Origin: Tautonia plasticadhaerens
GTDB lineage: Bacteria > Planctomycetota > Planctomycetia > Isosphaerales > Isosphaeraceae
Assembly (NCBI RefSeq): GCF_007752535.1
Contig: NZ_CP036426.1
Coordinates: 3,596,001 to 3,660,000, forward strand
Reading direction: 5' to 3'
Length of the DNA stretch: 64,000 bases
A program made the position numbers and the translations under genes. Every line of letters starts with the position of its first letter. Position 1 is the first letter of the stretch. The notes below the pieces were generated by a model that saw only the letters and a list, made by a program, of their open reading frames with translations, was not told the origin of the DNA and made no database searches. Of the stretch, positions 1-64,000 are shown one piece after another.

Positions 1-84
1 CCGACCGATCGCCCCCCCTCACGCCTCCGATCGGCGATCGCCGAGGGGGGATTCCTCGACGAGCCTCCCCGAGAGCCGACGCCG

Positions 85-1176
85 ATGAGCCATCCCCAGC
101 CCCCCGCACCCCGCCGCTCCCGGGCCCCGATGCGGCCGATCCCCTCTCACTCGCTGTCCGCCCTGCTGCTGACGGCCTCGACGCTCTGCCCGCCCGCGAC
201 CGGCCAGGAGCCGGCCCCGCCGAGGCCCGGCGAGCGGCTCGAACGCCGGGGGGACGAGATCGTCGTCTGCGGCCAGCTCGTCCACTCGACCGCCCCCGTC
301 GTCCTCTGGACCGACCCCGGCGGCTACGACGCTTACCGCGTCGAGCGCCGGTTCGTCCCCCTCGACCAGGCCGGATGGCGGGATTCCCAGGCCGCCGGGC
401 TCCGCTCCCCGGTCCGATTCGGCCTCCGCTCCAACGGGCTGACGCCCGAGCAGCTCGAGCAGGTCCGGGGGGGCGGCTGGAGCCTCCCGCTGTTGCAGGA
501 GGTGGTCGACCAGTTCGTCATCCACTACGACGTCTGCGGCACGAGCCAAGCCTGCTTCAAGGTCCTGCACGACCTCCGGGGCCTGAGCGTCCACTTCATG
601 CTCGACGTCGACGGCACGATCTACCAGACGATGGACCTGAAGGAGTCCGCCTACCACGCCACGATCGCCAACCAGCGCTCCATCGGCATCGAGATCGCCA
701 ACATGGGCGCCTACCCCCCCGGGAACGCCGAGGCCCTCGACCGCTGGTACGACGAGGGACCCGACGGCGGCACCCGACTCACGATCCCCGGCGGCCCCGA
801 GGCCAACGGCGTCCGAGATCTCTCCGCCAGCCTCCGCCCCTCCCGGGACGAGCCCGTCGTCGGCACCGTCCGGGGCACCGAGCTGGTCCAGTACGACCTC
901 ACGCCCGAGCAGTACGACTCCCTCACCCGGCTCACCGCCACCCTCTGCACCGTTTTCCCGAAGCTCGAGTGCGACTACCCCCGGGATCCCTCCGGCACGC
1001 TCATCACCGACACCCTCCCCCGGGATGACTGGGAGTCCTACCAGGGCATCCTCGGCCACTACCACGTCCAGACCAACAAGGTCGACCCCGGCCCCGCCTT
1101 CCAGTGGGACGCCGTCATCGAAGGCGCCCGCGCCCTCATGGGCCTGGGATCGGGCGAGCCCGCGATCCGAGACTGA
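85..1176 (+). CDS. Secreted N-acetylmuramoyl-L-alanine amidase (amidase_2 fold)
   Basis: Predicted zinc amidase that cleaves the bond between MurNAc and the stem peptide of peptidoglycan outside the cytoplasm. A hydrophobic stretch near residues 22-40 ends in a TGQ-type cleavage region. The catalytic domain runs from about residue 125 to the C-terminus. It shows the first zinc ligand in FVIHYD (His147), a second candidate in SAYHAT, the segment RSIGIEIANMGAY typical of the family, and the closing GHYHVQTNKVDPGPAF block with His325. The ATG at 85 follows a weak purine stretch; the ATG at 130 is an alternative that would still leave a signal peptide. It faces away from the rRNA operon and has no operon partner in view. 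It could also be a peptidoglycan-recognition protein, but all ligand motifs appear intact. Confidence 0.85.
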   Translation: MSHPQPPAPRRSRAPMRPIPSHSLSALLLTASTLCPPATGQEPAPPRPGERLERRGDEIVVCGQLVHSTAPVVLWTDPGGYDAYRVERRFVPLDQAGWRDSQAAGLRSPVRFGLRSNGLTPEQLEQVRGGGWSLPLLQEVVDQFVIHYDVCGTSQACFKVLHDLRGLSVHFMLDVDGTIYQTMDLKESAYHATIANQRSIGIEIANMGAYPPGNAEALDRWYDEGPDGGTRLTIPGGPEANGVRDLSASLRPSRDEPVVGTVRGTELVQYDLTPEQYDSLTRLTATLCTVFPKLECDYPRDPSGTLITDTLPRDDWESYQGILGHYHVQTNKVDPGPAFQWDAVIEGARALMGLGSGEPAIRD

Positions 1177-1525
1177 TGACCAGGGTGCCCGCCATCGCAC
1201 CGACTCCCCCGCCTCGGACGGGCGAACGCGGATCCCATGTTGAGGAAGGAAACGACGGGCGGAACCGCCTCCATCGGGGATCTCGACGGAAGCGGCCCCG
1301 CCCATCGTTTACGACTTCCACGACCAGGGAGCGCGGCGCCGACCAATTAACCCGGGAACGGACCGGGTGCCGGACCGGGCATCACGTCTCCTTGAACGCC
1401 CGGTGGCGTCCCGGAGCGGGCCCGAACCGTTGCCCCAGGGAACCGGCGGACCAACTTGGAACTCGCCCGCTGACCTCCCCGACTCGGCCCTCGATCGGTG
1501 GACCCGGGGGGCGCAACGGCGGACA
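1177..1525. other. Gap between amidase gene and rRNA operon end
   Basis: About 350 bp between the amidase stop codon and the hairpin behind 5S rRNA. I see no convincing ORF, RNA gene or repeat here. The base composition is less extreme than in coding DNA. Confidence 0.5.
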
Positions 1526-1553
1526 CCCCGCATCAACGCAGGTTGATGCGGGG
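1526..1553 (-). terminator. Hairpin downstream of 5S rRNA
   Basis: A perfect 12-bp stem, CCCCGCATCAAC (1526-1537) with GTTGATGCGGGG (1542-1553), encloses a GCAG loop. It lies 16 bp beyond the 5S end in the direction of transcription. No T-run follows on the minus strand, so it is a likely rRNA operon terminator or 3' processing stem rather than a textbook intrinsic terminator. Confidence 0.6.
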
Positions 1554-1568
1554 CGTCGCGGTGTGGGA

Positions 1569-1676
1569 CCCGGCGATGACCGACTTTCGCGCCGGAGCAC
1601 TATCATGGGCCCCGCGAGCTTAACGGCCGTGTTCGGGATGGGAACGGGTGTGGCCTCGCGGGTGTGGTCGCCGGGG
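1569..1676 (-). rRNA. rrf: 5S ribosomal RNA
   Basis: The minus strand carries the conserved 5S core (CCCATCCCGAACACGGCCGT then TAAGCTC). The outer stem forms from CCGGCGACCACAC at the 5' end and GGTCATCGCCGG at the 3' end, which sets the ends to within a few bases and gives about 107 nt. It is the last gene of the rRNA operon. Confidence 0.88.
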
Positions 1677-1921
1677 AGGCGGCCGTCGCGTCGACTGCGA
1701 GACGCGGCGGCCGCGTGGGCCCTGCAGGCCGCCCCGACCCGGGGGGTGGGGGACGCAACAATCAATCAGGTCGCGGAGAACTGTCGACCAGGGGACGCGG
1801 ACCCGTCGGGATGCGTCGGGGTCGACGCGTCGGGGTCGTGCGGTGAAACGCGGGGGTGTTGCGCGATTGGGCCACGCCGGGCCCGCCCGGTCGCCGCGTG
1901 GGGCGGCGGGGGCGGGTCGGG
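1677..1921 (-). other. 23S-5S spacer
   Basis: A 245-bp spacer, long for this position. I find no tRNA (no T-loop GTTCGA-type box in either orientation). The 23S-proximal part, about 1908-1923, is complementary with few mismatches to the DNA just upstream of the 23S 5' end (about 4739-4758). Together they would form the usual long processing stem around pre-23S rRNA. Confidence 0.55.
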
Positions 1922-4738
<2,817 letters not shown>

Positions 4739-5447
4739 ACGCCGACCCGGCCCCGACGCTGCGTGTGAGGCAGCGGCGGGACCCAACGGGCCCGCGTGAC
4801 CACGCTCCCCCGCGGCTCGGCCCTCGCCTCCCGGCGACGCCGATCCGCACCGACGACCTCGCGTCGTCGACTTCCGATCATCCGAAGGGTCTACGTTCTG
4901 GTCTGTGCGCGAGCGCCGGGCGGCGGCGACGGAAAGTGTGATTGGCACTTCAAACCGCTGCCCGGTGGAGGTGCTCGCGCGTTCTTCGCGACAAATTGTT
5001 GCGCGATCGATGCAATCGATCGCGGCCTGCCGGATTGTCAAAGAATGCCCGGGGCCTGACGCCCCGGGCCGGGCGGCCATGCGATGCGTCCCGCCCGTGA
5101 AGGCGGGCCGCAACGCCCTGGCCGGGGGGCGGGGCCGTCCCCGCGGGGGAGACGGCCGCGCCCCCCGCCCAGGGCGGGGGGGGCGAATGCGGTCGATCGC
5201 GCGACGAATCAACGCCTCGGGGCGTGTGTGCGTCCGAATGCCGTGCAGCCGGCGAGGGCCATCGGGCCGCCGGCCGCATCGCCGGGGCGATGCGGCGGCC
5301 GTTCGATGGCGGATCACGTCCGCCTGGTGGCGGGCCCGCGTGGGGGGACGGCGACGGCGTCGGCCGGTGCCGCCCCGGTGCGGGGCCGATGTGGCTCATG
5401 GCCGCGGGGCGGGCCCCTCGGACGCATGGCCAATCAGTCATCCTTAG
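4739..5447 (-). other. 16S-23S internal transcribed spacer without tRNA genes
   Basis: About 700 bp. I find neither tRNA-Ile nor tRNA-Ala nor any other tRNA. It holds several strong hairpins: CGCGATCGAT/ATCGATCGCG (5002-5011 with 5015-5024, loop GCA), GCCCGGGGC/GCCCCGGGC (5047-5055 with 5061-5069), and GC-rich stems around 5125-5180. The 23S-proximal end forms the pre-23S processing stem with the DNA beyond the 23S 3' end. Confidence 0.7.
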
Positions 5448-6970
<1,523 letters not shown>

Positions 6971-7947
6971 GTGCGGCACGCCGCCGAAGCGACCCGCCGC
7001 CGACTCCCGAACGAGTTCGAGTGGTCGAATTCCCTCGCCGGCAGGCCCCAGTTGAGGACGCCCCGCGAAGGGCCCCCTCGACGCCTGCCGACTCGTCTCT
7101 GCGTCCCGCCCGCGACCGCTCGGCCGGAGCCTCGCGATCGCCTTCGCGGCGGGCGGCCCTGATGCCGTCTCCGTCGCCGACCCCCCTCGCGGGCACGCCG
7201 GCGGACCTGGACGCCACCATCGGCCGGCCATGGGCCCCGACCGAGGTCGGGGCCCGACGGCTGATGATCCTCGCCGAAACTGAACAGCGCTCGGCTCACA
7301 CACGCCTCCCGCCGCCGTCGCCTCCCGGCGACCGGCGGGCCGGCCCCCCCGCCCGCCGCGGCCCCGTTGCCGGTGCCGCGACGCTCAGTGGAGGGCCGAT
7401 TGCGTTTGATTCAATCGGGCGATCGACCGGATTGCCAAAGATGCCGCCGATGGGGCAAGGTCACGACCTCGATCTCCCTCGGAAATTGCCCGACGTTGCC
7501 GACGGGCCAGTCCGGGAGGATGCAATCGCCACGTTGGAGGACCCGATGGCCGTACAAGGACGGCGATGGGATACTTCCGGACGCGGCGTTGGGGGTGCCT
7601 CGCTTTGGTGAGGACGGGCCACCGAGTTCGGCGTCCCGCGTCAGGTGTTTCTCACCAGCGGCAAGAGCCATCCTACCGGAGAATCGCGCCGGGTCAACAC
7701 CCTGGCGGAGAAATCGGAGAAAGGACCGGCGGCCTGCCCCCGGGACGGTCGATAGAGGGGGGACGGGGCCGCGAGCCGAGCGGTGCATTGCGGCCCCCCG
7801 AGGCCCGGGGGATCGACCCCGGACGACGACGCCGGGCGGAGCCGGCGGGGTCGACCGGGATGCCGGGCGCGGGGAGGAGGATCTCCGGGATCGGGCGGCC
7901 CGGCCGGGGCCGGGTCGCGGACAGAAGGCCCAGGGAGGGGTCCGGAC
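6971..7947. other. Upstream region of the rRNA operon
   Basis: Nearly 1 kb between the 16S 5' end and the first HTH gene. Apart from the tentative rRNA promoter I see no gene. Frames that remain open give arginine/proline-rich low-complexity translations without family features. Confidence 0.5.
7409..7438 (-). promoter_or_regulatory. Possible rRNA operon promoter
   Basis: On the minus strand TTGGCA (7438-7433), an 18-bp spacer and TTGAAT (7414-7409) resemble a sigma-70-type promoter, about 430 bp upstream of mature 16S. It lies in the least GC-rich part of this gap. The match is partial and no boxA-like antiterminator was found, so this is tentative. Confidence 0.25.
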
Positions 7948-8277
7948 GTGCCCGTCGCCATGTCAACGCAGACGGACTGGCTCAGGAGCGTCCTCTTCGA
8001 TCGCGGCTACCTGGGCCGGATCAAGGGGGAGGCGATCAAGGTCTACCTGGTGATGGTCGCCGCCTGCGGCGGGAGGCCGGATCGCAGCGTGACGATGAGC
8101 CTCAGCCAGTTGATGGACCGCACGGCGCTCTCGTGCCCGACGGTGATCCAGAGCCTCAGCCGGCTGGAGCACCTCGGCCTGGTCGTCTCGACGACCCGGC
8201 AACGCGGCCGGGTGACGACCTATTACGTCCCCGACCCGCCGGATCCGGAATCGGACTCGGAATCCGACCCGCTCTGA
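7948..8277 (+). CDS. Small winged-helix/HTH protein, replication-initiator-like
   Basis: 109 residues, essentially a single winged-helix domain. The segment GEAIKVYLVMVAACGG is followed by a recognition-helix region (MSLSQLMDRTALSCPTVIQS) and a wing (LSRLEHLGLVVSTTRQRGRV then TTYYVPD). The layout is that of HTH_36-type domains found at the N-terminus of plasmid/phage replication initiators and DnaD-like proteins, but no replication domain follows. GTG at 7948 is preferred because AGGGAGGGG (7932-7940) sits 7 bp upstream; ATG at 7960 is the alternative. The next gene repeats the same domain, so the two are probably tandem paralogues. Its role (regulator or accessory replication factor) is unknown. 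Confidence 0.65.
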   Translation: MPVAMSTQTDWLRSVLFDRGYLGRIKGEAIKVYLVMVAACGGRPDRSVTMSLSQLMDRTALSCPTVIQSLSRLEHLGLVVSTTRQRGRVTTYYVPDPPDPESDSESDPL

Positions 8278-8368
8278 CGGCGTCCCCGGACCAGGCAGGC
8301 CGGGCCGGGTCACGGCCCGGGCCCTCGACGACGACCGCTCGCGTCCCCAGGAAGGGCGACCGAAGGCC

Positions 8369-9400
8369 ATGGACTGGTTTTTCTTCCGAGTCGAGCACGA
8401 CCTGCTCCGCTCCGAGGCGTTCCGATCGCTCGGCGGCTCGGCGATCAAGGTCTACCTGGTCATCGGCCTCTATTCCGATTTCGGCACCGGATGGGCCTAT
8501 CCGAGCATCAGAACGATCGCCAAACAAGGCGGAATGAGCCGACAGACCGTCCTGGACGCCATCGCCGAGCTCACGAAAGCGGGCTTCCTCGCCGCCAGCA
8601 AATCGCCGGGCAAGGCGACTGCCTACAAGATCATCCGGAACGCCCCCGACCGGCCGAGCCGGAAGGGGCCCAAGGTGGCCCGAAATCCGAGGATTGCCGT
8701 CCCAGAACCTTTAGAGGGGCCCCTGCGAAGCGGCCCATTTTCTTTAGAAGACGGGGATGAGGGTGTCCCGGAATCCTCAGGGGACGCGGCCCGGGAGTTC
8801 GGCCGGGGCGGCCGAGCGGGTGGGCCCGAACAAGATCCAGGAACGAGAGGAGAAGACGACAACACGAGCATCCCGATCGCCGGCACCCCGTTCCGGATCA
8901 CGGCCGAGGGGAAGTTGCTTGTTGCTGTCGATCTCCAGGAACTGTTGACTGAGCAGGGGCTGCCCAAGAAACTGGCACAGCGGCTGGCGATCCAGAAGGA
9001 GCCGCAGGACGTGGCCAAGGTCCTGCTCAACGCCCTGTTCCTGCAGAGCCAGGGGAAGCTGCAGAACGGCCCCGGCTACATCCGGGCGGGACTCGAAGAC
9101 GGGTACGAGCTCTTGCCGCAAGTGGCGTCGAAGCTGGAACTTCGGCGAAGGCAACTGGAGGAGCACCTCCGCTCGGCGGCCGCCAGGAGGGACCGGGACC
9201 GCCGGGACGAGCAACGCGAGGCCGAGGAAGAGGCGATCGGCCTGCTGATCGAACGCCTGCACCCGGAGGAGCTGCAGCGCCTGGTCGATCGGGCGGTCGA
9301 AGAGCTCCCGGGTCCCATCGTCCGGCGGAACCCCACGCTGTCGAACCCCTTCGTGAGGGGGAAGGTGTACGAGCTGGCGGGGGGGGAGCCGCTCGCATAG
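8369..9400 (+). CDS. HTH_36-type DNA-binding protein with charged C-terminal region
   Basis: 343 residues. Residues 1-90 form a winged-helix domain (DLLRSEAFRSLGGSAIKVYL, then YPSIRTIAKQGGMSRQTVLD, then a wing ending AYKIIR). It is closely similar in layout and in the AIKVYLV motif to the preceding gene. A linker rich in Gly/Pro/Glu (about 95-170) leads to a second folded region (about 175-250, VDLQELLTEQGLPKKLAQRLA). A long basic/acidic helix follows (about 260-310, RRDRDRRDEQREAEEEAIG). This organisation resembles plasmid replication or primosomal HTH proteins, but no catalytic motif is visible. It ends 26 bp from the stop of the convergent ParB/methyltransferase gene. The function is inferred only to class level. 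Confidence 0.65.
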   Translation: MDWFFFRVEHDLLRSEAFRSLGGSAIKVYLVIGLYSDFGTGWAYPSIRTIAKQGGMSRQTVLDAIAELTKAGFLAASKSPGKATAYKIIRNAPDRPSRKGPKVARNPRIAVPEPLEGPLRSGPFSLEDGDEGVPESSGDAAREFGRGGRAGGPEQDPGTRGEDDNTSIPIAGTPFRITAEGKLLVAVDLQELLTEQGLPKKLAQRLAIQKEPQDVAKVLLNALFLQSQGKLQNGPGYIRAGLEDGYELLPQVASKLELRRRQLEEHLRSAAARRDRDRRDEQREAEEEAIGLLIERLHPEELQRLVDRAVEELPGPIVRRNPTLSNPFVRGKVYELAGGEPLA

Positions 9401-9426
9401 CTCGCCGCAAGTAAGCCGAGATTTGA

Positions 9427-10749
9427 TCAGGGTTTGCGCATCACGAGCAGGTCGCGGACCTGGCCGAGGAGGCGTCCCTCGGCCCGGGCCCGCTGGACGT
9501 GCTGGGGCAGGTAGGAGCCGTCCATCGGGCAGCTGATCCGGCGGACGGGGAGGAAGCCGGCCTCGGCCAGGGCGGCGTAGCCGAAAAAGGCGTGGTCGAC
9601 GTAGCCGAACCCGGCGGGCAGGTCCTTCTCGGTCTGGTTCGCCAGCAGCAGCGCGACGTGGCCGCCGGGGCGGAGCGTCTCGAAGGCGTCCCGGCAGAGT
9701 TTCCTCAGGAAGCCGACCCAGCCGGTCAGCGGCTCGGGCTCGACGCCGAAGGCGGCGTAGGGGCCGGAGAGCATGGTATGGTAGGGGGGGTCGCAGAAGA
9801 TCAGGTCGCATCCGCGAGCTTCGGGCGGAAACCCATGTCTTACGTCGGACTGGCGGATTTCCGGGCGTACAGGATCGAGGTCGTACGCGAGGCAGCGGCG
9901 GCCCATCGCCTCGCAGACGTCGACCGTCGTGCCGCCCCCGGCCATCGGGTCGACGACCAGGGTCCCGGGGCCGGTGAAGTAGTGCAGCGCGTGGGCGACG
10001 ATCCCGGCCGGGATCGAGCCGGGGTGAGGGACGCCGTAGGAGGGATCCCGGCGGAAGGCCCAGACGTCGTAGGGCGTCGGGCGGAACCCCGTGGTCAGGC
10101 GGTCCCGGCGGCGGAGGTCCTTGTAGGCGGCGTGCACCGACTTGGTGCCCTGGTCGAGCTGGGAGACGCCGCTTTTCGCCCGGGGGTCGCCGGCCCGCGC
10201 CGCCTTCCAGACGGCCCGGGCCTGGCGGTAGAGGTCCTTGCCGCCGAGGCCCAGGGCCCGGGCGATCGCCTCGTCGGTGCGGCCGCGCCGACCGTCGGAA
10301 TCCCGACGATCGGCGCGGTCGTCCCCCGACTCCGACCCCCGGAGGTTGGCGGCCCGACGCTCCCGGGCGGCGGGGGAGAGCAGGGCTTCCAGGGCGTCGG
10401 CCTCGCGCATGAGCTGGCTGAAGGTCTTGCGGCGCTGACGGTTGTAGTCGAGCACCGCCCGGCGTCGGGCGGCCCCCCGGGGGAGGTCCCGGACCTCGCA
10501 GGGGACCGACTCCAGTCCCAGTGCCCGGGCGCAGGACAGCCGGCGGTGGCCGGAGAGCAGCTCGAAGCCGTCGCCCTCGGGGGAGGCGACCAGGGGGACG
10601 AGGATGCCGCGTTCCCGGACGCTGTCGAGCAGGCCGTCGGCCCGGATCTCCGCGTCGGGGTCGCCGTAGAGCTCCAGGCTGAGGCGGTTCGGGCGGATCG
10701 CGTCGATCGGCAGCGATCGGATCTCGGTCGGCGCGGCGAGGCTACTCAT
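9427..10749 (-). CDS. ParB/Srx-domain DNA methyltransferase fusion
   Basis: 440 residues. The N-terminal third is a ParB-like nuclease/CTPase-fold domain: GLLDSVRERGILVPL, then the signature SGHRR at 66-70, then VLDYNRQRRKT. After a basic linker comes a helical region (about 155-215). The C-terminal half is a SAM-dependent N6-adenine/N4-cytosine methyltransferase with motif I DPMAGGGTT (267-275) followed by the catalytic DPPY (320-323). Motif I preceding motif IV is the gamma-like order. ParB-methylase fusions of this kind occur in phages, plasmids and integrative elements. No restriction enzyme gene is adjacent, so an orphan methylase or a modification/partition hybrid is likely. The start ATG was chosen because the ParB domain begins within 10 residues of it. 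Confidence 0.85.
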   Translation of the reverse strand: MSSLAAPTEIRSLPIDAIRPNRLSLELYGDPDAEIRADGLLDSVRERGILVPLVASPEGDGFELLSGHRRLSCARALGLESVPCEVRDLPRGAARRRAVLDYNRQRRKTFSQLMREADALEALLSPAARERRAANLRGSESGDDRADRRDSDGRRGRTDEAIARALGLGGKDLYRQARAVWKAARAGDPRAKSGVSQLDQGTKSVHAAYKDLRRRDRLTTGFRPTPYDVWAFRRDPSYGVPHPGSIPAGIVAHALHYFTGPGTLVVDPMAGGGTTVDVCEAMGRRCLAYDLDPVRPEIRQSDVRHGFPPEARGCDLIFCDPPYHTMLSGPYAAFGVEPEPLTGWVGFLRKLCRDAFETLRPGGHVALLLANQTEKDLPAGFGYVDHAFFGYAALAEAGFLPVRRISCPMDGSYLPQHVQRARAEGRLLGQVRDLLVMRKP

Positions 10750-10921
10750 GGCGGGGACGTCCGTGTCCGAGGGGTCGATTCCGGGCCGGTCGCGGAAGCT
10801 AGCACGGATCGGCGGAATCGTCCAGGACGGTTGCGGGGCCGGCCCCGGCCCCCCTCGGGAGGGCCGTCGCGTCTCGGGCGACGGTCGCCGTCCCGATAAT
10901 GGGGCCGCCCGGCCGTGCCGA

Positions 10922-12058
10922 TCATCGCCAGTCGGGGCCGCCGAGCCAGGAGGTGGGGGGCAGGTCGAGCGTGCGAATCCCGCCCGCCTCGAGGTCGATA
11001 ATCGCGACCCGGTAGTTGGCGTCTTCGGTGACGCCGATGTACTTCTGGCCGTCCTCGTCCCGGGACCAGGTATGCATCGCGACGGCGAGCGAACGGCCGT
11101 CGGGCGACCAGCAGAGTTGCCCCGGCGCGTCGTCGCCCTGCTCCCGGAACACCTGGCGGCGGTCGGAGCCGTCGACGTCAATGACCCAGATGCTGGCCTC
11201 CCCGCCTTCGGAGTGCAGGTAGGCAATCTGGCGGCCGTCGGGGGAGAATCGGGGGTAGACGTTCAGGCCGTTGCCCTCGGTGAGCCGGCGCTGTTCCGTG
11301 CCGTCGGGCCGCATCAGGTAGAGTTGATATCCCGTGCTGTCGGGATGGTCACGGTCGGAGACGGTCACCAGCCATTTGCCGTCGAGGGACCAGTCGTTGA
11401 CCTCTTCGGTCTCGGGGATCGGCAGCTTGGTGGCATCCGAGCCGTCGACCTCGAATCGCCAGGCTTCACGCCGAGGCCCATCGTCCGAGGACTCGGGACG
11501 CCACTTGCTGACGATCAGCTCCGAGCCGTCGGGCGACCAGGACATGACCCCGCCAAACTTGGAGAGCCGCCGAGGCTCCCCCTCCCCCTCGGCGTCGAGG
11601 ATCCAGACGCCCGGGTTGTCGATCTCCGTGGCCAAATCCTTGCCGGACCATCCGGACCGAGAGAGGGCCAGCATCCGGCCATCCCGGGAGGCCCGGACGC
11701 TGCCATAGAGGTCGGTGACACGTTCCCGGGTCTCGGCCTCGGGGTCGATCGCGTAGACGCCGGCGATCTGGACTCTGAAGGCGTCGGAGTCGACCTGGGC
11801 GATGGCCTGGACGTAGATCGTGCCGGGGCCGTCGTCCTGGGACGCGGCGGGCGGTTCGGGCGTGGCCAGCAGCAGCGTCGGCAGGGCGGCGGCGGCGACG
11901 CAGGAGACGCCCAGCGCCAGCCAGTCTCGCCGGGAGGGTGCGGTCGGGGCCGATCGGGTCGGTGCCAGCATCAACATTCGTCGCCTCCAGAACGTGCTGA
12001 GCCGTTGCGAGTGCCCGTCCCCCAGGGCGGAGGACCAGGGGCCGAATCGGTCGAGCAT
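10922..12058 (-). CDS. TolB-like beta-propeller protein (PD40 repeats), membrane-anchored
   Basis: 378 residues. One hydrophobic segment near residues 46-66 (DWLALGVSCVAAAALPTLLL) would anchor or export the protein, preceded by a basic cytoplasmic N-terminus. The rest is a set of WD40-like/PD40 blades with the recurring signatures SWSPDGSELIV, DWSLDGKWLVT, RFSPDGRQIAYL and CWSPDGRSLAVA. These are typical of TolB and of propellers that sense or present ligands. It is the third gene of the BlaI/M56 operon, 24 bp after the peptidase stop with its own GAGGAG site. This suggests the propeller could be the periplasmic sensor or substrate of that signalling pair; that is inference. Confidence 0.8.
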   Translation of the reverse strand: MLDRFGPWSSALGDGHSQRLSTFWRRRMLMLAPTRSAPTAPSRRDWLALGVSCVAAAALPTLLLATPEPPAASQDDGPGTIYVQAIAQVDSDAFRVQIAGVYAIDPEAETRERVTDLYGSVRASRDGRMLALSRSGWSGKDLATEIDNPGVWILDAEGEGEPRRLSKFGGVMSWSPDGSELIVSKWRPESSDDGPRREAWRFEVDGSDATKLPIPETEEVNDWSLDGKWLVTVSDRDHPDSTGYQLYLMRPDGTEQRRLTEGNGLNVYPRFSPDGRQIAYLHSEGGEASIWVIDVDGSDRRQVFREQGDDAPGQLCWSPDGRSLAVAMHTWSRDEDGQKYIGVTEDANYRVAIIDLEAGGIRTLDLPPTSWLGGPDWR

Positions 12059-12082
12059 GGCGGGGACTCCTCAGCAGGAGGA

Positions 12083-13060
12083 TCAGGGGATGGTGGGAAC
12101 GTCGATCGGGGCCCTGGCCGACGACCGAGGGGCAGGGGGGGCCGACGACCGGCCGACCACGGCGACCAGGGTCGAGGCATATCCGGCCGCGTCCTGGCCG
12201 CCGAGGACCATGGCGACCTGGTCGCAGGCCAGCTCCCGCTCCAGCCGGATCCGGGCCGAGACGACCAGCGCCGCCGGCAGCATCGGGAAGAGGACCCGGG
12301 CAAGGGTCGGGATCCAGTCCCAGAGCAGGTCCCGGCGCCGGAGGTGGGCCAGCTCGTGCAGCAGGACCGAGCGCAAGGCCCCGGGGTCGAGCAGCTCGGG
12401 CAGCCCGTCGGGCATCACCAGCGTCGGCCGGGCGAGGCCGCAGACGAAGGGGGAATCGATGCCGTCGACGACCAGGACCCGGGGCGGTCGACGCAGCCCG
12501 ACCCGATCGGAGAGGCGCGCCGCCAGGGCGACCAGGCCCGGGTCGTCGGCAAGGCGCGCCCGGCCCAGCAGGAGGTCCAGCCGACGGCGCTGCCGGACGA
12601 TCCTCGAACCCTGGAAGGCGACCGCGAGGCCCCAGCCGAGCATCAGCCAGGTCCGCCAGCCGACCTCCCCGAGCCTCGGCCATCCTCTCGCCGAATCGAT
12701 CGGGGCCTGGTCGCCCTCCTCGACCGAGATCGGGAACGGGGCCGGGCCCGTCGTCGGCCCCTCGAACGAACGGCCGGGCCGATCGATCGCCCCCCGAGCA
12801 GGTCCCGGGCCGTCGTCCCCGGCGGCCGTCGCCGGCAGGGAGACCGAGACGCTCCAGATCGGCATCAGCAGCAGCTTGACGGCCGCCACCTGCCAGAGCC
12901 AGTAGCGCAGGCCCGGCGACGACCGCCGCAAGGCCCGGGAGACGAGCGTGAAGGCCCCGACCAGCAGCGTCGACTGCCAGAGGACCGCCCAGGCCAGCCC
13001 CGCCCAGGACCCGGCCAGGCGGTCGAGGGCCTCGATGCCCGGGACGTCGGCCGGGATCAT
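12083..13060 (-). CDS. M56 family (BlaR1-like) membrane metallopeptidase
   Basis: 325 residues. Hydrophobic segments lie at about 18-40, 50-70 and 135-150. The gluzincin motif HELAH (235-239) sits in [20 protein letters not shown], and the downstream ERELACD would supply the third zinc ligand. As in BlaR1/MecR1 the protease would sit in the membrane and respond to an outside signal by inactivating the partner repressor BlaI. No penicillin-binding sensor domain follows the peptidase, so the signal is not obviously a beta-lactam. Its ATG overlaps the BlaI stop codon by 4 bp (ATGA), a sign of translational coupling. Longer upstream frames read through BlaI and were rejected. Confidence 0.85.
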
Positions 13061-13470
13061 GGCCCGTCCTCCGGCTTCGGGGCCTCGCCGATCTTGCGGG
13101 CGATCTGGCGGAGGGCCTCCAGGTCCTCGGGGGAGAGCCCGGCGCCGTCGGACTCGGCCAGGTAGGCCGCCAACGGGGCCGCCGAGCCCCCCAGCATCCG
13201 GTCGACGAACCGACGGACCAGCGCCGGGAGCACCCGACGCTCCTCCATCGCCGCCCGGTACCGGATCGGCCCCCGTCCCTCGCCTGCTTCCCGGACCAGC
13301 AGCCCCTTCTCCTCCAGCCGCTGGATCGTCTTCAGGACCGTCGTCCGGGCCACCGGACGATCCTCCCGCACCAGGTCCGTGACCCGGCGCTCCGAGCACG
13401 GCTGCTCCCTCCAGACCAGCCGCAAGACCACCACCTCCAGCTCCCCCAGCGACGGGATCGGCTCGGCCAT
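13057..13470 (-). CDS. BlaI/MecI/CopY family transcriptional repressor
   Basis: 137 residues. The N-terminal winged helix ([20 protein letters not shown], then [20 protein letters not shown], then [20 protein letters not shown]) is typical of BlaI. A C-terminal helical region for dimerisation follows (about 80-137). It is first in a BlaI - M56 peptidase - propeller operon. GGAGG lies 8 bp before the ATG, and two palindromes (13492-13505 and 13522-13535) lie 22-65 bp upstream, so it very probably represses its own operon. Confidence 0.9.
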
Positions 13471-13491
13471 CCCTCAGTCCTCCCCCGTTTT

Positions 13492-13535
13492 ACGGCGGCT
13501 GTCGTCAATACGCAAATTTTTACGACGGCTGTCGT
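13492..13535 (-). promoter_or_regulatory. Two BlaI operator palindromes over the blaI promoter
   Basis: Two copies of a dyad ACGAC-GGCT-GTCGT: perfect at 13522-13535, with one arm mismatch (ACGGC) at 13492-13505. Their centres are 30 bp apart, about three helical turns. On the minus strand each is preceded by TTGACG and followed by TAAAA, so the operators overlap -35/-10-like elements. This fits autoregulation by the adjacent BlaI. The divergent hydrolase gene at 13672 could also be affected. Confidence 0.7.
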
Positions 13536-13671
13536 CAACGTCAAGGGCAAGGCGGGCGGATTTCGGGGCGGGCGGGGGGCGATCGGGATCATCGGGGGCG
13601 GAGGTGGTAGGATGGGACCCCGACCGTCGGCCGTCCCCCGACGGGAGGACCCCCGGCCAGGAATGCGTGCC

Positions 13672-14214
13672 ATGCCCCGTGCCTTGCTCGTGATCGACGT
13701 GCAGAACGAGTATTTCACCGGAGCCCTGCCGATCACCCACCCGGCCGGGCACCTCGACCGGATCCTCGGGGTGATGGACGCCTCGACGGGCAAGGTCCCC
13801 ACGGTCGTCGTCCGGCACCACGTCCCCGGCCCCGACGCGCCCTTCTTCAAGCGGGGCAGCGAGGGCTGGGAGCTGCACCCCGAGGTCGCCGGGCGGCCCC
13901 GGGACCTCCTGGTCGAGAAGACCCTGCCGGGCAGCTTCACGGACACGCCGCTGGAGGCCTGGCTCCGGGAGCGCGGGATCGACACCGTCACCATCGCCGG
14001 CTACATGACACACATGTGCTGCGACACCACCGCGAGGCAGGCCGTCCACCGGGGCTTCACCGTCGAGTTCCTCAGCGACGCCACCGGCACCCTGCCGCTC
14101 TCGAATTCCGCCGGCGAGGTGACCGCCGAGGAGCTCCACCGCTCGATCCTCTGCGCCCAGCAGATGCTGCTGAGCGAGGTCCTGCCGTCGGAGAAATGGC
14201 TCGAGCGGCTCTGA
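13672..14214 (+). CDS. Isochorismatase-like cysteine hydrolase
   Basis: 180 residues from the chosen start. The catalytic triad of the family is visible: Asp9 in [11 protein letters not shown], Lys83 in VEKTLPGSF and Cys116 in [15 protein letters not shown]. Such enzymes hydrolyse amides or enol ethers (nicotinamidase, isochorismatase, N-carbamoyl hydrolases); the substrate cannot be told from sequence. The ATG at 13672 begins directly before the first beta-strand. ATGs at 13663 and 13612 are in frame and would add 3 or 20 residues of unlikely sequence. It is divergent from blaI, with the two BlaI operators 137 bp or more upstream. Confidence 0.85.
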
Positions 14215-14310
14215 CGACGATGGCCGGATCCGAGGCGGGACCGATGCGTCTGGCAGGCCCGGTCGGCGCCCATCCGGGGAATCCCGGCCCCACACGAGGA
14301 GGACCTGCGA

Positions 14311-15420
14311 ATGACGCGGAAATCGACGCTCGTCGGCACCCTGCTGCTGCTCGTCTCGGGTCTGCCCGCCCCGGTGACGGCGCAGCAGCCGATCACCCTG
14401 GATGACGTCGAGGAAGGCCTGCCGATCATCAGCGCCGACGAACCCGGAATCGGCCGGTTCTCGGCGGAACAGGCCGCGACGTACCTCGATCGCTCGGCCT
14501 TGAACTGGCAGAAGACCAAGACGTGCGCCACCTGCCACTCGAACCTGTTCTACCTGGCCGCCCGCCCGGCGCTGGCCGAGGTCCAGCCGGACTCGGGAGA
14601 GGTCCGACGCTTCTACGAGGATTACCCCCGGGTCCGCTGGCAGTCGAGGACGCCGACGGAGGCCCAGGGCTTCTGGCCGGTCGTCGTCGGGGCCGGATTG
14701 ACGCTCAACGACGCGCAGTCGTCGGGCACGCTGAGCGACGAGGCCCGCCAGGTGCTCGACCTCATGTGGACCGTCCAGCGCGAGGACGGCGGCTGGAACT
14801 GGCCCCATTGCGACTACGCGCCGCTGGAGATCGACGACCATTACGGCGTCACGGTCGCCGCGCTCGCCGTCGGCGTCGCCCCCGGCGGCTACGCCGAGAC
14901 GCCCCGGGCCCGCTCGGGCCTCGAGAAGGTGCGCACGTACTTCGAGGCCAATCCGCCCAAGTCGCTGCATCATCGCGCCATGCTCGCCTGGTGTTCGGTG
15001 CGGGTCGACGGGATCACCACGCCGGAGCGGCGCGAGCAGACGCTGGCCGAGCTGCTGGCCCGGCAACTGGACGACGGCGGCTGGTCCACGGCGGGCTTGC
15101 TCACCGACTGGAAGGGGCTCGAGGTCGAGGACGATCGGCCGCTGGACACCGCGACCAGCGACGGCTACGCGACCGGCTTCGTGATCGTGGTCGCCCGGGA
15201 GCTGGGCGTCCCGGCGGACGACCCGAGGCTGGCCCGGGGCATCTCCTGGGTGATGGCCAATCAGCGGGAGAGCGGCAAGTGGTTCACCCGCTCCCCGGTC
15301 CGGGACTGCGGCAACCGCATCTCCAACGCGGGCAGCGCCTTCGACATCCTCGCCTTGCAGGCCTGCGGCGAGCTGCCCGGCGGGCCCTTCGGCAGCACCA
15401 AGAAACGGGACGGTGAATGA
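14311..15420 (+). CDS. Secreted squalene-cyclase-fold protein with N-terminal CXXCH motif
   Basis: 369 residues with an N-terminal signal peptide (TLVGTLLLLVSGLPAPVTAQ). A CATCH motif at 72-76, preceded by NWQKTKT, fits covalent c-type haem attachment. From about residue 150 it has the alpha/alpha-barrel repeats of the prenyltransferase/squalene-oxidase superfamily (VQREDGGWNWPHCDYAP, then LDDGGWSTAGLL, then MANQRESGKWFTRS). The DXDD motif of true hopene cyclases is not seen, so it is probably not a cyclase. Related planctomycete proteins are annotated only as squalene/prenyltransferase repeat proteins. Its stop overlaps the start of the next gene (ATGA), so the two are co-translated. Confidence 0.75.
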   Translation: MTRKSTLVGTLLLLVSGLPAPVTAQQPITLDDVEEGLPIISADEPGIGRFSAEQAATYLDRSALNWQKTKTCATCHSNLFYLAARPALAEVQPDSGEVRRFYEDYPRVRWQSRTPTEAQGFWPVVVGAGLTLNDAQSSGTLSDEARQVLDLMWTVQREDGGWNWPHCDYAPLEIDDHYGVTVAALAVGVAPGGYAETPRARSGLEKVRTYFEANPPKSLHHRAMLAWCSVRVDGITTPERREQTLAELLARQLDDGGWSTAGLLTDWKGLEVEDDRPLDTATSDGYATGFVIVVARELGVPADDPRLARGISWVMANQRESGKWFTRSPVRDCGNRISNAGSAFDILALQACGELPGGPFGSTKKRDGE

Positions 15421-16703
15421 TGAACCCGCAATCAAGCTTGAATCGACGCCAGTTCGTGGGCACCCTCGCCGCCGCGGCGGCGGCCGGCCGCCTGGCGAAC
15501 GCCGGCGTCCTCGCCGTCCCCGACGCCGGCCCCGAGATCCGGGAGACGGAACATTTCTGGTATCGAGGCGCCCCGGAGGGCCCCTACCTCGACTCCCAGC
15601 GCGACCACAAGGCGTTCGGATTCGACGACGCCAGGATCTACCTGTCCGAGGACAACGGTCGGACCTGGGCCCACGACGCGGCCTTCCCGGACGCCGCCAA
15701 CATCACGTTCAGCTGCCTGCTCGAGAACGGGAACATCCTCTTCGCCACGCGAGAGCGGCTGTTCCTGAGCACCGACGACCTCGAGACGCATCGCGAGCTC
15801 GTCGTCAAGGATCGGGACGGGGGCGACTACCGGCCGCATGCCGCCCGGGATCCCGACCAGCCCGGCTGGTACTTCCACCCGCTCGACGGCGTCCACACCT
15901 GGGAGATCGACGGCCGGGAGATGCTCGTCTGGGGCAACTACTGCAACGTACTCGGCGGGCCGGTGCCCGTGAACATCTACTACTCCACGGACGGCGGGGA
16001 GACGGTCAAGCTCGCCTACTCGTTCGGCAGGAACCCGCACTTCCAGGAGGAGGGGACCTCGCCCGAGTCGTTCCTCGGCAATCCGGACAATCCCGTCATC
16101 TGCCGACATGTGCACGGGGTGACCTACAACCCGGCCGATCGGGCGTTCTACGCCTGCACGGGGGACATCGACCGGGGGCACGGGAACGAATGCCACTGGC
16201 TGCGAGGGGTCTATGACGCCCCTGCCGACCGATGGGACTGGACGGTGCTGGTCTCGGTGGACGCCAATTCCCGGTACAAGTCGGGCGGCATCAACTTCGT
16301 CGACGGGCAGCTCTACTGGGCGGCCGACGCCAACGGGCCGAAGCGGCCCGACGAGGCGTATGACCGGGGGATCTTCCGGTGCGACCCGGCCGACCTGGCC
16401 GACCCGTCGAAGCATACCCGGCTCTTCGACGCGGAGTTCGAGATGGGGAACATGATCATCCAGGACGGCGTGATCCTGGCCGGGCACTGCGCGCCGGCGT
16501 CGACCTTCAAGACGGGCATCGCCTTCTCCCCCGATCTCGGACGGACCTGGGTCGAGTACGACCTGGCCGAGTTCGGCCCCCGGTCTCCCGCCCGCTTCCA
16601 GCCGAAGAACAGCGACGGCTGGTTCCGGATGGACCTGCGGAAGGGGTGGATCGAGCGGGCAGAGGTCCTGTTCATCAAGCCGAAACCGGGGAAGGCGAGC
16701 TGA
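15417..16703 (+). CDS. Tat-exported BNR/sialidase-like repeat protein
   Basis: 428 residues. A twin-arginine signal NRRQFVGTLAAAAAAG at the N-terminus suggests export in a folded state. The body has Asp-box/BNR-like turns (YLSEDNGRTWAHD, YYSTDGGETVKL, FSPDLGRTWVEYDL), the hallmark of six-bladed sialidase-type propellers. The Arg triad of genuine sialidases could not be assigned. It may therefore be a glycoside-binding or hydrolytic exo-enzyme of unknown substrate. The first ATG (15417) overlaps the preceding stop, and a second ATG follows immediately at 15420. Cotranscription with a haem-motif protein is unusual for this family. Confidence 0.75.
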   Translation: MMNPQSSLNRRQFVGTLAAAAAAGRLANAGVLAVPDAGPEIRETEHFWYRGAPEGPYLDSQRDHKAFGFDDARIYLSEDNGRTWAHDAAFPDAANITFSCLLENGNILFATRERLFLSTDDLETHRELVVKDRDGGDYRPHAARDPDQPGWYFHPLDGVHTWEIDGREMLVWGNYCNVLGGPVPVNIYYSTDGGETVKLAYSFGRNPHFQEEGTSPESFLGNPDNPVICRHVHGVTYNPADRAFYACTGDIDRGHGNECHWLRGVYDAPADRWDWTVLVSVDANSRYKSGGINFVDGQLYWAADANGPKRPDEAYDRGIFRCDPADLADPSKHTRLFDAEFEMGNMIIQDGVILAGHCAPASTFKTGIAFSPDLGRTWVEYDLAEFGPRSPARFQPKNSDGWFRMDLRKGWIERAEVLFIKPKPGKAS

Positions 16704-16986
16704 GCGAGCCCGGATGATGGCGGCCTCCTTCGCCCGGCGGGCCGTCGAGTGCCCGCCCGGGACGACCGCCGGCCGCCTCGGGATGGGGGGGATCGATCGC
16801 CCGGATGGGCCTGGTTCGGCCTATCCGAGACGGGACCGGGTCATGGTATGATCCGTCCTTCCCGCCAGGGCGGGGGGCCATCCCACGCGACGGACTCAAT
16901 GGGAACGGGGCGGTCTGGCGCGATCCATGAGCCGTGGGGGGGATGGTGTCGGCCGCTCATGCTGAAGCCACCCGGGGAATCCAGCC
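16704..16986 (+). promoter_or_regulatory. trpC upstream region with possible extended -10 promoter
   Basis: The gap before trpC contains TGG-TATGAT (16844-16852), matching an extended -10 element. No clear -35 hexamer is found at the expected distance. No ORF with family features was found. Confidence 0.3.
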
Positions 16987-17796
16987 TTGCCGAACTCGAT
17001 CCTCGACGAGATCGTCGCCACCAAGTGCCGGGAGGTGGCCGAGGCGAAGAAGCGGATGCCGATCGAGGAGCTGGAGGCCCGGGCGGCCGAGGCCCCGCCG
17101 GTGCGGGACTTCCGGGCGGCGCTGGGGGGGCCGGGGCCGATCCGGCTGATCGCCGAGGTGAAGAAGGCCAGCCCCTCGGCCGGCGTCATCCGGGCCGACT
17201 TCGACCCGGTCGCCGTCGCCCGGGCCTACCAGGCCCACGGGGCCGACTGCCTCAGCGTCCTCACCGACGTGCCGTACTTCCAGGGGCACCTGTCCTACCT
17301 CGCCCGGGTCCGGGCGTCGGTGGCGATCCCGATCCTCCGCAAGGACTTCCTGATCGACGAATACCAGGTCGTCGAGGCCCGGATGGCCGGGGCCGACGCC
17401 GTGCTGTTGATCGCCGAGATCCTGGACGACGACCGGCTCTCGGCGCTGCTGGCCCGGGCCCGGTCGCTGGGGATGTCGGCCCTGGTCGAGCTGTACGAGG
17501 AGGCGAACCTCGACCGGGTGCTGGCCGTCGGGGCGGACCTGGTCGGGATCAACAACCGGGACCTCTCCCGGATGGTGACCGACCTGGAGCACACCTTCCG
17601 CCTCCGCCCCAGGGTACCCGAGGGGGTATTGCTCGTCAGCGAGAGCGGCATCCGGGGCCGCCCCGACGTGGAGCGGCTGGAGGCGGCCGGGGTGGACGCG
17701 ATCCTGGTCGGAGAATCGCTGATGCGATCCCCCGACCTCGGCCGGGCGGTCGAGGAGCTGCTCGGGCTGCCCCCGGGCAAGGCCGCCGGGCCGTGA
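16987..17796 (+). CDS. trpC: Indole-3-glycerol phosphate synthase
   Basis: 269 residues, the normal size for stand-alone TrpC. It converts carboxyphenylaminodeoxyribulose phosphate to indole-3-glycerol phosphate in tryptophan synthesis. Conserved blocks are all present: LIAEVKKASPSAGVI (phosphate and catalytic Lys), LSVLTDVPYFQGHLSYL, ILRKDFLIDEYQV (catalytic Lys), AEILDD, LVELYEEANLDR, VGINNRDL (Asn and Arg) and SESGI followed by ILVGESLMR. The start is TTG at 16987 with GGGGAA about 7 bp upstream; no better in-frame ATG precedes the first helix. No other trp gene is nearby, as is common for scattered trp genes in planctomycetes. Confidence 0.95.
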   Translation: MPNSILDEIVATKCREVAEAKKRMPIEELEARAAEAPPVRDFRAALGGPGPIRLIAEVKKASPSAGVIRADFDPVAVARAYQAHGADCLSVLTDVPYFQGHLSYLARVRASVAIPILRKDFLIDEYQVVEARMAGADAVLLIAEILDDDRLSALLARARSLGMSALVELYEEANLDRVLAVGADLVGINNRDLSRMVTDLEHTFRLRPRVPEGVLLVSESGIRGRPDVERLEAAGVDAILVGESLMRSPDLGRAVEELLGLPPGKAAGP

Positions 17797-17906
17797 GGGC
17801 GGCCCGGGATTGGCCCGGCCCGGGGCATCACTCCCGCTTCATTTTCTGAACGTCCTGGCAGTCAATCCCTTGCACCTCGGCTGCCCCTGGCGGTAAGACA
17901 GAGTAA

Positions 17907-17925
17907 CCGATCAGTGTATGATCGG
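17907..17925 (+). promoter_or_regulatory. Small inverted repeat upstream of PEP-CTERM gene
   Basis: A perfect 7-bp inverted repeat CCGATCA/TGATCGG with a 5-nt loop, 34 bp before the start codon. It could be an operator or an mRNA hairpin. An upstream TTGCAC with TAAGAC 18 bp later is a weak promoter candidate. Confidence 0.3.
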
Positions 17926-17958
17926 CATTATTAAGTAACGCGCCCTCCAGGAGATAGG

Positions 17959-18630
17959 ATGAAGATGTCAGCCGCCCACCCCTCGATCCTCGCCCTCGCC
18001 CTCGGCCTCTCCCTCGCCGGGCTGGCGACCCCGGCCGCCGCCGAGACCGTCATCGACTTCGACGACGTCGACATCCCCGGCGACACCGAGCTGACCACCT
18101 TCTCGCCATACCAGGAAGACGGCTACACCCTGACCGCGACGAACCCACCGACCGGGTTCTCGTCGGGCCTGGTCTTCTACGGGGAGAATTCGATCTTCTA
18201 TGCCGGGTCGCAGGCGGCGAGCACCTTCGCGCCGGACAACGCCCCGTTCAACATCCTGGAGCTGACCAACGACGCCGGCACGCCGTTTGCCCTGGAATCG
18301 ATCGACCTGGCGAGGAACTTCGCGTTCGACCCGGCCCCGACGGTGACCTTCACCGGGGTCAAGGTGGGGGGTGCGGAGGTGATGCAGAGCTTCACCGTGA
18401 CGACCCCCGTGGGGGTGGCGGAGTTCCAGACCTTCGCGTTCTCGTCGGACTTCTCGGATCTGGTGGCATTGCGTTGGGGCCAGCCGATCCTCTCGCAGGG
18501 CCTGCACCAGTTTGATAACATCCGAATCCAGGCGATCCCCGAGCCCGGGACCGCCGGGCTCCTGGCGGTCGGGGCGCTGGCGATCGGTGCGGCCCGGCTC
18601 GTCCGGAGGCGCCCCGGGCTCCCCGCCTGA
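17959..18630 (+). CDS. PEP-CTERM sorting domain protein
   Basis: 223 residues. A signal peptide ends near ATPAAAE (about 30). The middle is a beta-rich secreted domain (VIDFDDV to FDNIRIQA) of the kind found in many short extracellular planctomycete proteins. The C-terminus is a full PEP-CTERM signal: IPEPGTAGLLAVGALAIGAA followed by an arginine cluster. It should be cleaved by an exosortase and delivered to the cell surface or exopolysaccharide matrix. No exosortase or EPS genes lie in this window. GGAGATAGG just before the ATG is a good ribosome binding site. Confidence 0.88.
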   Translation: MKMSAAHPSILALALGLSLAGLATPAAAETVIDFDDVDIPGDTELTTFSPYQEDGYTLTATNPPTGFSSGLVFYGENSIFYAGSQAASTFAPDNAPFNILELTNDAGTPFALESIDLARNFAFDPAPTVTFTGVKVGGAEVMQSFTVTTPVGVAEFQTFAFSSDFSDLVALRWGQPILSQGLHQFDNIRIQAIPEPGTAGLLAVGALAIGAARLVRRRPGLPA

Positions 18631-18824
18631 TCCCGATCCCGGCCCGACGAGCGGCGGCGGGGCCCCGGCCCCGGGGCGAGGATCGTCACCCCTCCCCGGC
18701 GATGGCCCGGTGAGGAGTCCGAGGCGGCCCGCCCCGCCCGCCCTGCGTTGCCCGGGTGCCTTCGAGCCGGGCATCGCCTTTGATAAGTGACGCGGGGCAA
18801 CCTCGACGATGCCGGGAGCTAGGC

Positions 18825-20120
18825 ATGATCCGGTTGGATTGCCCCTGCGGGAAGACCTACGTCGTCCAGGACGAGTACGCCGGCAAGCGGACCAAGTGCC
18901 CGGCCTGCCAGGCCGCGCTGGTGGTCCCGACGGCGCCGGCGGCGGGCGCCGACGCCGGCGCCGGGGGCAAGCCGTCGCCGCCGCCCTGGTGGTTCGACGA
19001 CGCCCGGCAGGACCCCTCCCGACCGGCCGGGGCCACCCCGCCGACCCCGGCCGGGGCGGCGAATCCGGCCCCGGCGCCCGCCCCCGCGCCCGCGTCGGGG
19101 TCGGGGACGAAACCGAAGTCAAAGTCGAAGTCTCGAGTGCCGGTGGCGCTGGGGGGGATCGGGCTGCTGGCCGTCGGCCTGGCGGCCTGCTGGGCCGCCG
19201 GGCTCTTCCCGGGCTCGACGGAGGACGGGGGGCCGCCTCCCCCGGTGACCGGGATCTCCTCCACCCCGGCCCCCGGGGGAGGCGGCACGGCCGGGGCCTC
19301 CCCCAGGTCCCCGACGATCGGGGCCCCGCCGCCGGCGCCGTCCCCGTCCCCCGGGGGGCTAGACCGCGGGCCGGCCGTCGCGGCGGCGGGGGGGCAGGTC
19401 GAGGGATCGGTTGAGGCCAGGCTTCAGCTGCTCGTCCCGGCCTATTTCTACCCCGCCGGGCCGGGGCTGGTGGAATGGGAGCGCCTCTTCGAGGCCGCCT
19501 CCCGGGTGCCGATCGTCGCGGTCGCCAACCCCGCCAGCGGCGTCGGCGAGCGGCCCGACCCCGAATACGTCGCCATCATCGACCGGGCGGCCCGGAGCGG
19601 CGTCACGGTGGTCGGCTACGTCTTCACCAAATACGGCCAGAGGCCGGCGGCCGAGGTCCGGGAGGAGGTCGACCGCTGGGTCGACTTCTACCCGGGGATC
19701 CGGGGCATTTTCCTCGACGCCCAGGCGAACCAGGCGGCCTTCGTCGACCACTACGCCGCCCTGGCCTCCCACGTCCGTGGGGCGATCGACGACGCCCTGG
19801 TCGTCACCAACCCGGGCACCACCTGCGACGAGGGCTACGCCGACCCCCGGGTCAGCGACGTGATCGTCATCTACGAGGGGGTCTCCGGCTTCGACCGCTT
19901 CCAGCTCCCCGGCTGGGCCGACCGGGCCTCGGGCGTCCGGTTCGCCGCCCTGCCGCACCAGGTCGACGCCCCGGAGCGGATGCGGGACTACCTGCACCTC
20001 GCCGACCGGAGGGGCATCGACCTGGTGTATGTTTGCGGGAGCGGCTTCGACCGCCTGCCCGAATTCTGGGAGGATCAGGTCGAGTCCGTGCTTCGGATCA
20101 ACCGGGGGGAGGCCCCGTGA
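18825..20120 (+). CDS. Zinc-ribbon membrane protein with spherulin-4-like domain
   Basis: 431 residues. The N-terminus is a short zinc ribbon (CPCGKTYVVQDEYAGKRTKC ending in PAC), common at the start of planctomycete membrane proteins. An Ala/Pro-rich linker and one transmembrane helix (about 104-127) follow, then another Pro/Gly-rich linker. The C-terminal part (about 200-428) matches the spherulation-specific family 4 TIM-barrel-like domain: LVPAYFYPAG, VAVANPASGVG, VVGYVFTKYGQR, IRGIFLDAQ, VVTNPGTTCDEGY. This domain would be outside the cytoplasm. ATG 18825 has GGGAG 6 bp upstream; the longer upstream frame lacks a site. It lies 85 bp before the kinase gene on the same strand. A glycoside hydrolase-like role is possible but unproven. 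Confidence 0.8.
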   Translation: MIRLDCPCGKTYVVQDEYAGKRTKCPACQAALVVPTAPAAGADAGAGGKPSPPPWWFDDARQDPSRPAGATPPTPAGAANPAPAPAPAPASGSGTKPKSKSKSRVPVALGGIGLLAVGLAACWAAGLFPGSTEDGGPPPPVTGISSTPAPGGGGTAGASPRSPTIGAPPPAPSPSPGGLDRGPAVAAAGGQVEGSVEARLQLLVPAYFYPAGPGLVEWERLFEAASRVPIVAVANPASGVGERPDPEYVAIIDRAARSGVTVVGYVFTKYGQRPAAEVREEVDRWVDFYPGIRGIFLDAQANQAAFVDHYAALASHVRGAIDDALVVTNPGTTCDEGYADPRVSDVIVIYEGVSGFDRFQLPGWADRASGVRFAALPHQVDAPERMRDYLHLADRRGIDLVYVCGSGFDRLPEFWEDQVESVLRINRGEAP

Positions 20121-20205
20121 GGCCCACCCGGCCCGCCCCCCCGCCGGCGGCGGGGGGGCGAAGGGGCGGGAACGCGGCCCGGGTCGACGCATCGGAGGCG
20201 GCCCC

Positions 20206-22701
<2,496 letters not shown>

Positions 22702-22888
22702 CGCCTCGCCGCCGAGCGTTGCGGCCGACGGCCGGGTCTCGGTCTCGGTCCCGTCGGCCTGCCGACGCCCGGGCGGGGCCCATCCCGGATCGCCCGAGGC
22801 CGGGAGCGTCCGGCGCCCCGGGATGGGGGGCGAACCCCGGCACCCGGTCGCGCCCCCGATACGGGCCCCGGATCGAACCGATCCGGGG

Positions 22889-23290
22889 TCAGAGCTTCGC
22901 CTTCAGGGCCGAGACGGCGGCCTGGAGGGTCCGGGCCGCCTCTCGCTGCTGCTCGACGGGGGCCCGGGAGGCGGCGAGCCGCTCCAATGCGTTGATCTTC
23001 TCCCGGACGAGGTCGGCGTCGGCGGCCAAGGGGGTCTCGGCGGCCTCCTTCATAAAGACGGCCAGGGCCATGCCGATGCGGTCGCTGTCGGTGCCGAGGT
23101 CGCCCGAGGTGCGGTAGGCCTCGTCGAGGACCGTGGCGCAGAGGTCGCCGACGGCGTTCTCCATCATGGCGAACGACCCGAGCATCGTCCTCGGGTCGTC
23201 CTCGGCTCGAGGGCCGCCGCAGCCGGCGACCGCCGAGACGCAGGCCAGCGCCAGGGCCGGCGCGAAGGGCGGCAAACAGATCCGGGTCAT
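22889..23290 (-). CDS. Small predicted lipoprotein, function unknown
   Basis: 133 residues. A lipoprotein signal ends in SAVAGC (about residues 19-24), so the mature protein would be lipid-anchored through this Cys. The rest is helical and charged (about 40-133, ending EQQREAARTLQAAVSALKAK) without a recognisable domain. GGAGG lies 5 bp before the ATG. It sits 113 bp downstream of the DUF1559 gene on the same strand, an arrangement often seen in planctomycetes where a small lipoprotein follows a DUF1559 protein. The role is not known. Confidence 0.75.
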   Translation of the reverse strand: MTRICLPPFAPALALACVSAVAGCGGPRAEDDPRTMLGSFAMMENAVGDLCATVLDEAYRTSGDLGTDSDRIGMALAVFMKEAAETPLAADADLVREKINALERLAASRAPVEQQREAARTLQAAVSALKAKL

Positions 23291-23403
23291 GGGAACCTCC
23301 GAGGCGGAAGGATCGAGTCGGCGCGACGGGTGCGACCCGGGAGGCGCATCCCGGCCCGGCCCGGCCCCGGGGCGGGGGCCGGGATGCGCCCGGGCCGCCC
23401 GGG

Positions 23404-24492
23404 TCAATACTGGTCGGCCGAGATGACCTCGCCGCCGGCCCGTGTGCCCAGGGCCCGCCAGACGGTCACGTCGACCGAATTCTTGAGGAACCGGACCGAG
23501 CCGTCCCCCAGCATCAGGTTCACGCCGCCGGGGTGGTCGCTGCGGGCGGTCATCACGGCCGACTCGTTGGGGCTGTCGATGAAGCTCTGGCCGCTGTTGC
23601 AGTCGATGACGTTGGAGTTGGGCGGCAGCAGGTGGTTGTACATCGTGTGGTGGACGTGCCCGTAGACCGACGCCCCGTAGCCGGCGCCGTGGTCGCTCAG
23701 GTGGTTGGTCACGGACTGGCCGTTCTGGACGCACTCGCTGAGCATCGCGTCGGTCGTCAGGCTCGGGTCCCGCATCGCCGGGCCCCGCCGGGAGTCCCCG
23801 AGGGAGAGCGTGGCGCTATCGAGGTCGCCGAGCATCCGCTCGCTGAAGGCGGCGGTGTTGGACAGGCCGTCCCTCACCGAGGCGGCCGAGGTGACCCCCT
23901 CGTCCCGGAACATCCCGCCCCGGCCCCCGCCCATCTCGGCCTTGCAGTTGGCGCTCCAGGGATTCTGGGTCGCCCCGCTGTCGGCCCAGGCGCTGCTCTG
24001 GCAGATGGTCGGCCCCATGTTGTAGCGGTAGTTGTTCAGCGGCAGGCCGGGGTCGTTGGCCTCCGACGGGCAGATGAAGACCTGGATCCGGGTGGAGACC
24101 ACCGTCAGGTTCGCCTGGCAGTCCGGCGGGCTGCTCGGCGGCGACTGCCTTACACGGGACATGCCGAAGTTGAAGGCGTTGAAGACGTTGGTCCCCTCCA
24201 TGTAGGGGGCCAGGTGCATGTGCACCGCGATCCCGCCCTGCCAGCACTCCCCCGGCCCGCCCGAGAAGTTCCCCAGGTACGGGCTCATCCGGCCCGGCGG
24301 GAAGCTGTTGGTGGCCGCGTGGTAGTTGTGCAGGCCGATGCCGATCTGCTTCAGGTTGTTCGTGCACTGCGCCCGCCTCGCCGCCTCCCGGGCGCTCTGC
24401 ACCGCGGGCAGGAGGAGCGCGATGAGCACGCCGATGATGGCGATGACCACCAGCAACTCGATCAACGTGAACCCGGACGTACGACGCTTCAT
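23404..24492 (-). CDS. DUF1559 (SBP_bac_10) protein with type IV pilin-like N-terminus
   Basis: 362 residues. It begins with a prepilin signal: basic leader, then [20 protein letters not shown], cleaved after Gly7. The pseudopilin-like helix [14 protein letters not shown] and [16 protein letters not shown] follow, the standard opening of planctomycete DUF1559 proteins. The C-terminal [20 protein letters not shown] motif is also diagnostic. The family is hugely expanded in Planctomycetota and its function is unknown; surface or pseudopilus assembly is presumed. The start is fixed by the prepilin motif, so the longer upstream frame was rejected. Confidence 0.92.
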
Positions 24493-24913
24493 GACCACCC
24501 TCCCGCTCGATCTGTCGAGCAGCGTTGGAGGTGCGAACCACGACTGGGACGGACTCCCCGAGCGACGGCCGGCGCCGAGGGCGGGCGATCGTCCCCGACG
24601 CCCGGGCGTACCCCCCGGCGTCCCTCGGGCCGCCGGCCGGCCGCCCGGGATCGGATCGCTCGCCATTTCCAGGGGAAATTGCGCACCCCGGACGCCGGAT
24701 CCTCGCGGGGCATCGGGCCCCGCAACGACCTCGAACATGCCGGGATGTTGACCTCGGAGAGGATCCCCGATTCGGCCCGCCGGATCGTCGGCGCATCCTT
24801 GACAAAATAAGCGGCCGCGATTCTATCTAGGAAGGCGTCGTACAGGCAAGCAGAGTCCAGATCTTTTTCGGATCGGGGCATCCCTCGATCCCAACCCGTT
24901 CGAGGGGGCCAGG
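24493..24913. other. Divergent intergenic region
   Basis: About 420 bp between two divergently transcribed genes. It contains the possible promoter at 24799-24827 for the plus-strand lipoprotein gene. Otherwise no gene or repeat is seen. Confidence 0.5.
24799..24827 (+). promoter_or_regulatory. Possible sigma-70 promoter for the TPR-like lipoprotein gene
   Basis: A perfect TTGACA (24799-24804) is followed after 17 bp by TCTATC (24822-24827), in an AT-richer patch 87 bp before the ATG. The -10 match is only partial. Confidence 0.4.
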
Positions 24914-25588
24914 ATGGAGACGGAGACGGATACGGTGAGGATGAGGGGGCGTCCCGGCGTCGGTGCGTCGCTGCTGCCCCTGCTGCTCTGGGCCGCGTCG
25001 GGCCCCGGCTGCTCCGGGCCCTCCCCGGATCCGGGGGCCGGAACGGCCGGGCAGGGGGGGGCGCTGCCGCCGCTGCCCCCCGCCTCGGCCGGCCTGATCA
25101 GGCCGACTCGGTCGGCCGGGGAACTCCGCGCCGAGGCCGAGTCGCTCGCCGACCGGGGGGACCTCCCCGGGGCGATCTCGGCCCTGGAGGACGCCCTGAT
25201 GGTCGACGCCAGGGACCGCGACGTCCTCCGCCTGATCGTCGACTACGCGAGGCGGCAATCCCGGGCCGTCCGCGACGACGACCCCGCGCAGGCCTACCGC
25301 CTGATGGTCTCCGCCGGCGAGTACCTCCGGACGCTCCGGCAGCACTACCCCGAGCCGACCGACGAGGAGCGCGCCCTGGCCCTCGACGTCCTCTACGACG
25401 AGGCCGCCGCCCACGCCCGGTCTACCCGCATGGAGGAGGCCACCGGCGCCCTCCGGGAGCTCGTCGCCGCCGGCTTCCGCGACTTCGACCGCATCCGCGG
25501 CGACCCCGACTGGGACCCCCTCCGGGCCGTCCCCCAGTTCCCCCCCCTCTTCGACGAGATCACCGCCCCCCACGCCGCCCCGGAGTGA
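24914..25588 (+). CDS. Predicted lipoprotein with TPR-like helical repeats
   Basis: 224 residues. The hydrophobic N-terminus ends in a lipobox-like ASGPGC (about residues 28-33). After a Pro/Gly-rich linker, residues 65-224 are helical: AGELRAEAESLADRGDLPGA starts a TPR-like pair. The end, FRDFDRIRGDPDWDPLRAVP, matches the closing repeat typical of TPR proteins of this phylum. Probably a surface- or periplasm-facing scaffold; no catalytic motif is seen. ATG 24914 was chosen because the alternative ATG at 24941 has no properly spaced ribosome binding site. Confidence 0.65.
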   Translation: METETDTVRMRGRPGVGASLLPLLLWAASGPGCSGPSPDPGAGTAGQGGALPPLPPASAGLIRPTRSAGELRAEAESLADRGDLPGAISALEDALMVDARDRDVLRLIVDYARRQSRAVRDDDPAQAYRLMVSAGEYLRTLRQHYPEPTDEERALALDVLYDEAAAHARSTRMEEATGALRELVAAGFRDFDRIRGDPDWDPLRAVPQFPPLFDEITAPHAAPE

Positions 25589-25852
25589 CCGCCCGACCCC
25601 CCGAGGGCATCGGCCGGGGATGCCCCGGGCCGTCAAACGCATCCGAATCCCCAAGATTCCAGAATTGTCGAGCGTTGACTCGGTCCAATGCCCGGGGCAT
25701 GCTGGTGCGATCGGGCAGGCCCATGGTGGGCGAGCCCGATCCATCGGCCCCGGCGCGTGACTGCGATGGTCGCCGGGACCAATTCATCTCCCGCTCCTCG
25801 CCCGGCCCGGCAGCGAGGCCGTCCCCGGGCCTCACCGCCCCTGAGGCCGACC

Positions 25853-28036
25853 ATGGTCCCGACCGCGCCTCGCCGATCCGCCCGGCGACCCCGCCATCGT
25901 TCCCGCCCTCGGATGGAGGCGATGGAGCCCCGGACCCTGCTGGCGACGTTCACCGTCACCAGCCTGGATGATGCCGGCCCCGGCTCGCTCCGGGAGGCGA
26001 TCGAGCGGGCCAACATGGACCCGGACCCGGACGCGATCGACTTCGCCCCGGGACTCGGGGGGACGATCGAGCTGACGACCGCGCTGCCCGAGCTGGCGAC
26101 GGATGTCGTCCTGAGCGGGCCGGGGGCATCGGCCCTGACGCTGACGGGCGCCCCCTCCGCCCGGGACCTCCGGGGCGTGACCGTCGCGGGCGGTGCCGAG
26201 GTGCGGATCTCCGGCCTGACCATCTCCGGCGTCGGCCCCGGCCTGCCCGGCAGCGGGGGAGGGATCCGGAATTCGGGGACCCTGACGCTTTCGGGCGTCT
26301 CGATCACCGGCAATGTGGCCCTCGGCGGGGGCGGCATCAGTAACGAGGGCGTCCTGACCCTCATCGATTCGACCGTCAGCGGGAACACCGCCGAGGGGTT
26401 CGGTTCGACCGGCGGCTCCGGCGGCGGCATCTCCAACAGCGGCACGCTCACGGTCATCAATTCCACGATCGCCGGGAATGTGGCGAGGCCCGGCACCATC
26501 GCCCAGGGGTTCGGCGGCGGCATCTCGAACGGCGGGACGGCGACCATCGTCGATTCCCTCATCGCCGAGAATGGTTCTTCCGACCTCATCGGGGTCGTCG
26601 GGGGAGGCGTCGCGAATTCCGGGACCCTCCTGGTCTCCGGCTCGACCCTCAGCGGCAACTCGGGCGACGACGGGGGTGGCATCAGCATCGGCCCGGGTGC
26701 GACCGCGACGTTCATCAACTCCACCATCAGCGGGAACCACGCCCGACGATCGGGCGGCGGGGTCTCGAACGCCGGCACGCTGACGGCGACCAGCTCCACG
26801 TTCGCCGGCAACTCGGGCGACGGCGGCGCCGTCTCGAACGCCGGCATGCTGAGGCTCGCGACGAGCATCTTCGCGGACCCCGACGGCGACACGCTCGTCA
26901 ATGCCGGCGGCTCCGTCCGCTCCGAGGGCCATAATCTCTTCTCCGACGACCCCGGGACGACCCTCGACCCCACCGACCTCATTAACACCGACCCCCTCCT
27001 CGGCCCGCTGGCCGACAACGGCGGGCCGACCCCGACCCACGCCCTGCGGCCCGGCAGCCCGGCCGTCGACGCGGCCGTGCCAACCGCCGGCGTGACCACG
27101 GACCAACGAGGCGTCCCGCGTCCCCAGGGCACCGCCCCCGACATCGGGGCCTTCGAGCTGGTGGAGAGCGCCTTCCTCGAACTGACTTCGGAGACGGCCT
27201 CGAACGCGGTCGGCCGATCGCAGACGGTCCTGGCGACGGCCCGAGACGCGATGCTGGCCCCCCTGGCGGCGGTCCCGGTGACGTTCCGCATCGCGGCCGG
27301 CCCGAACGCGGGTGCGTCGGGGACGACCGAGCCGGCCGACGGCCGGACCGACGCCGACGGCCGCATCCGATTCACCTACCCCGGCGTCGGCGGGGAGGGG
27401 ACGGACGTGCTCATCGCCTCGGCCACGCTCCCCGAGGACGCGGACGTCATGTCCGGGCCGGTGACGATCGACTGGAGCGGGCCGCCGACGGTCGTGGGCG
27501 TGCGTCGCCTCGGGTTCCACGCCCGGCCGACCCGCCTCGTGGTGGCCTTCGACGCCGCGATGGACCCGACCCGGGCCGAGGACCCGGCCAACTACCGCCT
27601 CGTCGCCGCCGGCCCCGACCGCCGCCTCGGCACGGCCGACGACCGCCCGCTGGCCGTCGACGCGGCGACCTATGACGAGGCGTTGCGCGCGGTGACGCTG
27701 TCCCCCCGGCGTCGGCTGCCGCTGCACGGGACCTACCGACTGACGGTCGTCGGCACGCCGCCGGGGGGCCTGACGAGTGCCTCGGGCCTGCCGCTCGACG
27801 GGGCCGGGACGGGCCGGCCGGGCAGCGACTACGAGGCGACCTTCGGCCGGGAGGCGCTGGTGCGTCCGGGGGCCGAAGCGACTGCGGAGCGGGTCGCCGA
27901 GCTTCGGCGTCGGCACCAGGAGCGTCGGGAGGCGCCGGTCCAGCAGCATCGGGCGTGGCTGGCCGACCGGCTCGCCCTGCGGGCGGAGCGGCAGGCGGCC
28001 CTCCGCAACGCCCGGGAGGGATTGGTTGGCGGATGA
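25853..28036 (+). CDS. Large extracellular parallel beta-helix protein with Ig-like C-terminal domains
   Basis: 727 residues from the chosen start. An Arg-rich N-terminus leads into MEAMEPRTLLATFTVTSLDD, the planctomycetal LExLExRxLL-type motif presumed to direct export or anchoring. Residues about 35-440 are a right-handed beta-helix with many GGGISN-GTLT...STxSGN turns, the pattern of polymorphic outer membrane/choice-of-anchor repeat proteins. PTHALRPGSPAVDAA and DQRGVPRPQGTAPDIGAFE (about 395-440) close the helix. A Big-1-like domain (about 445-540) and an SbsA/Big5-like Ig domain (about 545-670) follow, ending in a basic helical tail. Earlier in-frame starts at 25766 and 25688 are possible but lack better ribosome sites. 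Probably a surface adhesin or structural protein. Confidence 0.8.
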   Translation: MVPTAPRRSARRPRHRSRPRMEAMEPRTLLATFTVTSLDDAGPGSLREAIERANMDPDPDAIDFAPGLGGTIELTTALPELATDVVLSGPGASALTLTGAPSARDLRGVTVAGGAEVRISGLTISGVGPGLPGSGGGIRNSGTLTLSGVSITGNVALGGGGISNEGVLTLIDSTVSGNTAEGFGSTGGSGGGISNSGTLTVINSTIAGNVARPGTIAQGFGGGISNGGTATIVDSLIAENGSSDLIGVVGGGVANSGTLLVSGSTLSGNSGDDGGGISIGPGATATFINSTISGNHARRSGGGVSNAGTLTATSSTFAGNSGDGGAVSNAGMLRLATSIFADPDGDTLVNAGGSVRSEGHNLFSDDPGTTLDPTDLINTDPLLGPLADNGGPTPTHALRPGSPAVDAAVPTAGVTTDQRGVPRPQGTAPDIGAFELVESAFLELTSETASNAVGRSQTVLATARDAMLAPLAAVPVTFRIAAGPNAGASGTTEPADGRTDADGRIRFTYPGVGGEGTDVLIASATLPEDADVMSGPVTIDWSGPPTVVGVRRLGFHARPTRLVVAFDAAMDPTRAEDPANYRLVAAGPDRRLGTADDRPLAVDAATYDEALRAVTLSPRRRLPLHGTYRLTVVGTPPGGLTSASGLPLDGAGTGRPGSDYEATFGREALVRPGAEATAERVAELRRRHQERREAPVQQHRAWLADRLALRAERQAALRNAREGLVGG

Positions 28037-28063
28037 GGCGTCGGGCCTATCCGGAGGGACCGG

Positions 28064-28104
28064 GGCGCGGGCCTCCCTGGCCAGGGAGGCCGGGAGCCCG
28101 CGCC
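28064..28104 (+). terminator. Nested palindrome after the beta-helix gene
   Basis: A perfect 22-bp palindrome (28070-28091, GGCCTCCCTGG/CCAGGGAGGCC) is nested within arms GGCGCGGG (28064-28071) and CCCGCGCC (28097-28104), 28 bp behind the stop codon. There is no T-run. It may act as a terminator or mRNA 3' stabiliser. Confidence 0.45.
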
Positions 28105-28134
28105 GAGCGGTCGATCCGCCGTTTCGTTGACGGA

Positions 28135-28417
28135 TCGGTTCCGACCCCCTCTCCCCGCCCGCGGGGAGAGGGCCGGGGTGAGGGGCCTTCGACGGATCGC
28201 CACGCCTTACGGCATCGCCTGAGCCCCCCTCACCCGGCCTCCGGCCACCCTCTCCCCCGAAGACGGGGGCGAGGGTCGGTTCCGACTCCCTCTCCCCGCT
28301 CGCGGGGAGAGGGCCGGGGTGAGGGGTCGGTGCGTGGGATACGGGCGCTTGCTCGTCATCCGAGCCCCCCCTCACCCGGCCTCCGGCCACCCTCTCCCCC
28401 GCGGACGGGGGCGAGGG
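28135..28417. repeat. Two tandem 141-bp intergenic repeat units with internal hairpins
   Basis: Unit 1 is 28135-28275 and unit 2 is 28276-28417. Each has two parts. The first is a 12-bp stem CCCTCTCCCCGC/GCGGGGAGAGGG followed by GCCGGGGTGAGGGG. The second, at the far end, is an inverted version, CCCCTCACCCGGCCTCCGGC then CACCCTCTCCCCCG and CGGGGGCGAGGG. The centres of the units are divergent. This is the widespread REP-like element whose chance translation gives HPGPLPASGERE-type peptides. Non-coding. Confidence 0.75.
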
Positions 28418-28731
28418 TCGGAGACGAACACGCTCGTCAAGGCTCTCCCCGGATGACCATGGAAGAGGGGCCGGCTCGGAGGTTTTGTGACTGAAATCGT
28501 CCCCGGACACGATGATCTTGATGAGGACCGTCGCTCGACCCGGGGAGGCTCCCCGTCCGTACCGTGCCCGGAGTGCCCGCCGACGATGGCCGAGCCCGAC
28601 CACCTCCCCGAACCGAGCCTCCCCGATGGGCCGACTGCCCCCGACGAGGGGAGCCGCCCCGTCATGTCCGGAGCCCAGTCGCCGGGCCCCGCCCGATCCG
28701 GGGCCGGGGAGGGCGATCGGCCCGGTGCGCG

Positions 28732-29330
28732 TCGACGGAGCGAACCCAATGCGATCGGCGCAAGTCGGTTCCCGGTCGTCCCGATCGCGAGTGCGCAGGG
28801 GCATGCTGGGAGCGCACCGAACCAATTCACGACGCATCCCGACCCCGTCCCCGGGCCTCCGGGACGGCCGTCGGGACCGGTCCGGCGTCCCCCGACCGAG
28901 GGGGAGGACGCTTGCCGGATCGAGGCCACCGGTCACCTCGGTGTGCTTCGACGGAGCGAAGCCAGTTCGATCGGCGCAAGTCGAAATATGGCCGATCATT
29001 CGGCGAGTTCGACGGGGCGCACCGCGGGCGCACCGGGCCGTTCCTCCCTCCGCATCGACGGCGTCCCCGGGCCTCCGGGACGGCCGTCGGCGGCGGGAGG
29101 TGTGGTCTCGCCCCCCGGTGGGATTTCCCCTCCGGGGCGAGGTCCCCGGGAGACTCGGCGCGGTTCGACGGAGCGAAGCCAATCCGATCGACGCAAGTCG
29201 CTTTCTGCGAAGAGAATCGGTGGATTACTCGGGACGCACCGGGGGCGCACCGGGCCACGCCCGGCCGAGCGTCGACTCGATCCCGGGCGTTCGTCGAGCT
29301 GGCCCGATCGCGGTGGTTGCTGCTCGATCG
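28732..29330. repeat. Three degenerate tandem units of about 216 bp
   Basis: A core TCGACGGAGCGAA(G/C)CCA followed by CGATCGGCGCAAGTCG recurs at 28732, 28948 and 29165, spacings of 216 and 217 bp. A second block, GTCCCCGGGCCTCCGGGACG followed by GCCGTCGG, recurs at 28847 and 29063, also 216 bp apart. Copies of a GGGCGCACCGGGCC-like motif lie between the cores. The units have diverged but keep register. No ORF keeps its character across them. The right-hand limit is approximate. Confidence 0.7.
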
Positions 29331-29383
29331 ACGGCAAGAGGGAAGGGGAAGGGGCGAGCCGGAGGGGGGAGCCTCCTCGGGGC

Positions 29384-30400
29384 TCAGCCTCCCACGACGA
29401 GGGCCGACGACCGGATCAGGTCCAGCGCCCTCATCTGGGCCAGGCCGTCCTCGGCGGGGAGATCGAGCGAGCCGGAGGAGACGGCCCGGGCGAAGGCGTC
29501 GACCATCCGGGCGTACTGGTCGGCGCCGTCGAAGGAGAGGGACTCGGGGCCGGCCCCCTCGACGTCGGCGTCGGGGCCGCCGTCGGCCGCGAATCGGAGG
29601 GCGGTCGGCCGGGCGGGGGGGAGGTAGGCGTCGGGCACCCGGATCGAGCCGGAGGTGCCGACCAGCTCGTATTCGCAGCGGAAGGGGGCCTCGAAGCTGC
29701 AATCGACCAGGCCGATGACGCCGCCGGGGAAGGCCAGCTCGGCGGTGAGCGTCAGCTCCACGCCCGAGGGGTGCGGGCGCTGCATCGCCCGGACGGCGAC
29801 CGGCTCGGCCCCGGCGAACAGCCGGCAGGTGTTCACCCCGTAGCAGCCGACGTCCCAGAGGGCGCCTCCCCCCCGGGCCGGGTCCAGCCGCCAGTCCCCC
29901 GGGTCGATCGGGAAGGAGAACGACGAGCGGACCAGCCGGAGCGTCCCGAGCCCCCCCGAGCGGACGAGTCCCAGCAGCTCGGCCGTCCGGGGCTGGTGCC
30001 GCCACATGAAGGCTTCCATCAGGAGGACGCCCCGCGATCGGCAATGGTCGACCATCTCGGCGGCCTCCCGGGCGTCCAGCGCCAGGGGCTTCTCGCAGAG
30101 GACGTGCTTGCCGGCCTCGGCGGCGGCGAGGACCCAGGGGCGGTGCAGCTCGTTGGGCAGGGGGATGTAGACGGCGTCGACCTCCGGGTCGTCGAGCACG
30201 GCCCGGTAGTCGCCGTACGCCCTGGCGGCCCCGAACTCCCCGGCCCAGGCCGTCGCCGTCTCCCCGTCCCGGCTGGCCAGGGCGTGCAAGGTGCCCGACT
30301 CCGAGGCGAGGATCCCGGGCGCCAGGCCCCTCCGGGTGATCCGGGCACAACCGAGGATGCCCCAGCGGATCGGTCGGGGCGGGGGGGCGGACGAGGGCAT
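29384..30400 (-). CDS. Gfo/Idh/MocA family NAD(P)-dependent oxidoreductase
   Basis: 338 residues. An N-terminal Rossmann fold starts at IRWGILGCARITRRGLAPGI. The signature CEKPLAL (about 102-108) contributes the catalytic Lys and nucleotide contacts. The C-terminal alpha/beta domain has GGGALWDVGCYGVNTCRLFA, where the D-x-G-x-Y segment is the usual substrate-binding part. Substrates in this family are sugars, inositols or related polyols; the specific one cannot be read here. The protein has no export signal from this start. The longer upstream frame (to about 30802) adds an unlikely Pro/Arg-rich leader and was rejected. It is divergent from the DUF1080 gene. Confidence 0.9.
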   Translation of the reverse strand: MPSSAPPPRPIRWGILGCARITRRGLAPGILASESGTLHALASRDGETATAWAGEFGAARAYGDYRAVLDDPEVDAVYIPLPNELHRPWVLAAAEAGKHVLCEKPLALDAREAAEMVDHCRSRGVLLMEAFMWRHQPRTAELLGLVRSGGLGTLRLVRSSFSFPIDPGDWRLDPARGGGALWDVGCYGVNTCRLFAGAEPVAVRAMQRPHPSGVELTLTAELAFPGGVIGLVDCSFEAPFRCEYELVGTSGSIRVPDAYLPPARPTALRFAADGGPDADVEGAGPESLSFDGADQYARMVDAFARAVSSGSLDLPAEDGLAQMRALDLIRSSALVVGG

Positions 30401-30800
30401 GGGGGCGGGCTCCGGGGTGGTGCGTCGGGGATCCTGGATCCTGAAGATCCCGAGGTTAGCCCATCGAGCGGCCGGACGCGACGGGACGGCCCCGCGGGTC
30501 GCACCGGGGGGGAGGGCGGAGGCCCCTGCCGAAATGCCGGGGCGTCTCCGGGACCGGCCTCGATCATCGATGTCCCGACATCTGTCATTCGATCTCCGAG
30601 AGCCGGCCGGAGCCGGGCCCTCGCCCCGTCCCCGGCGGGCGGCCCTCGACGCGTCGCCGACCGCTGCCGCCTTGCCCGGCCCCGGAGGTGTGGTCATGAT
30701 GCGAAGGATGGGCGGGGCGCGGCGACCGGGGGCCCGGCCGGATCGGATCGGCCGGGGACGGGCGTCGGGCCGACCGGCCCGAAGGGAGACTGATCGCACC
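30401..30800. other. Divergent intergenic region
   Basis: 400 bp between the oxidoreductase and DUF1080 starts. It contains a short dyad GATGTC-CC-GACATC (30569-30582) that could be an operator. Nothing else is recognisable. Confidence 0.4.
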
Positions 30801-31490
30801 ATGACGACGCTTCATACGAGGATCCTCCGGGGCTCGATCGCCCTCGGGCTGGGCGTGGCGGCCGCCTCGCTGACGGCGGCGGGCCCGGTGCAGGGAGACG
30901 GGGCGGAGGCGATCTTCGACGGCTCCGGCCCCGAGGGCTGGGTCAACAACAACGACCTCGCGCCGATCCCGACGTCGGCCGTCCAGGAGGACGGGCTGAA
31001 CCCCCACGGCACCGGCGCCTACGTCGTGCTCTACGAGCAGAAGGTCAAGGACTTCGTGCTCGACTTCGACTACAAGCTCTCCCCCGGCTGCAACTCCGGC
31101 GTCTTCATCCGGGTCGGCGACCCGAAGGACCCGGTGATGACCGGCCTGGAGGTGGCCCTCGACGACACGACCGGGACCGGCTATCACGACTCGGGGGCCT
31201 TCTACGACCTGGTCGAGCCCGAGGCCAACGCCCAGGAGCCCGCCGGCGAGTGGAACCACATGACGATCATTGCCGAGGGGCCGATCGTCACCGTCTCGAT
31301 CAACGGCACGCAGGTCAGCCGGATCGACCAGTCCCAGTTCACCGAGCCCGGCAAGCGCCCCGACGGCTCCGACCACAAGTTCCGCCGGGTCGCCATCGCC
31401 GACCTCGTCCAGGAGGGCTACTTCGGCTTCCAGGACCACGGTTCTAACGTGTGGTACAAGAACGTCCGCCTCAAGAGGAGCCCCGGCTAG
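30801..31490 (+). CDS. Secreted DUF1080 (3-keto-disaccharide hydrolase-like) protein
   Basis: 229 residues with an N-terminal signal peptide (about 1-32). A single jelly-roll DUF1080 domain shows AIFDGSGPEGW, DFVLDFDYKLSPGCNSGVFI (the strongly conserved SGVFIR region), GEWNHMTIIAEGPIVTVSIN and the closing GYFGFQDHGSNVWYKNVRLK. The fold is concanavalin-like. Some members are 3-keto-glycoside hydrolases or lyases, which fits the divergent Gfo/Idh/MocA oxidoreductase: the two types often work together on glycoside oxidation. The last 20 codons have a decayed counterpart at 33467-33526, beyond an inserted ATPase gene. Confidence 0.88.
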   Translation: MTTLHTRILRGSIALGLGVAAASLTAAGPVQGDGAEAIFDGSGPEGWVNNNDLAPIPTSAVQEDGLNPHGTGAYVVLYEQKVKDFVLDFDYKLSPGCNSGVFIRVGDPKDPVMTGLEVALDDTTGTGYHDSGAFYDLVEPEANAQEPAGEWNHMTIIAEGPIVTVSINGTQVSRIDQSQFTEPGKRPDGSDHKFRRVAIADLVQEGYFGFQDHGSNVWYKNVRLKRSPG

Positions 31491-31797
31491 CCTCCAGGTC
31501 GTCGAGTTCTTCCGGGGCGGAGCGTAGATCGGCCTAACGCCCCTACTGCTCAACGCCGCTCAATTCCTCTGCCGATGAAGGGATTATCCAGACGTCCTAA
31601 TTGACACTTCGAGTCCGCCGAACAAGTACTACTTTTACGGCTGTCGTATGGCGGCAGCAAATGCGTGCCCGTCAGATGGGAGGGGGAATCGAGCCTAGCA
31701 TTGTTCGGCCGAACGTCTCTCATGTGGCTGAAGTGCCGGACTTCAGGCGGGTCGTGAGGCTGAGTCCCAGCCGTAACTCGATCTCCAGGAGTGACTG
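31491..31797 (+). other. AT-richer region between DUF1080 and the inserted ATPase gene
   Basis: 307 bp with lower GC than the flanks, apparently the left part of an inserted segment. A perfect TTGACA occurs at 31601-31606, but no good -10 lies 16-18 bp behind it. AGGAG lies 7-11 bp before the ATPase ATG. No ORF of interest was found. Confidence 0.45.
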
Positions 31798-33450
31798 ATG
31801 GTCCCAGCGAGGCCGAGTGGTAGTTTCAAATTCAGGAAGAACTCGACCATCGGGGCGGCAGCAGCAGAGAACGACCGTCATTTCCTGGAAAATTGCTACA
31901 TCGACACCGGAGACCTCGATGTTCTGACCGACCAGACGATAGCGAAGTGCATCGTGGTCGGGAGGACCGGTTCGGGGAAGACGGCACTGCTGCTACGACT
32001 CAAGGAGACGCAACCGAACGTCATCGAATTTTCGCCCTTCAACTTGACCGTCGAGTTTGTCAGCAACTCCCAAGTGATCCGCCTCTTCACCGAGGCCGGG
32101 GTCAATATGGACCCCTTCTACAAACTCCTCTGGCGACACGTCTTCACGGTCGAACTGATCAAGAAAATCCACGGCATCACGGATCGGAGGAGCCAGGGTG
32201 TTTTCTTCGATCTAATGAAGAAGACATGGAGCGATGAGAAGAAGGAGCAGTATGACTTTCTCCTCAAGCACGGCGACTCGTTCTGGAAAGAAGCCGACGA
32301 GAGGGTGAAGGAGACAACGAAAAAGACAGAGACAGAACTTAAGGCAGCCCTCGGGGGAATATTGGGATCGGCCATCGACATCGGAGCGTCGAGGCGATGG
32401 ACTGATGAACAGAAGGCCGAGATCCGTGCACAAGGACAAGAGGTCGTCAGCAGGACCAAACTCAAAGACCTGAATAGGATGTTCGACCTCATCAAGATGG
32501 AGTTGGCCGAGGCTGCCAAGTATACCTACTTCATCGTAATCGACGACCTCGATCAGCAATGGGCCGACGACAGCATCAGATACAAACTGATCTACGCACT
32601 GATCGAGACGATGCAGGAATTTCATCACAAAGTAAAAAATGTTAAAATTGCGATATGCTTGCGAACAGACCTGATAGAGAGGATCATCAAGCAGATCAAG
32701 GGGGCCGGCTATCAGGAGGAAAAAATCCGGTCGCTCTTTCTTGATTTGACGTGGACAGGTGATCAACTTACAGAGATGCTGGACGCCAGGATCAACCAAC
32801 TCGTCCGGGACAGTTATACGCTCGCCACGATCACGCACCGGGAATTACTTCCTAAGCTCAGCAGGAAGGTAAACGACAACGCCGCACTGGAATATATGAT
32901 CGAGCGAACGCTTATGCGTCCGAGGGACTTGATCACCTTCTTCAACTTTTGCATTGGTTATGCTGTAGGTAGACCGGACATAACGAAGACAATGTTGCTT
33001 GGTGCTGAGGGTGATTACTCGAAAGATCGCCGAAGGTCGTTGGAGCAAGAGTGGAAGGCCGATTATCCAGACCTCAAGGAGTTCATTGACCTGTTCAAAA
33101 AACGGCCTCCCCAGTTCCGCCTTGGTGAATTGACCAAGGACGATCTGGACGATTTTGTGGTCAAATACACCACCCAGCGTACTCATCCAGAAGGGGGACT
33201 CGGGCACTTAGCCTACCAGTACTACAACGAAGTGATCGGGGACTCGGTGTTCCGTATTTCTATGGTATCGATACTCTATTCAATCGGGTTTCTTGGCATC
33301 AAAACCGACTCTTATACGAGCATGCAGTATGTCGGGCTCGGACAGGGATCGCTCGACAAGGAAGATATAAGCGATGACAGTTTGTGCGCTGTCCACAAAA
33401 TGTACTGGAGGTCTCTTGGTATCCACGATCGTGGAGGAGATAGGCGATAG
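31798..33450 (+). CDS. P-loop ATPase resembling the Sll1717 family
   Basis: 550 residues, cytosolic. The opening FRKNSTIGAAAAENDRHFLE, then TGDLDVL and CIVVGRTGSGKTALL (Walker A, 55-62), is the pattern I recall for Sll1717-type P-loop ATPases. Walker B is FIVIDDLDQQW (about 243-254), and ICLRTDLIERII is a sensor-like strand. The C-terminal half is helical with MRPRDLITFFNFC, as in STAND-related AAA proteins that choose between partners. No membrane segment is seen. Codon use is much less GC-biased than in all neighbours (for instance the A/T-rich stretch near 32628-32650), a sign of transfer. It stands alone, between a DUF1080 gene and a decayed DUF1080 tail. The family is of unproven function; a defence or stress role is inference. 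Confidence 0.75.
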   Translation: MVPARPSGSFKFRKNSTIGAAAAENDRHFLENCYIDTGDLDVLTDQTIAKCIVVGRTGSGKTALLLRLKETQPNVIEFSPFNLTVEFVSNSQVIRLFTEAGVNMDPFYKLLWRHVFTVELIKKIHGITDRRSQGVFFDLMKKTWSDEKKEQYDFLLKHGDSFWKEADERVKETTKKTETELKAALGGILGSAIDIGASRRWTDEQKAEIRAQGQEVVSRTKLKDLNRMFDLIKMELAEAAKYTYFIVIDDLDQQWADDSIRYKLIYALIETMQEFHHKVKNVKIAICLRTDLIERIIKQIKGAGYQEEKIRSLFLDLTWTGDQLTEMLDARINQLVRDSYTLATITHRELLPKLSRKVNDNAALEYMIERTLMRPRDLITFFNFCIGYAVGRPDITKTMLLGAEGDYSKDRRRSLEQEWKADYPDLKEFIDLFKKRPPQFRLGELTKDDLDDFVVKYTTQRTHPEGGLGHLAYQYYNEVIGDSVFRISMVSILYSIGFLGIKTDSYTSMQYVGLGQGSLDKEDISDDSLCAVHKMYWRSLGIHDRGGDRR

Positions 33451-33466
33451 GGCGAAACTACCGTCT

Positions 33467-33526
33467 CAGGACCACGGCTAGGACTGCTGGTACCAGGACG
33501 TGAGACTCAAGATCCTGGGGGACTGA
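33467..33526 (+). pseudogene. Decayed 3' end of a DUF1080 gene
   Basis: Twenty codons that align without gaps to the last 20 codons of the DUF1080 gene at 31431-31490. They read QDHG-stop-DCWYQDVRLKILGD against QDHGSNVWYKNVRLKRSPG, with about 33 of the first 45 bases identical. An in-frame TAG at the fifth codon and the lack of anything upstream make it a remnant. It marks the right side of the segment carrying the P-loop ATPase. Confidence 0.7.
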
Positions 33527-33733
33527 CCGGGATCGGGCCCGGGTCGAGTCCGGTCGGGTCGAGGCTCGGGAGGCCGTCGGGGCCCCCCGGGGGTGGACCG
33601 TGGCGTAGAATCCCTGGGTGATCGGCGGCGGCGGCGAGGCGATCGGGTCGGTTGCGAGTCCGGGGGGTCCCGGGCCATCCCGCTCGACGCCCGGGTTCCC
33701 CATCGTGGCGGTGCGGAGCGGAGCGGGATCGGG

Positions 33734-34442
<709 letters not shown>

Positions 34443-34456
<14 letters not shown>

Positions 34457-35612
34457 CATCGACCCGCACGCCGGGGAGGTCGTCTCGCGCCTCAGGCGGG
34501 ACGTGATCGACCCGCTCAAGCGCCGGTTCGTCGGCCGGGACGAGGTGGTGGACCTCATCGCCCTGGCCGTCGTCTCGGGGGAGCACCTGTTCCTGCTCGG
34601 CCCGCCGGGCACGGCCAAGTCGGCCGTGATCCGGGGCTTCGCCGAGGCGGTGCAGGGCCGCTACTTCGAGTACCTGCTCACCCGGTTCAGCGAGCCGAAC
34701 GAGCTGTTCGGGCCCATCGACCTCGTCCGACTCCGGGAGGGGGCCGTGGCCACCGTGACCACCGGCATGCTGCCCGAGGCGGAGTTCGCCTTCCTCGACG
34801 AGCTGTTCAACGCCAACAGCGCCATCCTGAACAACCTGCTCACCGTGCTCAACGAGCGGGTCTACCGGCGGGGGGCCGAGGCCCACCGCCTCCCCCTGCT
34901 CTCGCTCTTCACCGCCTCCAACCACCTGGCCGAGGACGAGGCGCTGCGGGCCCTGTTCGACCGGTTCCTGATCCGCTGCCATGTCGACAACTTGAAGCGA
35001 GACGCCATGCCCCGGCTCCTCGCCGCCGGCTGGGAGCTGGAGCGGGCCGGGCCGTCGTCGGCGGGCGTGTCGGCCGGGGACCTCAGGGCGCTGTCGCGCC
35101 GGGTCTTCGACGTGGACCTCTCGGCCGTCTCCGGCCCGTACGCCGAGCTGGTCTGGAAGGTCCGGGACCTGGGGGTCGCGCTCTCGGATCGGCGGGCCGT
35201 GAAGGTGCTGAAGCTGGTGGCCGCCTCGGCGCTGCTGAGCGGCCGGGCCGGGGCGAGGCCGTCGGACCTCTGGGTGCTGCGCTACGTCTGGGACCGCGAG
35301 GAGCAGATCGACCCGCTCCGGTCGCTGGTCGGCGCCGTGCTCGACCGGGCCGCCGACGACGACCCCGACGCCCCCCGCCACCCGCTGGCCGAGCCCCCCG
35401 ACCGCGTCGACGCCGAGGACCTCGCCCGCCAGCTCGACCAGGCCGAGGCCCAGCTCCGGGCCCCCGACGGCCGGCCGCTCGGCCTCGCCGCCGCCGCCCG
35501 ACTCCGGGAACGCCTGGCCGAGCTGTCCGACCGGGCCGCCTGGGTGGGCGACGACGCGGCCCGGCGGCACCTGATGGGCCGGGTGTCGGAGCTGACGGGG
35601 CGGTTGACGTGA
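34443..35612 (+). CDS. MoxR-type AAA+ ATPase
   Basis: 389 residues. Walker A is GPPGTAKS (53-60), Walker B FAFLDE (115-120), and sensor 1 TASN (157-160). The MoxR-typical stretch FSEPNELFGPIDL precedes Walker B, and LFNANSAILNNLLTVLNER follows it. The C-terminal lid runs about 210-300, then a helical extension rich in Asp/Arg. These ATPases act as chaperones that remodel a vWA-domain partner. The start is GTG at 34443: GGGGAGG (34431-34437) lies 5 bp upstream and the start overlaps the previous gene. ATG at 34410 is in frame but sits in the Gly-Ser repeat and has no ribosome site. Confidence 0.88.
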
Positions 35613-35648
35613 GGCGGGGCGGGGCGGGATCCAGGCACTGGAGGGCGG

Positions 35649-36515
35649 ATGGCGCCCGGCACCCGGGTTGACGTTATTACGATGATCCCCCCCCCGAACT
35701 CCCCCGCCCCCCTCTCCGGCGTCCGCCTCGCCCGCGTGCCGATCGCGGGCCTGGCGGCGTTGGCGGCGCTGCGGGGGAGGGGGGACGTGACGGTCCTCGC
35801 CGCCGAGGGGGGCGAGGACGCCTGGGTGTCGTGGCGGCCGGGACCAGGGGGGGACCGCGACGAGGTCGTCGAGGCGCTGCTGCCCGTGCCGGGGGCGGCC
35901 TTCTTCCGCGGCGATCGGGGGGGCTGGTATCGCGTCGGCCGGAGCCTGCCGGACTTCGACGCCGGGCCGGCGCCCGAGGGGGACCACGCCGGCCCCCCCG
36001 GCCTGCCGCTGCACCGCGCCCTCCTGCCGGGGCCGACCCGATGGCTCGACCCCCGGGCCGACTGGAGGCCCGCGACCCTGCGGCTGGCGGCCGACCACCG
36101 GCCGAGGCCGGCGTCGGCGCTGGTGATCCGGGCCGGGGCGCTGCTGCCCTGGGCCGAGTCGGCGCCGACGGCGAGCCTCCGGGGGCTGGCCGCGGCGAGG
36201 TCGGGGGACCGGGTCCTGCTGCTCGGCCGGCGATTGCCGCCGGTCCTCGGCCTCGGCCGGTACTGGGGCGGCCGGGTGCTCGTGCCGCTCGGCTCCAGGC
36301 CCGAGCCGGATCTGCCCGAGGCGAGGATGGCCGAGGCGCTCGGCCTGCCCGACGGGGACCTCGGCCTGATCGGCCCTGACGGTCGCGTCGAGGTCGTCCC
36401 CGGCCGGGCGCCCCGGCCGCTCTCCCGGGCGTCGGCCCGGCTCATGGCCGGCATCTCGGATCGGCTCCCGGGGGGGCAGGGCCCGGGCTCGGGGCCGAGG
36501 GAGGGGGGGCGATGA
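35649..36515 (+). CDS. MoxR-operon accessory protein (bpX-type system), function unknown
   Basis: 288 residues, no membrane segment or catalytic motif. Beta-strand-rich sequence such as GDVTVLAAEGGEDAWVSWRP and RVLLLGRRLPPVLGLGRYWG reads like a degenerate propeller or a binding domain. The C-terminal part ends in a Gly-rich tail. GGAGGG lies just ahead of ATG 35649; the in-frame ATG at 35682 has no ribosome binding site. The stop overlaps the start of the vWA/propeller gene (ATGA). The gene is therefore translationally coupled to it and very likely belongs to the same complex. Confidence 0.65.
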   Translation: MAPGTRVDVITMIPPPNSPAPLSGVRLARVPIAGLAALAALRGRGDVTVLAAEGGEDAWVSWRPGPGGDRDEVVEALLPVPGAAFFRGDRGGWYRVGRSLPDFDAGPAPEGDHAGPPGLPLHRALLPGPTRWLDPRADWRPATLRLAADHRPRPASALVIRAGALLPWAESAPTASLRGLAAARSGDRVLLLGRRLPPVLGLGRYWGGRVLVPLGSRPEPDLPEARMAEALGLPDGDLGLIGPDGRVEVVPGRAPRPLSRASARLMAGISDRLPGGQGPGSGPREGGR

Positions 36516-39379
36516 TCGCCGCGGACTCGTATCTGCACATCCCCGAGGCGTACGGCCGGTGGCTCGGCGGCCTGAAATGGTCCGTCGGCGGCGAGGCGGT
36601 GGAGTTCCCCGACGGCCAGACCTTCGCCTTCGGGCGGGAGCTGTCGCTGTTCCTCGACGGCTTCGCCGCCGGCCGGGAGCCGATCCACTTCGCCCACGTC
36701 CTGCACCTGGTCCACCTGCTGCTCCGGGGCCCGCTGAGCCACGACGTGGTGACCCCGATGGATCTGGCCGGCAGCTTCGTCGCCCTCGGCCGGCCGCATC
36801 GCAACGCCGGGGCCTTCTGCGCGACGCTCTGCGACGGCGTCCCCGGGCTGCCCGACCCGCCCGACGTGGAGGCCGTCTGCCTGCTGCTCACCGCCGGGGC
36901 GGCCGTGGGCGGCTACCGCCGGGCCGAGGTCGAGGCCGACCTCGTCCTCTGGGAGGGCTACGACCCGGGCGACCCGGGACACGGGCCGGCCGCCGCCCTC
37001 GCCGTCGACGACCCGCCGATGTCGCCCGCCGTGTTCGAGCGGCTGGTGCTCGAACGCCTCGCCCGCCACCGCCCCGATCAGGTCCGCCACTGGCTCCGCC
37101 TGGGCCGCCCCCCGGAGCCCTCGGGCCGCTCGGTGGCCGACCGGGTCGAGGCCGAGCTGCCGGGCACCGTCCGGGAGGCGCTCGAGCCCCTGCTGCGTCG
37201 CCCCCGGCTCTCCGGCTCGGCCGGCCTGCTCGACCGCCTCGTCGGCGCCCTGGCGCTGCCCCCCCGCACCCTGGCCCGGGAGTCGTTGCCGACGGGCGGC
37301 TATGCCGACGTCTCCAACCGGGGCCACCCCGAGCGCCTGCTCCCCGGCCAGCACGCCATGGAGCCCGAGGAGTTCCTCCGCCGCTTCGCCGAGAACGAAT
37401 TGCTCTACTACCAGCGGGAGGAGCCCCACGCCCCCGAGTCCGAGGAGCTGGTCGTCCTGATCGACCAGGGCGTCCGCACCTGGGGGGCCGTCCGCCCCGT
37501 GCTCGCGGCGGCGGCCGTCGCCCTGGGGCGCCTGGCCGACCGCCGGGGGGCGGCGATGCGGCTCGGCTCGACGGTCGACCCGACCCGCCTGCTCGACCCC
37601 CTGGCCAGCCCCGCAGACGCCCTCGCCGCCCTGCTCGAGGCCAGCGATTTGAGCCCCCACCCGGCCCCGATGCTGGCCTCGGCGCTGGCGGGGGGCTCGC
37701 CCCGGCGCCGGGACGTGGTGCTGCTGACCCACCCGAGGTCCCTGGACGAGCCCGAGGTGGAGGCCGCCGCGCGTCGGGTCGGCCCGGGGGACCGGCTGTT
37801 CGCCGTGGCGGTCGACGACCGCCGGGACGTGCAGCTCTCCGAGGTCCGCCGGGGCCGCCCCGTCCCCCTCGCCCGGTTCCGGGCCGAGCCGGCCGACGAC
37901 CACCCCGCCGCCCCCCGCCCGGCCCGGCCCGGCCGGGGGGGGGCGGGGGCGTGGGAGGGGGACGTGGAGCCGATCGGCTTCCCCTTCCGCCTCGCCCCCG
38001 GCGTCGGCCCGACGCCCCGGGGGATCGGGCCGACGTTCGCCTTCACCGAGTCGGGCGAGTGGCTGGCGGCGATCGGGCCGCACGGCGTGCCGCTCGCCTG
38101 GCGGGTGGACGGGTCGTCGGTCGAGGCCTGGCCCCGCGGCCTCTCGGGGGGCGAGGTCGTGCGGACGGTCGACGCCCTGCTCGGGGTGGCCGGCGGGTTC
38201 GTGGTCATCGGTCGGCTCGGCGACGGAGACGGAGACGGCGATCGGCCGGTCGCGGTGCATTACGACCTCGCCCCCCGCCGGGTCCGCTCCTACGTGAAAT
38301 ACCTCTCCGCCGAGCCGGTCTGGGACTGGTTCTACCTCCGGGAGTCGCACGCCCTGATCGCCCGGGGGCCGGAGGAGAGCTGGTACGTCGACCTCCGCAC
38401 GGGGGGCCGGTTCTCGTCGCAAGACCGCTGCTCCTCCGAAATCGTCGCCCGGGATCTGGCCCGGGTCGAGGGGGCTTCCGTCCCCCCCCCCGGACTGCTT
38501 GTGCTGCACGACGACGACACCCGGCCCGCCTCCGGCCCCTCGGCCCGCCTGAGGGTGGGGACCGGCACGGTGACGCTCGACGGCGTCTCCCCCCCCTGGC
38601 GCCCCTTCCGGCCGTTCGCCGACGGCCTGCCGCTGCTGGCCGGGCGACGGCTGGAGCGGGCCCTCCTCCGCGGCGACACGCTGGCCCTGTACGCCTCCGG
38701 GGGCGGCCGCCCCCCCCGCTGGCATGTGTTCCAGGGGCCCGATCCGGTCCTGCTGCCCGATCGCCCGGCCCCGGGCGCGGGGGATCTTACGCTCTCCGCG
38801 GACGGACGGCTCATGGCGGTACGCCAGGACGACCATCGCTACGCCGTATCCGTTGTCGATTCCGCCGGCCCCCCCGCGCTGCTCACCCCCCGGGCCGGTG
38901 CCTCGGGCTGGCCCCACGTCGGCCTCGGCCGGGACTGGATGGCGCTGCAGGACGGGCCCCACGCCACCCTCCTACGCTGGGACGGGGGCCGGCTGGAGGT
39001 CCGCTCCGCCTCGGGGGACCGGGCGTATGCCTATTCCGCCCTCTTCCACGAGGGGGTCCCCGCCTCCCCGCTGGTCTCCGTCGCCCGCCGGGGGTCGCTG
39101 CCCGCCTGGGCCTCGTACGACCCCCGGCGGTTCAAGGCCACCTGCCGGGGCCCGGGGCTGGTCGCCGTGGTCGACGACTTCGGCCAGGTCGCCCTCTCGG
39201 ATTCGGGCGGCACGCTCCTGTGCATCGTCCTCGCCTCCCGGGGCCGCCTCGCCGCCTGGATGCCCGACGGCACCCGCTTCGGCCCCGCCGAGCTGACCGG
39301 CTCTCCCCCCACCCCCGGGGCCGGGGAGCGGATCGCCGCGGCCCTGAGGGGGGCGGCGCGGGGGGGGTTAGCGGGGTGA
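36512..39379 (+). CDS. Large vWA-like and beta-propeller protein of the MoxR system
   Basis: 955 residues. The first 300 are helical (YGRWLGGLKWSVGGEAVEFP, then HFAHVLHLVHLLLRGPLS). A vWA-like domain follows at about 310-470, beginning ELVVLIDQGVRTWGAVRPVL. The first MIDAS residues are D-Q-G rather than D-x-S-x-S, so metal binding may be lost. From about 500 to 955 the sequence repeats beta-blade-like units (FAFTESGEWLAAIGPHGVPL, LTLSADGRLMAVRQDDHRYA, GPGLVAVVDDFGQVALSD), a probable beta-propeller. Within the MoxR-vWA-propeller scheme the ATPase would act on the vWA part and the propeller would recognise target or signal. It overlaps the previous gene by 4 bp. Confidence 0.78.
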   Translation: MIAADSYLHIPEAYGRWLGGLKWSVGGEAVEFPDGQTFAFGRELSLFLDGFAAGREPIHFAHVLHLVHLLLRGPLSHDVVTPMDLAGSFVALGRPHRNAGAFCATLCDGVPGLPDPPDVEAVCLLLTAGAAVGGYRRAEVEADLVLWEGYDPGDPGHGPAAALAVDDPPMSPAVFERLVLERLARHRPDQVRHWLRLGRPPEPSGRSVADRVEAELPGTVREALEPLLRRPRLSGSAGLLDRLVGALALPPRTLARESLPTGGYADVSNRGHPERLLPGQHAMEPEEFLRRFAENELLYYQREEPHAPESEELVVLIDQGVRTWGAVRPVLAAAAVALGRLADRRGAAMRLGSTVDPTRLLDPLASPADALAALLEASDLSPHPAPMLASALAGGSPRRRDVVLLTHPRSLDEPEVEAAARRVGPGDRLFAVAVDDRRDVQLSEVRRGRPVPLARFRAEPADDHPAAPRPARPGRGGAGAWEGDVEPIGFPFRLAPGVGPTPRGIGPTFAFTESGEWLAAIGPHGVPLAWRVDGSSVEAWPRGLSGGEVVRTVDALLGVAGGFVVIGRLGDGDGDGDRPVAVHYDLAPRRVRSYVKYLSAEPVWDWFYLRESHALIARGPEESWYVDLRTGGRFSSQDRCSSEIVARDLARVEGASVPPPGLLVLHDDDTRPASGPSARLRVGTGTVTLDGVSPPWRPFRPFADGLPLLAGRRLERALLRGDTLALYASGGGRPPRWHVFQGPDPVLLPDRPAPGAGDLTLSADGRLMAVRQDDHRYAVSVVDSAGPPALLTPRAGASGWPHVGLGRDWMALQDGPHATLLRWDGGRLEVRSASGDRAYAYSALFHEGVPASPLVSVARRGSLPAWASYDPRRFKATCRGPGLVAVVDDFGQVALSDSGGTLLCIVLASRGRLAAWMPDGTRFGPAELTGSPPTPGAGERIAAALRGAARGGLAG

Positions 39380-39501
39380 TTGCCGGCGGCGACGGGACGA
39401 CTCGCGGACCTCGGGAACGAACGGCTATCGTAGGGAGGTGATCGGATCGGCCGCCCTCCCCCGGCCCACCGCCATCCGCCGACGTGAAGGACCCCGCACC
39501 G

Positions 39502-39720
39502 ATGTCCCCCCCCGCATTGCCCCTCCGCCTGCCGCTCTCACCCCGACGCCGGACCGAGCCGGCGCCGGCCGAGGCGTTCCTGCTGCCGGGAGGGGACGGG
39601 GGGGCGGCCCTGGCGATCGTGGCCGGGCAGGGGGGGGAGGCCCGGATCTTCGAGGTGTCGGGCGGCCTGCTGGTGGTGCTCGGGGGGGGGGGACGGCCCG
39701 GCCGTCGGCCGCCTCGGTGA
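39502..39720 (+). CDS. N-terminal piece of the last MoxR-operon protein, cut off after a run of 11 G
   Basis: 72 residues beginning MSPPALPLRLPLSPRRR and continuing as a folded-looking segment (LLPGGDGGAALAIVAGQGGE, then ARIFEVSGGLLVVLGGGG). Just after the tract G11 at 39682-39692 the frame changes into Arg/Pro-rich sequence and stops at 39718-39720. One extra G (or two fewer) in the tract would join this piece directly to the next ORF, which begins with matching beta-strand sequence. Either the tract is misread or mutated, or this is a real short gene coupled through the GTGA overlap. I favour a broken N-terminus. Confidence 0.5.
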   Translation: MSPPALPLRLPLSPRRRTEPAPAEAFLLPGGDGGAALAIVAGQGGEARIFEVSGGLLVVLGGGGRPGRRPPR

Positions 39721-42335
39721 CGACGGCCGCCTTGGCGCCGGGGACGATCCGCCTCCGGAGGCTCGGGCGGGGCCTGTTCGTGCCGGTCGATGCCGACCTC
39801 GTCCCCGCGCTGCTGGAAGACGAGGTCGAGGGGCTGACCCGGGGCCGGGGCCTGGTCTTCCTGCCGGGCGGGACGGCCCTGAGGTTCGACCCGGACCGGC
39901 CGCTGCCGACGTCCCGGCTGCTGGGGGTCGACCGCGCCGACGGCCTCCCCGGCTGGGAGTCCCCCCCGGAAGGGCCGACCCGGGCCGATCGGCTCGTCGA
40001 GGTCTCCCTGGATCTGCCGGGGGACGACGCCGAGGCCCGCCTCGGGGCCGGCGGCGACGACATCGCCACCGAGGAGACCCGGCCCGAGGACACCGGCGCC
40101 CCCCGCCGGGCCCTCGGCGGCGCGGCGATGGGGGCGGGGCGGGGGATGATGTGGCTCGGCCGGACGCTGGGGATGTCCGGCCTCTCGGGGATGGGGGCGC
40201 GCTGGATCGGCTCGGCGATGGAGCTGGCCCCCCGGCTCGGCGAGGCCCTGCTCGGCAAGCAGGAGGGGGCGCTGCGCGACCTGCTCCGCGAGTTCCGGGA
40301 GGGGGACGTCGAGCGGGCCCTCCGACGGGCCCTGCCCCTGGGCAAGGGGAACGAGCGGGGGGCCTCGGCCGCCGGGTCGGCCGACCTGCCCGAGCGCGAC
40401 CCCAGCTACTCCTTGCCCGACATCCTCGGCCCGCCCGGCGTCGGCCGGGGCGGCGGCGCCGGCTACTGGTTCGGCGGCTTCGACGTGCAGCAGGAGCTGA
40501 TCCGGGAGTACCACCGGGCCGCCCAGGCCGCCGCCCGACGCGGCGACTACCGCCGGGCCGCCTTCATCTACGCCCGGCTGCTGGAGGACTATCGCCTCGC
40601 CGCCGGCGTGCTGCTCCAGGGCGGGCTGGCCCGGGACGCCGCGTTGATCTACCTGGAGAAGCTGGACGACCGCCCCGCCGCCGCCCGGGCCTTCGAGGCC
40701 GCCGGGGAGTTCGACCGCGCCCTGGCCCTCTACCGGGGGCTCGACGACTTCGAGCGCGCCGGGGACCTGCTCGCCCGGCTCGGCGAGCCCGAGGAGGCGC
40801 TGGAGGCCTACCTCCGGGCCGCCGACCGGATCGTCGACCTCGAGGGGGACCACCTCAAGGCCGGGGAACTGCTCCGCTCCCGGGCCTCCCGCCCCGACCT
40901 GGCCTCCCGGTTCTTCGCCGACGGCTGGGCGGCCCGCCCCGGTCCCAACGCCGTCTCCTGCGCCGTCGAGCTGGCCCGGTCGTGGGCCGACTCGGGGGAG
41001 GCCGCCCCGCTCCGCTCGCTCGTCGCCGAGGCCGACGAGCTGCTCGGCCCCCCGGGGCACGAGGCCGACGCCTCCCGGTTCTACAACGAGCTGGCCCGCC
41101 TGGCCGACCTGCCGGGCCTGGCCCCCTGCCGGGTCGAATTGCGGGACCGGGCCCTGATCGGCCTGGCCGGGAAGCTCCGGCAGCGGGCCGGGCCGGGGGC
41201 GTCGGCCCCGCCGGGGCTGGCCTCCTCCCTGTTCGGCCCGGCCCGGGAGTGGTCGGCGGACCTGATCCGGGACGCCGAGTACGCCCTGCGGGCCTCCGCC
41301 CGGCCCCGGGCCGTCGGGGAGCCCCGCCCGGCCTCCCCCCCGCCGCGGGCGACCACCTCCCGGCTCGTCGACGGGCCGGTCACGGCCGTCGCCTTCGCCC
41401 GGGGGGCTGGCCTGGCGTTCCTCGGCACCCGGTCCGGGGACGTGTACCGGCTCGACCCGGCCCGGGGCGAGGCCGAGCGCCTGGGCCGCTACGCGATGCC
41501 GGTCTGCTCCCTGGCGGTCGACGAGGCCGGGGGTGCGCTCTCGGTGCTCTGGCACGACCCCGAGTCCGGCCGGACGGTCCTCGCCTCCTACGCCCGACGG
41601 CCGGACGGCTCCTACCGGATGACCGAGGGCCGCGCCGTCACCGCCCGGTCGGCCGGGGATCGCCCCTTCCTCGCCCCCCCCGCGCCGGGGATGGCCGGGG
41701 AGGTTGCCCTCTGGGACGGCCGCAGCTACGTCCTGCTCCGGGGGGCCTCGCTCACGCCCTGGGGGGAGATCCCCCGGGGGGCCGACGAGGACGGCGGGCC
41801 GCCCCCCGCCTCGGTCCTCCTGCCGATGGGCCCGGCGCCCTCGGCGACCCTGCTGGAGCTGGGCCCCCCCCGCTCCTGGGCCTGGCTCGCCCCGGACCTC
41901 GGCCCGGTCGACCGCCTGGCGGTCCCCTGGTCCCCCCGGCCGCCGATCGAGGCGGCCGGGGCCTCGCCGTCGCTCTCCTGGATCCGGGAGGACCCCGGGA
42001 GGCTGATCCTGGCCGGCCTCGGCGACGGCGGCGTGCTGCACCAGACGACCCTCTCGCTCCGCCGGGACCCGATCGCCGTCGAGGGCAACGCCTCCTGGTC
42101 CTCCCCCGAGGCGATCTTCCGGGCCGCCTGCCTCGTCCGCCCCGGGCTGCTGGCCGGCGTCGGGGCCGACGCCGTCCACTGGCTCCGGGCCGAGCCCGGC
42201 CGCCTCGCCCGGCGCTCGACGACTGGCATCGCCCTCGGCAGCACCCTGGCCGCCGTCCCCAGCCCGAAGACGGGTGAACTCGTGCTCATCGGGGCCGACG
42301 GCCGGGCCGAGCGCCTCCCGCTGCCGTATCCCTGA
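39717..42335 (+). CDS. Solenoid plus beta-propeller protein of the MoxR system (bpX-like)
   Basis: 873 residues from GTG 39717, which overlaps the preceding stop as GTGA. A 5' extension is probably encoded at 39502-39716 in another frame. The order is: a beta-rich N-terminal region (IRLRRLGRGLFVPVDADLVP); a Gly/Met-rich segment (about 125-185); a TPR-like helical solenoid (about 256-400: YHRAAQAAARRGDYRRAAFI, then AFEAAGEFDRALALYRGLDD, then LLARLGEPEEALEAYLRAAD); and a C-terminal propeller (about 545-873: VTAVAFARGAGLAFLGTRSG, VCSLAVDEAGGALSVLW). No signal peptide or membrane span is seen. It closes the operon. The domain make-up matches propeller subunits of MoxR-vWA-propeller ternary systems. 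Confidence 0.72.
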   Translation: MTTAALAPGTIRLRRLGRGLFVPVDADLVPALLEDEVEGLTRGRGLVFLPGGTALRFDPDRPLPTSRLLGVDRADGLPGWESPPEGPTRADRLVEVSLDLPGDDAEARLGAGGDDIATEETRPEDTGAPRRALGGAAMGAGRGMMWLGRTLGMSGLSGMGARWIGSAMELAPRLGEALLGKQEGALRDLLREFREGDVERALRRALPLGKGNERGASAAGSADLPERDPSYSLPDILGPPGVGRGGGAGYWFGGFDVQQELIREYHRAAQAAARRGDYRRAAFIYARLLEDYRLAAGVLLQGGLARDAALIYLEKLDDRPAAARAFEAAGEFDRALALYRGLDDFERAGDLLARLGEPEEALEAYLRAADRIVDLEGDHLKAGELLRSRASRPDLASRFFADGWAARPGPNAVSCAVELARSWADSGEAAPLRSLVAEADELLGPPGHEADASRFYNELARLADLPGLAPCRVELRDRALIGLAGKLRQRAGPGASAPPGLASSLFGPAREWSADLIRDAEYALRASARPRAVGEPRPASPPPRATTSRLVDGPVTAVAFARGAGLAFLGTRSGDVYRLDPARGEAERLGRYAMPVCSLAVDEAGGALSVLWHDPESGRTVLASYARRPDGSYRMTEGRAVTARSAGDRPFLAPPAPGMAGEVALWDGRSYVLLRGASLTPWGEIPRGADEDGGPPPASVLLPMGPAPSATLLELGPPRSWAWLAPDLGPVDRLAVPWSPRPPIEAAGASPSLSWIREDPGRLILAGLGDGGVLHQTTLSLRRDPIAVEGNASWSSPEAIFRAACLVRPGLLAGVGADAVHWLRAEPGRLARRSTTGIALGSTLAAVPSPKTGELVLIGADGRAERLPLPYP

Positions 42336-42630
42336 GGGCCCGGCCCCGGGCGAGGCCGTGTCGCCTCGGACCCGGCGGCTGCGACGATCCTCCTCGGGGG
42401 CGACCCGGTCGACGACCGGGTCGACGGCCCCGGCCGGCGCCCGCCCCCTATCCCGATCCCGTTTCGATCCCGATCCCTGTCGAGGGGGCGGCCGATCGCG
42501 CAGGTCTCCCTCAAGGGGGCGCGGGGACGCCCCGACCATCCGGGTCGGCGGGGTGGGGGCCGCGCCCGGTCGGCCTGGGAGGCCGATCGGGCGCCCCCAC
42601 CCCGCCCGCCGCACCGACTGGAGGAGCCCG

Positions 42631-44292
42631 ATGGAGATGACCGTGAGACGAATCCCGAGGCATGCCCTGCTCGCCGTGACGCTGGCCTGGATCGGGCTCG
42701 GGTCGGCGCCCGACGCCGCGGGGCAGGAGCCCCTGCTTGACGGGCTCGGCCCCTACTCCCGCCCGGTGACGACTTCCTCCGAGGCCGCCCAGCGCTATTT
42801 CGACCAGGGGCTCAACCTCCTCTTCGCCTTCAACCACGAGGAGGCCGCCCGCTCCTTCCGCCAGGCCGCCGAGCTGGACCCCTCCTGCGTGATGGCGTGG
42901 TGGGGCCTGGCCTACGCCCAGGGGCCGCACATCAACCTGCCGGTCGTCTCTGAGGAGCAGGCCCGGGTGGCGCTCGACGCCATCGAGCACGCCCGATCGG
43001 CCGCCGGGGAGGCGACCGGCCTGGAGCGCGCCCTCGTCGAGGCCCTCGCCCTCCGCCACGTCCCCGAGCCCCCCGAGGACCGCTCCGGGCTCGATCGCGC
43101 GTACGCCGACGCCATGCGGGAGATCCGGGCCGGGCACCCCGACGACCCCGACGTCGGGTGTTTCTATGCCGAGTCGCTCATGAACCTCCGCCCCTGGGCC
43201 CTCTACACCCAGGAGGGCCTCCCCGAGCCGGGCACCGAGGAGATCGTCGCCCTGATCGAGGCGATCCTGGGGTCGTCCCCGGACCACCCGCTGGCCAACC
43301 ACCTCTACATCCACGCCGTCGAGCCCTCGGCCCGCCCCGACCGCGCCGAGGCCGCGGCCGACCGCCTGCGGGATCTCCAGCCCGGCCTCTCGCACAACGT
43401 GCACATGCCCTCGCACATCGACGTGAGGCTCGGCCACTGGGAGCAGGCCGAGGAGTCCAACCGGAAGGCCATCGAGGCCGACCGCCGCTTCCTGGCGATC
43501 CGGCCCGATCCCGGCTTCTACGGCCTCTACATCGCGCATAATTATCACATGCTCGCCTATGCGGCCATGATGCGGGGCAGGAGCGGGGCGGCCATCGACG
43601 CGATCGACGAGATGATGGCGCTGATCCCTGAGCGGTGGGCCCGGGAGAACGCCGCCATCGCCGACGGCTACCTCGCCATGCCGCTGGAGGTCCGGATGCG
43701 CTTCGGCCTCTGGGAGGAGATCCTCGACGCCCCCGAGCCCGACCCCGCCTTCCCGCTCGCCCGGGCCCTCCGCCGCTACGCCCGGGCCGTCTCCCTGGCC
43801 GCCCAGGGCCGCGTGGAGGAGGCCAAGGCCGAGCAGGGGGCGTTCCTGGAGGCTCGGGCGCTCGTCCCCGAGTCGGCCCGGTTCGGCAACAACGCCGCCT
43901 CCGACCTGCTCGACGTGGCCGAGCACCTCATGCGGGGGGAGATCCTCTATCGCGAGGGCCGCGAGGACGACGCCTTCGACGCCCTCCGGGAGGCCGTCCG
44001 CCTCCAGGACCTGCTCCGCTACTCCGAGCCCCCCGACTGGATCCAGCCGGTCCGCCACGCCCTGGCCGCCGCCCTGAACCAGTCCGGCCGCTTCGACGAG
44101 GCCGAGCGGGTCTGCCGGGAGGATCTCGAACAGCTCCCCGAGAACGGCTGGGCCCTCTTCGGCCTGATGCAGGCCCTGGAACGCCAGGGCAAGGACGAGG
44201 AGGCGAAGCAAGTCCGGGCCCGCTGGGAGGAGATCTGGAAGGACGCCGACGTCACCCTCTCCTCCTGCTGCTTCTGCCAGCCGGGGGTCTGA
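42631..44292 (+). CDS. Secreted or periplasmic TPR protein
   Basis: 553 residues. A signal peptide ends around SAPDAAGQE (about 30). Multiple TPRs follow: AQRYFDQGLNLLFAFNHEEA then ARSFRQAAELDPSC; MRGRSGAAIDAIDEMMALIP; AAALNQSGRFDEAERVCRED then LEQLPENGWALFGLM. Motifs HPLANHLYIHAVEPSARPDR and HNVHMPSHIDVRLGHWEQAE are characteristic of a large bacterial family of unnamed TPR proteins. The C-terminus has a Cys cluster (SSCCFCQPGV). GGAGGAG lies 4 bp before ATG 42631. The role is unknown; it is separated by about 300 bp from the MoxR operon and probably not part of it. Confidence 0.75.
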   Translation: MEMTVRRIPRHALLAVTLAWIGLGSAPDAAGQEPLLDGLGPYSRPVTTSSEAAQRYFDQGLNLLFAFNHEEAARSFRQAAELDPSCVMAWWGLAYAQGPHINLPVVSEEQARVALDAIEHARSAAGEATGLERALVEALALRHVPEPPEDRSGLDRAYADAMREIRAGHPDDPDVGCFYAESLMNLRPWALYTQEGLPEPGTEEIVALIEAILGSSPDHPLANHLYIHAVEPSARPDRAEAAADRLRDLQPGLSHNVHMPSHIDVRLGHWEQAEESNRKAIEADRRFLAIRPDPGFYGLYIAHNYHMLAYAAMMRGRSGAAIDAIDEMMALIPERWARENAAIADGYLAMPLEVRMRFGLWEEILDAPEPDPAFPLARALRRYARAVSLAAQGRVEEAKAEQGAFLEARALVPESARFGNNAASDLLDVAEHLMRGEILYREGREDDAFDALREAVRLQDLLRYSEPPDWIQPVRHALAAALNQSGRFDEAERVCREDLEQLPENGWALFGLMQALERQGKDEEAKQVRARWEEIWKDADVTLSSCCFCQPGV

Positions 44293-44542
44293 TCGACCCC
44301 GTCGGGAGATCTCGCCGGGCGGCCCCCGGAGGGCCCTCCCCGATGGGGGCCCGCGTCCCGGCCCTTGGGCCTCGACTCGAGGGCGCCGGCCCCTCCCCGA
44401 CCGGGGCCGGGCCCGACGCCCCGGGGGCGTCGGGGGCCCGGCCCCGGTCGGCGTGCCGAGTCGCCCCGGCCGCGCCGACGGCGACCGGGCGGCTCCACCA
44501 TTCCGAACGAGTCCGATCCGCAACATTTCAGGAGTCGGGGAG

Positions 44543-46027
44543 ATGAGCAAGTCTTACATGCCGGGGATCTGGTCGCATCAGTATGAGGCCCTGCCTCCCG
44601 CGGAGAAGGCCGTGATGGCCGGGGAGGTCGACGGGATCTTCCGCAAGCAGACCGGGGTGACCCGGGCGCTGGACCCGGATCGGGACCGCGAGCTGGTGCG
44701 CACGTGGCTCCGGATCCGGGACGACCTGATGGCCCGACGCTCGGCCGGGAGCGGGGCCAGGGCCTCCAGGGTCCCCGGCCCTCGGGCCTCCGGCGGGAGC
44801 CTGATCACCGGGTCCGTCGGCATCGGGGGCTTCAACTACGAGGGGGACGTCGCCCTCGTGAAGACCCTCCTCAACGAGGTGAAGTCCTCCCTGATCTACG
44901 ACCCGAAGGAGCTGGGCGAGGTCCTGCCGGACGGCACCATCGCCCTCCGCATCGTCTCCCTCGCCCCGAACGGCGAGGTGACCCCGACGCTGATCGACCA
45001 CATCCGGCGGTTCCAGCGCCGGGCGGTCGGCATGGCCGACCCCGACGGCCTGGTCGAGCCCGACGGCAAGACCATCCGGGAGCTGACGCGGCACTTCCTC
45101 CTCTCCGGCTCCCTCCTCCGGCTGAAGGACAAGGACGTCGAGGCGAGGCTCCATCCCGACTCCGTCCACACGATCCGGGGCGGCCCGCCGATGCTCGACG
45201 GCCTCCAGTTCAGGCGAGGCCAGGTCATCAACGGGCTGGACGGCAAGCGGCTGCTCCTCTCCATCACCGCCCAGGAGGCGGTCTTCATGCTGCTCGACCG
45301 CTCGGGGCCCGGCGGCAAGATGGAGGACCTCGACCCGATGCGAGGGGCGATCGGCGGCTTCTACGCCCAGTCGACCGACGCCTTCGTCGGCGAGTACGAG
45401 ACCTTCTTCTGGCGCGACCTCTCGAAGAAGCTCGCCCCGATCCAGACGATGATCGAGGTCGAGGTGAACCTGCTCATGGCGATCGGCACGGCCATGACCG
45501 GCACGGCCATCTTCTACGCCGGCTTCACCCTCTCGGACTTCATCGCGCGGAACCGCCACAAGTTCACGCACTGGATCGCCATCGTCGGGGCGGTCCTCGA
45601 CGCCCGGGAGGATCTCCAGCGCCTCGCCCCCACCCTCTACGACAACCTCTTCGACGCCCTGTTCTCCTTCTACCTCCGCAGCCTCAAGCCGGGGAACGTC
45701 TCCAAGGTGGTCGGCGCGATCCTCGGCAAGGGCGGGGAACGCCTCGTCCGGGGCAAGATCAACGTCCTCCTCTCGGCGATCACGCTCATCCTGGGGGTGG
45801 TCGTCGCCCTGCTCCAGAACATCGCCGACTCGCTCTCGAGGGCCGAGTCGATCTACAACCAGGGGATGCGCACCCTCGTGGCCGACCTGCGCGACCAGGG
45901 CGTCACCGTGACTCCCCGGGAGCAGGCCGCCATCTTCGACGAGATCCGCGCCCATCCGCAGGAGATCCGGGACGTCTTCACGCGGTTGCACACCAAGGTC
46001 GACGAGCACGCCCGCCTGGCCCAGTAG
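44543..46027 (+). CDS. Membrane protein with peptidoglycan-binding-like region, function unknown
   Basis: 494 residues. Residues about 85-190 resemble a peptidoglycan-binding module: GGFNYEGDVALVKTLLNEVK, then LIDHIRRFQRRAVGMADPDG, then LVEPDGKTIREL. No export signal precedes it. Two strongly hydrophobic segments lie in the C-terminal half (about 307-330 and 411-432). The last 60 residues are helical and charged. The combination of a cell-wall-binding-like module inside a soluble N-terminus with late membrane helices is reminiscent of secreted effectors or phage lysis proteins, but no catalytic residues are visible. AGGAG is 8 bp upstream of the ATG. It has no operon partners. Confidence 0.6.
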   Translation: MSKSYMPGIWSHQYEALPPAEKAVMAGEVDGIFRKQTGVTRALDPDRDRELVRTWLRIRDDLMARRSAGSGARASRVPGPRASGGSLITGSVGIGGFNYEGDVALVKTLLNEVKSSLIYDPKELGEVLPDGTIALRIVSLAPNGEVTPTLIDHIRRFQRRAVGMADPDGLVEPDGKTIRELTRHFLLSGSLLRLKDKDVEARLHPDSVHTIRGGPPMLDGLQFRRGQVINGLDGKRLLLSITAQEAVFMLLDRSGPGGKMEDLDPMRGAIGGFYAQSTDAFVGEYETFFWRDLSKKLAPIQTMIEVEVNLLMAIGTAMTGTAIFYAGFTLSDFIARNRHKFTHWIAIVGAVLDAREDLQRLAPTLYDNLFDALFSFYLRSLKPGNVSKVVGAILGKGGERLVRGKINVLLSAITLILGVVVALLQNIADSLSRAESIYNQGMRTLVADLRDQGVTVTPREQAAIFDEIRAHPQEIRDVFTRLHTKVDEHARLAQ

Positions 46028-46081
46028 GACCGGGGAATCCAGGCGGGTCCGCCTCGTGCCCGGACCGAGGCCGGTGCCCGG

Positions 46082-47536
<1,455 letters not shown>

Positions 47537-47852
47537 CGATCGTCCCTCGCTCCCCGCCTCCGGCCCGACGTCGCCGGCCGACTCGGGGCCGACCCGGCCC
47601 GCATCGCCCCGGCCGGGGAGGGCCGGGGGCGGCCGATCATCCTAATCGCTCTGCCCCCCAGGCGACACGCAGTCCCGCCGTCGGGGGCGTCGATCACCTC
47701 GACGGGCCGTTTCCGAGCAGGCCCGTCGGCCTTTTCCCGGTGACCCCCTCCGGATCGATCGGACCGACCGGGCCTCGACGCCCGGCCCCCGCGATGCGAA
47801 GCTGGGATCCGGGGCCCTGGGCCGGGGCTCATCACCTCGACGGAGGCCGGAC
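47537..47852. other. Divergent intergenic region between cls and the radical SAM gene
   Basis: 316 bp. No clear promoter hexamers, repeat or RNA gene seen. Only the ribosome binding site GGAGG (47842-47846) of the radical SAM gene is evident. Confidence 0.45.
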
Positions 47853-49373
47853 ATGCCGATGCGAACGCCCCGGATCCCCGACGCCCTCCGGATCGCTCCC
47901 CGGCTCGACGAGGCCGTCCGGCCGGGGCCTCCCCGGCGCAGATCGGCCCTGCTGATCAACCCGTTCTACCCCAAGGACCCGCACGCCAGCTTCGGCAAGC
48001 ACGTCCTGACCCCCTCGCTCGCCCTGACCAGCATCGCCGGGGCGACCCCGGCGGACTGGGAGGTGTCCTACTGGGACGAGAACCTGCTCCAGGGACCGCC
48101 CCCCTGGGACCCGTTCCCCCAGGTGGTCGGGATCACCGTCCACCTGACCTTCGCCGACCGCGCCTATGAACTCGCTCGGTGGTATCGGGCCCGAGGGGCC
48201 GTGGTCGTCATGGGAGGGTTGCACGCCCTGTCCTGCCCGGAGGAGGTTACCCCCCATGCCGATTCGATCGTGATCGGCGAGGGCGTCCAGGTCTGGCCCC
48301 AGGTCCTCCGGGACGTCGAGTCGGGCTCGCTCCGATCGGTCTACCGGGGCAGCGATCGACGCCCCTACCGCGAGGACCCTCCCCCCCGACGCGACCTGCT
48401 CCCCCGCCGATCCTTCCTGACCACCACCAGCCTGATCGCCTCGAGGGGCTGCCACAACCGCTGCGGGTTCTGCTACCTGGCGACCGACGGCCTGGAGATG
48501 CCCTATCAGGTCCGGGATGTCGAGCAGGTCGTCGAGGAGTTCCGGGGGGACGGCCAGCCGTACGCGGTGTTCACCGACAACAACCTCGGCTCCCGGCCCC
48601 GGTACCTGAGGGCCCTCTGCCAGGCCCTCCGCCCCCTGGAGGCGATCTGGAGCGCCGCCGTCTCGATCGACGTGACCGACGACCCGTCGCTGGTCCGGGA
48701 GATGGCGCTGGCCGGCTGCACCGGGGTCTTCATCGGCTTCGAGTCCCTCTCCGGGCGGAACCTCGCCGAGGCGAGGAAGAAGACGCCGAGCCCGACAGAC
48801 TACGCCAGGAGGGTCCGGATGCTGCACGAGCACGGCATCCAGGTCAACGGCAGCTTCGTGCTGGGCTTCGACCACGACCGCCGGGACGTCTTCGATCGGA
48901 CCGTCGGCTGGATCGAGGACGCCCGGCTGGAGTGCGCCACCTTCCACATTCTGACCCCCTATCCGGGCACGCCCCTGTTCCGCCAGATGGAGGCCGAGGG
49001 TCGGCTCCTGCACCGGGACTGGTCGAGGTACGACACGGCCCACGTCGTCTTCCTCCCCCGGCACATGGCCCCCGAGGAGCTGTTCGAGGGGTATGCGTCG
49101 TGCTACCGCCGCCTCTTCTCGCACGGCTCGATCTGGCGACGACGGCCGGAGGACTGGCGGGCCGTGCCGCCCTACCTGGCGATGGCCTACCTGTACAAGC
49201 GGTCGAATTGGCTCTGGCACCGGCTCATCCAGTCCCGGATGACCGGGCCGGTCTGGCGGCCCCTGGTGGAGTGGACGAGGCGACGCCACCTCCGATTTCG
49301 GCGCCGGCTCGGGGCCTGCCCCACCTTCCCCGACGGCGAGATGGCCGGCTCGGTCGTCCCCGCCGGGGTCTGA
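47853..49373 (+). CDS. B12-binding-domain radical SAM protein
   Basis: 506 residues. Residues about 30-150 form a cobalamin-binding-type Rossmann domain (ALLINPFYPKDPHASFGKHV, then VVGITVHLTFADRAYELARW, then VVMGGLHALSCPEEVTPHAD), although the DxHxxG cobalamin ligand motif is not seen. The radical SAM domain has the iron-sulphur motif CHNRCGFC with Cys200, Cys204 and Cys207, then FTDNNLGSRPRYLRALCQAL and GVFIGFESLSG. The C-terminal part is basic and aromatic. Relatives modify lipids (hopanoid-type HpnJ/HpnH-like enzymes), tetrapyrroles or natural products; the substrate is unknown. GGAGG is 6 bp before ATG 47853. Confidence 0.85.
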   Translation: MPMRTPRIPDALRIAPRLDEAVRPGPPRRRSALLINPFYPKDPHASFGKHVLTPSLALTSIAGATPADWEVSYWDENLLQGPPPWDPFPQVVGITVHLTFADRAYELARWYRARGAVVVMGGLHALSCPEEVTPHADSIVIGEGVQVWPQVLRDVESGSLRSVYRGSDRRPYREDPPPRRDLLPRRSFLTTTSLIASRGCHNRCGFCYLATDGLEMPYQVRDVEQVVEEFRGDGQPYAVFTDNNLGSRPRYLRALCQALRPLEAIWSAAVSIDVTDDPSLVREMALAGCTGVFIGFESLSGRNLAEARKKTPSPTDYARRVRMLHEHGIQVNGSFVLGFDHDRRDVFDRTVGWIEDARLECATFHILTPYPGTPLFRQMEAEGRLLHRDWSRYDTAHVVFLPRHMAPEELFEGYASCYRRLFSHGSIWRRRPEDWRAVPPYLAMAYLYKRSNWLWHRLIQSRMTGPVWRPLVEWTRRRHLRFRRRLGACPTFPDGEMAGSVVPAGV

Positions 49374-49482
49374 TCTCCTCAAGGCCCGGGTGGGGGTCGT
49401 CGTCGCTGTCCTCGACCTGGAGGAAGCGGCCATTCGGCCCGCCCCTCCCGGGCGAAGCCCGAGGGCCAGGCCCCCCGGACGA

Positions 49483-51885
49483 TCAGCGTGATGCCCTCCA
49501 GGGCCGCCAGGACGACGGCCCCTTCGGAGGGGCGTCTGGGTCAGGACACGACGGACTCCGTCCCGGGCGGGCCGGCGGGCGAATCGGCGTCGGTCGCCCC
49601 GGGGCGAGCCCGACGAAATGTCGGGCAATGCCCGCCTCAAGGAGGCTGTCGCGGCTCCCCTCATGCCAGCCCGACTCGCCCCCGAGCCGGCCGACCGGGC
49701 CGGCCCGATCATGGGGCCTCCCCCGATCGGGCCGCCGCCGGCCGACGACGATCCCGGCGATCGGCCAGCAGGCGAGCAGGGCGACGCCGACGGCCGAGCC
49801 CGCCCGGCCGACCCTCAGGCTCGTCGGGTCGAACCGGAAGCGGACCCGACGGCTCCCGGGCCCGACGACGCAGGCCATCAGGTCCCCGTAGGCCGGCAGG
49901 ACCTCGGCCGGCTCCCCGTCCACCTCGGCCCGCCAGCCGGGGTGGTGACGCTCGGCGAGGACGAGGAGCTGCCGGGAATCGGCCTCGACCGCCACCTCGA
50001 TCTCGACCGCCCCCCGGCCGACGACCCGGGCCCGGCCCGGCTCGCCGCCCGACAGCGAGACCGGCCGGTCGACGATCGCCGTCGTCCCGGGATCGATCCG
50101 CTCAATGTCTCGCCTCGGGTCCTTGCTCGGCACGGCCTGGGTGACCAGCCGGGCCATCGCCAGCGGGTCGGGGGCCGGTCGCCAGGACCCCGGCTCGGAT
50201 TCCCCCCGGACCTGGCCGACGCCGGCGACCCGGAGCGCGGCCGGGCGCCCGTAGTCGAGGACGCCCCTCGGCCGCATCGAGCTGTAGCCGTCGACCAGGG
50301 AGCCCCCGCCCATCATCAGCAGGTTCGTGCCCCCCCGGGTCCTCGCCCCCCCGGGATCCCCGGGAGGGGGCGGGTCGAGGCCGACCACCGAGGCGATCGG
50401 CAGGGGGGGGATGCGTCGGAGCATCCCCTCGACCCCGTAGGTCGCCTGGTCCGAGGCGGTCAGCAGGACGAGGACGACCAGGGCGCCGGGCCTGCCCCGG
50501 GCCGAGCCCAGGCCGGCGAGCGTCGCCCCGGCGAACAGCAGCGGCCCGGTGCGGATCGCCTCGCCCGACCCGACGAGCCCCCCCAGCACGCCCGACCCCC
50601 GGGCGGCCCCGAAGGCGGCGGCGGCGAGCAGGCTCAGGGCCAGCGGCGGGGCCATCGGCCAGAGCTGCCCCCAGGGGAGCCGGCCCCGACGGTCCCGGAC
50701 CCGGGCGAGGTCCGCGAAGGCGACCGCCGCCAGCACGGCCGAGGCCAGGTGAACCAGCACGATCGCCCGGGAAGGGCACCGGAACAGGCCGACGACCGGC
50801 AGCCGTTCGCAGGCCAGGCCCGCCGGCGTGTACCGGCCGACCGCGAGCACCAGGCCGACCGCGCCGAGCAGGCCGGCCCATCGGGTCAGGCCCGGCCACC
50901 GGGACGCCCGGGCCCTCGACAGCGCCCAGGCGGCGAGGACCGTCACCGCCGCCGTGTTGTAGAGCCCGAACTCGTGCGTCGGCCAGGGGCCCCCGTGGTC
51001 GAGGCCACCGAAGTACCGGGCCCGGAACCCGTACGGCGAGACGAGCTGCACGAGGTTCGCCGGGTGGAGCGGGTTAATGGCCGCGAATCGGGTCGTCGGG
51101 TCGTTCCGGGTCGACCCGGAGAAGTGGGCGAGCGTGGGGAGCACCTGCGAGGCCGAGACGAGCAGCCCGAGCGCCTTCGAGGCGGCCAGCCCGGCCCATC
51201 GCCCGGCCGCCGGGCCCGCCGGATGCCGGGACAGCCAGGCGGCGTAGAGCAGCTCCGCCAGCCCCGAGAGCCAGACGAGCTGCGGGTGACCGATCCACAG
51301 TTGCGACGCCGTCAGCGCCGAGACGCCCGCCCACGCCGCCGAGGCCCGGCCGGGCCCCTCGGCCCTCCAGGCCCAATCGATCGCCGCCAGCAGCCAGGGG
51401 ATGTGGGCCACCACGGCGACCATGTTCAGGTGGAAGTAGTGGAGCAGGTTGAACCCCGAGAACGCGAAGACCAGCCCCCCGAACAGCGCCGAGTCGCCCG
51501 GCAGGCCCCTCAGGCGGAGCATCAGGGCCGTGCCGGCGAACAGGGCGGGGTAGCTCAGCAGCAGCTCGAGGTTGAACGCCGGGCCCAGCGGCAGCGTCCC
51601 GTAGAGGAGGCGGTGGGCCGGGTGGTCGAGCCCCGCCTGCCCCTCCCCCTGGAGGTAGAAGCCGCAGAACAGGCCTGGCAGCCAGGCCGGGTCGTCCCCC
51701 TCGGCCAGGCATCGGGCGAGGAAGTGCCGGAGGGGCAGGTGGAAGCCGCCGAGGTCGTCCTCGTGGTAGACGAGGCCCCAGGCCATCGGCAGCGCCATCA
51801 CCCCCCACAGCGTCCCCGCCGCGGCGAGGACCGCCAGCCCCCTCAGCCTGGCCGGGTCGACTTCCCGAGTCCCGAGTCCGAACAC
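49483..51885 (-). CDS. YfhO-like polytopic membrane protein
   Basis: 800 residues with roughly a dozen hydrophobic helices in the first 480. The N-terminal loop after the first helix, YHEDDLGGFHLPLRHFLARC, and later FFG-type loops (QLVSPYGFRARYFGGLDHGG) are like YfhO/GT-C-fold proteins. These transfer sugars from polyprenyl phosphates to lipoteichoic acid or similar acceptors. A soluble C-terminal beta domain (about 590-700, LVLAERHHPGWRAEVDGEPA) is also typical: the WRAxVDG signature recurs across this family. The last 80 residues are low-complexity and of doubtful significance. The acidic DD in the first loop could be catalytic. Exact substrate not inferable. Confidence 0.75.
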   Translation of the reverse strand: MFGLGTREVDPARLRGLAVLAAAGTLWGVMALPMAWGLVYHEDDLGGFHLPLRHFLARCLAEGDDPAWLPGLFCGFYLQGEGQAGLDHPAHRLLYGTLPLGPAFNLELLLSYPALFAGTALMLRLRGLPGDSALFGGLVFAFSGFNLLHYFHLNMVAVVAHIPWLLAAIDWAWRAEGPGRASAAWAGVSALTASQLWIGHPQLVWLSGLAELLYAAWLSRHPAGPAAGRWAGLAASKALGLLVSASQVLPTLAHFSGSTRNDPTTRFAAINPLHPANLVQLVSPYGFRARYFGGLDHGGPWPTHEFGLYNTAAVTVLAAWALSRARASRWPGLTRWAGLLGAVGLVLAVGRYTPAGLACERLPVVGLFRCPSRAIVLVHLASAVLAAVAFADLARVRDRRGRLPWGQLWPMAPPLALSLLAAAAFGAARGSGVLGGLVGSGEAIRTGPLLFAGATLAGLGSARGRPGALVVLVLLTASDQATYGVEGMLRRIPPLPIASVVGLDPPPPGDPGGARTRGGTNLLMMGGGSLVDGYSSMRPRGVLDYGRPAALRVAGVGQVRGESEPGSWRPAPDPLAMARLVTQAVPSKDPRRDIERIDPGTTAIVDRPVSLSGGEPGRARVVGRGAVEIEVAVEADSRQLLVLAERHHPGWRAEVDGEPAEVLPAYGDLMACVVGPGSRRVRFRFDPTSLRVGRAGSAVGVALLACWPIAGIVVGRRRPDRGRPHDRAGPVGRLGGESGWHEGSRDSLLEAGIARHFVGLAPGRPTPIRPPARPGRSPSCPDPDAPPKGPSSWRPWRASR

Positions 51886-52160
51886 GCCCCGCGCCCCGCC
51901 CGAAGCCCGATCGATCCCCCGTCATCTGTCACGCCGGGGCAGATGATCGGGGATCGCCTCCCCCTGTCAAGGCGAGCCGCCCCGGGGCCCCCCCGCGCCC
52001 GGGCCCGTTCGGGCCCGGGGCGCCGACCATCCCTTCGCCTCGAAGCCCCCGAATCCGATTGTGGAGACAGGGCGGGCGAGCGATGATCGGGGGCATCCGG
52101 GCCGAGGGGCGATCGGGGGGCCGGGCGTCCGGGCGCTCCCGCGCCGGAGGGGAGGCAGCG

Positions 52161-52673
52161 ATGTCCAACAAGGCCGCGAAGATCGTCGAGGTCGCCAAGC
52201 GACACGTCGGGAGCGCCCTGTGGGCCTACTCGGTCGAGAAGGGCGACTTCGGCAAGAACACGAACAAGTGCAACCTGTTCGTCTACGACGTGATGGTCGA
52301 GGCCGACGCCCGTCCCCTCCCCGTCGTCTCGAGGCGGATCTTCTGGACGCGCCCGCCGCTGGCCCGGGAGTGGGCCGACCCGGCGGTCGAGATCGAGGGC
52401 TGGGACGTGGTCTCGAGCCCCGAGCCGGGGGACGTGATCTCCGAGGCCCACGAGTACGCCGACGCGACCGGTCACGTCGGCATCGTCGTCGGCCCCGGGG
52501 AGACGGTCTCCGCCGCGTCGAACGCCGTGCTCCGGAACGACTGGGGGTTCCGCCAGGGCCAGAAGCCGACCTACCGCCGCCTCAGTCGCCCGCTCGCCGG
52601 CCACATGACCGGCCCCCCCGGGAGGCGCGAGTATCATCCGCCCGGCGGCGGCGGCCGCATCCCGGAATGGTGA
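52161..52673 (+). CDS. Small NlpC/P60- or CHAP-like cysteine peptidase/amidase
   Basis: 170 residues, no signal peptide. The catalytic Cys is probably Cys37 in KNTNKCNLFVYDVMVEA, at the N-terminus of a helix as in NlpC/P60 and CHAP enzymes. The catalytic His is His105 in TGHVGIVVGPG. The segment PGDVISEAHEYADATGHVGI is the usual P-G-D-x turn before it. Such enzymes cut peptidoglycan stem peptides. Lack of an export signal suggests either a phage/secretion-system route or a self-targeting cytosolic role. The ATG is preceded by GGGGAGG at 6 bp. The Lys-Cys-Asn version of the active site is seen in some secreted effector amidases; that link is inference. Confidence 0.7.
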   Translation: MSNKAAKIVEVAKRHVGSALWAYSVEKGDFGKNTNKCNLFVYDVMVEADARPLPVVSRRIFWTRPPLAREWADPAVEIEGWDVVSSPEPGDVISEAHEYADATGHVGIVVGPGETVSAASNAVLRNDWGFRQGQKPTYRRLSRPLAGHMTGPPGRREYHPPGGGGRIPEW

Positions 52674-52747
52674 TCCTACGGCTTCAGAGAGGGGGCCGGT
52701 CACCCGTCGTATCCTGGGGCTTGCCTCGGGCTGGTCGAACTCTCGCC

Positions 52748-54658
52748 CTAGAACGACCAGATCAGGGGCACGAGGATCGTCGCCGAGACCCAGAGCAGCA
52801 GGTTCAGCGGCACGCCGACGCGGACGAAGTCGCCGTAGCGATACCCGCCGGGGCCGTAGACCATCATGTGGGTCTGGTAGCCGATCGGCGAGGCGAAGGC
52901 GAACGAGGCGGCCAGGGTGATGGCGATGACGAACGGCCGGGGCTCCACCCCCAGCACCCGGGCCGACTCCAGCGCCAGCGGGAAGGCCAGGGCCGCGGCG
53001 GCGTTGTTGGTGACCAGCTCGTTGAGGATCATCGTGCCGAAGTAGAGGGCCGCCAGGGTGGCGACCGGGCCGAGGGAGCGGGTCAGCGAGACGAGCAGCT
53101 CGGCCCCGGCGGCGGCGGCGCCGGTCTTGGACATCGCCTCGGCCAGGGCGAGCGACGAGGCGATCGCCAGCAGGACCGGCCACTCGACCGACCGCAGGGC
53201 GTCGTTGCGGTTCAGGCACCGGGAGGCGACCATCAGGCCCCCGGCCAGCAGGGCCGCCACCGCCGGCTCGACCAAGCCCGAGGCGATCGCCAGGACGAGC
53301 AGGCCCGTGATCGCCGCCGCGATCCCGGCGAGGCGGTGCCGGGGGGTGGTCGAGCCCTCGACCTCGGAGACGAGGTAGAAGTCCCGGTGGTCCCGGAAGC
53401 CCCGGCTGAAGTCGGGGCCGACCTGCAACAGCAGGGTGTCCCCCGGGCGGAGGACGATGTCCCCCACCTTGCCGGTCAGGCGGTCGCCGTTGCGGTGCAC
53501 GGCCACCACGGCGGCGTCGTACATGCCCCGGAACCCCGCCTCCCGGACGCTGGTGTTCACCAGCGGGGAGGCCGAGCTGACCACCGCCTCGCAGAGCCGG
53601 TGCCCGGGGCGGTCGACCCCCGAGCCCCCGGAGATCTCGTAGTCGGGCTGCGCGGCGGGCATCAGGCCGGGGATCTTCTCCAGCTCGGTGATCGTGGAGA
53701 CGTCCCCGGTGAACACCAGGCGGTCCCCGGCGTGGATCTCCACGTCCGGCTCGACCGGGCCGATCGCCTCGCCGTCGCGGTCGATCTCGATCAGGAAGAG
53801 GCCCGGCAGGTGCCTCAGCCCCGCCTCCTCGACCGTCTTGCCCACGAGCTTGCACTCGGGGGCCACCCGCAACTCCGAGAGGTACTCCCGCCTTGACTCG
53901 CTGAGCTGCTGGCGGACGTCCTTGCGCTCGGGCATCAGCCGGGGGGCGACCCAGAGCAGGTACGCGGCGCCGACCAGGGCGCAGGGGATCCCCGCGTAGC
54001 CCAGCTCCAGGAACCCCAGCCCCGACGCCCCCTGCTTCAGCAGCAGCCCGTGCACGACGAGGTTCGTGCTGGTGCCGATCAGCGTGCAGCAGCCCCCCAG
54101 GATCGACAGGAACGACAGGTGCATCAGCAGCGTCGAGGGGGAGACGCGCATCCGGCGGCACCAGTCGACCACCACCGGCATCAGCATCGCCACGATCGGC
54201 GTGTTGTTCACCACCGCCGAGCTGGGGATCACCAGCCCCGCCAGCCTCGCCCTCGCCCCCCGGGCCGTGCCCACCCGGCCCAGCAGCCGGTCGCCGACCA
54301 CGTCCAGCACTCCCGTCTCCCGCAAGGCCGCGGCCACCACGAACATCCCGGCCACGGTCAGCACCCCGGGGTTGGCGAACCCGGCGAACGCCTCGGCCGG
54401 CTCCAGCACGCCCACCAGCGCCAGCAGCACCGCCGCCCCCAGGAACACCACGTCCGGCGACGCCCAGTCCCGCACCAGCGTCAGCAGCACCGCCGCCGTC
54501 AGCCCCAGGGTGAACCAGGCCCCGAAGCCCAGCCCACCGGCGTCACCGGCACCCCCCGGCGCCACCCCCTCGGGCCCGGCCATCGCGACCCCGCCCCCGG
54601 CCCAGAGCAAGACGACCCCCGTCAGGACGATCAGCGGCAACCATCGAGGAGGCGGCAT
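52748..54658 (-). CDS. SLC13 family anion permease with two RCK/TrkA_C domains
   Basis: 636 residues. Transmembrane helices group at both ends (about 8-215 and 415-636). Between them are two TrkA_C-type domains (about 240-320, LRVAPECKLVGKTVEEAGLR; and about 330-405, VVSSASPLVNTSVREAGFRG). Two conserved SNT-like re-entrant motifs are present: VVNNTPIVAMLMPVV in the first half and LVTNNAAAALAFPLAL in the second, as in divalent anion:Na+ symporters. The likely substrate is sulfate, dicarboxylate or another anion. GTSTNLVVHG is the conserved Na+-site loop. It is divergent from the PHP-domain gene and has no operon partner. Confidence 0.9.
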   Translation of the reverse strand: MPPPRWLPLIVLTGVVLLWAGGGVAMAGPEGVAPGGAGDAGGLGFGAWFTLGLTAAVLLTLVRDWASPDVVFLGAAVLLALVGVLEPAEAFAGFANPGVLTVAGMFVVAAALRETGVLDVVGDRLLGRVGTARGARARLAGLVIPSSAVVNNTPIVAMLMPVVVDWCRRMRVSPSTLLMHLSFLSILGGCCTLIGTSTNLVVHGLLLKQGASGLGFLELGYAGIPCALVGAAYLLWVAPRLMPERKDVRQQLSESRREYLSELRVAPECKLVGKTVEEAGLRHLPGLFLIEIDRDGEAIGPVEPDVEIHAGDRLVFTGDVSTITELEKIPGLMPAAQPDYEISGGSGVDRPGHRLCEAVVSSASPLVNTSVREAGFRGMYDAAVVAVHRNGDRLTGKVGDIVLRPGDTLLLQVGPDFSRGFRDHRDFYLVSEVEGSTTPRHRLAGIAAAITGLLVLAIASGLVEPAVAALLAGGLMVASRCLNRNDALRSVEWPVLLAIASSLALAEAMSKTGAAAAGAELLVSLTRSLGPVATLAALYFGTMILNELVTNNAAAALAFPLALESARVLGVEPRPFVIAITLAASFAFASPIGYQTHMMVYGPGGYRYGDFVRVGVPLNLLLWVSATILVPLIWSF

Positions 54659-54908
54659 GGGCGGGCGAGACCGGGGGATGGACGGGGATCGTGAATCGAC
54701 GGCCGGCTAATCTATCCCATCTTGATCGGGATGTGCAAGATCGTTGCCGGCGTCGTTGCCGGCGGTGAACGTCTCGTGAAACCCCTGGGAAGGGGGGCGG
54801 AACTGCTGGCGATCCGGCGCGCGACGGCGTTCAATGGGCGGCGACCCCTCGACTTCGGTCGAGGGCCTCGCCGCTCCCGATCGACCCCAACCGGAGGACG
54901 ACCACGCC

Positions 54909-57497
54909 ATGAGGGGAACCCCCTTCGCCGGATGCCTCGCCGCCGCCGCCCTGGCCCTGGCGACGGCCATGCCCGCCCCCCCGACCCGGGCCACCGACCT
55001 CGTCACGCTCTCCCCCCAGACCTGGGACTCCTACGCCCCGGTCGGCAAGGAGGCCGACGCCATCTACGGCGACTTCGCGCTCCGCAACGACCGGGTGGTC
55101 GCCGTGATCGCCCGGCCGGTCCGGATGCGGAACGCGAACATGACGGTCCGGGACGTCGGCGGCATGATCATCGACCTGGCCCGCCGGGACTCCGAGGGCG
55201 GCGACCAGCTCCAGGCCTTCTACGCCGCCTCCCCCACCAACGACTTCCAGTTCGCCGGGGTCGAGGTGGACGAGCCCGAGATCTTCGACGTCGAGCGGAA
55301 CGAGCCCGACGGCACCAACCGGGCCCGCCCGTCGATGCTCGTCCGGGCCCGGTCGATCACCCTGAGGCTCATCTCGAAGCCCCGGCCCGACCGCCCGACC
55401 GTCGAGCTGCGTTACACCCTGGGCGACGACGCCGACGCCGTCACCGTCGAGACGACCTGGACCAACGACACCGGCCGGGATCTGGCGATCGAGCCCGCCG
55501 ACGCGCTCCGGGCCGAGCGGACCTTCGAGAAGGCCCCCGACGGCTCCTCCTCGCTCTTCTGGGTCGCCGACGCCCACTTCGGCCAGGCCTACGGCGTCCT
55601 GCCCGAGGGGGTGGAGGTCTCCTCGAAGTCCGACGCGAGGTACTCGTACCTCGACTACCCGATCGGCGGGTCCGACGAGGTGGTGCTGGGGCCCGGCGAA
55701 TCCACCTCGCTCTCACGGCGCCTCGTGCCGGCCGCCGACCTCTTCGAGGTCCGGGCCGTGGCGGCCGAAGCCCAGGGCGTCGAGCAGTCCGAGGGGAGCC
55801 TGGTCGTCCGGGACGAGTCCGGCGCCCCGGTCGAAGGGGCCGACGTCCTGCTCCGGGTCGACGGCGAGCTCTATGCCCGGGGCCGCACCGACGCCGAGGG
55901 CCGACTCTCCGGCCGGCTCCCGGCGGGGATGGAGGGCGAGCCCGAGGTCGTCGCCCCCTGGGGAGACTCGACCACCGAGTTCGAGCCGCTCGACGGCGAG
56001 CCGGGCACCTACGTCGCCACCCTGCCCCAGCCCGGCTACGTCGTCGCCGAGATCTCCGGCGAGGACGGCGGGCCGATCCCCTGCAAGGTCCAGTTCAAGG
56101 GGAAAAACGGCACCGAGTCCCCCGACTTCGGCCCCGACTCCGGCGAGGTCGCCGTCGGCAACCTCTACTACTCCCACGACGGCCGGTTCCGGCAGGCCCT
56201 CGCGCCGGGCCAGTACGACGTGATCATCAGCTACGGGCCCGAGTATGACGCCGTGTTCACCGAGTTGGCGGTCGATCGGGGCGCCGAGGCCGGGCTGACG
56301 GCCACCCTGGTGCGCACCGTCGACACGACCGGCTGGGTCAGCTCCGACTTCCACAGCCACTCCACGCCCTCGGGGGACAACACCGCCAGCCAGCTCGGCC
56401 GCGTGCTGAACCTGCTCTGCGAGCACGTCGAGTTCGCCCCCTGCACCGAGCACAACCGCCTCTCGACCTACGTCCCCCACCTCCGGGCGCTGGGCGTCGA
56501 GCGGCTGATGGCCACCTGCACGGGCCTGGAGCTGACCAACCGCCCCCTGCCGCTGAACCACCAGAACGCCTTCCCCCTGGCCCTCCGCGAGCACACCCAG
56601 GACGGCGGCGCCCCGACGATCGACGACGACCCCGAGACGCAGATCGAGCGCCTCGCCCTCTGGGACGGCCACAGCGACAAGCTCGTCCAGGTCAACCACC
56701 CCGACCTCGGCCACATGTTCTTCGACCGCAACGGCGACGGCCAGCAGGACCAGGGCTTCCGGGGCATGTTCGGCCACATGGACGTGATCGAGGTCCACCC
56801 GCTCCACACCATCTTCGAGCCGGCCTCGATCGACCGCGACGGCCGGTCGTACAACAACACGATCGTCAACTGGATGCAGCTGCTCAACCAGGGGCACCGC
56901 ATCCCCGGCGTCGTCAACACCGACGCCCACTACAACCTCCACGGCTCCGGCTGGCTGCGGAACGACCTGAAGAGCCCGACCGACGACCCGTCCGAGATCG
57001 ACGTCATGGACGTCGTCCACGCCGCCGAGGCCGGCCAGGTCGTCATGACCAGCGGCCCCTTCCTGGAGGTCGTCGCCCGCTCCGACGGCGCCGAGGCGAT
57101 CCCCGGCGGCGACCTGGAACTGGCCGGGGGCTCGGCCACGCTCCGCGTGAAGGTCCAGTGCCCGAACTGGTTCGACGTCGACCGCGTCCAGGTCTTCCTC
57201 AACGGCAAGCCGTCCGAGGACCTGGACTTCACCCGGGAGTCGACCCCCGACGCCTTCTCCTCCGAGGGGGCCGTCCGGTTCGACCGCGAGATCCCGCTGA
57301 CGCTCGACGAGGACACCCACGTCATCGTCGCCACGATCGGCGAGGGGTCCTCGCTCGGCCCCGTCTTCGGCGAGGGCGGCCACGCCGACGACAAGCCCGT
57401 CGCCGTGTCCAACCCCATCTTCATCGACGCCGACGGCGACGGCTTCGAGCCGAACGGGGACACCCTCGGCGCCCCGCTGCCGACCAAGGAGAACTGA
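54909..57497 (+). CDS. Secreted PHP-domain (CehA/McbA-like) metallohydrolase
   Basis: 862 residues with a signal peptide (about 1-27, ATAMPAPPTRAT). The N-terminal half is beta-rich: a domain about 30-270, then a carboxypeptidase-regulatory-like Ig repeat around 275-450. The PHP domain starts with SSDFHSHSTPSGDN (about 477-490) and continues with FAPCTEHNRLSTYVPHLRAL, VQVNHPDLGHMFFDRNGDG, IEVHPLHTI and GVVNTDAHYNLHGSG. These supply most of the metal-binding His/Asp residues of CehA/McbA phosphoester hydrolases. Substrate unknown, outside the cytoplasm. The ATG at 54909 was chosen because it starts the signal peptide; the earlier in-frame start adds 25 atypical residues. Confidence 0.85.
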   Translation: MRGTPFAGCLAAAALALATAMPAPPTRATDLVTLSPQTWDSYAPVGKEADAIYGDFALRNDRVVAVIARPVRMRNANMTVRDVGGMIIDLARRDSEGGDQLQAFYAASPTNDFQFAGVEVDEPEIFDVERNEPDGTNRARPSMLVRARSITLRLISKPRPDRPTVELRYTLGDDADAVTVETTWTNDTGRDLAIEPADALRAERTFEKAPDGSSSLFWVADAHFGQAYGVLPEGVEVSSKSDARYSYLDYPIGGSDEVVLGPGESTSLSRRLVPAADLFEVRAVAAEAQGVEQSEGSLVVRDESGAPVEGADVLLRVDGELYARGRTDAEGRLSGRLPAGMEGEPEVVAPWGDSTTEFEPLDGEPGTYVATLPQPGYVVAEISGEDGGPIPCKVQFKGKNGTESPDFGPDSGEVAVGNLYYSHDGRFRQALAPGQYDVIISYGPEYDAVFTELAVDRGAEAGLTATLVRTVDTTGWVSSDFHSHSTPSGDNTASQLGRVLNLLCEHVEFAPCTEHNRLSTYVPHLRALGVERLMATCTGLELTNRPLPLNHQNAFPLALREHTQDGGAPTIDDDPETQIERLALWDGHSDKLVQVNHPDLGHMFFDRNGDGQQDQGFRGMFGHMDVIEVHPLHTIFEPASIDRDGRSYNNTIVNWMQLLNQGHRIPGVVNTDAHYNLHGSGWLRNDLKSPTDDPSEIDVMDVVHAAEAGQVVMTSGPFLEVVARSDGAEAIPGGDLELAGGSATLRVKVQCPNWFDVDRVQVFLNGKPSEDLDFTRESTPDAFSSEGAVRFDREIPLTLDEDTHVIVATIGEGSSLGPVFGEGGHADDKPVAVSNPIFIDADGDGFEPNGDTLGAPLPTKEN

Positions 57498-57782
57498 CCC
57501 GCCCCCGTCCCGATCGGCCCTCCCCGGGGCGTCCCCCCGGGGTGGGCCTTCCCTCCCCCCGCACCCTGGCCCCCTCGCCTCCCCGATGGTTCAATGGGGT
57601 CGTGCCGGCCCTCCGGCCCCGGTCGTGCCGCCTCGGATGCCCCCGGCAATGGGCGGATGCCCGATCGCCGAATCCGCGATCGCGATCCGTCGGGATCGAT
57701 CCTCGGCCATGGATCTCCGCCCTCCGCCGCGCCACCCGGAGGCGACCCTCGCCCTCGCCCCGAACCAGCCTCGGTGACCACC

Positions 57783-59849
57783 ATGCTCCCCACGCTCCTG
57801 CTCGCCTCCGCCCTCGCCGGCCCGGTCGACGACGGCCCCCGGACCTACGACGTCGTCGTCTACGGCGGCACCTCGGCCGGCATCGCCGCCGCGGTGCAGG
57901 CCGACCGCATGGGCAAGTCGGTCGTGGTCGTCTCGCCCGACGTCCACCTCGGCGGCCTCTCCAGCGGCGGCCTCGGCTGGACCGACTCCGGCCGCAAGGA
58001 GACCATCGGCGGCCTCTCCCGCGAGTTCTACCACCGCGTCTGGCAGCACTACCAGAACGACGACGCCTGGCGGTGGCAGTCGCGGGACGCCTACGGCAAC
58101 CGGGGCCAGGGCACCCCCGCCATCGACGGCAGTCAGCGCACCATGTGGATCTTCGAGCCCCACGTCGCCGAACAGGTCTTCGAGGACCTCGTCGCCGAGC
58201 ACGACATCCCCGTCGTCCGGGACGCCTGGCTCGACCGGGAAGACGGCGTGGCGAAGGAGGGCGACCGGATCGCCGCCATCACCACCCTCGACGGCCGCAC
58301 CTTCGCCGGCACGCAGTTCATCGACGCCTCGTATGAGGGCGACCTGATGGCCGCCGCCGGCGTCTCCACCACCGTCGGCCGTGAGTCCAATTCCAAATAT
58401 GGCGAAACGCTCAACGGCGTCCAGGCCCGACGCGCCGTCAGCCACCAGTTCGATTTCCCGGTCGACCCCTACGTCGTCCCCGGCGACCCCTCCAGCGGCC
58501 TGCTCCCCCGGATCCACCCCGGGGGCCCCGGCGAGGAGGGCGAGGGGGACGACCGCCTCCAGGCCTACTGCTTCCGGATGTGCCTGACCGACCACCCCGA
58601 CAACCGCGTCCCCTTCGAAAAGCCCGAGGGCTACGACCCGGCCGAATACGAACTGCTCGGCCGATACCTCCGGGGCGGCTGGAAGGGCGTCTTCAACAAG
58701 TTCGACCCCATCCCCAACCGCAAGACCGACACCAATAACCACGGCGCCTTCTCCACCGACAACATCGGCCGGAACTACGACTACCCCGAGGCCTCCTACG
58801 ACCGTCGCCGCGAGATCATCGCCGAGCACGAGCAGTATCAAAAGGGCCTGATGTACTTCCTCGCCAACGACCCCGGCGTCCCCGAGGACATCCGGTCGAA
58901 GGCCGCCGGCTACGGCCTCTCGCGCGACGAGTTCACCGACAACGGCCACTGGCCGCACCAGATCTACGTCCGGGAGGCCCGCCGGCTGGTCTCCGACTTC
59001 GTCATGACCGAGCGCCACCTGCGGGGCCTGGAGCCCACCCCCGACCCCGTCGGCATGGGCTCCTACAACATGGACTCCCACAACGTCCAGCGCTACGTCG
59101 ACGAGAACGGCCACGCCCGGAACGAGGGGGACATCCAGATCAGCCCCGGCGGCCCCTATCCCATCAGCTATCGCGCCCTCGTCCCGAGGCGGGAGGAGTG
59201 CACCAACCTCGTCGTCCCGGTCTGCCTCTCCTCCTCGCACATCGCGTATGGCTCGATCCGGATGGAGCCGGTCTTCATGATCCTCGGCCAGTCGGCCGCC
59301 ACCGCCGCCTGCCTGGCGATTGACCACGACACCCCCGTCCAGGCGATCCCCGCCGACGCCTTCCGCGACCGCCTCCTCGCCGACGGCCAGGTCATCGACC
59401 TGCCCGACTCCACCGCCCACCGCCCCAGCGTCACCCTCCAGTCCTCCGACCTCCCCGGCGTCGTCGTCGACGACGCCGACGCCGACCTGACCGGCCCCTG
59501 GTCCACCGGCGCCGCGTTGCACCCCTTCGTCGACCTCGGCTACCGCCACGACGGCGACTCGGCCAAGGGCTCCAAGCACGCCACCTTCCGCACCCCCCTC
59601 GGCCCCGGCCGCTACGAGGTCCGCATCTCGTACGTCCCCTCCTCCAACCGGGCGAGCAACGTCCCCGTGACGATCCGCCACGCCGGGGGCGCCGCCGAAC
59701 TCACCCTCGACCAGCGCCGCCCCCCCGCCGATCCCCCCTTCCACCCCCTCGGCACCTTCGACTTCGACGCCGAGGCCGCCGTCGAGATCCGCACCGAAGC
59801 CACCGACGGCCACGTCATCCTCGACGCCGTCCAGTTCCTGCCGAAATGA
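57783..59849 (+). CDS. Secreted FAD-dependent oxidoreductase with golvesin-like C-terminal domain
   Basis: 688 residues. A very short hydrophobic leader (MLPTLLLASALAGPV) is followed at once by the FAD-binding Rossmann motif DVVVYGGTSAGIAAAVQADR. The rest of the FAD domain includes HLGGLSSGGLGWTDSGRKET, FIDASYEGDLMAAAGV, YRALVPRREECTNLVVPVC and MILGQSAATAACLAI, diagnostic of the FAD_oxidored family. The last 130 residues (about 555-688) match the golvesin/Xly CBD-like sandwich: GPWSTGAALHPFVDLGYRHD, then RYEVRISYVPSSNRASNVPV, then VILDAVQFLP. It probably oxidises or binds a polysaccharide component. ATG 57783 is preferred; GTG 57774 is an alternative. Confidence 0.88.
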   Translation: MLPTLLLASALAGPVDDGPRTYDVVVYGGTSAGIAAAVQADRMGKSVVVVSPDVHLGGLSSGGLGWTDSGRKETIGGLSREFYHRVWQHYQNDDAWRWQSRDAYGNRGQGTPAIDGSQRTMWIFEPHVAEQVFEDLVAEHDIPVVRDAWLDREDGVAKEGDRIAAITTLDGRTFAGTQFIDASYEGDLMAAAGVSTTVGRESNSKYGETLNGVQARRAVSHQFDFPVDPYVVPGDPSSGLLPRIHPGGPGEEGEGDDRLQAYCFRMCLTDHPDNRVPFEKPEGYDPAEYELLGRYLRGGWKGVFNKFDPIPNRKTDTNNHGAFSTDNIGRNYDYPEASYDRRREIIAEHEQYQKGLMYFLANDPGVPEDIRSKAAGYGLSRDEFTDNGHWPHQIYVREARRLVSDFVMTERHLRGLEPTPDPVGMGSYNMDSHNVQRYVDENGHARNEGDIQISPGGPYPISYRALVPRREECTNLVVPVCLSSSHIAYGSIRMEPVFMILGQSAATAACLAIDHDTPVQAIPADAFRDRLLADGQVIDLPDSTAHRPSVTLQSSDLPGVVVDDADADLTGPWSTGAALHPFVDLGYRHDGDSAKGSKHATFRTPLGPGRYEVRISYVPSSNRASNVPVTIRHAGGAAELTLDQRRPPADPPFHPLGTFDFDAEAAVEIRTEATDGHVILDAVQFLPK

Positions 59850-59921
59850 CCCCGCCCCGGCCCGGTCGTACGAGACCGACGGGCGACGAGTGATGGAATC
59901 GACTTGTCTCGGACCTTCGGA

Positions 59922-59974
59922 GATAATCCTCCAGTGCAATCGTGATTTCGGCGCGATGATGCTGGAGGATTATC
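59922..59974 (+). promoter_or_regulatory. Inverted repeat covering the ribosome binding site of the CHAT gene
   Basis: A perfect 13-bp inverted repeat, GATAATCCTCCAG (59922-59934) and CTGGAGGATTATC (59962-59974), with a 27-nt loop. The right arm contains GGAGG (59964-59968), the ribosome binding site for the GTG at 59979. If the hairpin forms in mRNA it would hide the site; alternatively it is a protein-binding dyad. A short frame in the right part (ATG 59958 to TGA 59979-59981) overlaps the GTG start. Confidence 0.65.
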
Positions 59975-59978
59975 GCTG

Positions 59979-62900
59979 GTGAGCACGCTGATCGTCCGCG
60001 ACGTGAGCGAAGGTGATGGCCACCGATTCCAGGTGATCCGGGATAGAGACTTCAAGGCCACCAATTCGGCCTCCATCCCTTCCCCCATCGGCTTCCCGGT
60101 CGAGGGCAGGCCGAACAGCGAGCTGATGCGGGACCTCCGGTGGTACCTGGAACGCTTCCTCGACTACCCGTTCCCCCCGCAGACCGACGTCGCCGACCGC
60201 GTCCGGGCCGCCCTGAAAGGCTGGGGTGAAACGGCTTTCACCGCCCTCTTCGGCGCCGGCCAGGGGAACACATTCTTCCACGACGCCACCCGAGACGGCC
60301 TGGACCGGCTCCACTTGCGAATCTCCAGCGACGACCCCCGCGTGCTAGGCTGGCCTTGGGAGGCGCTACTCGACCCGCAATCCGGCTTCCTGGCCCCGGC
60401 CTGCCAGATTGAGCGGCAGCTCAACACCACCCGAGACCCCGCCCCCCTGCCCGACGCGCTGCCGAACGATCGGATCAACATCCTCCTCGTCACCTGTCGG
60501 CCGTTCGAGGCCGACGTCTCCTACCGGTCCCTTTCCCGCCCGCTGGTCGAGATGGTGGTCAACCAGAACCTCCCCGCCGAGGTCACGGTCCTCCGCCCGC
60601 CGACCTTCGACCGCCTCCGCGAGCACCTGCTGCACGAGCGGCCCGGCTACTATCAGGTCGTCCACTTCGACGGCCACGGAGCCTACCAGGCCGAGGCGGT
60701 CGGGCCTATCGACCAGCATCAGTTGAAGGGCCCGATTGGCAAGCTCGCCTTCGAGGACGTCGAGGGCAAGCCCGACTTGAAAGACGCCGAGCAGCTCGCC
60801 CTCCTGCTGCGCGAGTGCCGCATCACGGCCGTGGTCATGAACGCCTGCCAGTCGGGCATGGTAGACCATCAGGCGGCCGACCCCTTCGCCTCGGTGGCGG
60901 CGGCCATGCTCCGGGCGGGGGTGCGAAGCGTGGTGGCGATGGCCTACTCGCTCTACGTCAGCGGAGCCCAGCAGTTCCTCCCCGGCTTCTACCGCGCCCT
61001 GTTCCGCACCGGAGACATCGCCCAGGCTACCCGGGCTGGCCGCCAGCAGATGCTCGCCTACAAGGGCCGCGTCTGCGTCCGGGGCCGTTTCGACCTCGAC
61101 GACTGGCTCGTGCCGGTCGTCTACCAGCAGGAGGCGCTCGCCCTCCCGTTCGCCTCCCAGGCCCGCACCCATCGCCCCCCGACCGACGCCGATGCCCTGC
61201 CCCCAGAGGCCCGGGACGACGAGAACCCCTATGGCTTCGTCGGCCGAGACGGGCCGATCCTAGTGCTGGAGCGGGCGATGCACCTCCCACGAGCCGGCAT
61301 CCTGATCCAGGGGCTCGGCGGGGTCGGAAAGACCACTCTTGCCCGAGGGTTCGTCCGCTGGCTCAAGGACACCGGCGGCCTCGGCCGGGGCTGCTTCTGG
61401 TTCACGTTCCAGGGCATCCGCACTGCCGAGTACGTCATCAACCGCATGGTCGAGGCCCTGATCGGCACCGACGCTATCCCGCTGCCGCTGGAGACCAAGC
61501 TCGACCGCCTCATCGCCCTCCTCAAGGCCGATCGCGTCCTCGTCGTCTGGGACAACTTCGAGACCGTCCGCGGCATCCCCGGTACTCCCGTCGAGGCCAG
61601 CCTCCCGGCCGAGGATCAAGAACTCCTCCGTTCGCTCCTCCGCCGCCTCCGCGACGGCAAGAGCAAGGTCCTCATCACTAGCCGCAGCACCGAGGACTGG
61701 CTGGGCGACAGCCGCCTCAAGATCGGCCTCGGCGGCCTGGCCGGCGAGGAACGCTGGGACTACTGCGAGACGATCCTCCGCGACCTCGGCAAGTCGATCA
61801 ACCGCGACGACCCCGACCTCGGCGCCCTCATGGACCTCCTCGCCGGCCACCCGCTCGCCATGCGGGTCCTCCTCCCCCGACTCGAAGACCAGACCGCCGC
61901 CCAGCTCGTCCTCACGATCCGCGACAACCTCTCCGCCCTCGGCCCTAGCGGCGACGAGATCCAGGACACGCTCTTCGCCACCCTCCGCTTCGCCGTGGAC
62001 TCTCTCCCCGATGATCTTCGTCCGCTCCTGATCCTCCTTGCCTTGCACGAGCACTTTGTCGATGCAGATTCTCTGGAAGCGATGGCGAAGGATGTGGACA
62101 AGTCCTGGACCCGAGACCGCATCGACCAGTTCGTCTCCATCCTCTCCAACGCCGGGCTCCTGCGTAATCGCGGGCTGGCGATCTACGAGATCCATCCTGC
62201 CCTGACCGGCTTCCTCCGCTCGACCTCATCGACCTCGGCCGCGGCCGCCCGCGATCCGTGGTGCCGGGCATTTTCTAAGGTGATAGGATCCATAGGTGTT
62301 CGTGTCATCGGGTGTCCCGTCCACGAGCAGCGCGGGCCGTTCTCGGTCCATTCGACAAACTTCAATCGCGCTTGGGAGGAGGCAAGCAGGTTGGAGATGG
62401 ACCGGATTGCCACAGGCTTGGTCGCGACCCTGGCATCCTATGCCCAGAATACGTGGAACTTCCAGCACGCCGAACGATTGTTGCAACGGCTCACTGAGTC
62501 TCGACTTGTCAGGGAGAATGAAAGACTTAGAGCCGGCTACTATCACCAACTGGGGGTTGTGGCCCAGCTCCGCTGGGATCTGGACGCCGCCGAACGCTGG
62601 TATGCCAAGGCCCTGGAGATCAAGGAGCGGTTGGGCGTCGAGGCCGGCCCCGCAGCTACCTATCACCAACTGGGAATGGTGGCCCAGCTCCGCTGGGATC
62701 TGGACGCCGCCGAACGCTGGTATGCCAGGGCCCTGGAGAGCTTCGAGCGGCTGAGCGTCGGGCCCGGCCGCGCGTGTTCCTACCACCAGTTGGGGACAGT
62801 AGCCCAGGACCGGGAGGATCTGGACGCCGCCGAACGCTGGTACACAAAGGCCTTGGAGATCTCCGAGCGGCTGGGCGACGAGCCCAGGGCCGCAGGCACC

Positions 62901-63302
62901 TACCATCAGCTGGGGAGGGTGGCCCAGGACCGGGGGGACCTGGACGACGCCGAACGCTGGTATGTGCGCTCCCTGGAAATCAAGGAGCGGTTGGGCGACG
63001 AGGCTGGGGTCTCTCTCGCCTATCACCAGTTGGGGATCGTGGCCCAGCTCCGCTGGGATCTGGACGCCGCCGAATGCTGGTATGCGCGTTCCCTGGAGAT
63101 CTCCGAGCGGCTGGGCGACGAGGCCGGGGCCGCGCGCACCTACACCAATCTGGGGATCGTGGTCCAGGACCGGGGAGACCAAGGCGCCGCCGAACGCTGG
63201 TACACAAAGGCCCTGACTGTATGGACGAAAACGGGCAATGAACAAGAAAGGGAGAACACTCAGAGATTGCTAGACAAACTGCGGGACGGCTCCGCGTCGT
63301 AA
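59979..63302 (+). CDS. CHAT protease - STAND NTPase - TPR protein
   Basis: 1107 residues, cytosolic. Residues about 90-390 form a CHAT caspase-like domain with His233 in VVHFDGHGAY and Cys290 in VVMNACQSGM. A STAND/NB-ARC NTPase follows: FVGRDGPILVLERAM, Walker A GLGGVGKTT (445-453), Walker B VLVVWDNFE, then VLITSRSTEDW and a GHPLAMRVLLPRL sensor-like helix. After a winged-helix-like segment (about 690-745) comes an array of six 40-residue TPRs (855-1094), encoded by closely similar 120-bp units. The start is GTG 59979 with GGAGG 10 bp upstream inside an inverted repeat. Proteins of this kind are known as conflict or programmed-cell-death-type effectors: the TPRs sense, the NTPase oligomerises, CHAT cleaves. 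The target is unknown; the small membrane protein downstream is the obvious partner. Confidence 0.88.
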   Translation: MSTLIVRDVSEGDGHRFQVIRDRDFKATNSASIPSPIGFPVEGRPNSELMRDLRWYLERFLDYPFPPQTDVADRVRAALKGWGETAFTALFGAGQGNTFFHDATRDGLDRLHLRISSDDPRVLGWPWEALLDPQSGFLAPACQIERQLNTTRDPAPLPDALPNDRINILLVTCRPFEADVSYRSLSRPLVEMVVNQNLPAEVTVLRPPTFDRLREHLLHERPGYYQVVHFDGHGAYQAEAVGPIDQHQLKGPIGKLAFEDVEGKPDLKDAEQLALLLRECRITAVVMNACQSGMVDHQAADPFASVAAAMLRAGVRSVVAMAYSLYVSGAQQFLPGFYRALFRTGDIAQATRAGRQQMLAYKGRVCVRGRFDLDDWLVPVVYQQEALALPFASQARTHRPPTDADALPPEARDDENPYGFVGRDGPILVLERAMHLPRAGILIQGLGGVGKTTLARGFVRWLKDTGGLGRGCFWFTFQGIRTAEYVINRMVEALIGTDAIPLPLETKLDRLIALLKADRVLVVWDNFETVRGIPGTPVEASLPAEDQELLRSLLRRLRDGKSKVLITSRSTEDWLGDSRLKIGLGGLAGEERWDYCETILRDLGKSINRDDPDLGALMDLLAGHPLAMRVLLPRLEDQTAAQLVLTIRDNLSALGPSGDEIQDTLFATLRFAVDSLPDDLRPLLILLALHEHFVDADSLEAMAKDVDKSWTRDRIDQFVSILSNAGLLRNRGLAIYEIHPALTGFLRSTSSTSAAAARDPWCRAFSKVIGSIGVRVIGCPVHEQRGPFSVHSTNFNRAWEEASRLEMDRIATGLVATLASYAQNTWNFQHAERLLQRLTESRLVRENERLRAGYYHQLGVVAQLRWDLDAAERWYAKALEIKERLGVEAGPAATYHQLGMVAQLRWDLDAAERWYARALESFERLSVGPGRACSYHQLGTVAQDREDLDAAERWYTKALEISERLGDEPRAAGTYHQLGRVAQDRGDLDDAERWYVRSLEIKERLGDEAGVSLAYHQLGIVAQLRWDLDAAECWYARSLEISERLGDEAGAARTYTNLGIVVQDRGDQGAAERWYTKALTVWTKTGNEQERENTQRLLDKLRDGSAS
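62541..63260 (+). repeat. Six tandem 120-bp TPR-coding units
   Basis: Units start at 62541, 62661, 62781, 62901, 63021 and 63141. Each encodes YHQLG-VAQ--DLDAAERWY--ALEI-ERLG-like sequence. The central GATCTGGACGCCGCCGAACG block is nearly identical in most units, a sign of recent duplication or conversion. Confidence 0.88.
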
Positions 63303-63345
63303 GCCCCTGTTTCGACCAGTGGCATTTCCCCAATGAGGTGCACCC

Positions 63346-63813
63346 ATGCTCGACGACCAGATTCGGCAGCTCAAGGACGACGAGGCCATTCGCATCCTGG
63401 AAGCGGTGGCCGACGCGAAACTGAACCTGGATGAGCAGGATTTCCAGACGGCGCTGACACCGGACCTGGGGCAGGCCCTCCGGGAGGAGTTCGCGGTGGA
63501 GCTGGGGGAAGAGACGATGACTAGCGCGGGGGATCTGGCCCGCGAGGCGTTGATCGTCCTGGCCGAGGACGAGGCCGAACGCCCGGCCCTGGAGGCCTTC
63601 CTCCGCAATCCGTCGGCCGCCCCGAGCCGGATGGTCCTGCTGGAGGCCGCCGGGACGACCGCCATCGTCGTCGCCGCCCTGGTCGCCCTCCAGACCCGCG
63701 TGACGATCCGGCGCGACACCAAGGGCAACCTCTCCTGGACAATCGACAAGAAGCCGACCGAGATCCCCCTCCTCAAGCCGCTCGTGGCCAGGCTCACCGC
63801 GCTCCTCGGCTGA
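63346..63813 (+). CDS. Small membrane protein paired with the CHAT gene, function unknown
   Basis: 155 residues. The first 95 are soluble, helical and acidic (MLDDQIRQLKDDEAIRILEA, then DLGQALREEFAVELGEETMT). A single transmembrane helix lies at about 97-117 (VLLEAAGTTAIVVAALVALQ), then a short basic tail (RVTIRRDTKGNLSWTIDKKP). It follows the CHAT-STAND-TPR gene by 43 bp on the same strand with AGGTG ahead of the ATG. It could be the protease substrate, a membrane-active executor released by cleavage, or an anchor. This is guilt by association; no family was recognised. Confidence 0.7.
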   Translation: MLDDQIRQLKDDEAIRILEAVADAKLNLDEQDFQTALTPDLGQALREEFAVELGEETMTSAGDLAREALIVLAEDEAERPALEAFLRNPSAAPSRMVLLEAAGTTAIVVAALVALQTRVTIRRDTKGNLSWTIDKKPTEIPLLKPLVARLTALLG

Positions 63814-64000
63814 TCGCCGGCTTGCGGCACGTCCGTCCGTCGTCCTCGGGGACAGTGACCTGAGCGTTCCTCGAAGCGTCGTCCGATGAGGACCCCGAGG
63901 TCGCCGGCCGAACTCGCCTCGATTTCTTGTGAGTGGATTTCCACATTGCCACGATACTTCTTGTGTGGGGCCGTGCTGCGTGCCCCGGTCTGACCCTCCC
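63814..64000. other. Right edge of the window
   Basis: 187 bp after the small membrane protein gene. I see no start of a new gene and no hairpin; the antisense frame across this end has no family features. Confidence 0.4.

What the first reader, a model, noticed from the sequence alone, without database searches (positions are those of the whole stretch)
31431..33526. Low-GC P-loop ATPase inserted at the end of a DUF1080 gene, leaving a decayed copy of the gene end
The last 20 codons of the DUF1080 gene (31431-31490) are echoed without gaps by 33467-33526 on the other side of the ATPase gene, with an internal stop. The DNA between has clearly lower GC and different codon use. The inserted cargo is one STAND-like ATPase resembling the Sll1717 family, a plausible defence gene. 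Either a paralogous DUF1080 was destroyed by the insertion, or the mobile segment brought a replacement gene end, as elements that target 3' ends of genes often do.
Basis: partly seen in the sequence, partly recalled or inferred. Interest (0 to 1): 0.72.

Follow-up and report, generated by a model that had tools for sequence, protein, structure and literature searches.

The report
Foreign ATPase gene with borrowed gene-end scrap
A planctomycete has picked up a foreign, probably phage-defence-related ATPase gene between two old neighbouring genes, and a 20-codon scrap of a related gene's end lies directly behind it; this is a clear but fairly ordinary case of lateral gene gain.

Summary
31431-31490 and 33467-33526 share 37 of 60 bases, the best ungapped match in the window, and the second copy reads as a DUF1080 end with one internal stop. 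The gene between has GC 0.51 against 0.72 for the window, and GC3 0.67 against 0.97 for the DUF1080 gene.

Three of three genus-mates keep DUF1080 next to bpX4 and lack the ATPase, so it is an insertion. The visible DUF1080 gene is intact, and its stop and next 68 bases align with the Tautonia sociabilis ortholog (score 26; null maximum 19 of 400). So the insert did not bring a replacement gene end. The scrap is the odd piece: it is closer to orthologs of other Isosphaeraceae genera (up to 40 of 45) than to any Tautonia tail (34 of 45 at most). It probably arrived with the ATPase, or is the stump of a lost second copy.

The ATPase is in the NCBIfam Sll1717 family, which is sporadic in this class; relatives are cargo on plasmids and proviruses. 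Its fold is weakly like BrxC, RdrA and Cdc6/Orc. The next operon is a predicted MoxR-vWA-beta-propeller conflict system. A new member of a known kind.

The parts
29384..30436 (-). Gfo/Idh/MocA oxidoreductase, left neighbour kept in Tautonia sociabilis
   Evidence: Pfam PF01408/PF22725 on the ORF 29384-30802; 80% identical in L108 in the same arrangement
30801..31490 (+). DUF1080 (3-keto-disaccharide hydrolase) gene, intact with its native stop
   Evidence: Pfam PF06439 E 7e-40; 79%, 71% and 69% identical in the three genus-mates
31491..31558 (+). native sequence after the DUF1080 stop, shared with Tautonia sociabilis
   Evidence: anchored alignment score 26, null maximum 19 of 400
31559..33466 (.). 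inserted low-GC segment (left edge inferred from the end of similarity and the GC drop; right edge is where DUF1080 homology starts)
   Evidence: absent from 3 of 3 genus-mates
31798..33450 (+). P-loop ATPase, Sll1717 family, 550 aa
   Evidence: NCBIfam NF047389 229 bits, cut-off 75, E 1.2e-67
33467..33526 (+). 20-codon DUF1080 3' end scrap with an internal TAG at 33479-33481
   Evidence: 37 of 60 to 31431-31490; profile E 1.1e-4; 40 of 45 to the tail in G021
33749..34456 (+). bpX4, first gene of a MoxR-vWA-beta-propeller ternary (predicted conflict) operon
   Evidence: Pfam PF19920 E 1.8e-44
34356..35612 (+). bpMoxR ATPase with the P-loop GPPGTAKS (context)
   Evidence: Pfam PF20030 E 4.9e-91; P-loop variant as described in PMC7159879 section 22
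35649..36515 (+). bpX2 (context)
   Evidence: Pfam PF19918 E 4.5e-36
36512..39379 (+). bpX0/bpX1 protein (context)
   Evidence: Pfam PF19915 and PF19917 above cut-off
39438..42335 (+). bpX3 protein (context)
   Evidence: Pfam PF19919 E 9.8e-14

Best explanation
About 1.9-2.0 kb of foreign DNA carrying one Sll1717-family P-loop ATPase entered the variable gap between an intact DUF1080 gene and a beta-propeller ternary conflict operon, among the four Tautonia genomes held only in this one. The DUF1080 gene was not touched. The 20-codon scrap at the right edge is a truncated 3' end of another Isosphaeraceae member's ortholog of the same DUF1080 gene. It most likely arrived joined to the ATPase and has since gained a stop. 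The ATPase most likely serves as a single-gene anti-phage or superinfection-exclusion factor: a nucleotide-switch ATPase that senses an invader and acts through oligomerisation or a partner. Shown here: insertion, empty sites, native gene end, scrap identity. Inferred: import of the scrap with the ATPase, the joining mechanism, and defence function.
For: Empty site: DUF1080 and bpX4/bpMoxR are neighbours in all three genus-mates (gaps 1,256, 924 and 960 bases) without the ATPase. Patchiness: ATPase hits in 4 of 59 relatives including the own genome and 4 of 392 phylum genomes at 1e-10 including the own genome. Composition: GC 0.512 and GC3 0.666 against 0.97. Native gene end. The scrap is closer to other genera (40, 38, 38, 38 and 38 of 45 for the best five rows, two of which look like the same genome) than to the four Tautonia tails (34, 33, 33, 32). 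The second Tautonia paralog tails score 29 and 28. Apart from the stop the scrap reads like a working ortholog end, so decay looks recent (my reading). Mobility of the family: 175 plasmid records, 3 IMG/VR contigs with the gene beside a terminase or a phage DNA methyltransferase in two of them, and a P27 terminase small subunit beside the G272 copy. Distant link to the anti-phage protein DS41_1 (34.5 bits).
Against: The scrap is only 60 bases, so its placement among genera is weak, and shared high GC could raise identity. No genome was found where the ATPase precedes a DUF1080 end: none of the other ATPase loci examined has a DUF1080 match, and no DNA match to 31491-33640 exists in 391 other phylum genomes. 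Low GC alone is weak: in this family the gene is poorer in GC than its flanks in 18 of 19 measurable loci, own included. DS41_1 is far below its cut-off of 370 bits, so defence function is not established.
Confidence: 0.5

Rival explanations
1. The scrap is the stump of a second, tandem DUF1080 gene (an old out-paralog of the first) that stood before bpX4 in this lineage and was mostly deleted when the ATPase inserted.
For: The scrap lies in the right place and orientation for a tandem copy; it kept functional-looking codons until recently; the DNA after it is host-like in GC (0.775).
Against: 0 of 40 ortholog loci show a second DUF1080 in the flanks; none of the three genus-mates has a remnant in the gap; it needs a copy older than the genus, lost in three other species.
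Confidence: 0.33
2. A site-specific element integrated at the QDHG codons, supplied a new DUF1080 end (the present one) and pushed the original end (the scrap) to its far side.
For: Homology of the scrap starts exactly at an 11-base identity with the gene; the scrap keeps the conserved Cys and the Leu near the end, while the present tail RSPG is unusual.
Against: The present stop and 68 bases beyond are shared with Tautonia sociabilis (score 26, null maximum 19 of 400) and the bases after the scrap are not (score 3). The 11-mer is present in about half of ortholog tails. No integrase in the insert.
Confidence: 0.1
3. The ATPase is ancestral in the genus and was lost in the three relatives.
For: Only four genomes of the genus are held.
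Against: Patchy occurrence in the family and phylum, foreign codon use, three losses needed or two if G002 and G003 share one.
Confidence: 0.05

Closest known systems
NCBIfam NF047389, P-loop ATPase Sll1717 family
   Same: Full-length match of the 550-aa protein, 229 bits against a cut-off of 75
   Different: Nothing found that sets it apart; function of the family is not described in the held papers (one search found no paper with the term Sll1717)
DS41_1 anti-phage protein (NF053860; I take it to be DS-41 of DefensePredictor, PMC13092281, by name)
   Same: Weak match over residues 22-383, E 1.1e-8; DS-41 is among the 42 validated transcription units (passages and section 5 read)
   Different: 34.5 bits against a cut-off of 370, so not a member
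BrxC (BREX) and RdrA (RADAR) ATPases
   Same: Among the best Foldseek matches to the predicted model (BrxC E 1.6e-4; RdrA E 2e-3)
   Different: TM-scores 0.2-0.35, about 10-12% identity, no partner genes in the insert
MoxR-vWA-beta-propeller ternary conflict systems (PMC7159879, eLife 2020)
   Same: The operon to the right has bpX4, bpMoxR with the GXXXTAKS-type P-loop, bpX2, bpX0/bpX1 and bpX3
   Different: It is the neighbour, not the inserted gene; bpX4 and bpMoxR are present in the genus-mates without the ATPase

Membership tests
NF047389 ATPase_Sll1717 | whole-protein score above the curated cut-off (75 bits) | tested here: met
   229 bits, residues 18-540 on model 1-454
NF047389 ATPase_Sll1717 | Walker A (GRTGxGK) and Walker B acidic residues conserved | tested here: met
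   G55 R56 T57 G58 G60 K61 and I248 D249 L251 D252 invariant in six members
DS41_1 anti-phage protein (NF053860) | score above the curated cut-off (370 bits) | tested here: not met
   34.5 bits
STAND NTPases | match to a STAND/NACHT profile over cut-off | tested here: inconclusive
   Own protein: AAA_16 25.4 bits below 32.6 and no nSTAND match; the relative in G272 matches nSTAND1 just over cut-off, 27.5 against 27.1
Anti-phage defence gene | protects cells from phage in an assay | not testable with these tools
Site-specific element that targets a gene's 3' end | integrase gene and a replaced gene end | tested here: not met
   no integrase ORF in the insert; present gene end is native
DUF1080 / PF06439 (the scrap) | match to the C-terminal part of an ortholog profile | tested here: met
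   E 1.1e-4 in six frames of the whole window

The most novel reading that the evidence does not exclude
The DUF1080 gene end acts as a shared recombination handle in Isosphaeraceae: defence cargo such as this ATPase is passed between genera together with a piece of that gene end, which helps it land beside the same gene in a new host and next to a ternary conflict operon.
Probability: 0.08. Interest if true: 0.55.

Novelty: new member of a known kind. Interest (0 to 1): 0.25.

Why it matters
It gives a clean example of a lone, probably defence-related ATPase entering a planctomycete chromosome, with an empty site in three relatives and a scrap of gene that may reveal the donor family. It also places an accessory ATPase directly beside a predicted beta-propeller ternary conflict operon, which could be tested for cooperation. 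It does not change any general view.

Tried and rejected
Replacement gene end: rejected because the present stop and downstream bases are shared with Tautonia sociabilis. att-like 11-mer core: rejected, since 14 of 29 pattern-matched tails have it, one row being a chance match. Source within the own genome: 28 DUF1080 matches; by the QDHG pattern, the best own-genome tail other than the gene scores 26 against 76-81 for the best orthologs. Tails without that pattern were not scored there. The second Tautonia paralog as source: rejected, 29 and 28 of 45. Old insertion before the split from T. sociabilis: considered; no remnant in its gap and too little decay of the scrap. RNA families or tRNA at the junctions: none. 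Promoter and terminator scans gave nothing above chance worth using. Genome-contig scan with the ATPase found no relative. No DNA relative of the insert in plasmids or 391 other phylum genomes. Solved structures by sequence: no meaningful hit. Phage records: 3 weak hits. Other DUF1080-flanked inserts: among 36 DUF1080 loci with a full 1.5-kb flank none shows a comparable GC drop, and among 36 ATPase-bearing loci (several are the same place held twice) only the own one has a DUF1080 match. Pfam on frames of the gap of T. sociabilis found nothing. In one search a tblastn at E 10 without composition correction gave many low-complexity hits for the neighbouring genes; these were ignored, and the ATPase had only two chance hits. 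In the tail tables loci whose ends lacked the QDHG pattern were not scored, and some rows are one genome held in two collections (for example L112 and L089). A family missing from the VIA-align list is not read as excluded. Papers: PMC13092281 abstract, passages and section 5 read; PMC7159879 passages and section 22 read; others seen only in search listings.

Full report
What is there. The window lies in a 9.4-Mb genome (G000) whose closest held relatives form one genus. One relative's contig of 72,752 bases matches a Tautonia sociabilis record, so the genus is Tautonia. The order is Gfo/Idh (minus), DUF1080, ATPase, DUF1080 scrap, then bpX4, bpMoxR, bpX2, bpX0/bpX1 and bpX3.

The echo is real. 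31431-31490 and 33467-33526 agree at 37 of 60 positions; the next best ungapped match in the window is 33 of 60, on the minus strand. A profile of nine orthologs finds only the gene and this scrap in six frames of the window. The scrap reads QDHG*DCWYQDVRLKILGD*; orthologs commonly have Gln at the stop position. Convincing homology starts at base 33467 and not before.

The ATPase is an insertion. Genus-mates G001, G002 and G003 all have DUF1080 followed by bpX4 and bpMoxR, and T. sociabilis (G001) also keeps Gfo/Idh on the left. None has the ATPase. Their gaps measure 1,256, 924 and 960 bases. Two of the gaps hold a small DUF326 gene and the third holds nothing recognisable. The gap is therefore variable. 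The ATPase gene has GC 0.512 and GC3 0.666, against 0.97 GC3 for the DUF1080 gene. One caution: in 18 of 19 measurable family loci, own included, the gene is poorer in GC than its flanks, so low GC is partly a family trait; the own difference (0.20) is the largest.

The DUF1080 gene end is native. From the stop codon onward, 68 bases align in register with the T. sociabilis ortholog with score 26; 400 random stretches of the same contig gave at most 19. The bases after the scrap score 3 against the same target. An unanchored local test over the whole gap was not significant (59 of 200 shuffles reached the score), while for the first 70 bases 1 of 200 did; so the signal rests on the anchored test and on those first bases.

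Where the scrap comes from. It is not from another DUF1080 of this genome, as far as tails with the QDHG pattern show (28 matches; tails). Over 45 bases it matches G021 of another genus at 40, the next four rows at 38 (two of these rows look like one genome), and the Tautonia tails at 34, 33, 33 and 32. Tautonia tails in contrast pair with each other (38 and 39). As a caution, 24 of 385 between-genus pairs reach 40 or more, some of them the same genome held twice. The second DUF1080 group of Tautonia scores 29 and 28. None of 40 ortholog loci has a second DUF1080 in its flanks. I therefore favour arrival with the ATPase from another Isosphaeraceae lineage, but 60 bases cannot settle this against an old tandem copy.

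What the ATPase is. It belongs to NCBIfam NF047389 (229 bits, cut-off 75). A profile search finds 51 of 397 class genomes over the cut-off, some only by adding up partial matches in one frame. At the level of this protein, 4 of 392 phylum genomes match at 1e-10, own included. Relatives occur on 175 plasmid records and in 3 IMG/VR contigs, beside a terminase or a phage DNA methyltransferase in two of these. The copy in G272 lies beside a P27 terminase small subunit. The anti-phage protein DS41_1 is a distant relative only (34.5 bits against 370). A predicted model of moderate confidence (mean pLDDT 67) is closest by Foldseek to BrxC and RdrA. In the structural second look Cdc6/Orc, TnsC, MuB, RdrA, BrxC and CED-4 types lie close together. 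A defence role is thus plausible and untested.

Context. The operon to the right is a MoxR-vWA-beta-propeller ternary system, described as a predicted conflict system in PMC7159879 (section 22). None of 11 other bpX4 loci, the three genus-mates among them, has an ATPase of this family in the flanks held, so among these the pairing is found in this genome alone.

Verdict.

Noticed in passing
window 33749-42335: Complete-looking beta-propeller MoxR-vWA ternary conflict operon (bpX4, bpMoxR, bpX2, bpX0/bpX1, bpX3); bpX4 and bpMoxR stand at the same place in the three genus-mates
   Followed up: partly
L052:2529-2849 (+) and L053:1088-1582 (-): In two genus-mates the same gap holds a small Cys-rich DUF326 gene instead of the ATPase
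   Followed up: partly
L100:94-1218 and L101:9045-9584: The nearest relative of the ATPase (G049) is split over two contig ends, perhaps broken by a repeat or insertion sequence
   Followed up: no
L189:3980-5617: A lone family ATPase lies between terminase genes and replication-type genes of an IMG/VR contig, as cargo
   Followed up: partly
window 31476-31490: The present DUF1080 tail RSPG lacks the Leu that most orthologs keep near the end
   Followed up: no
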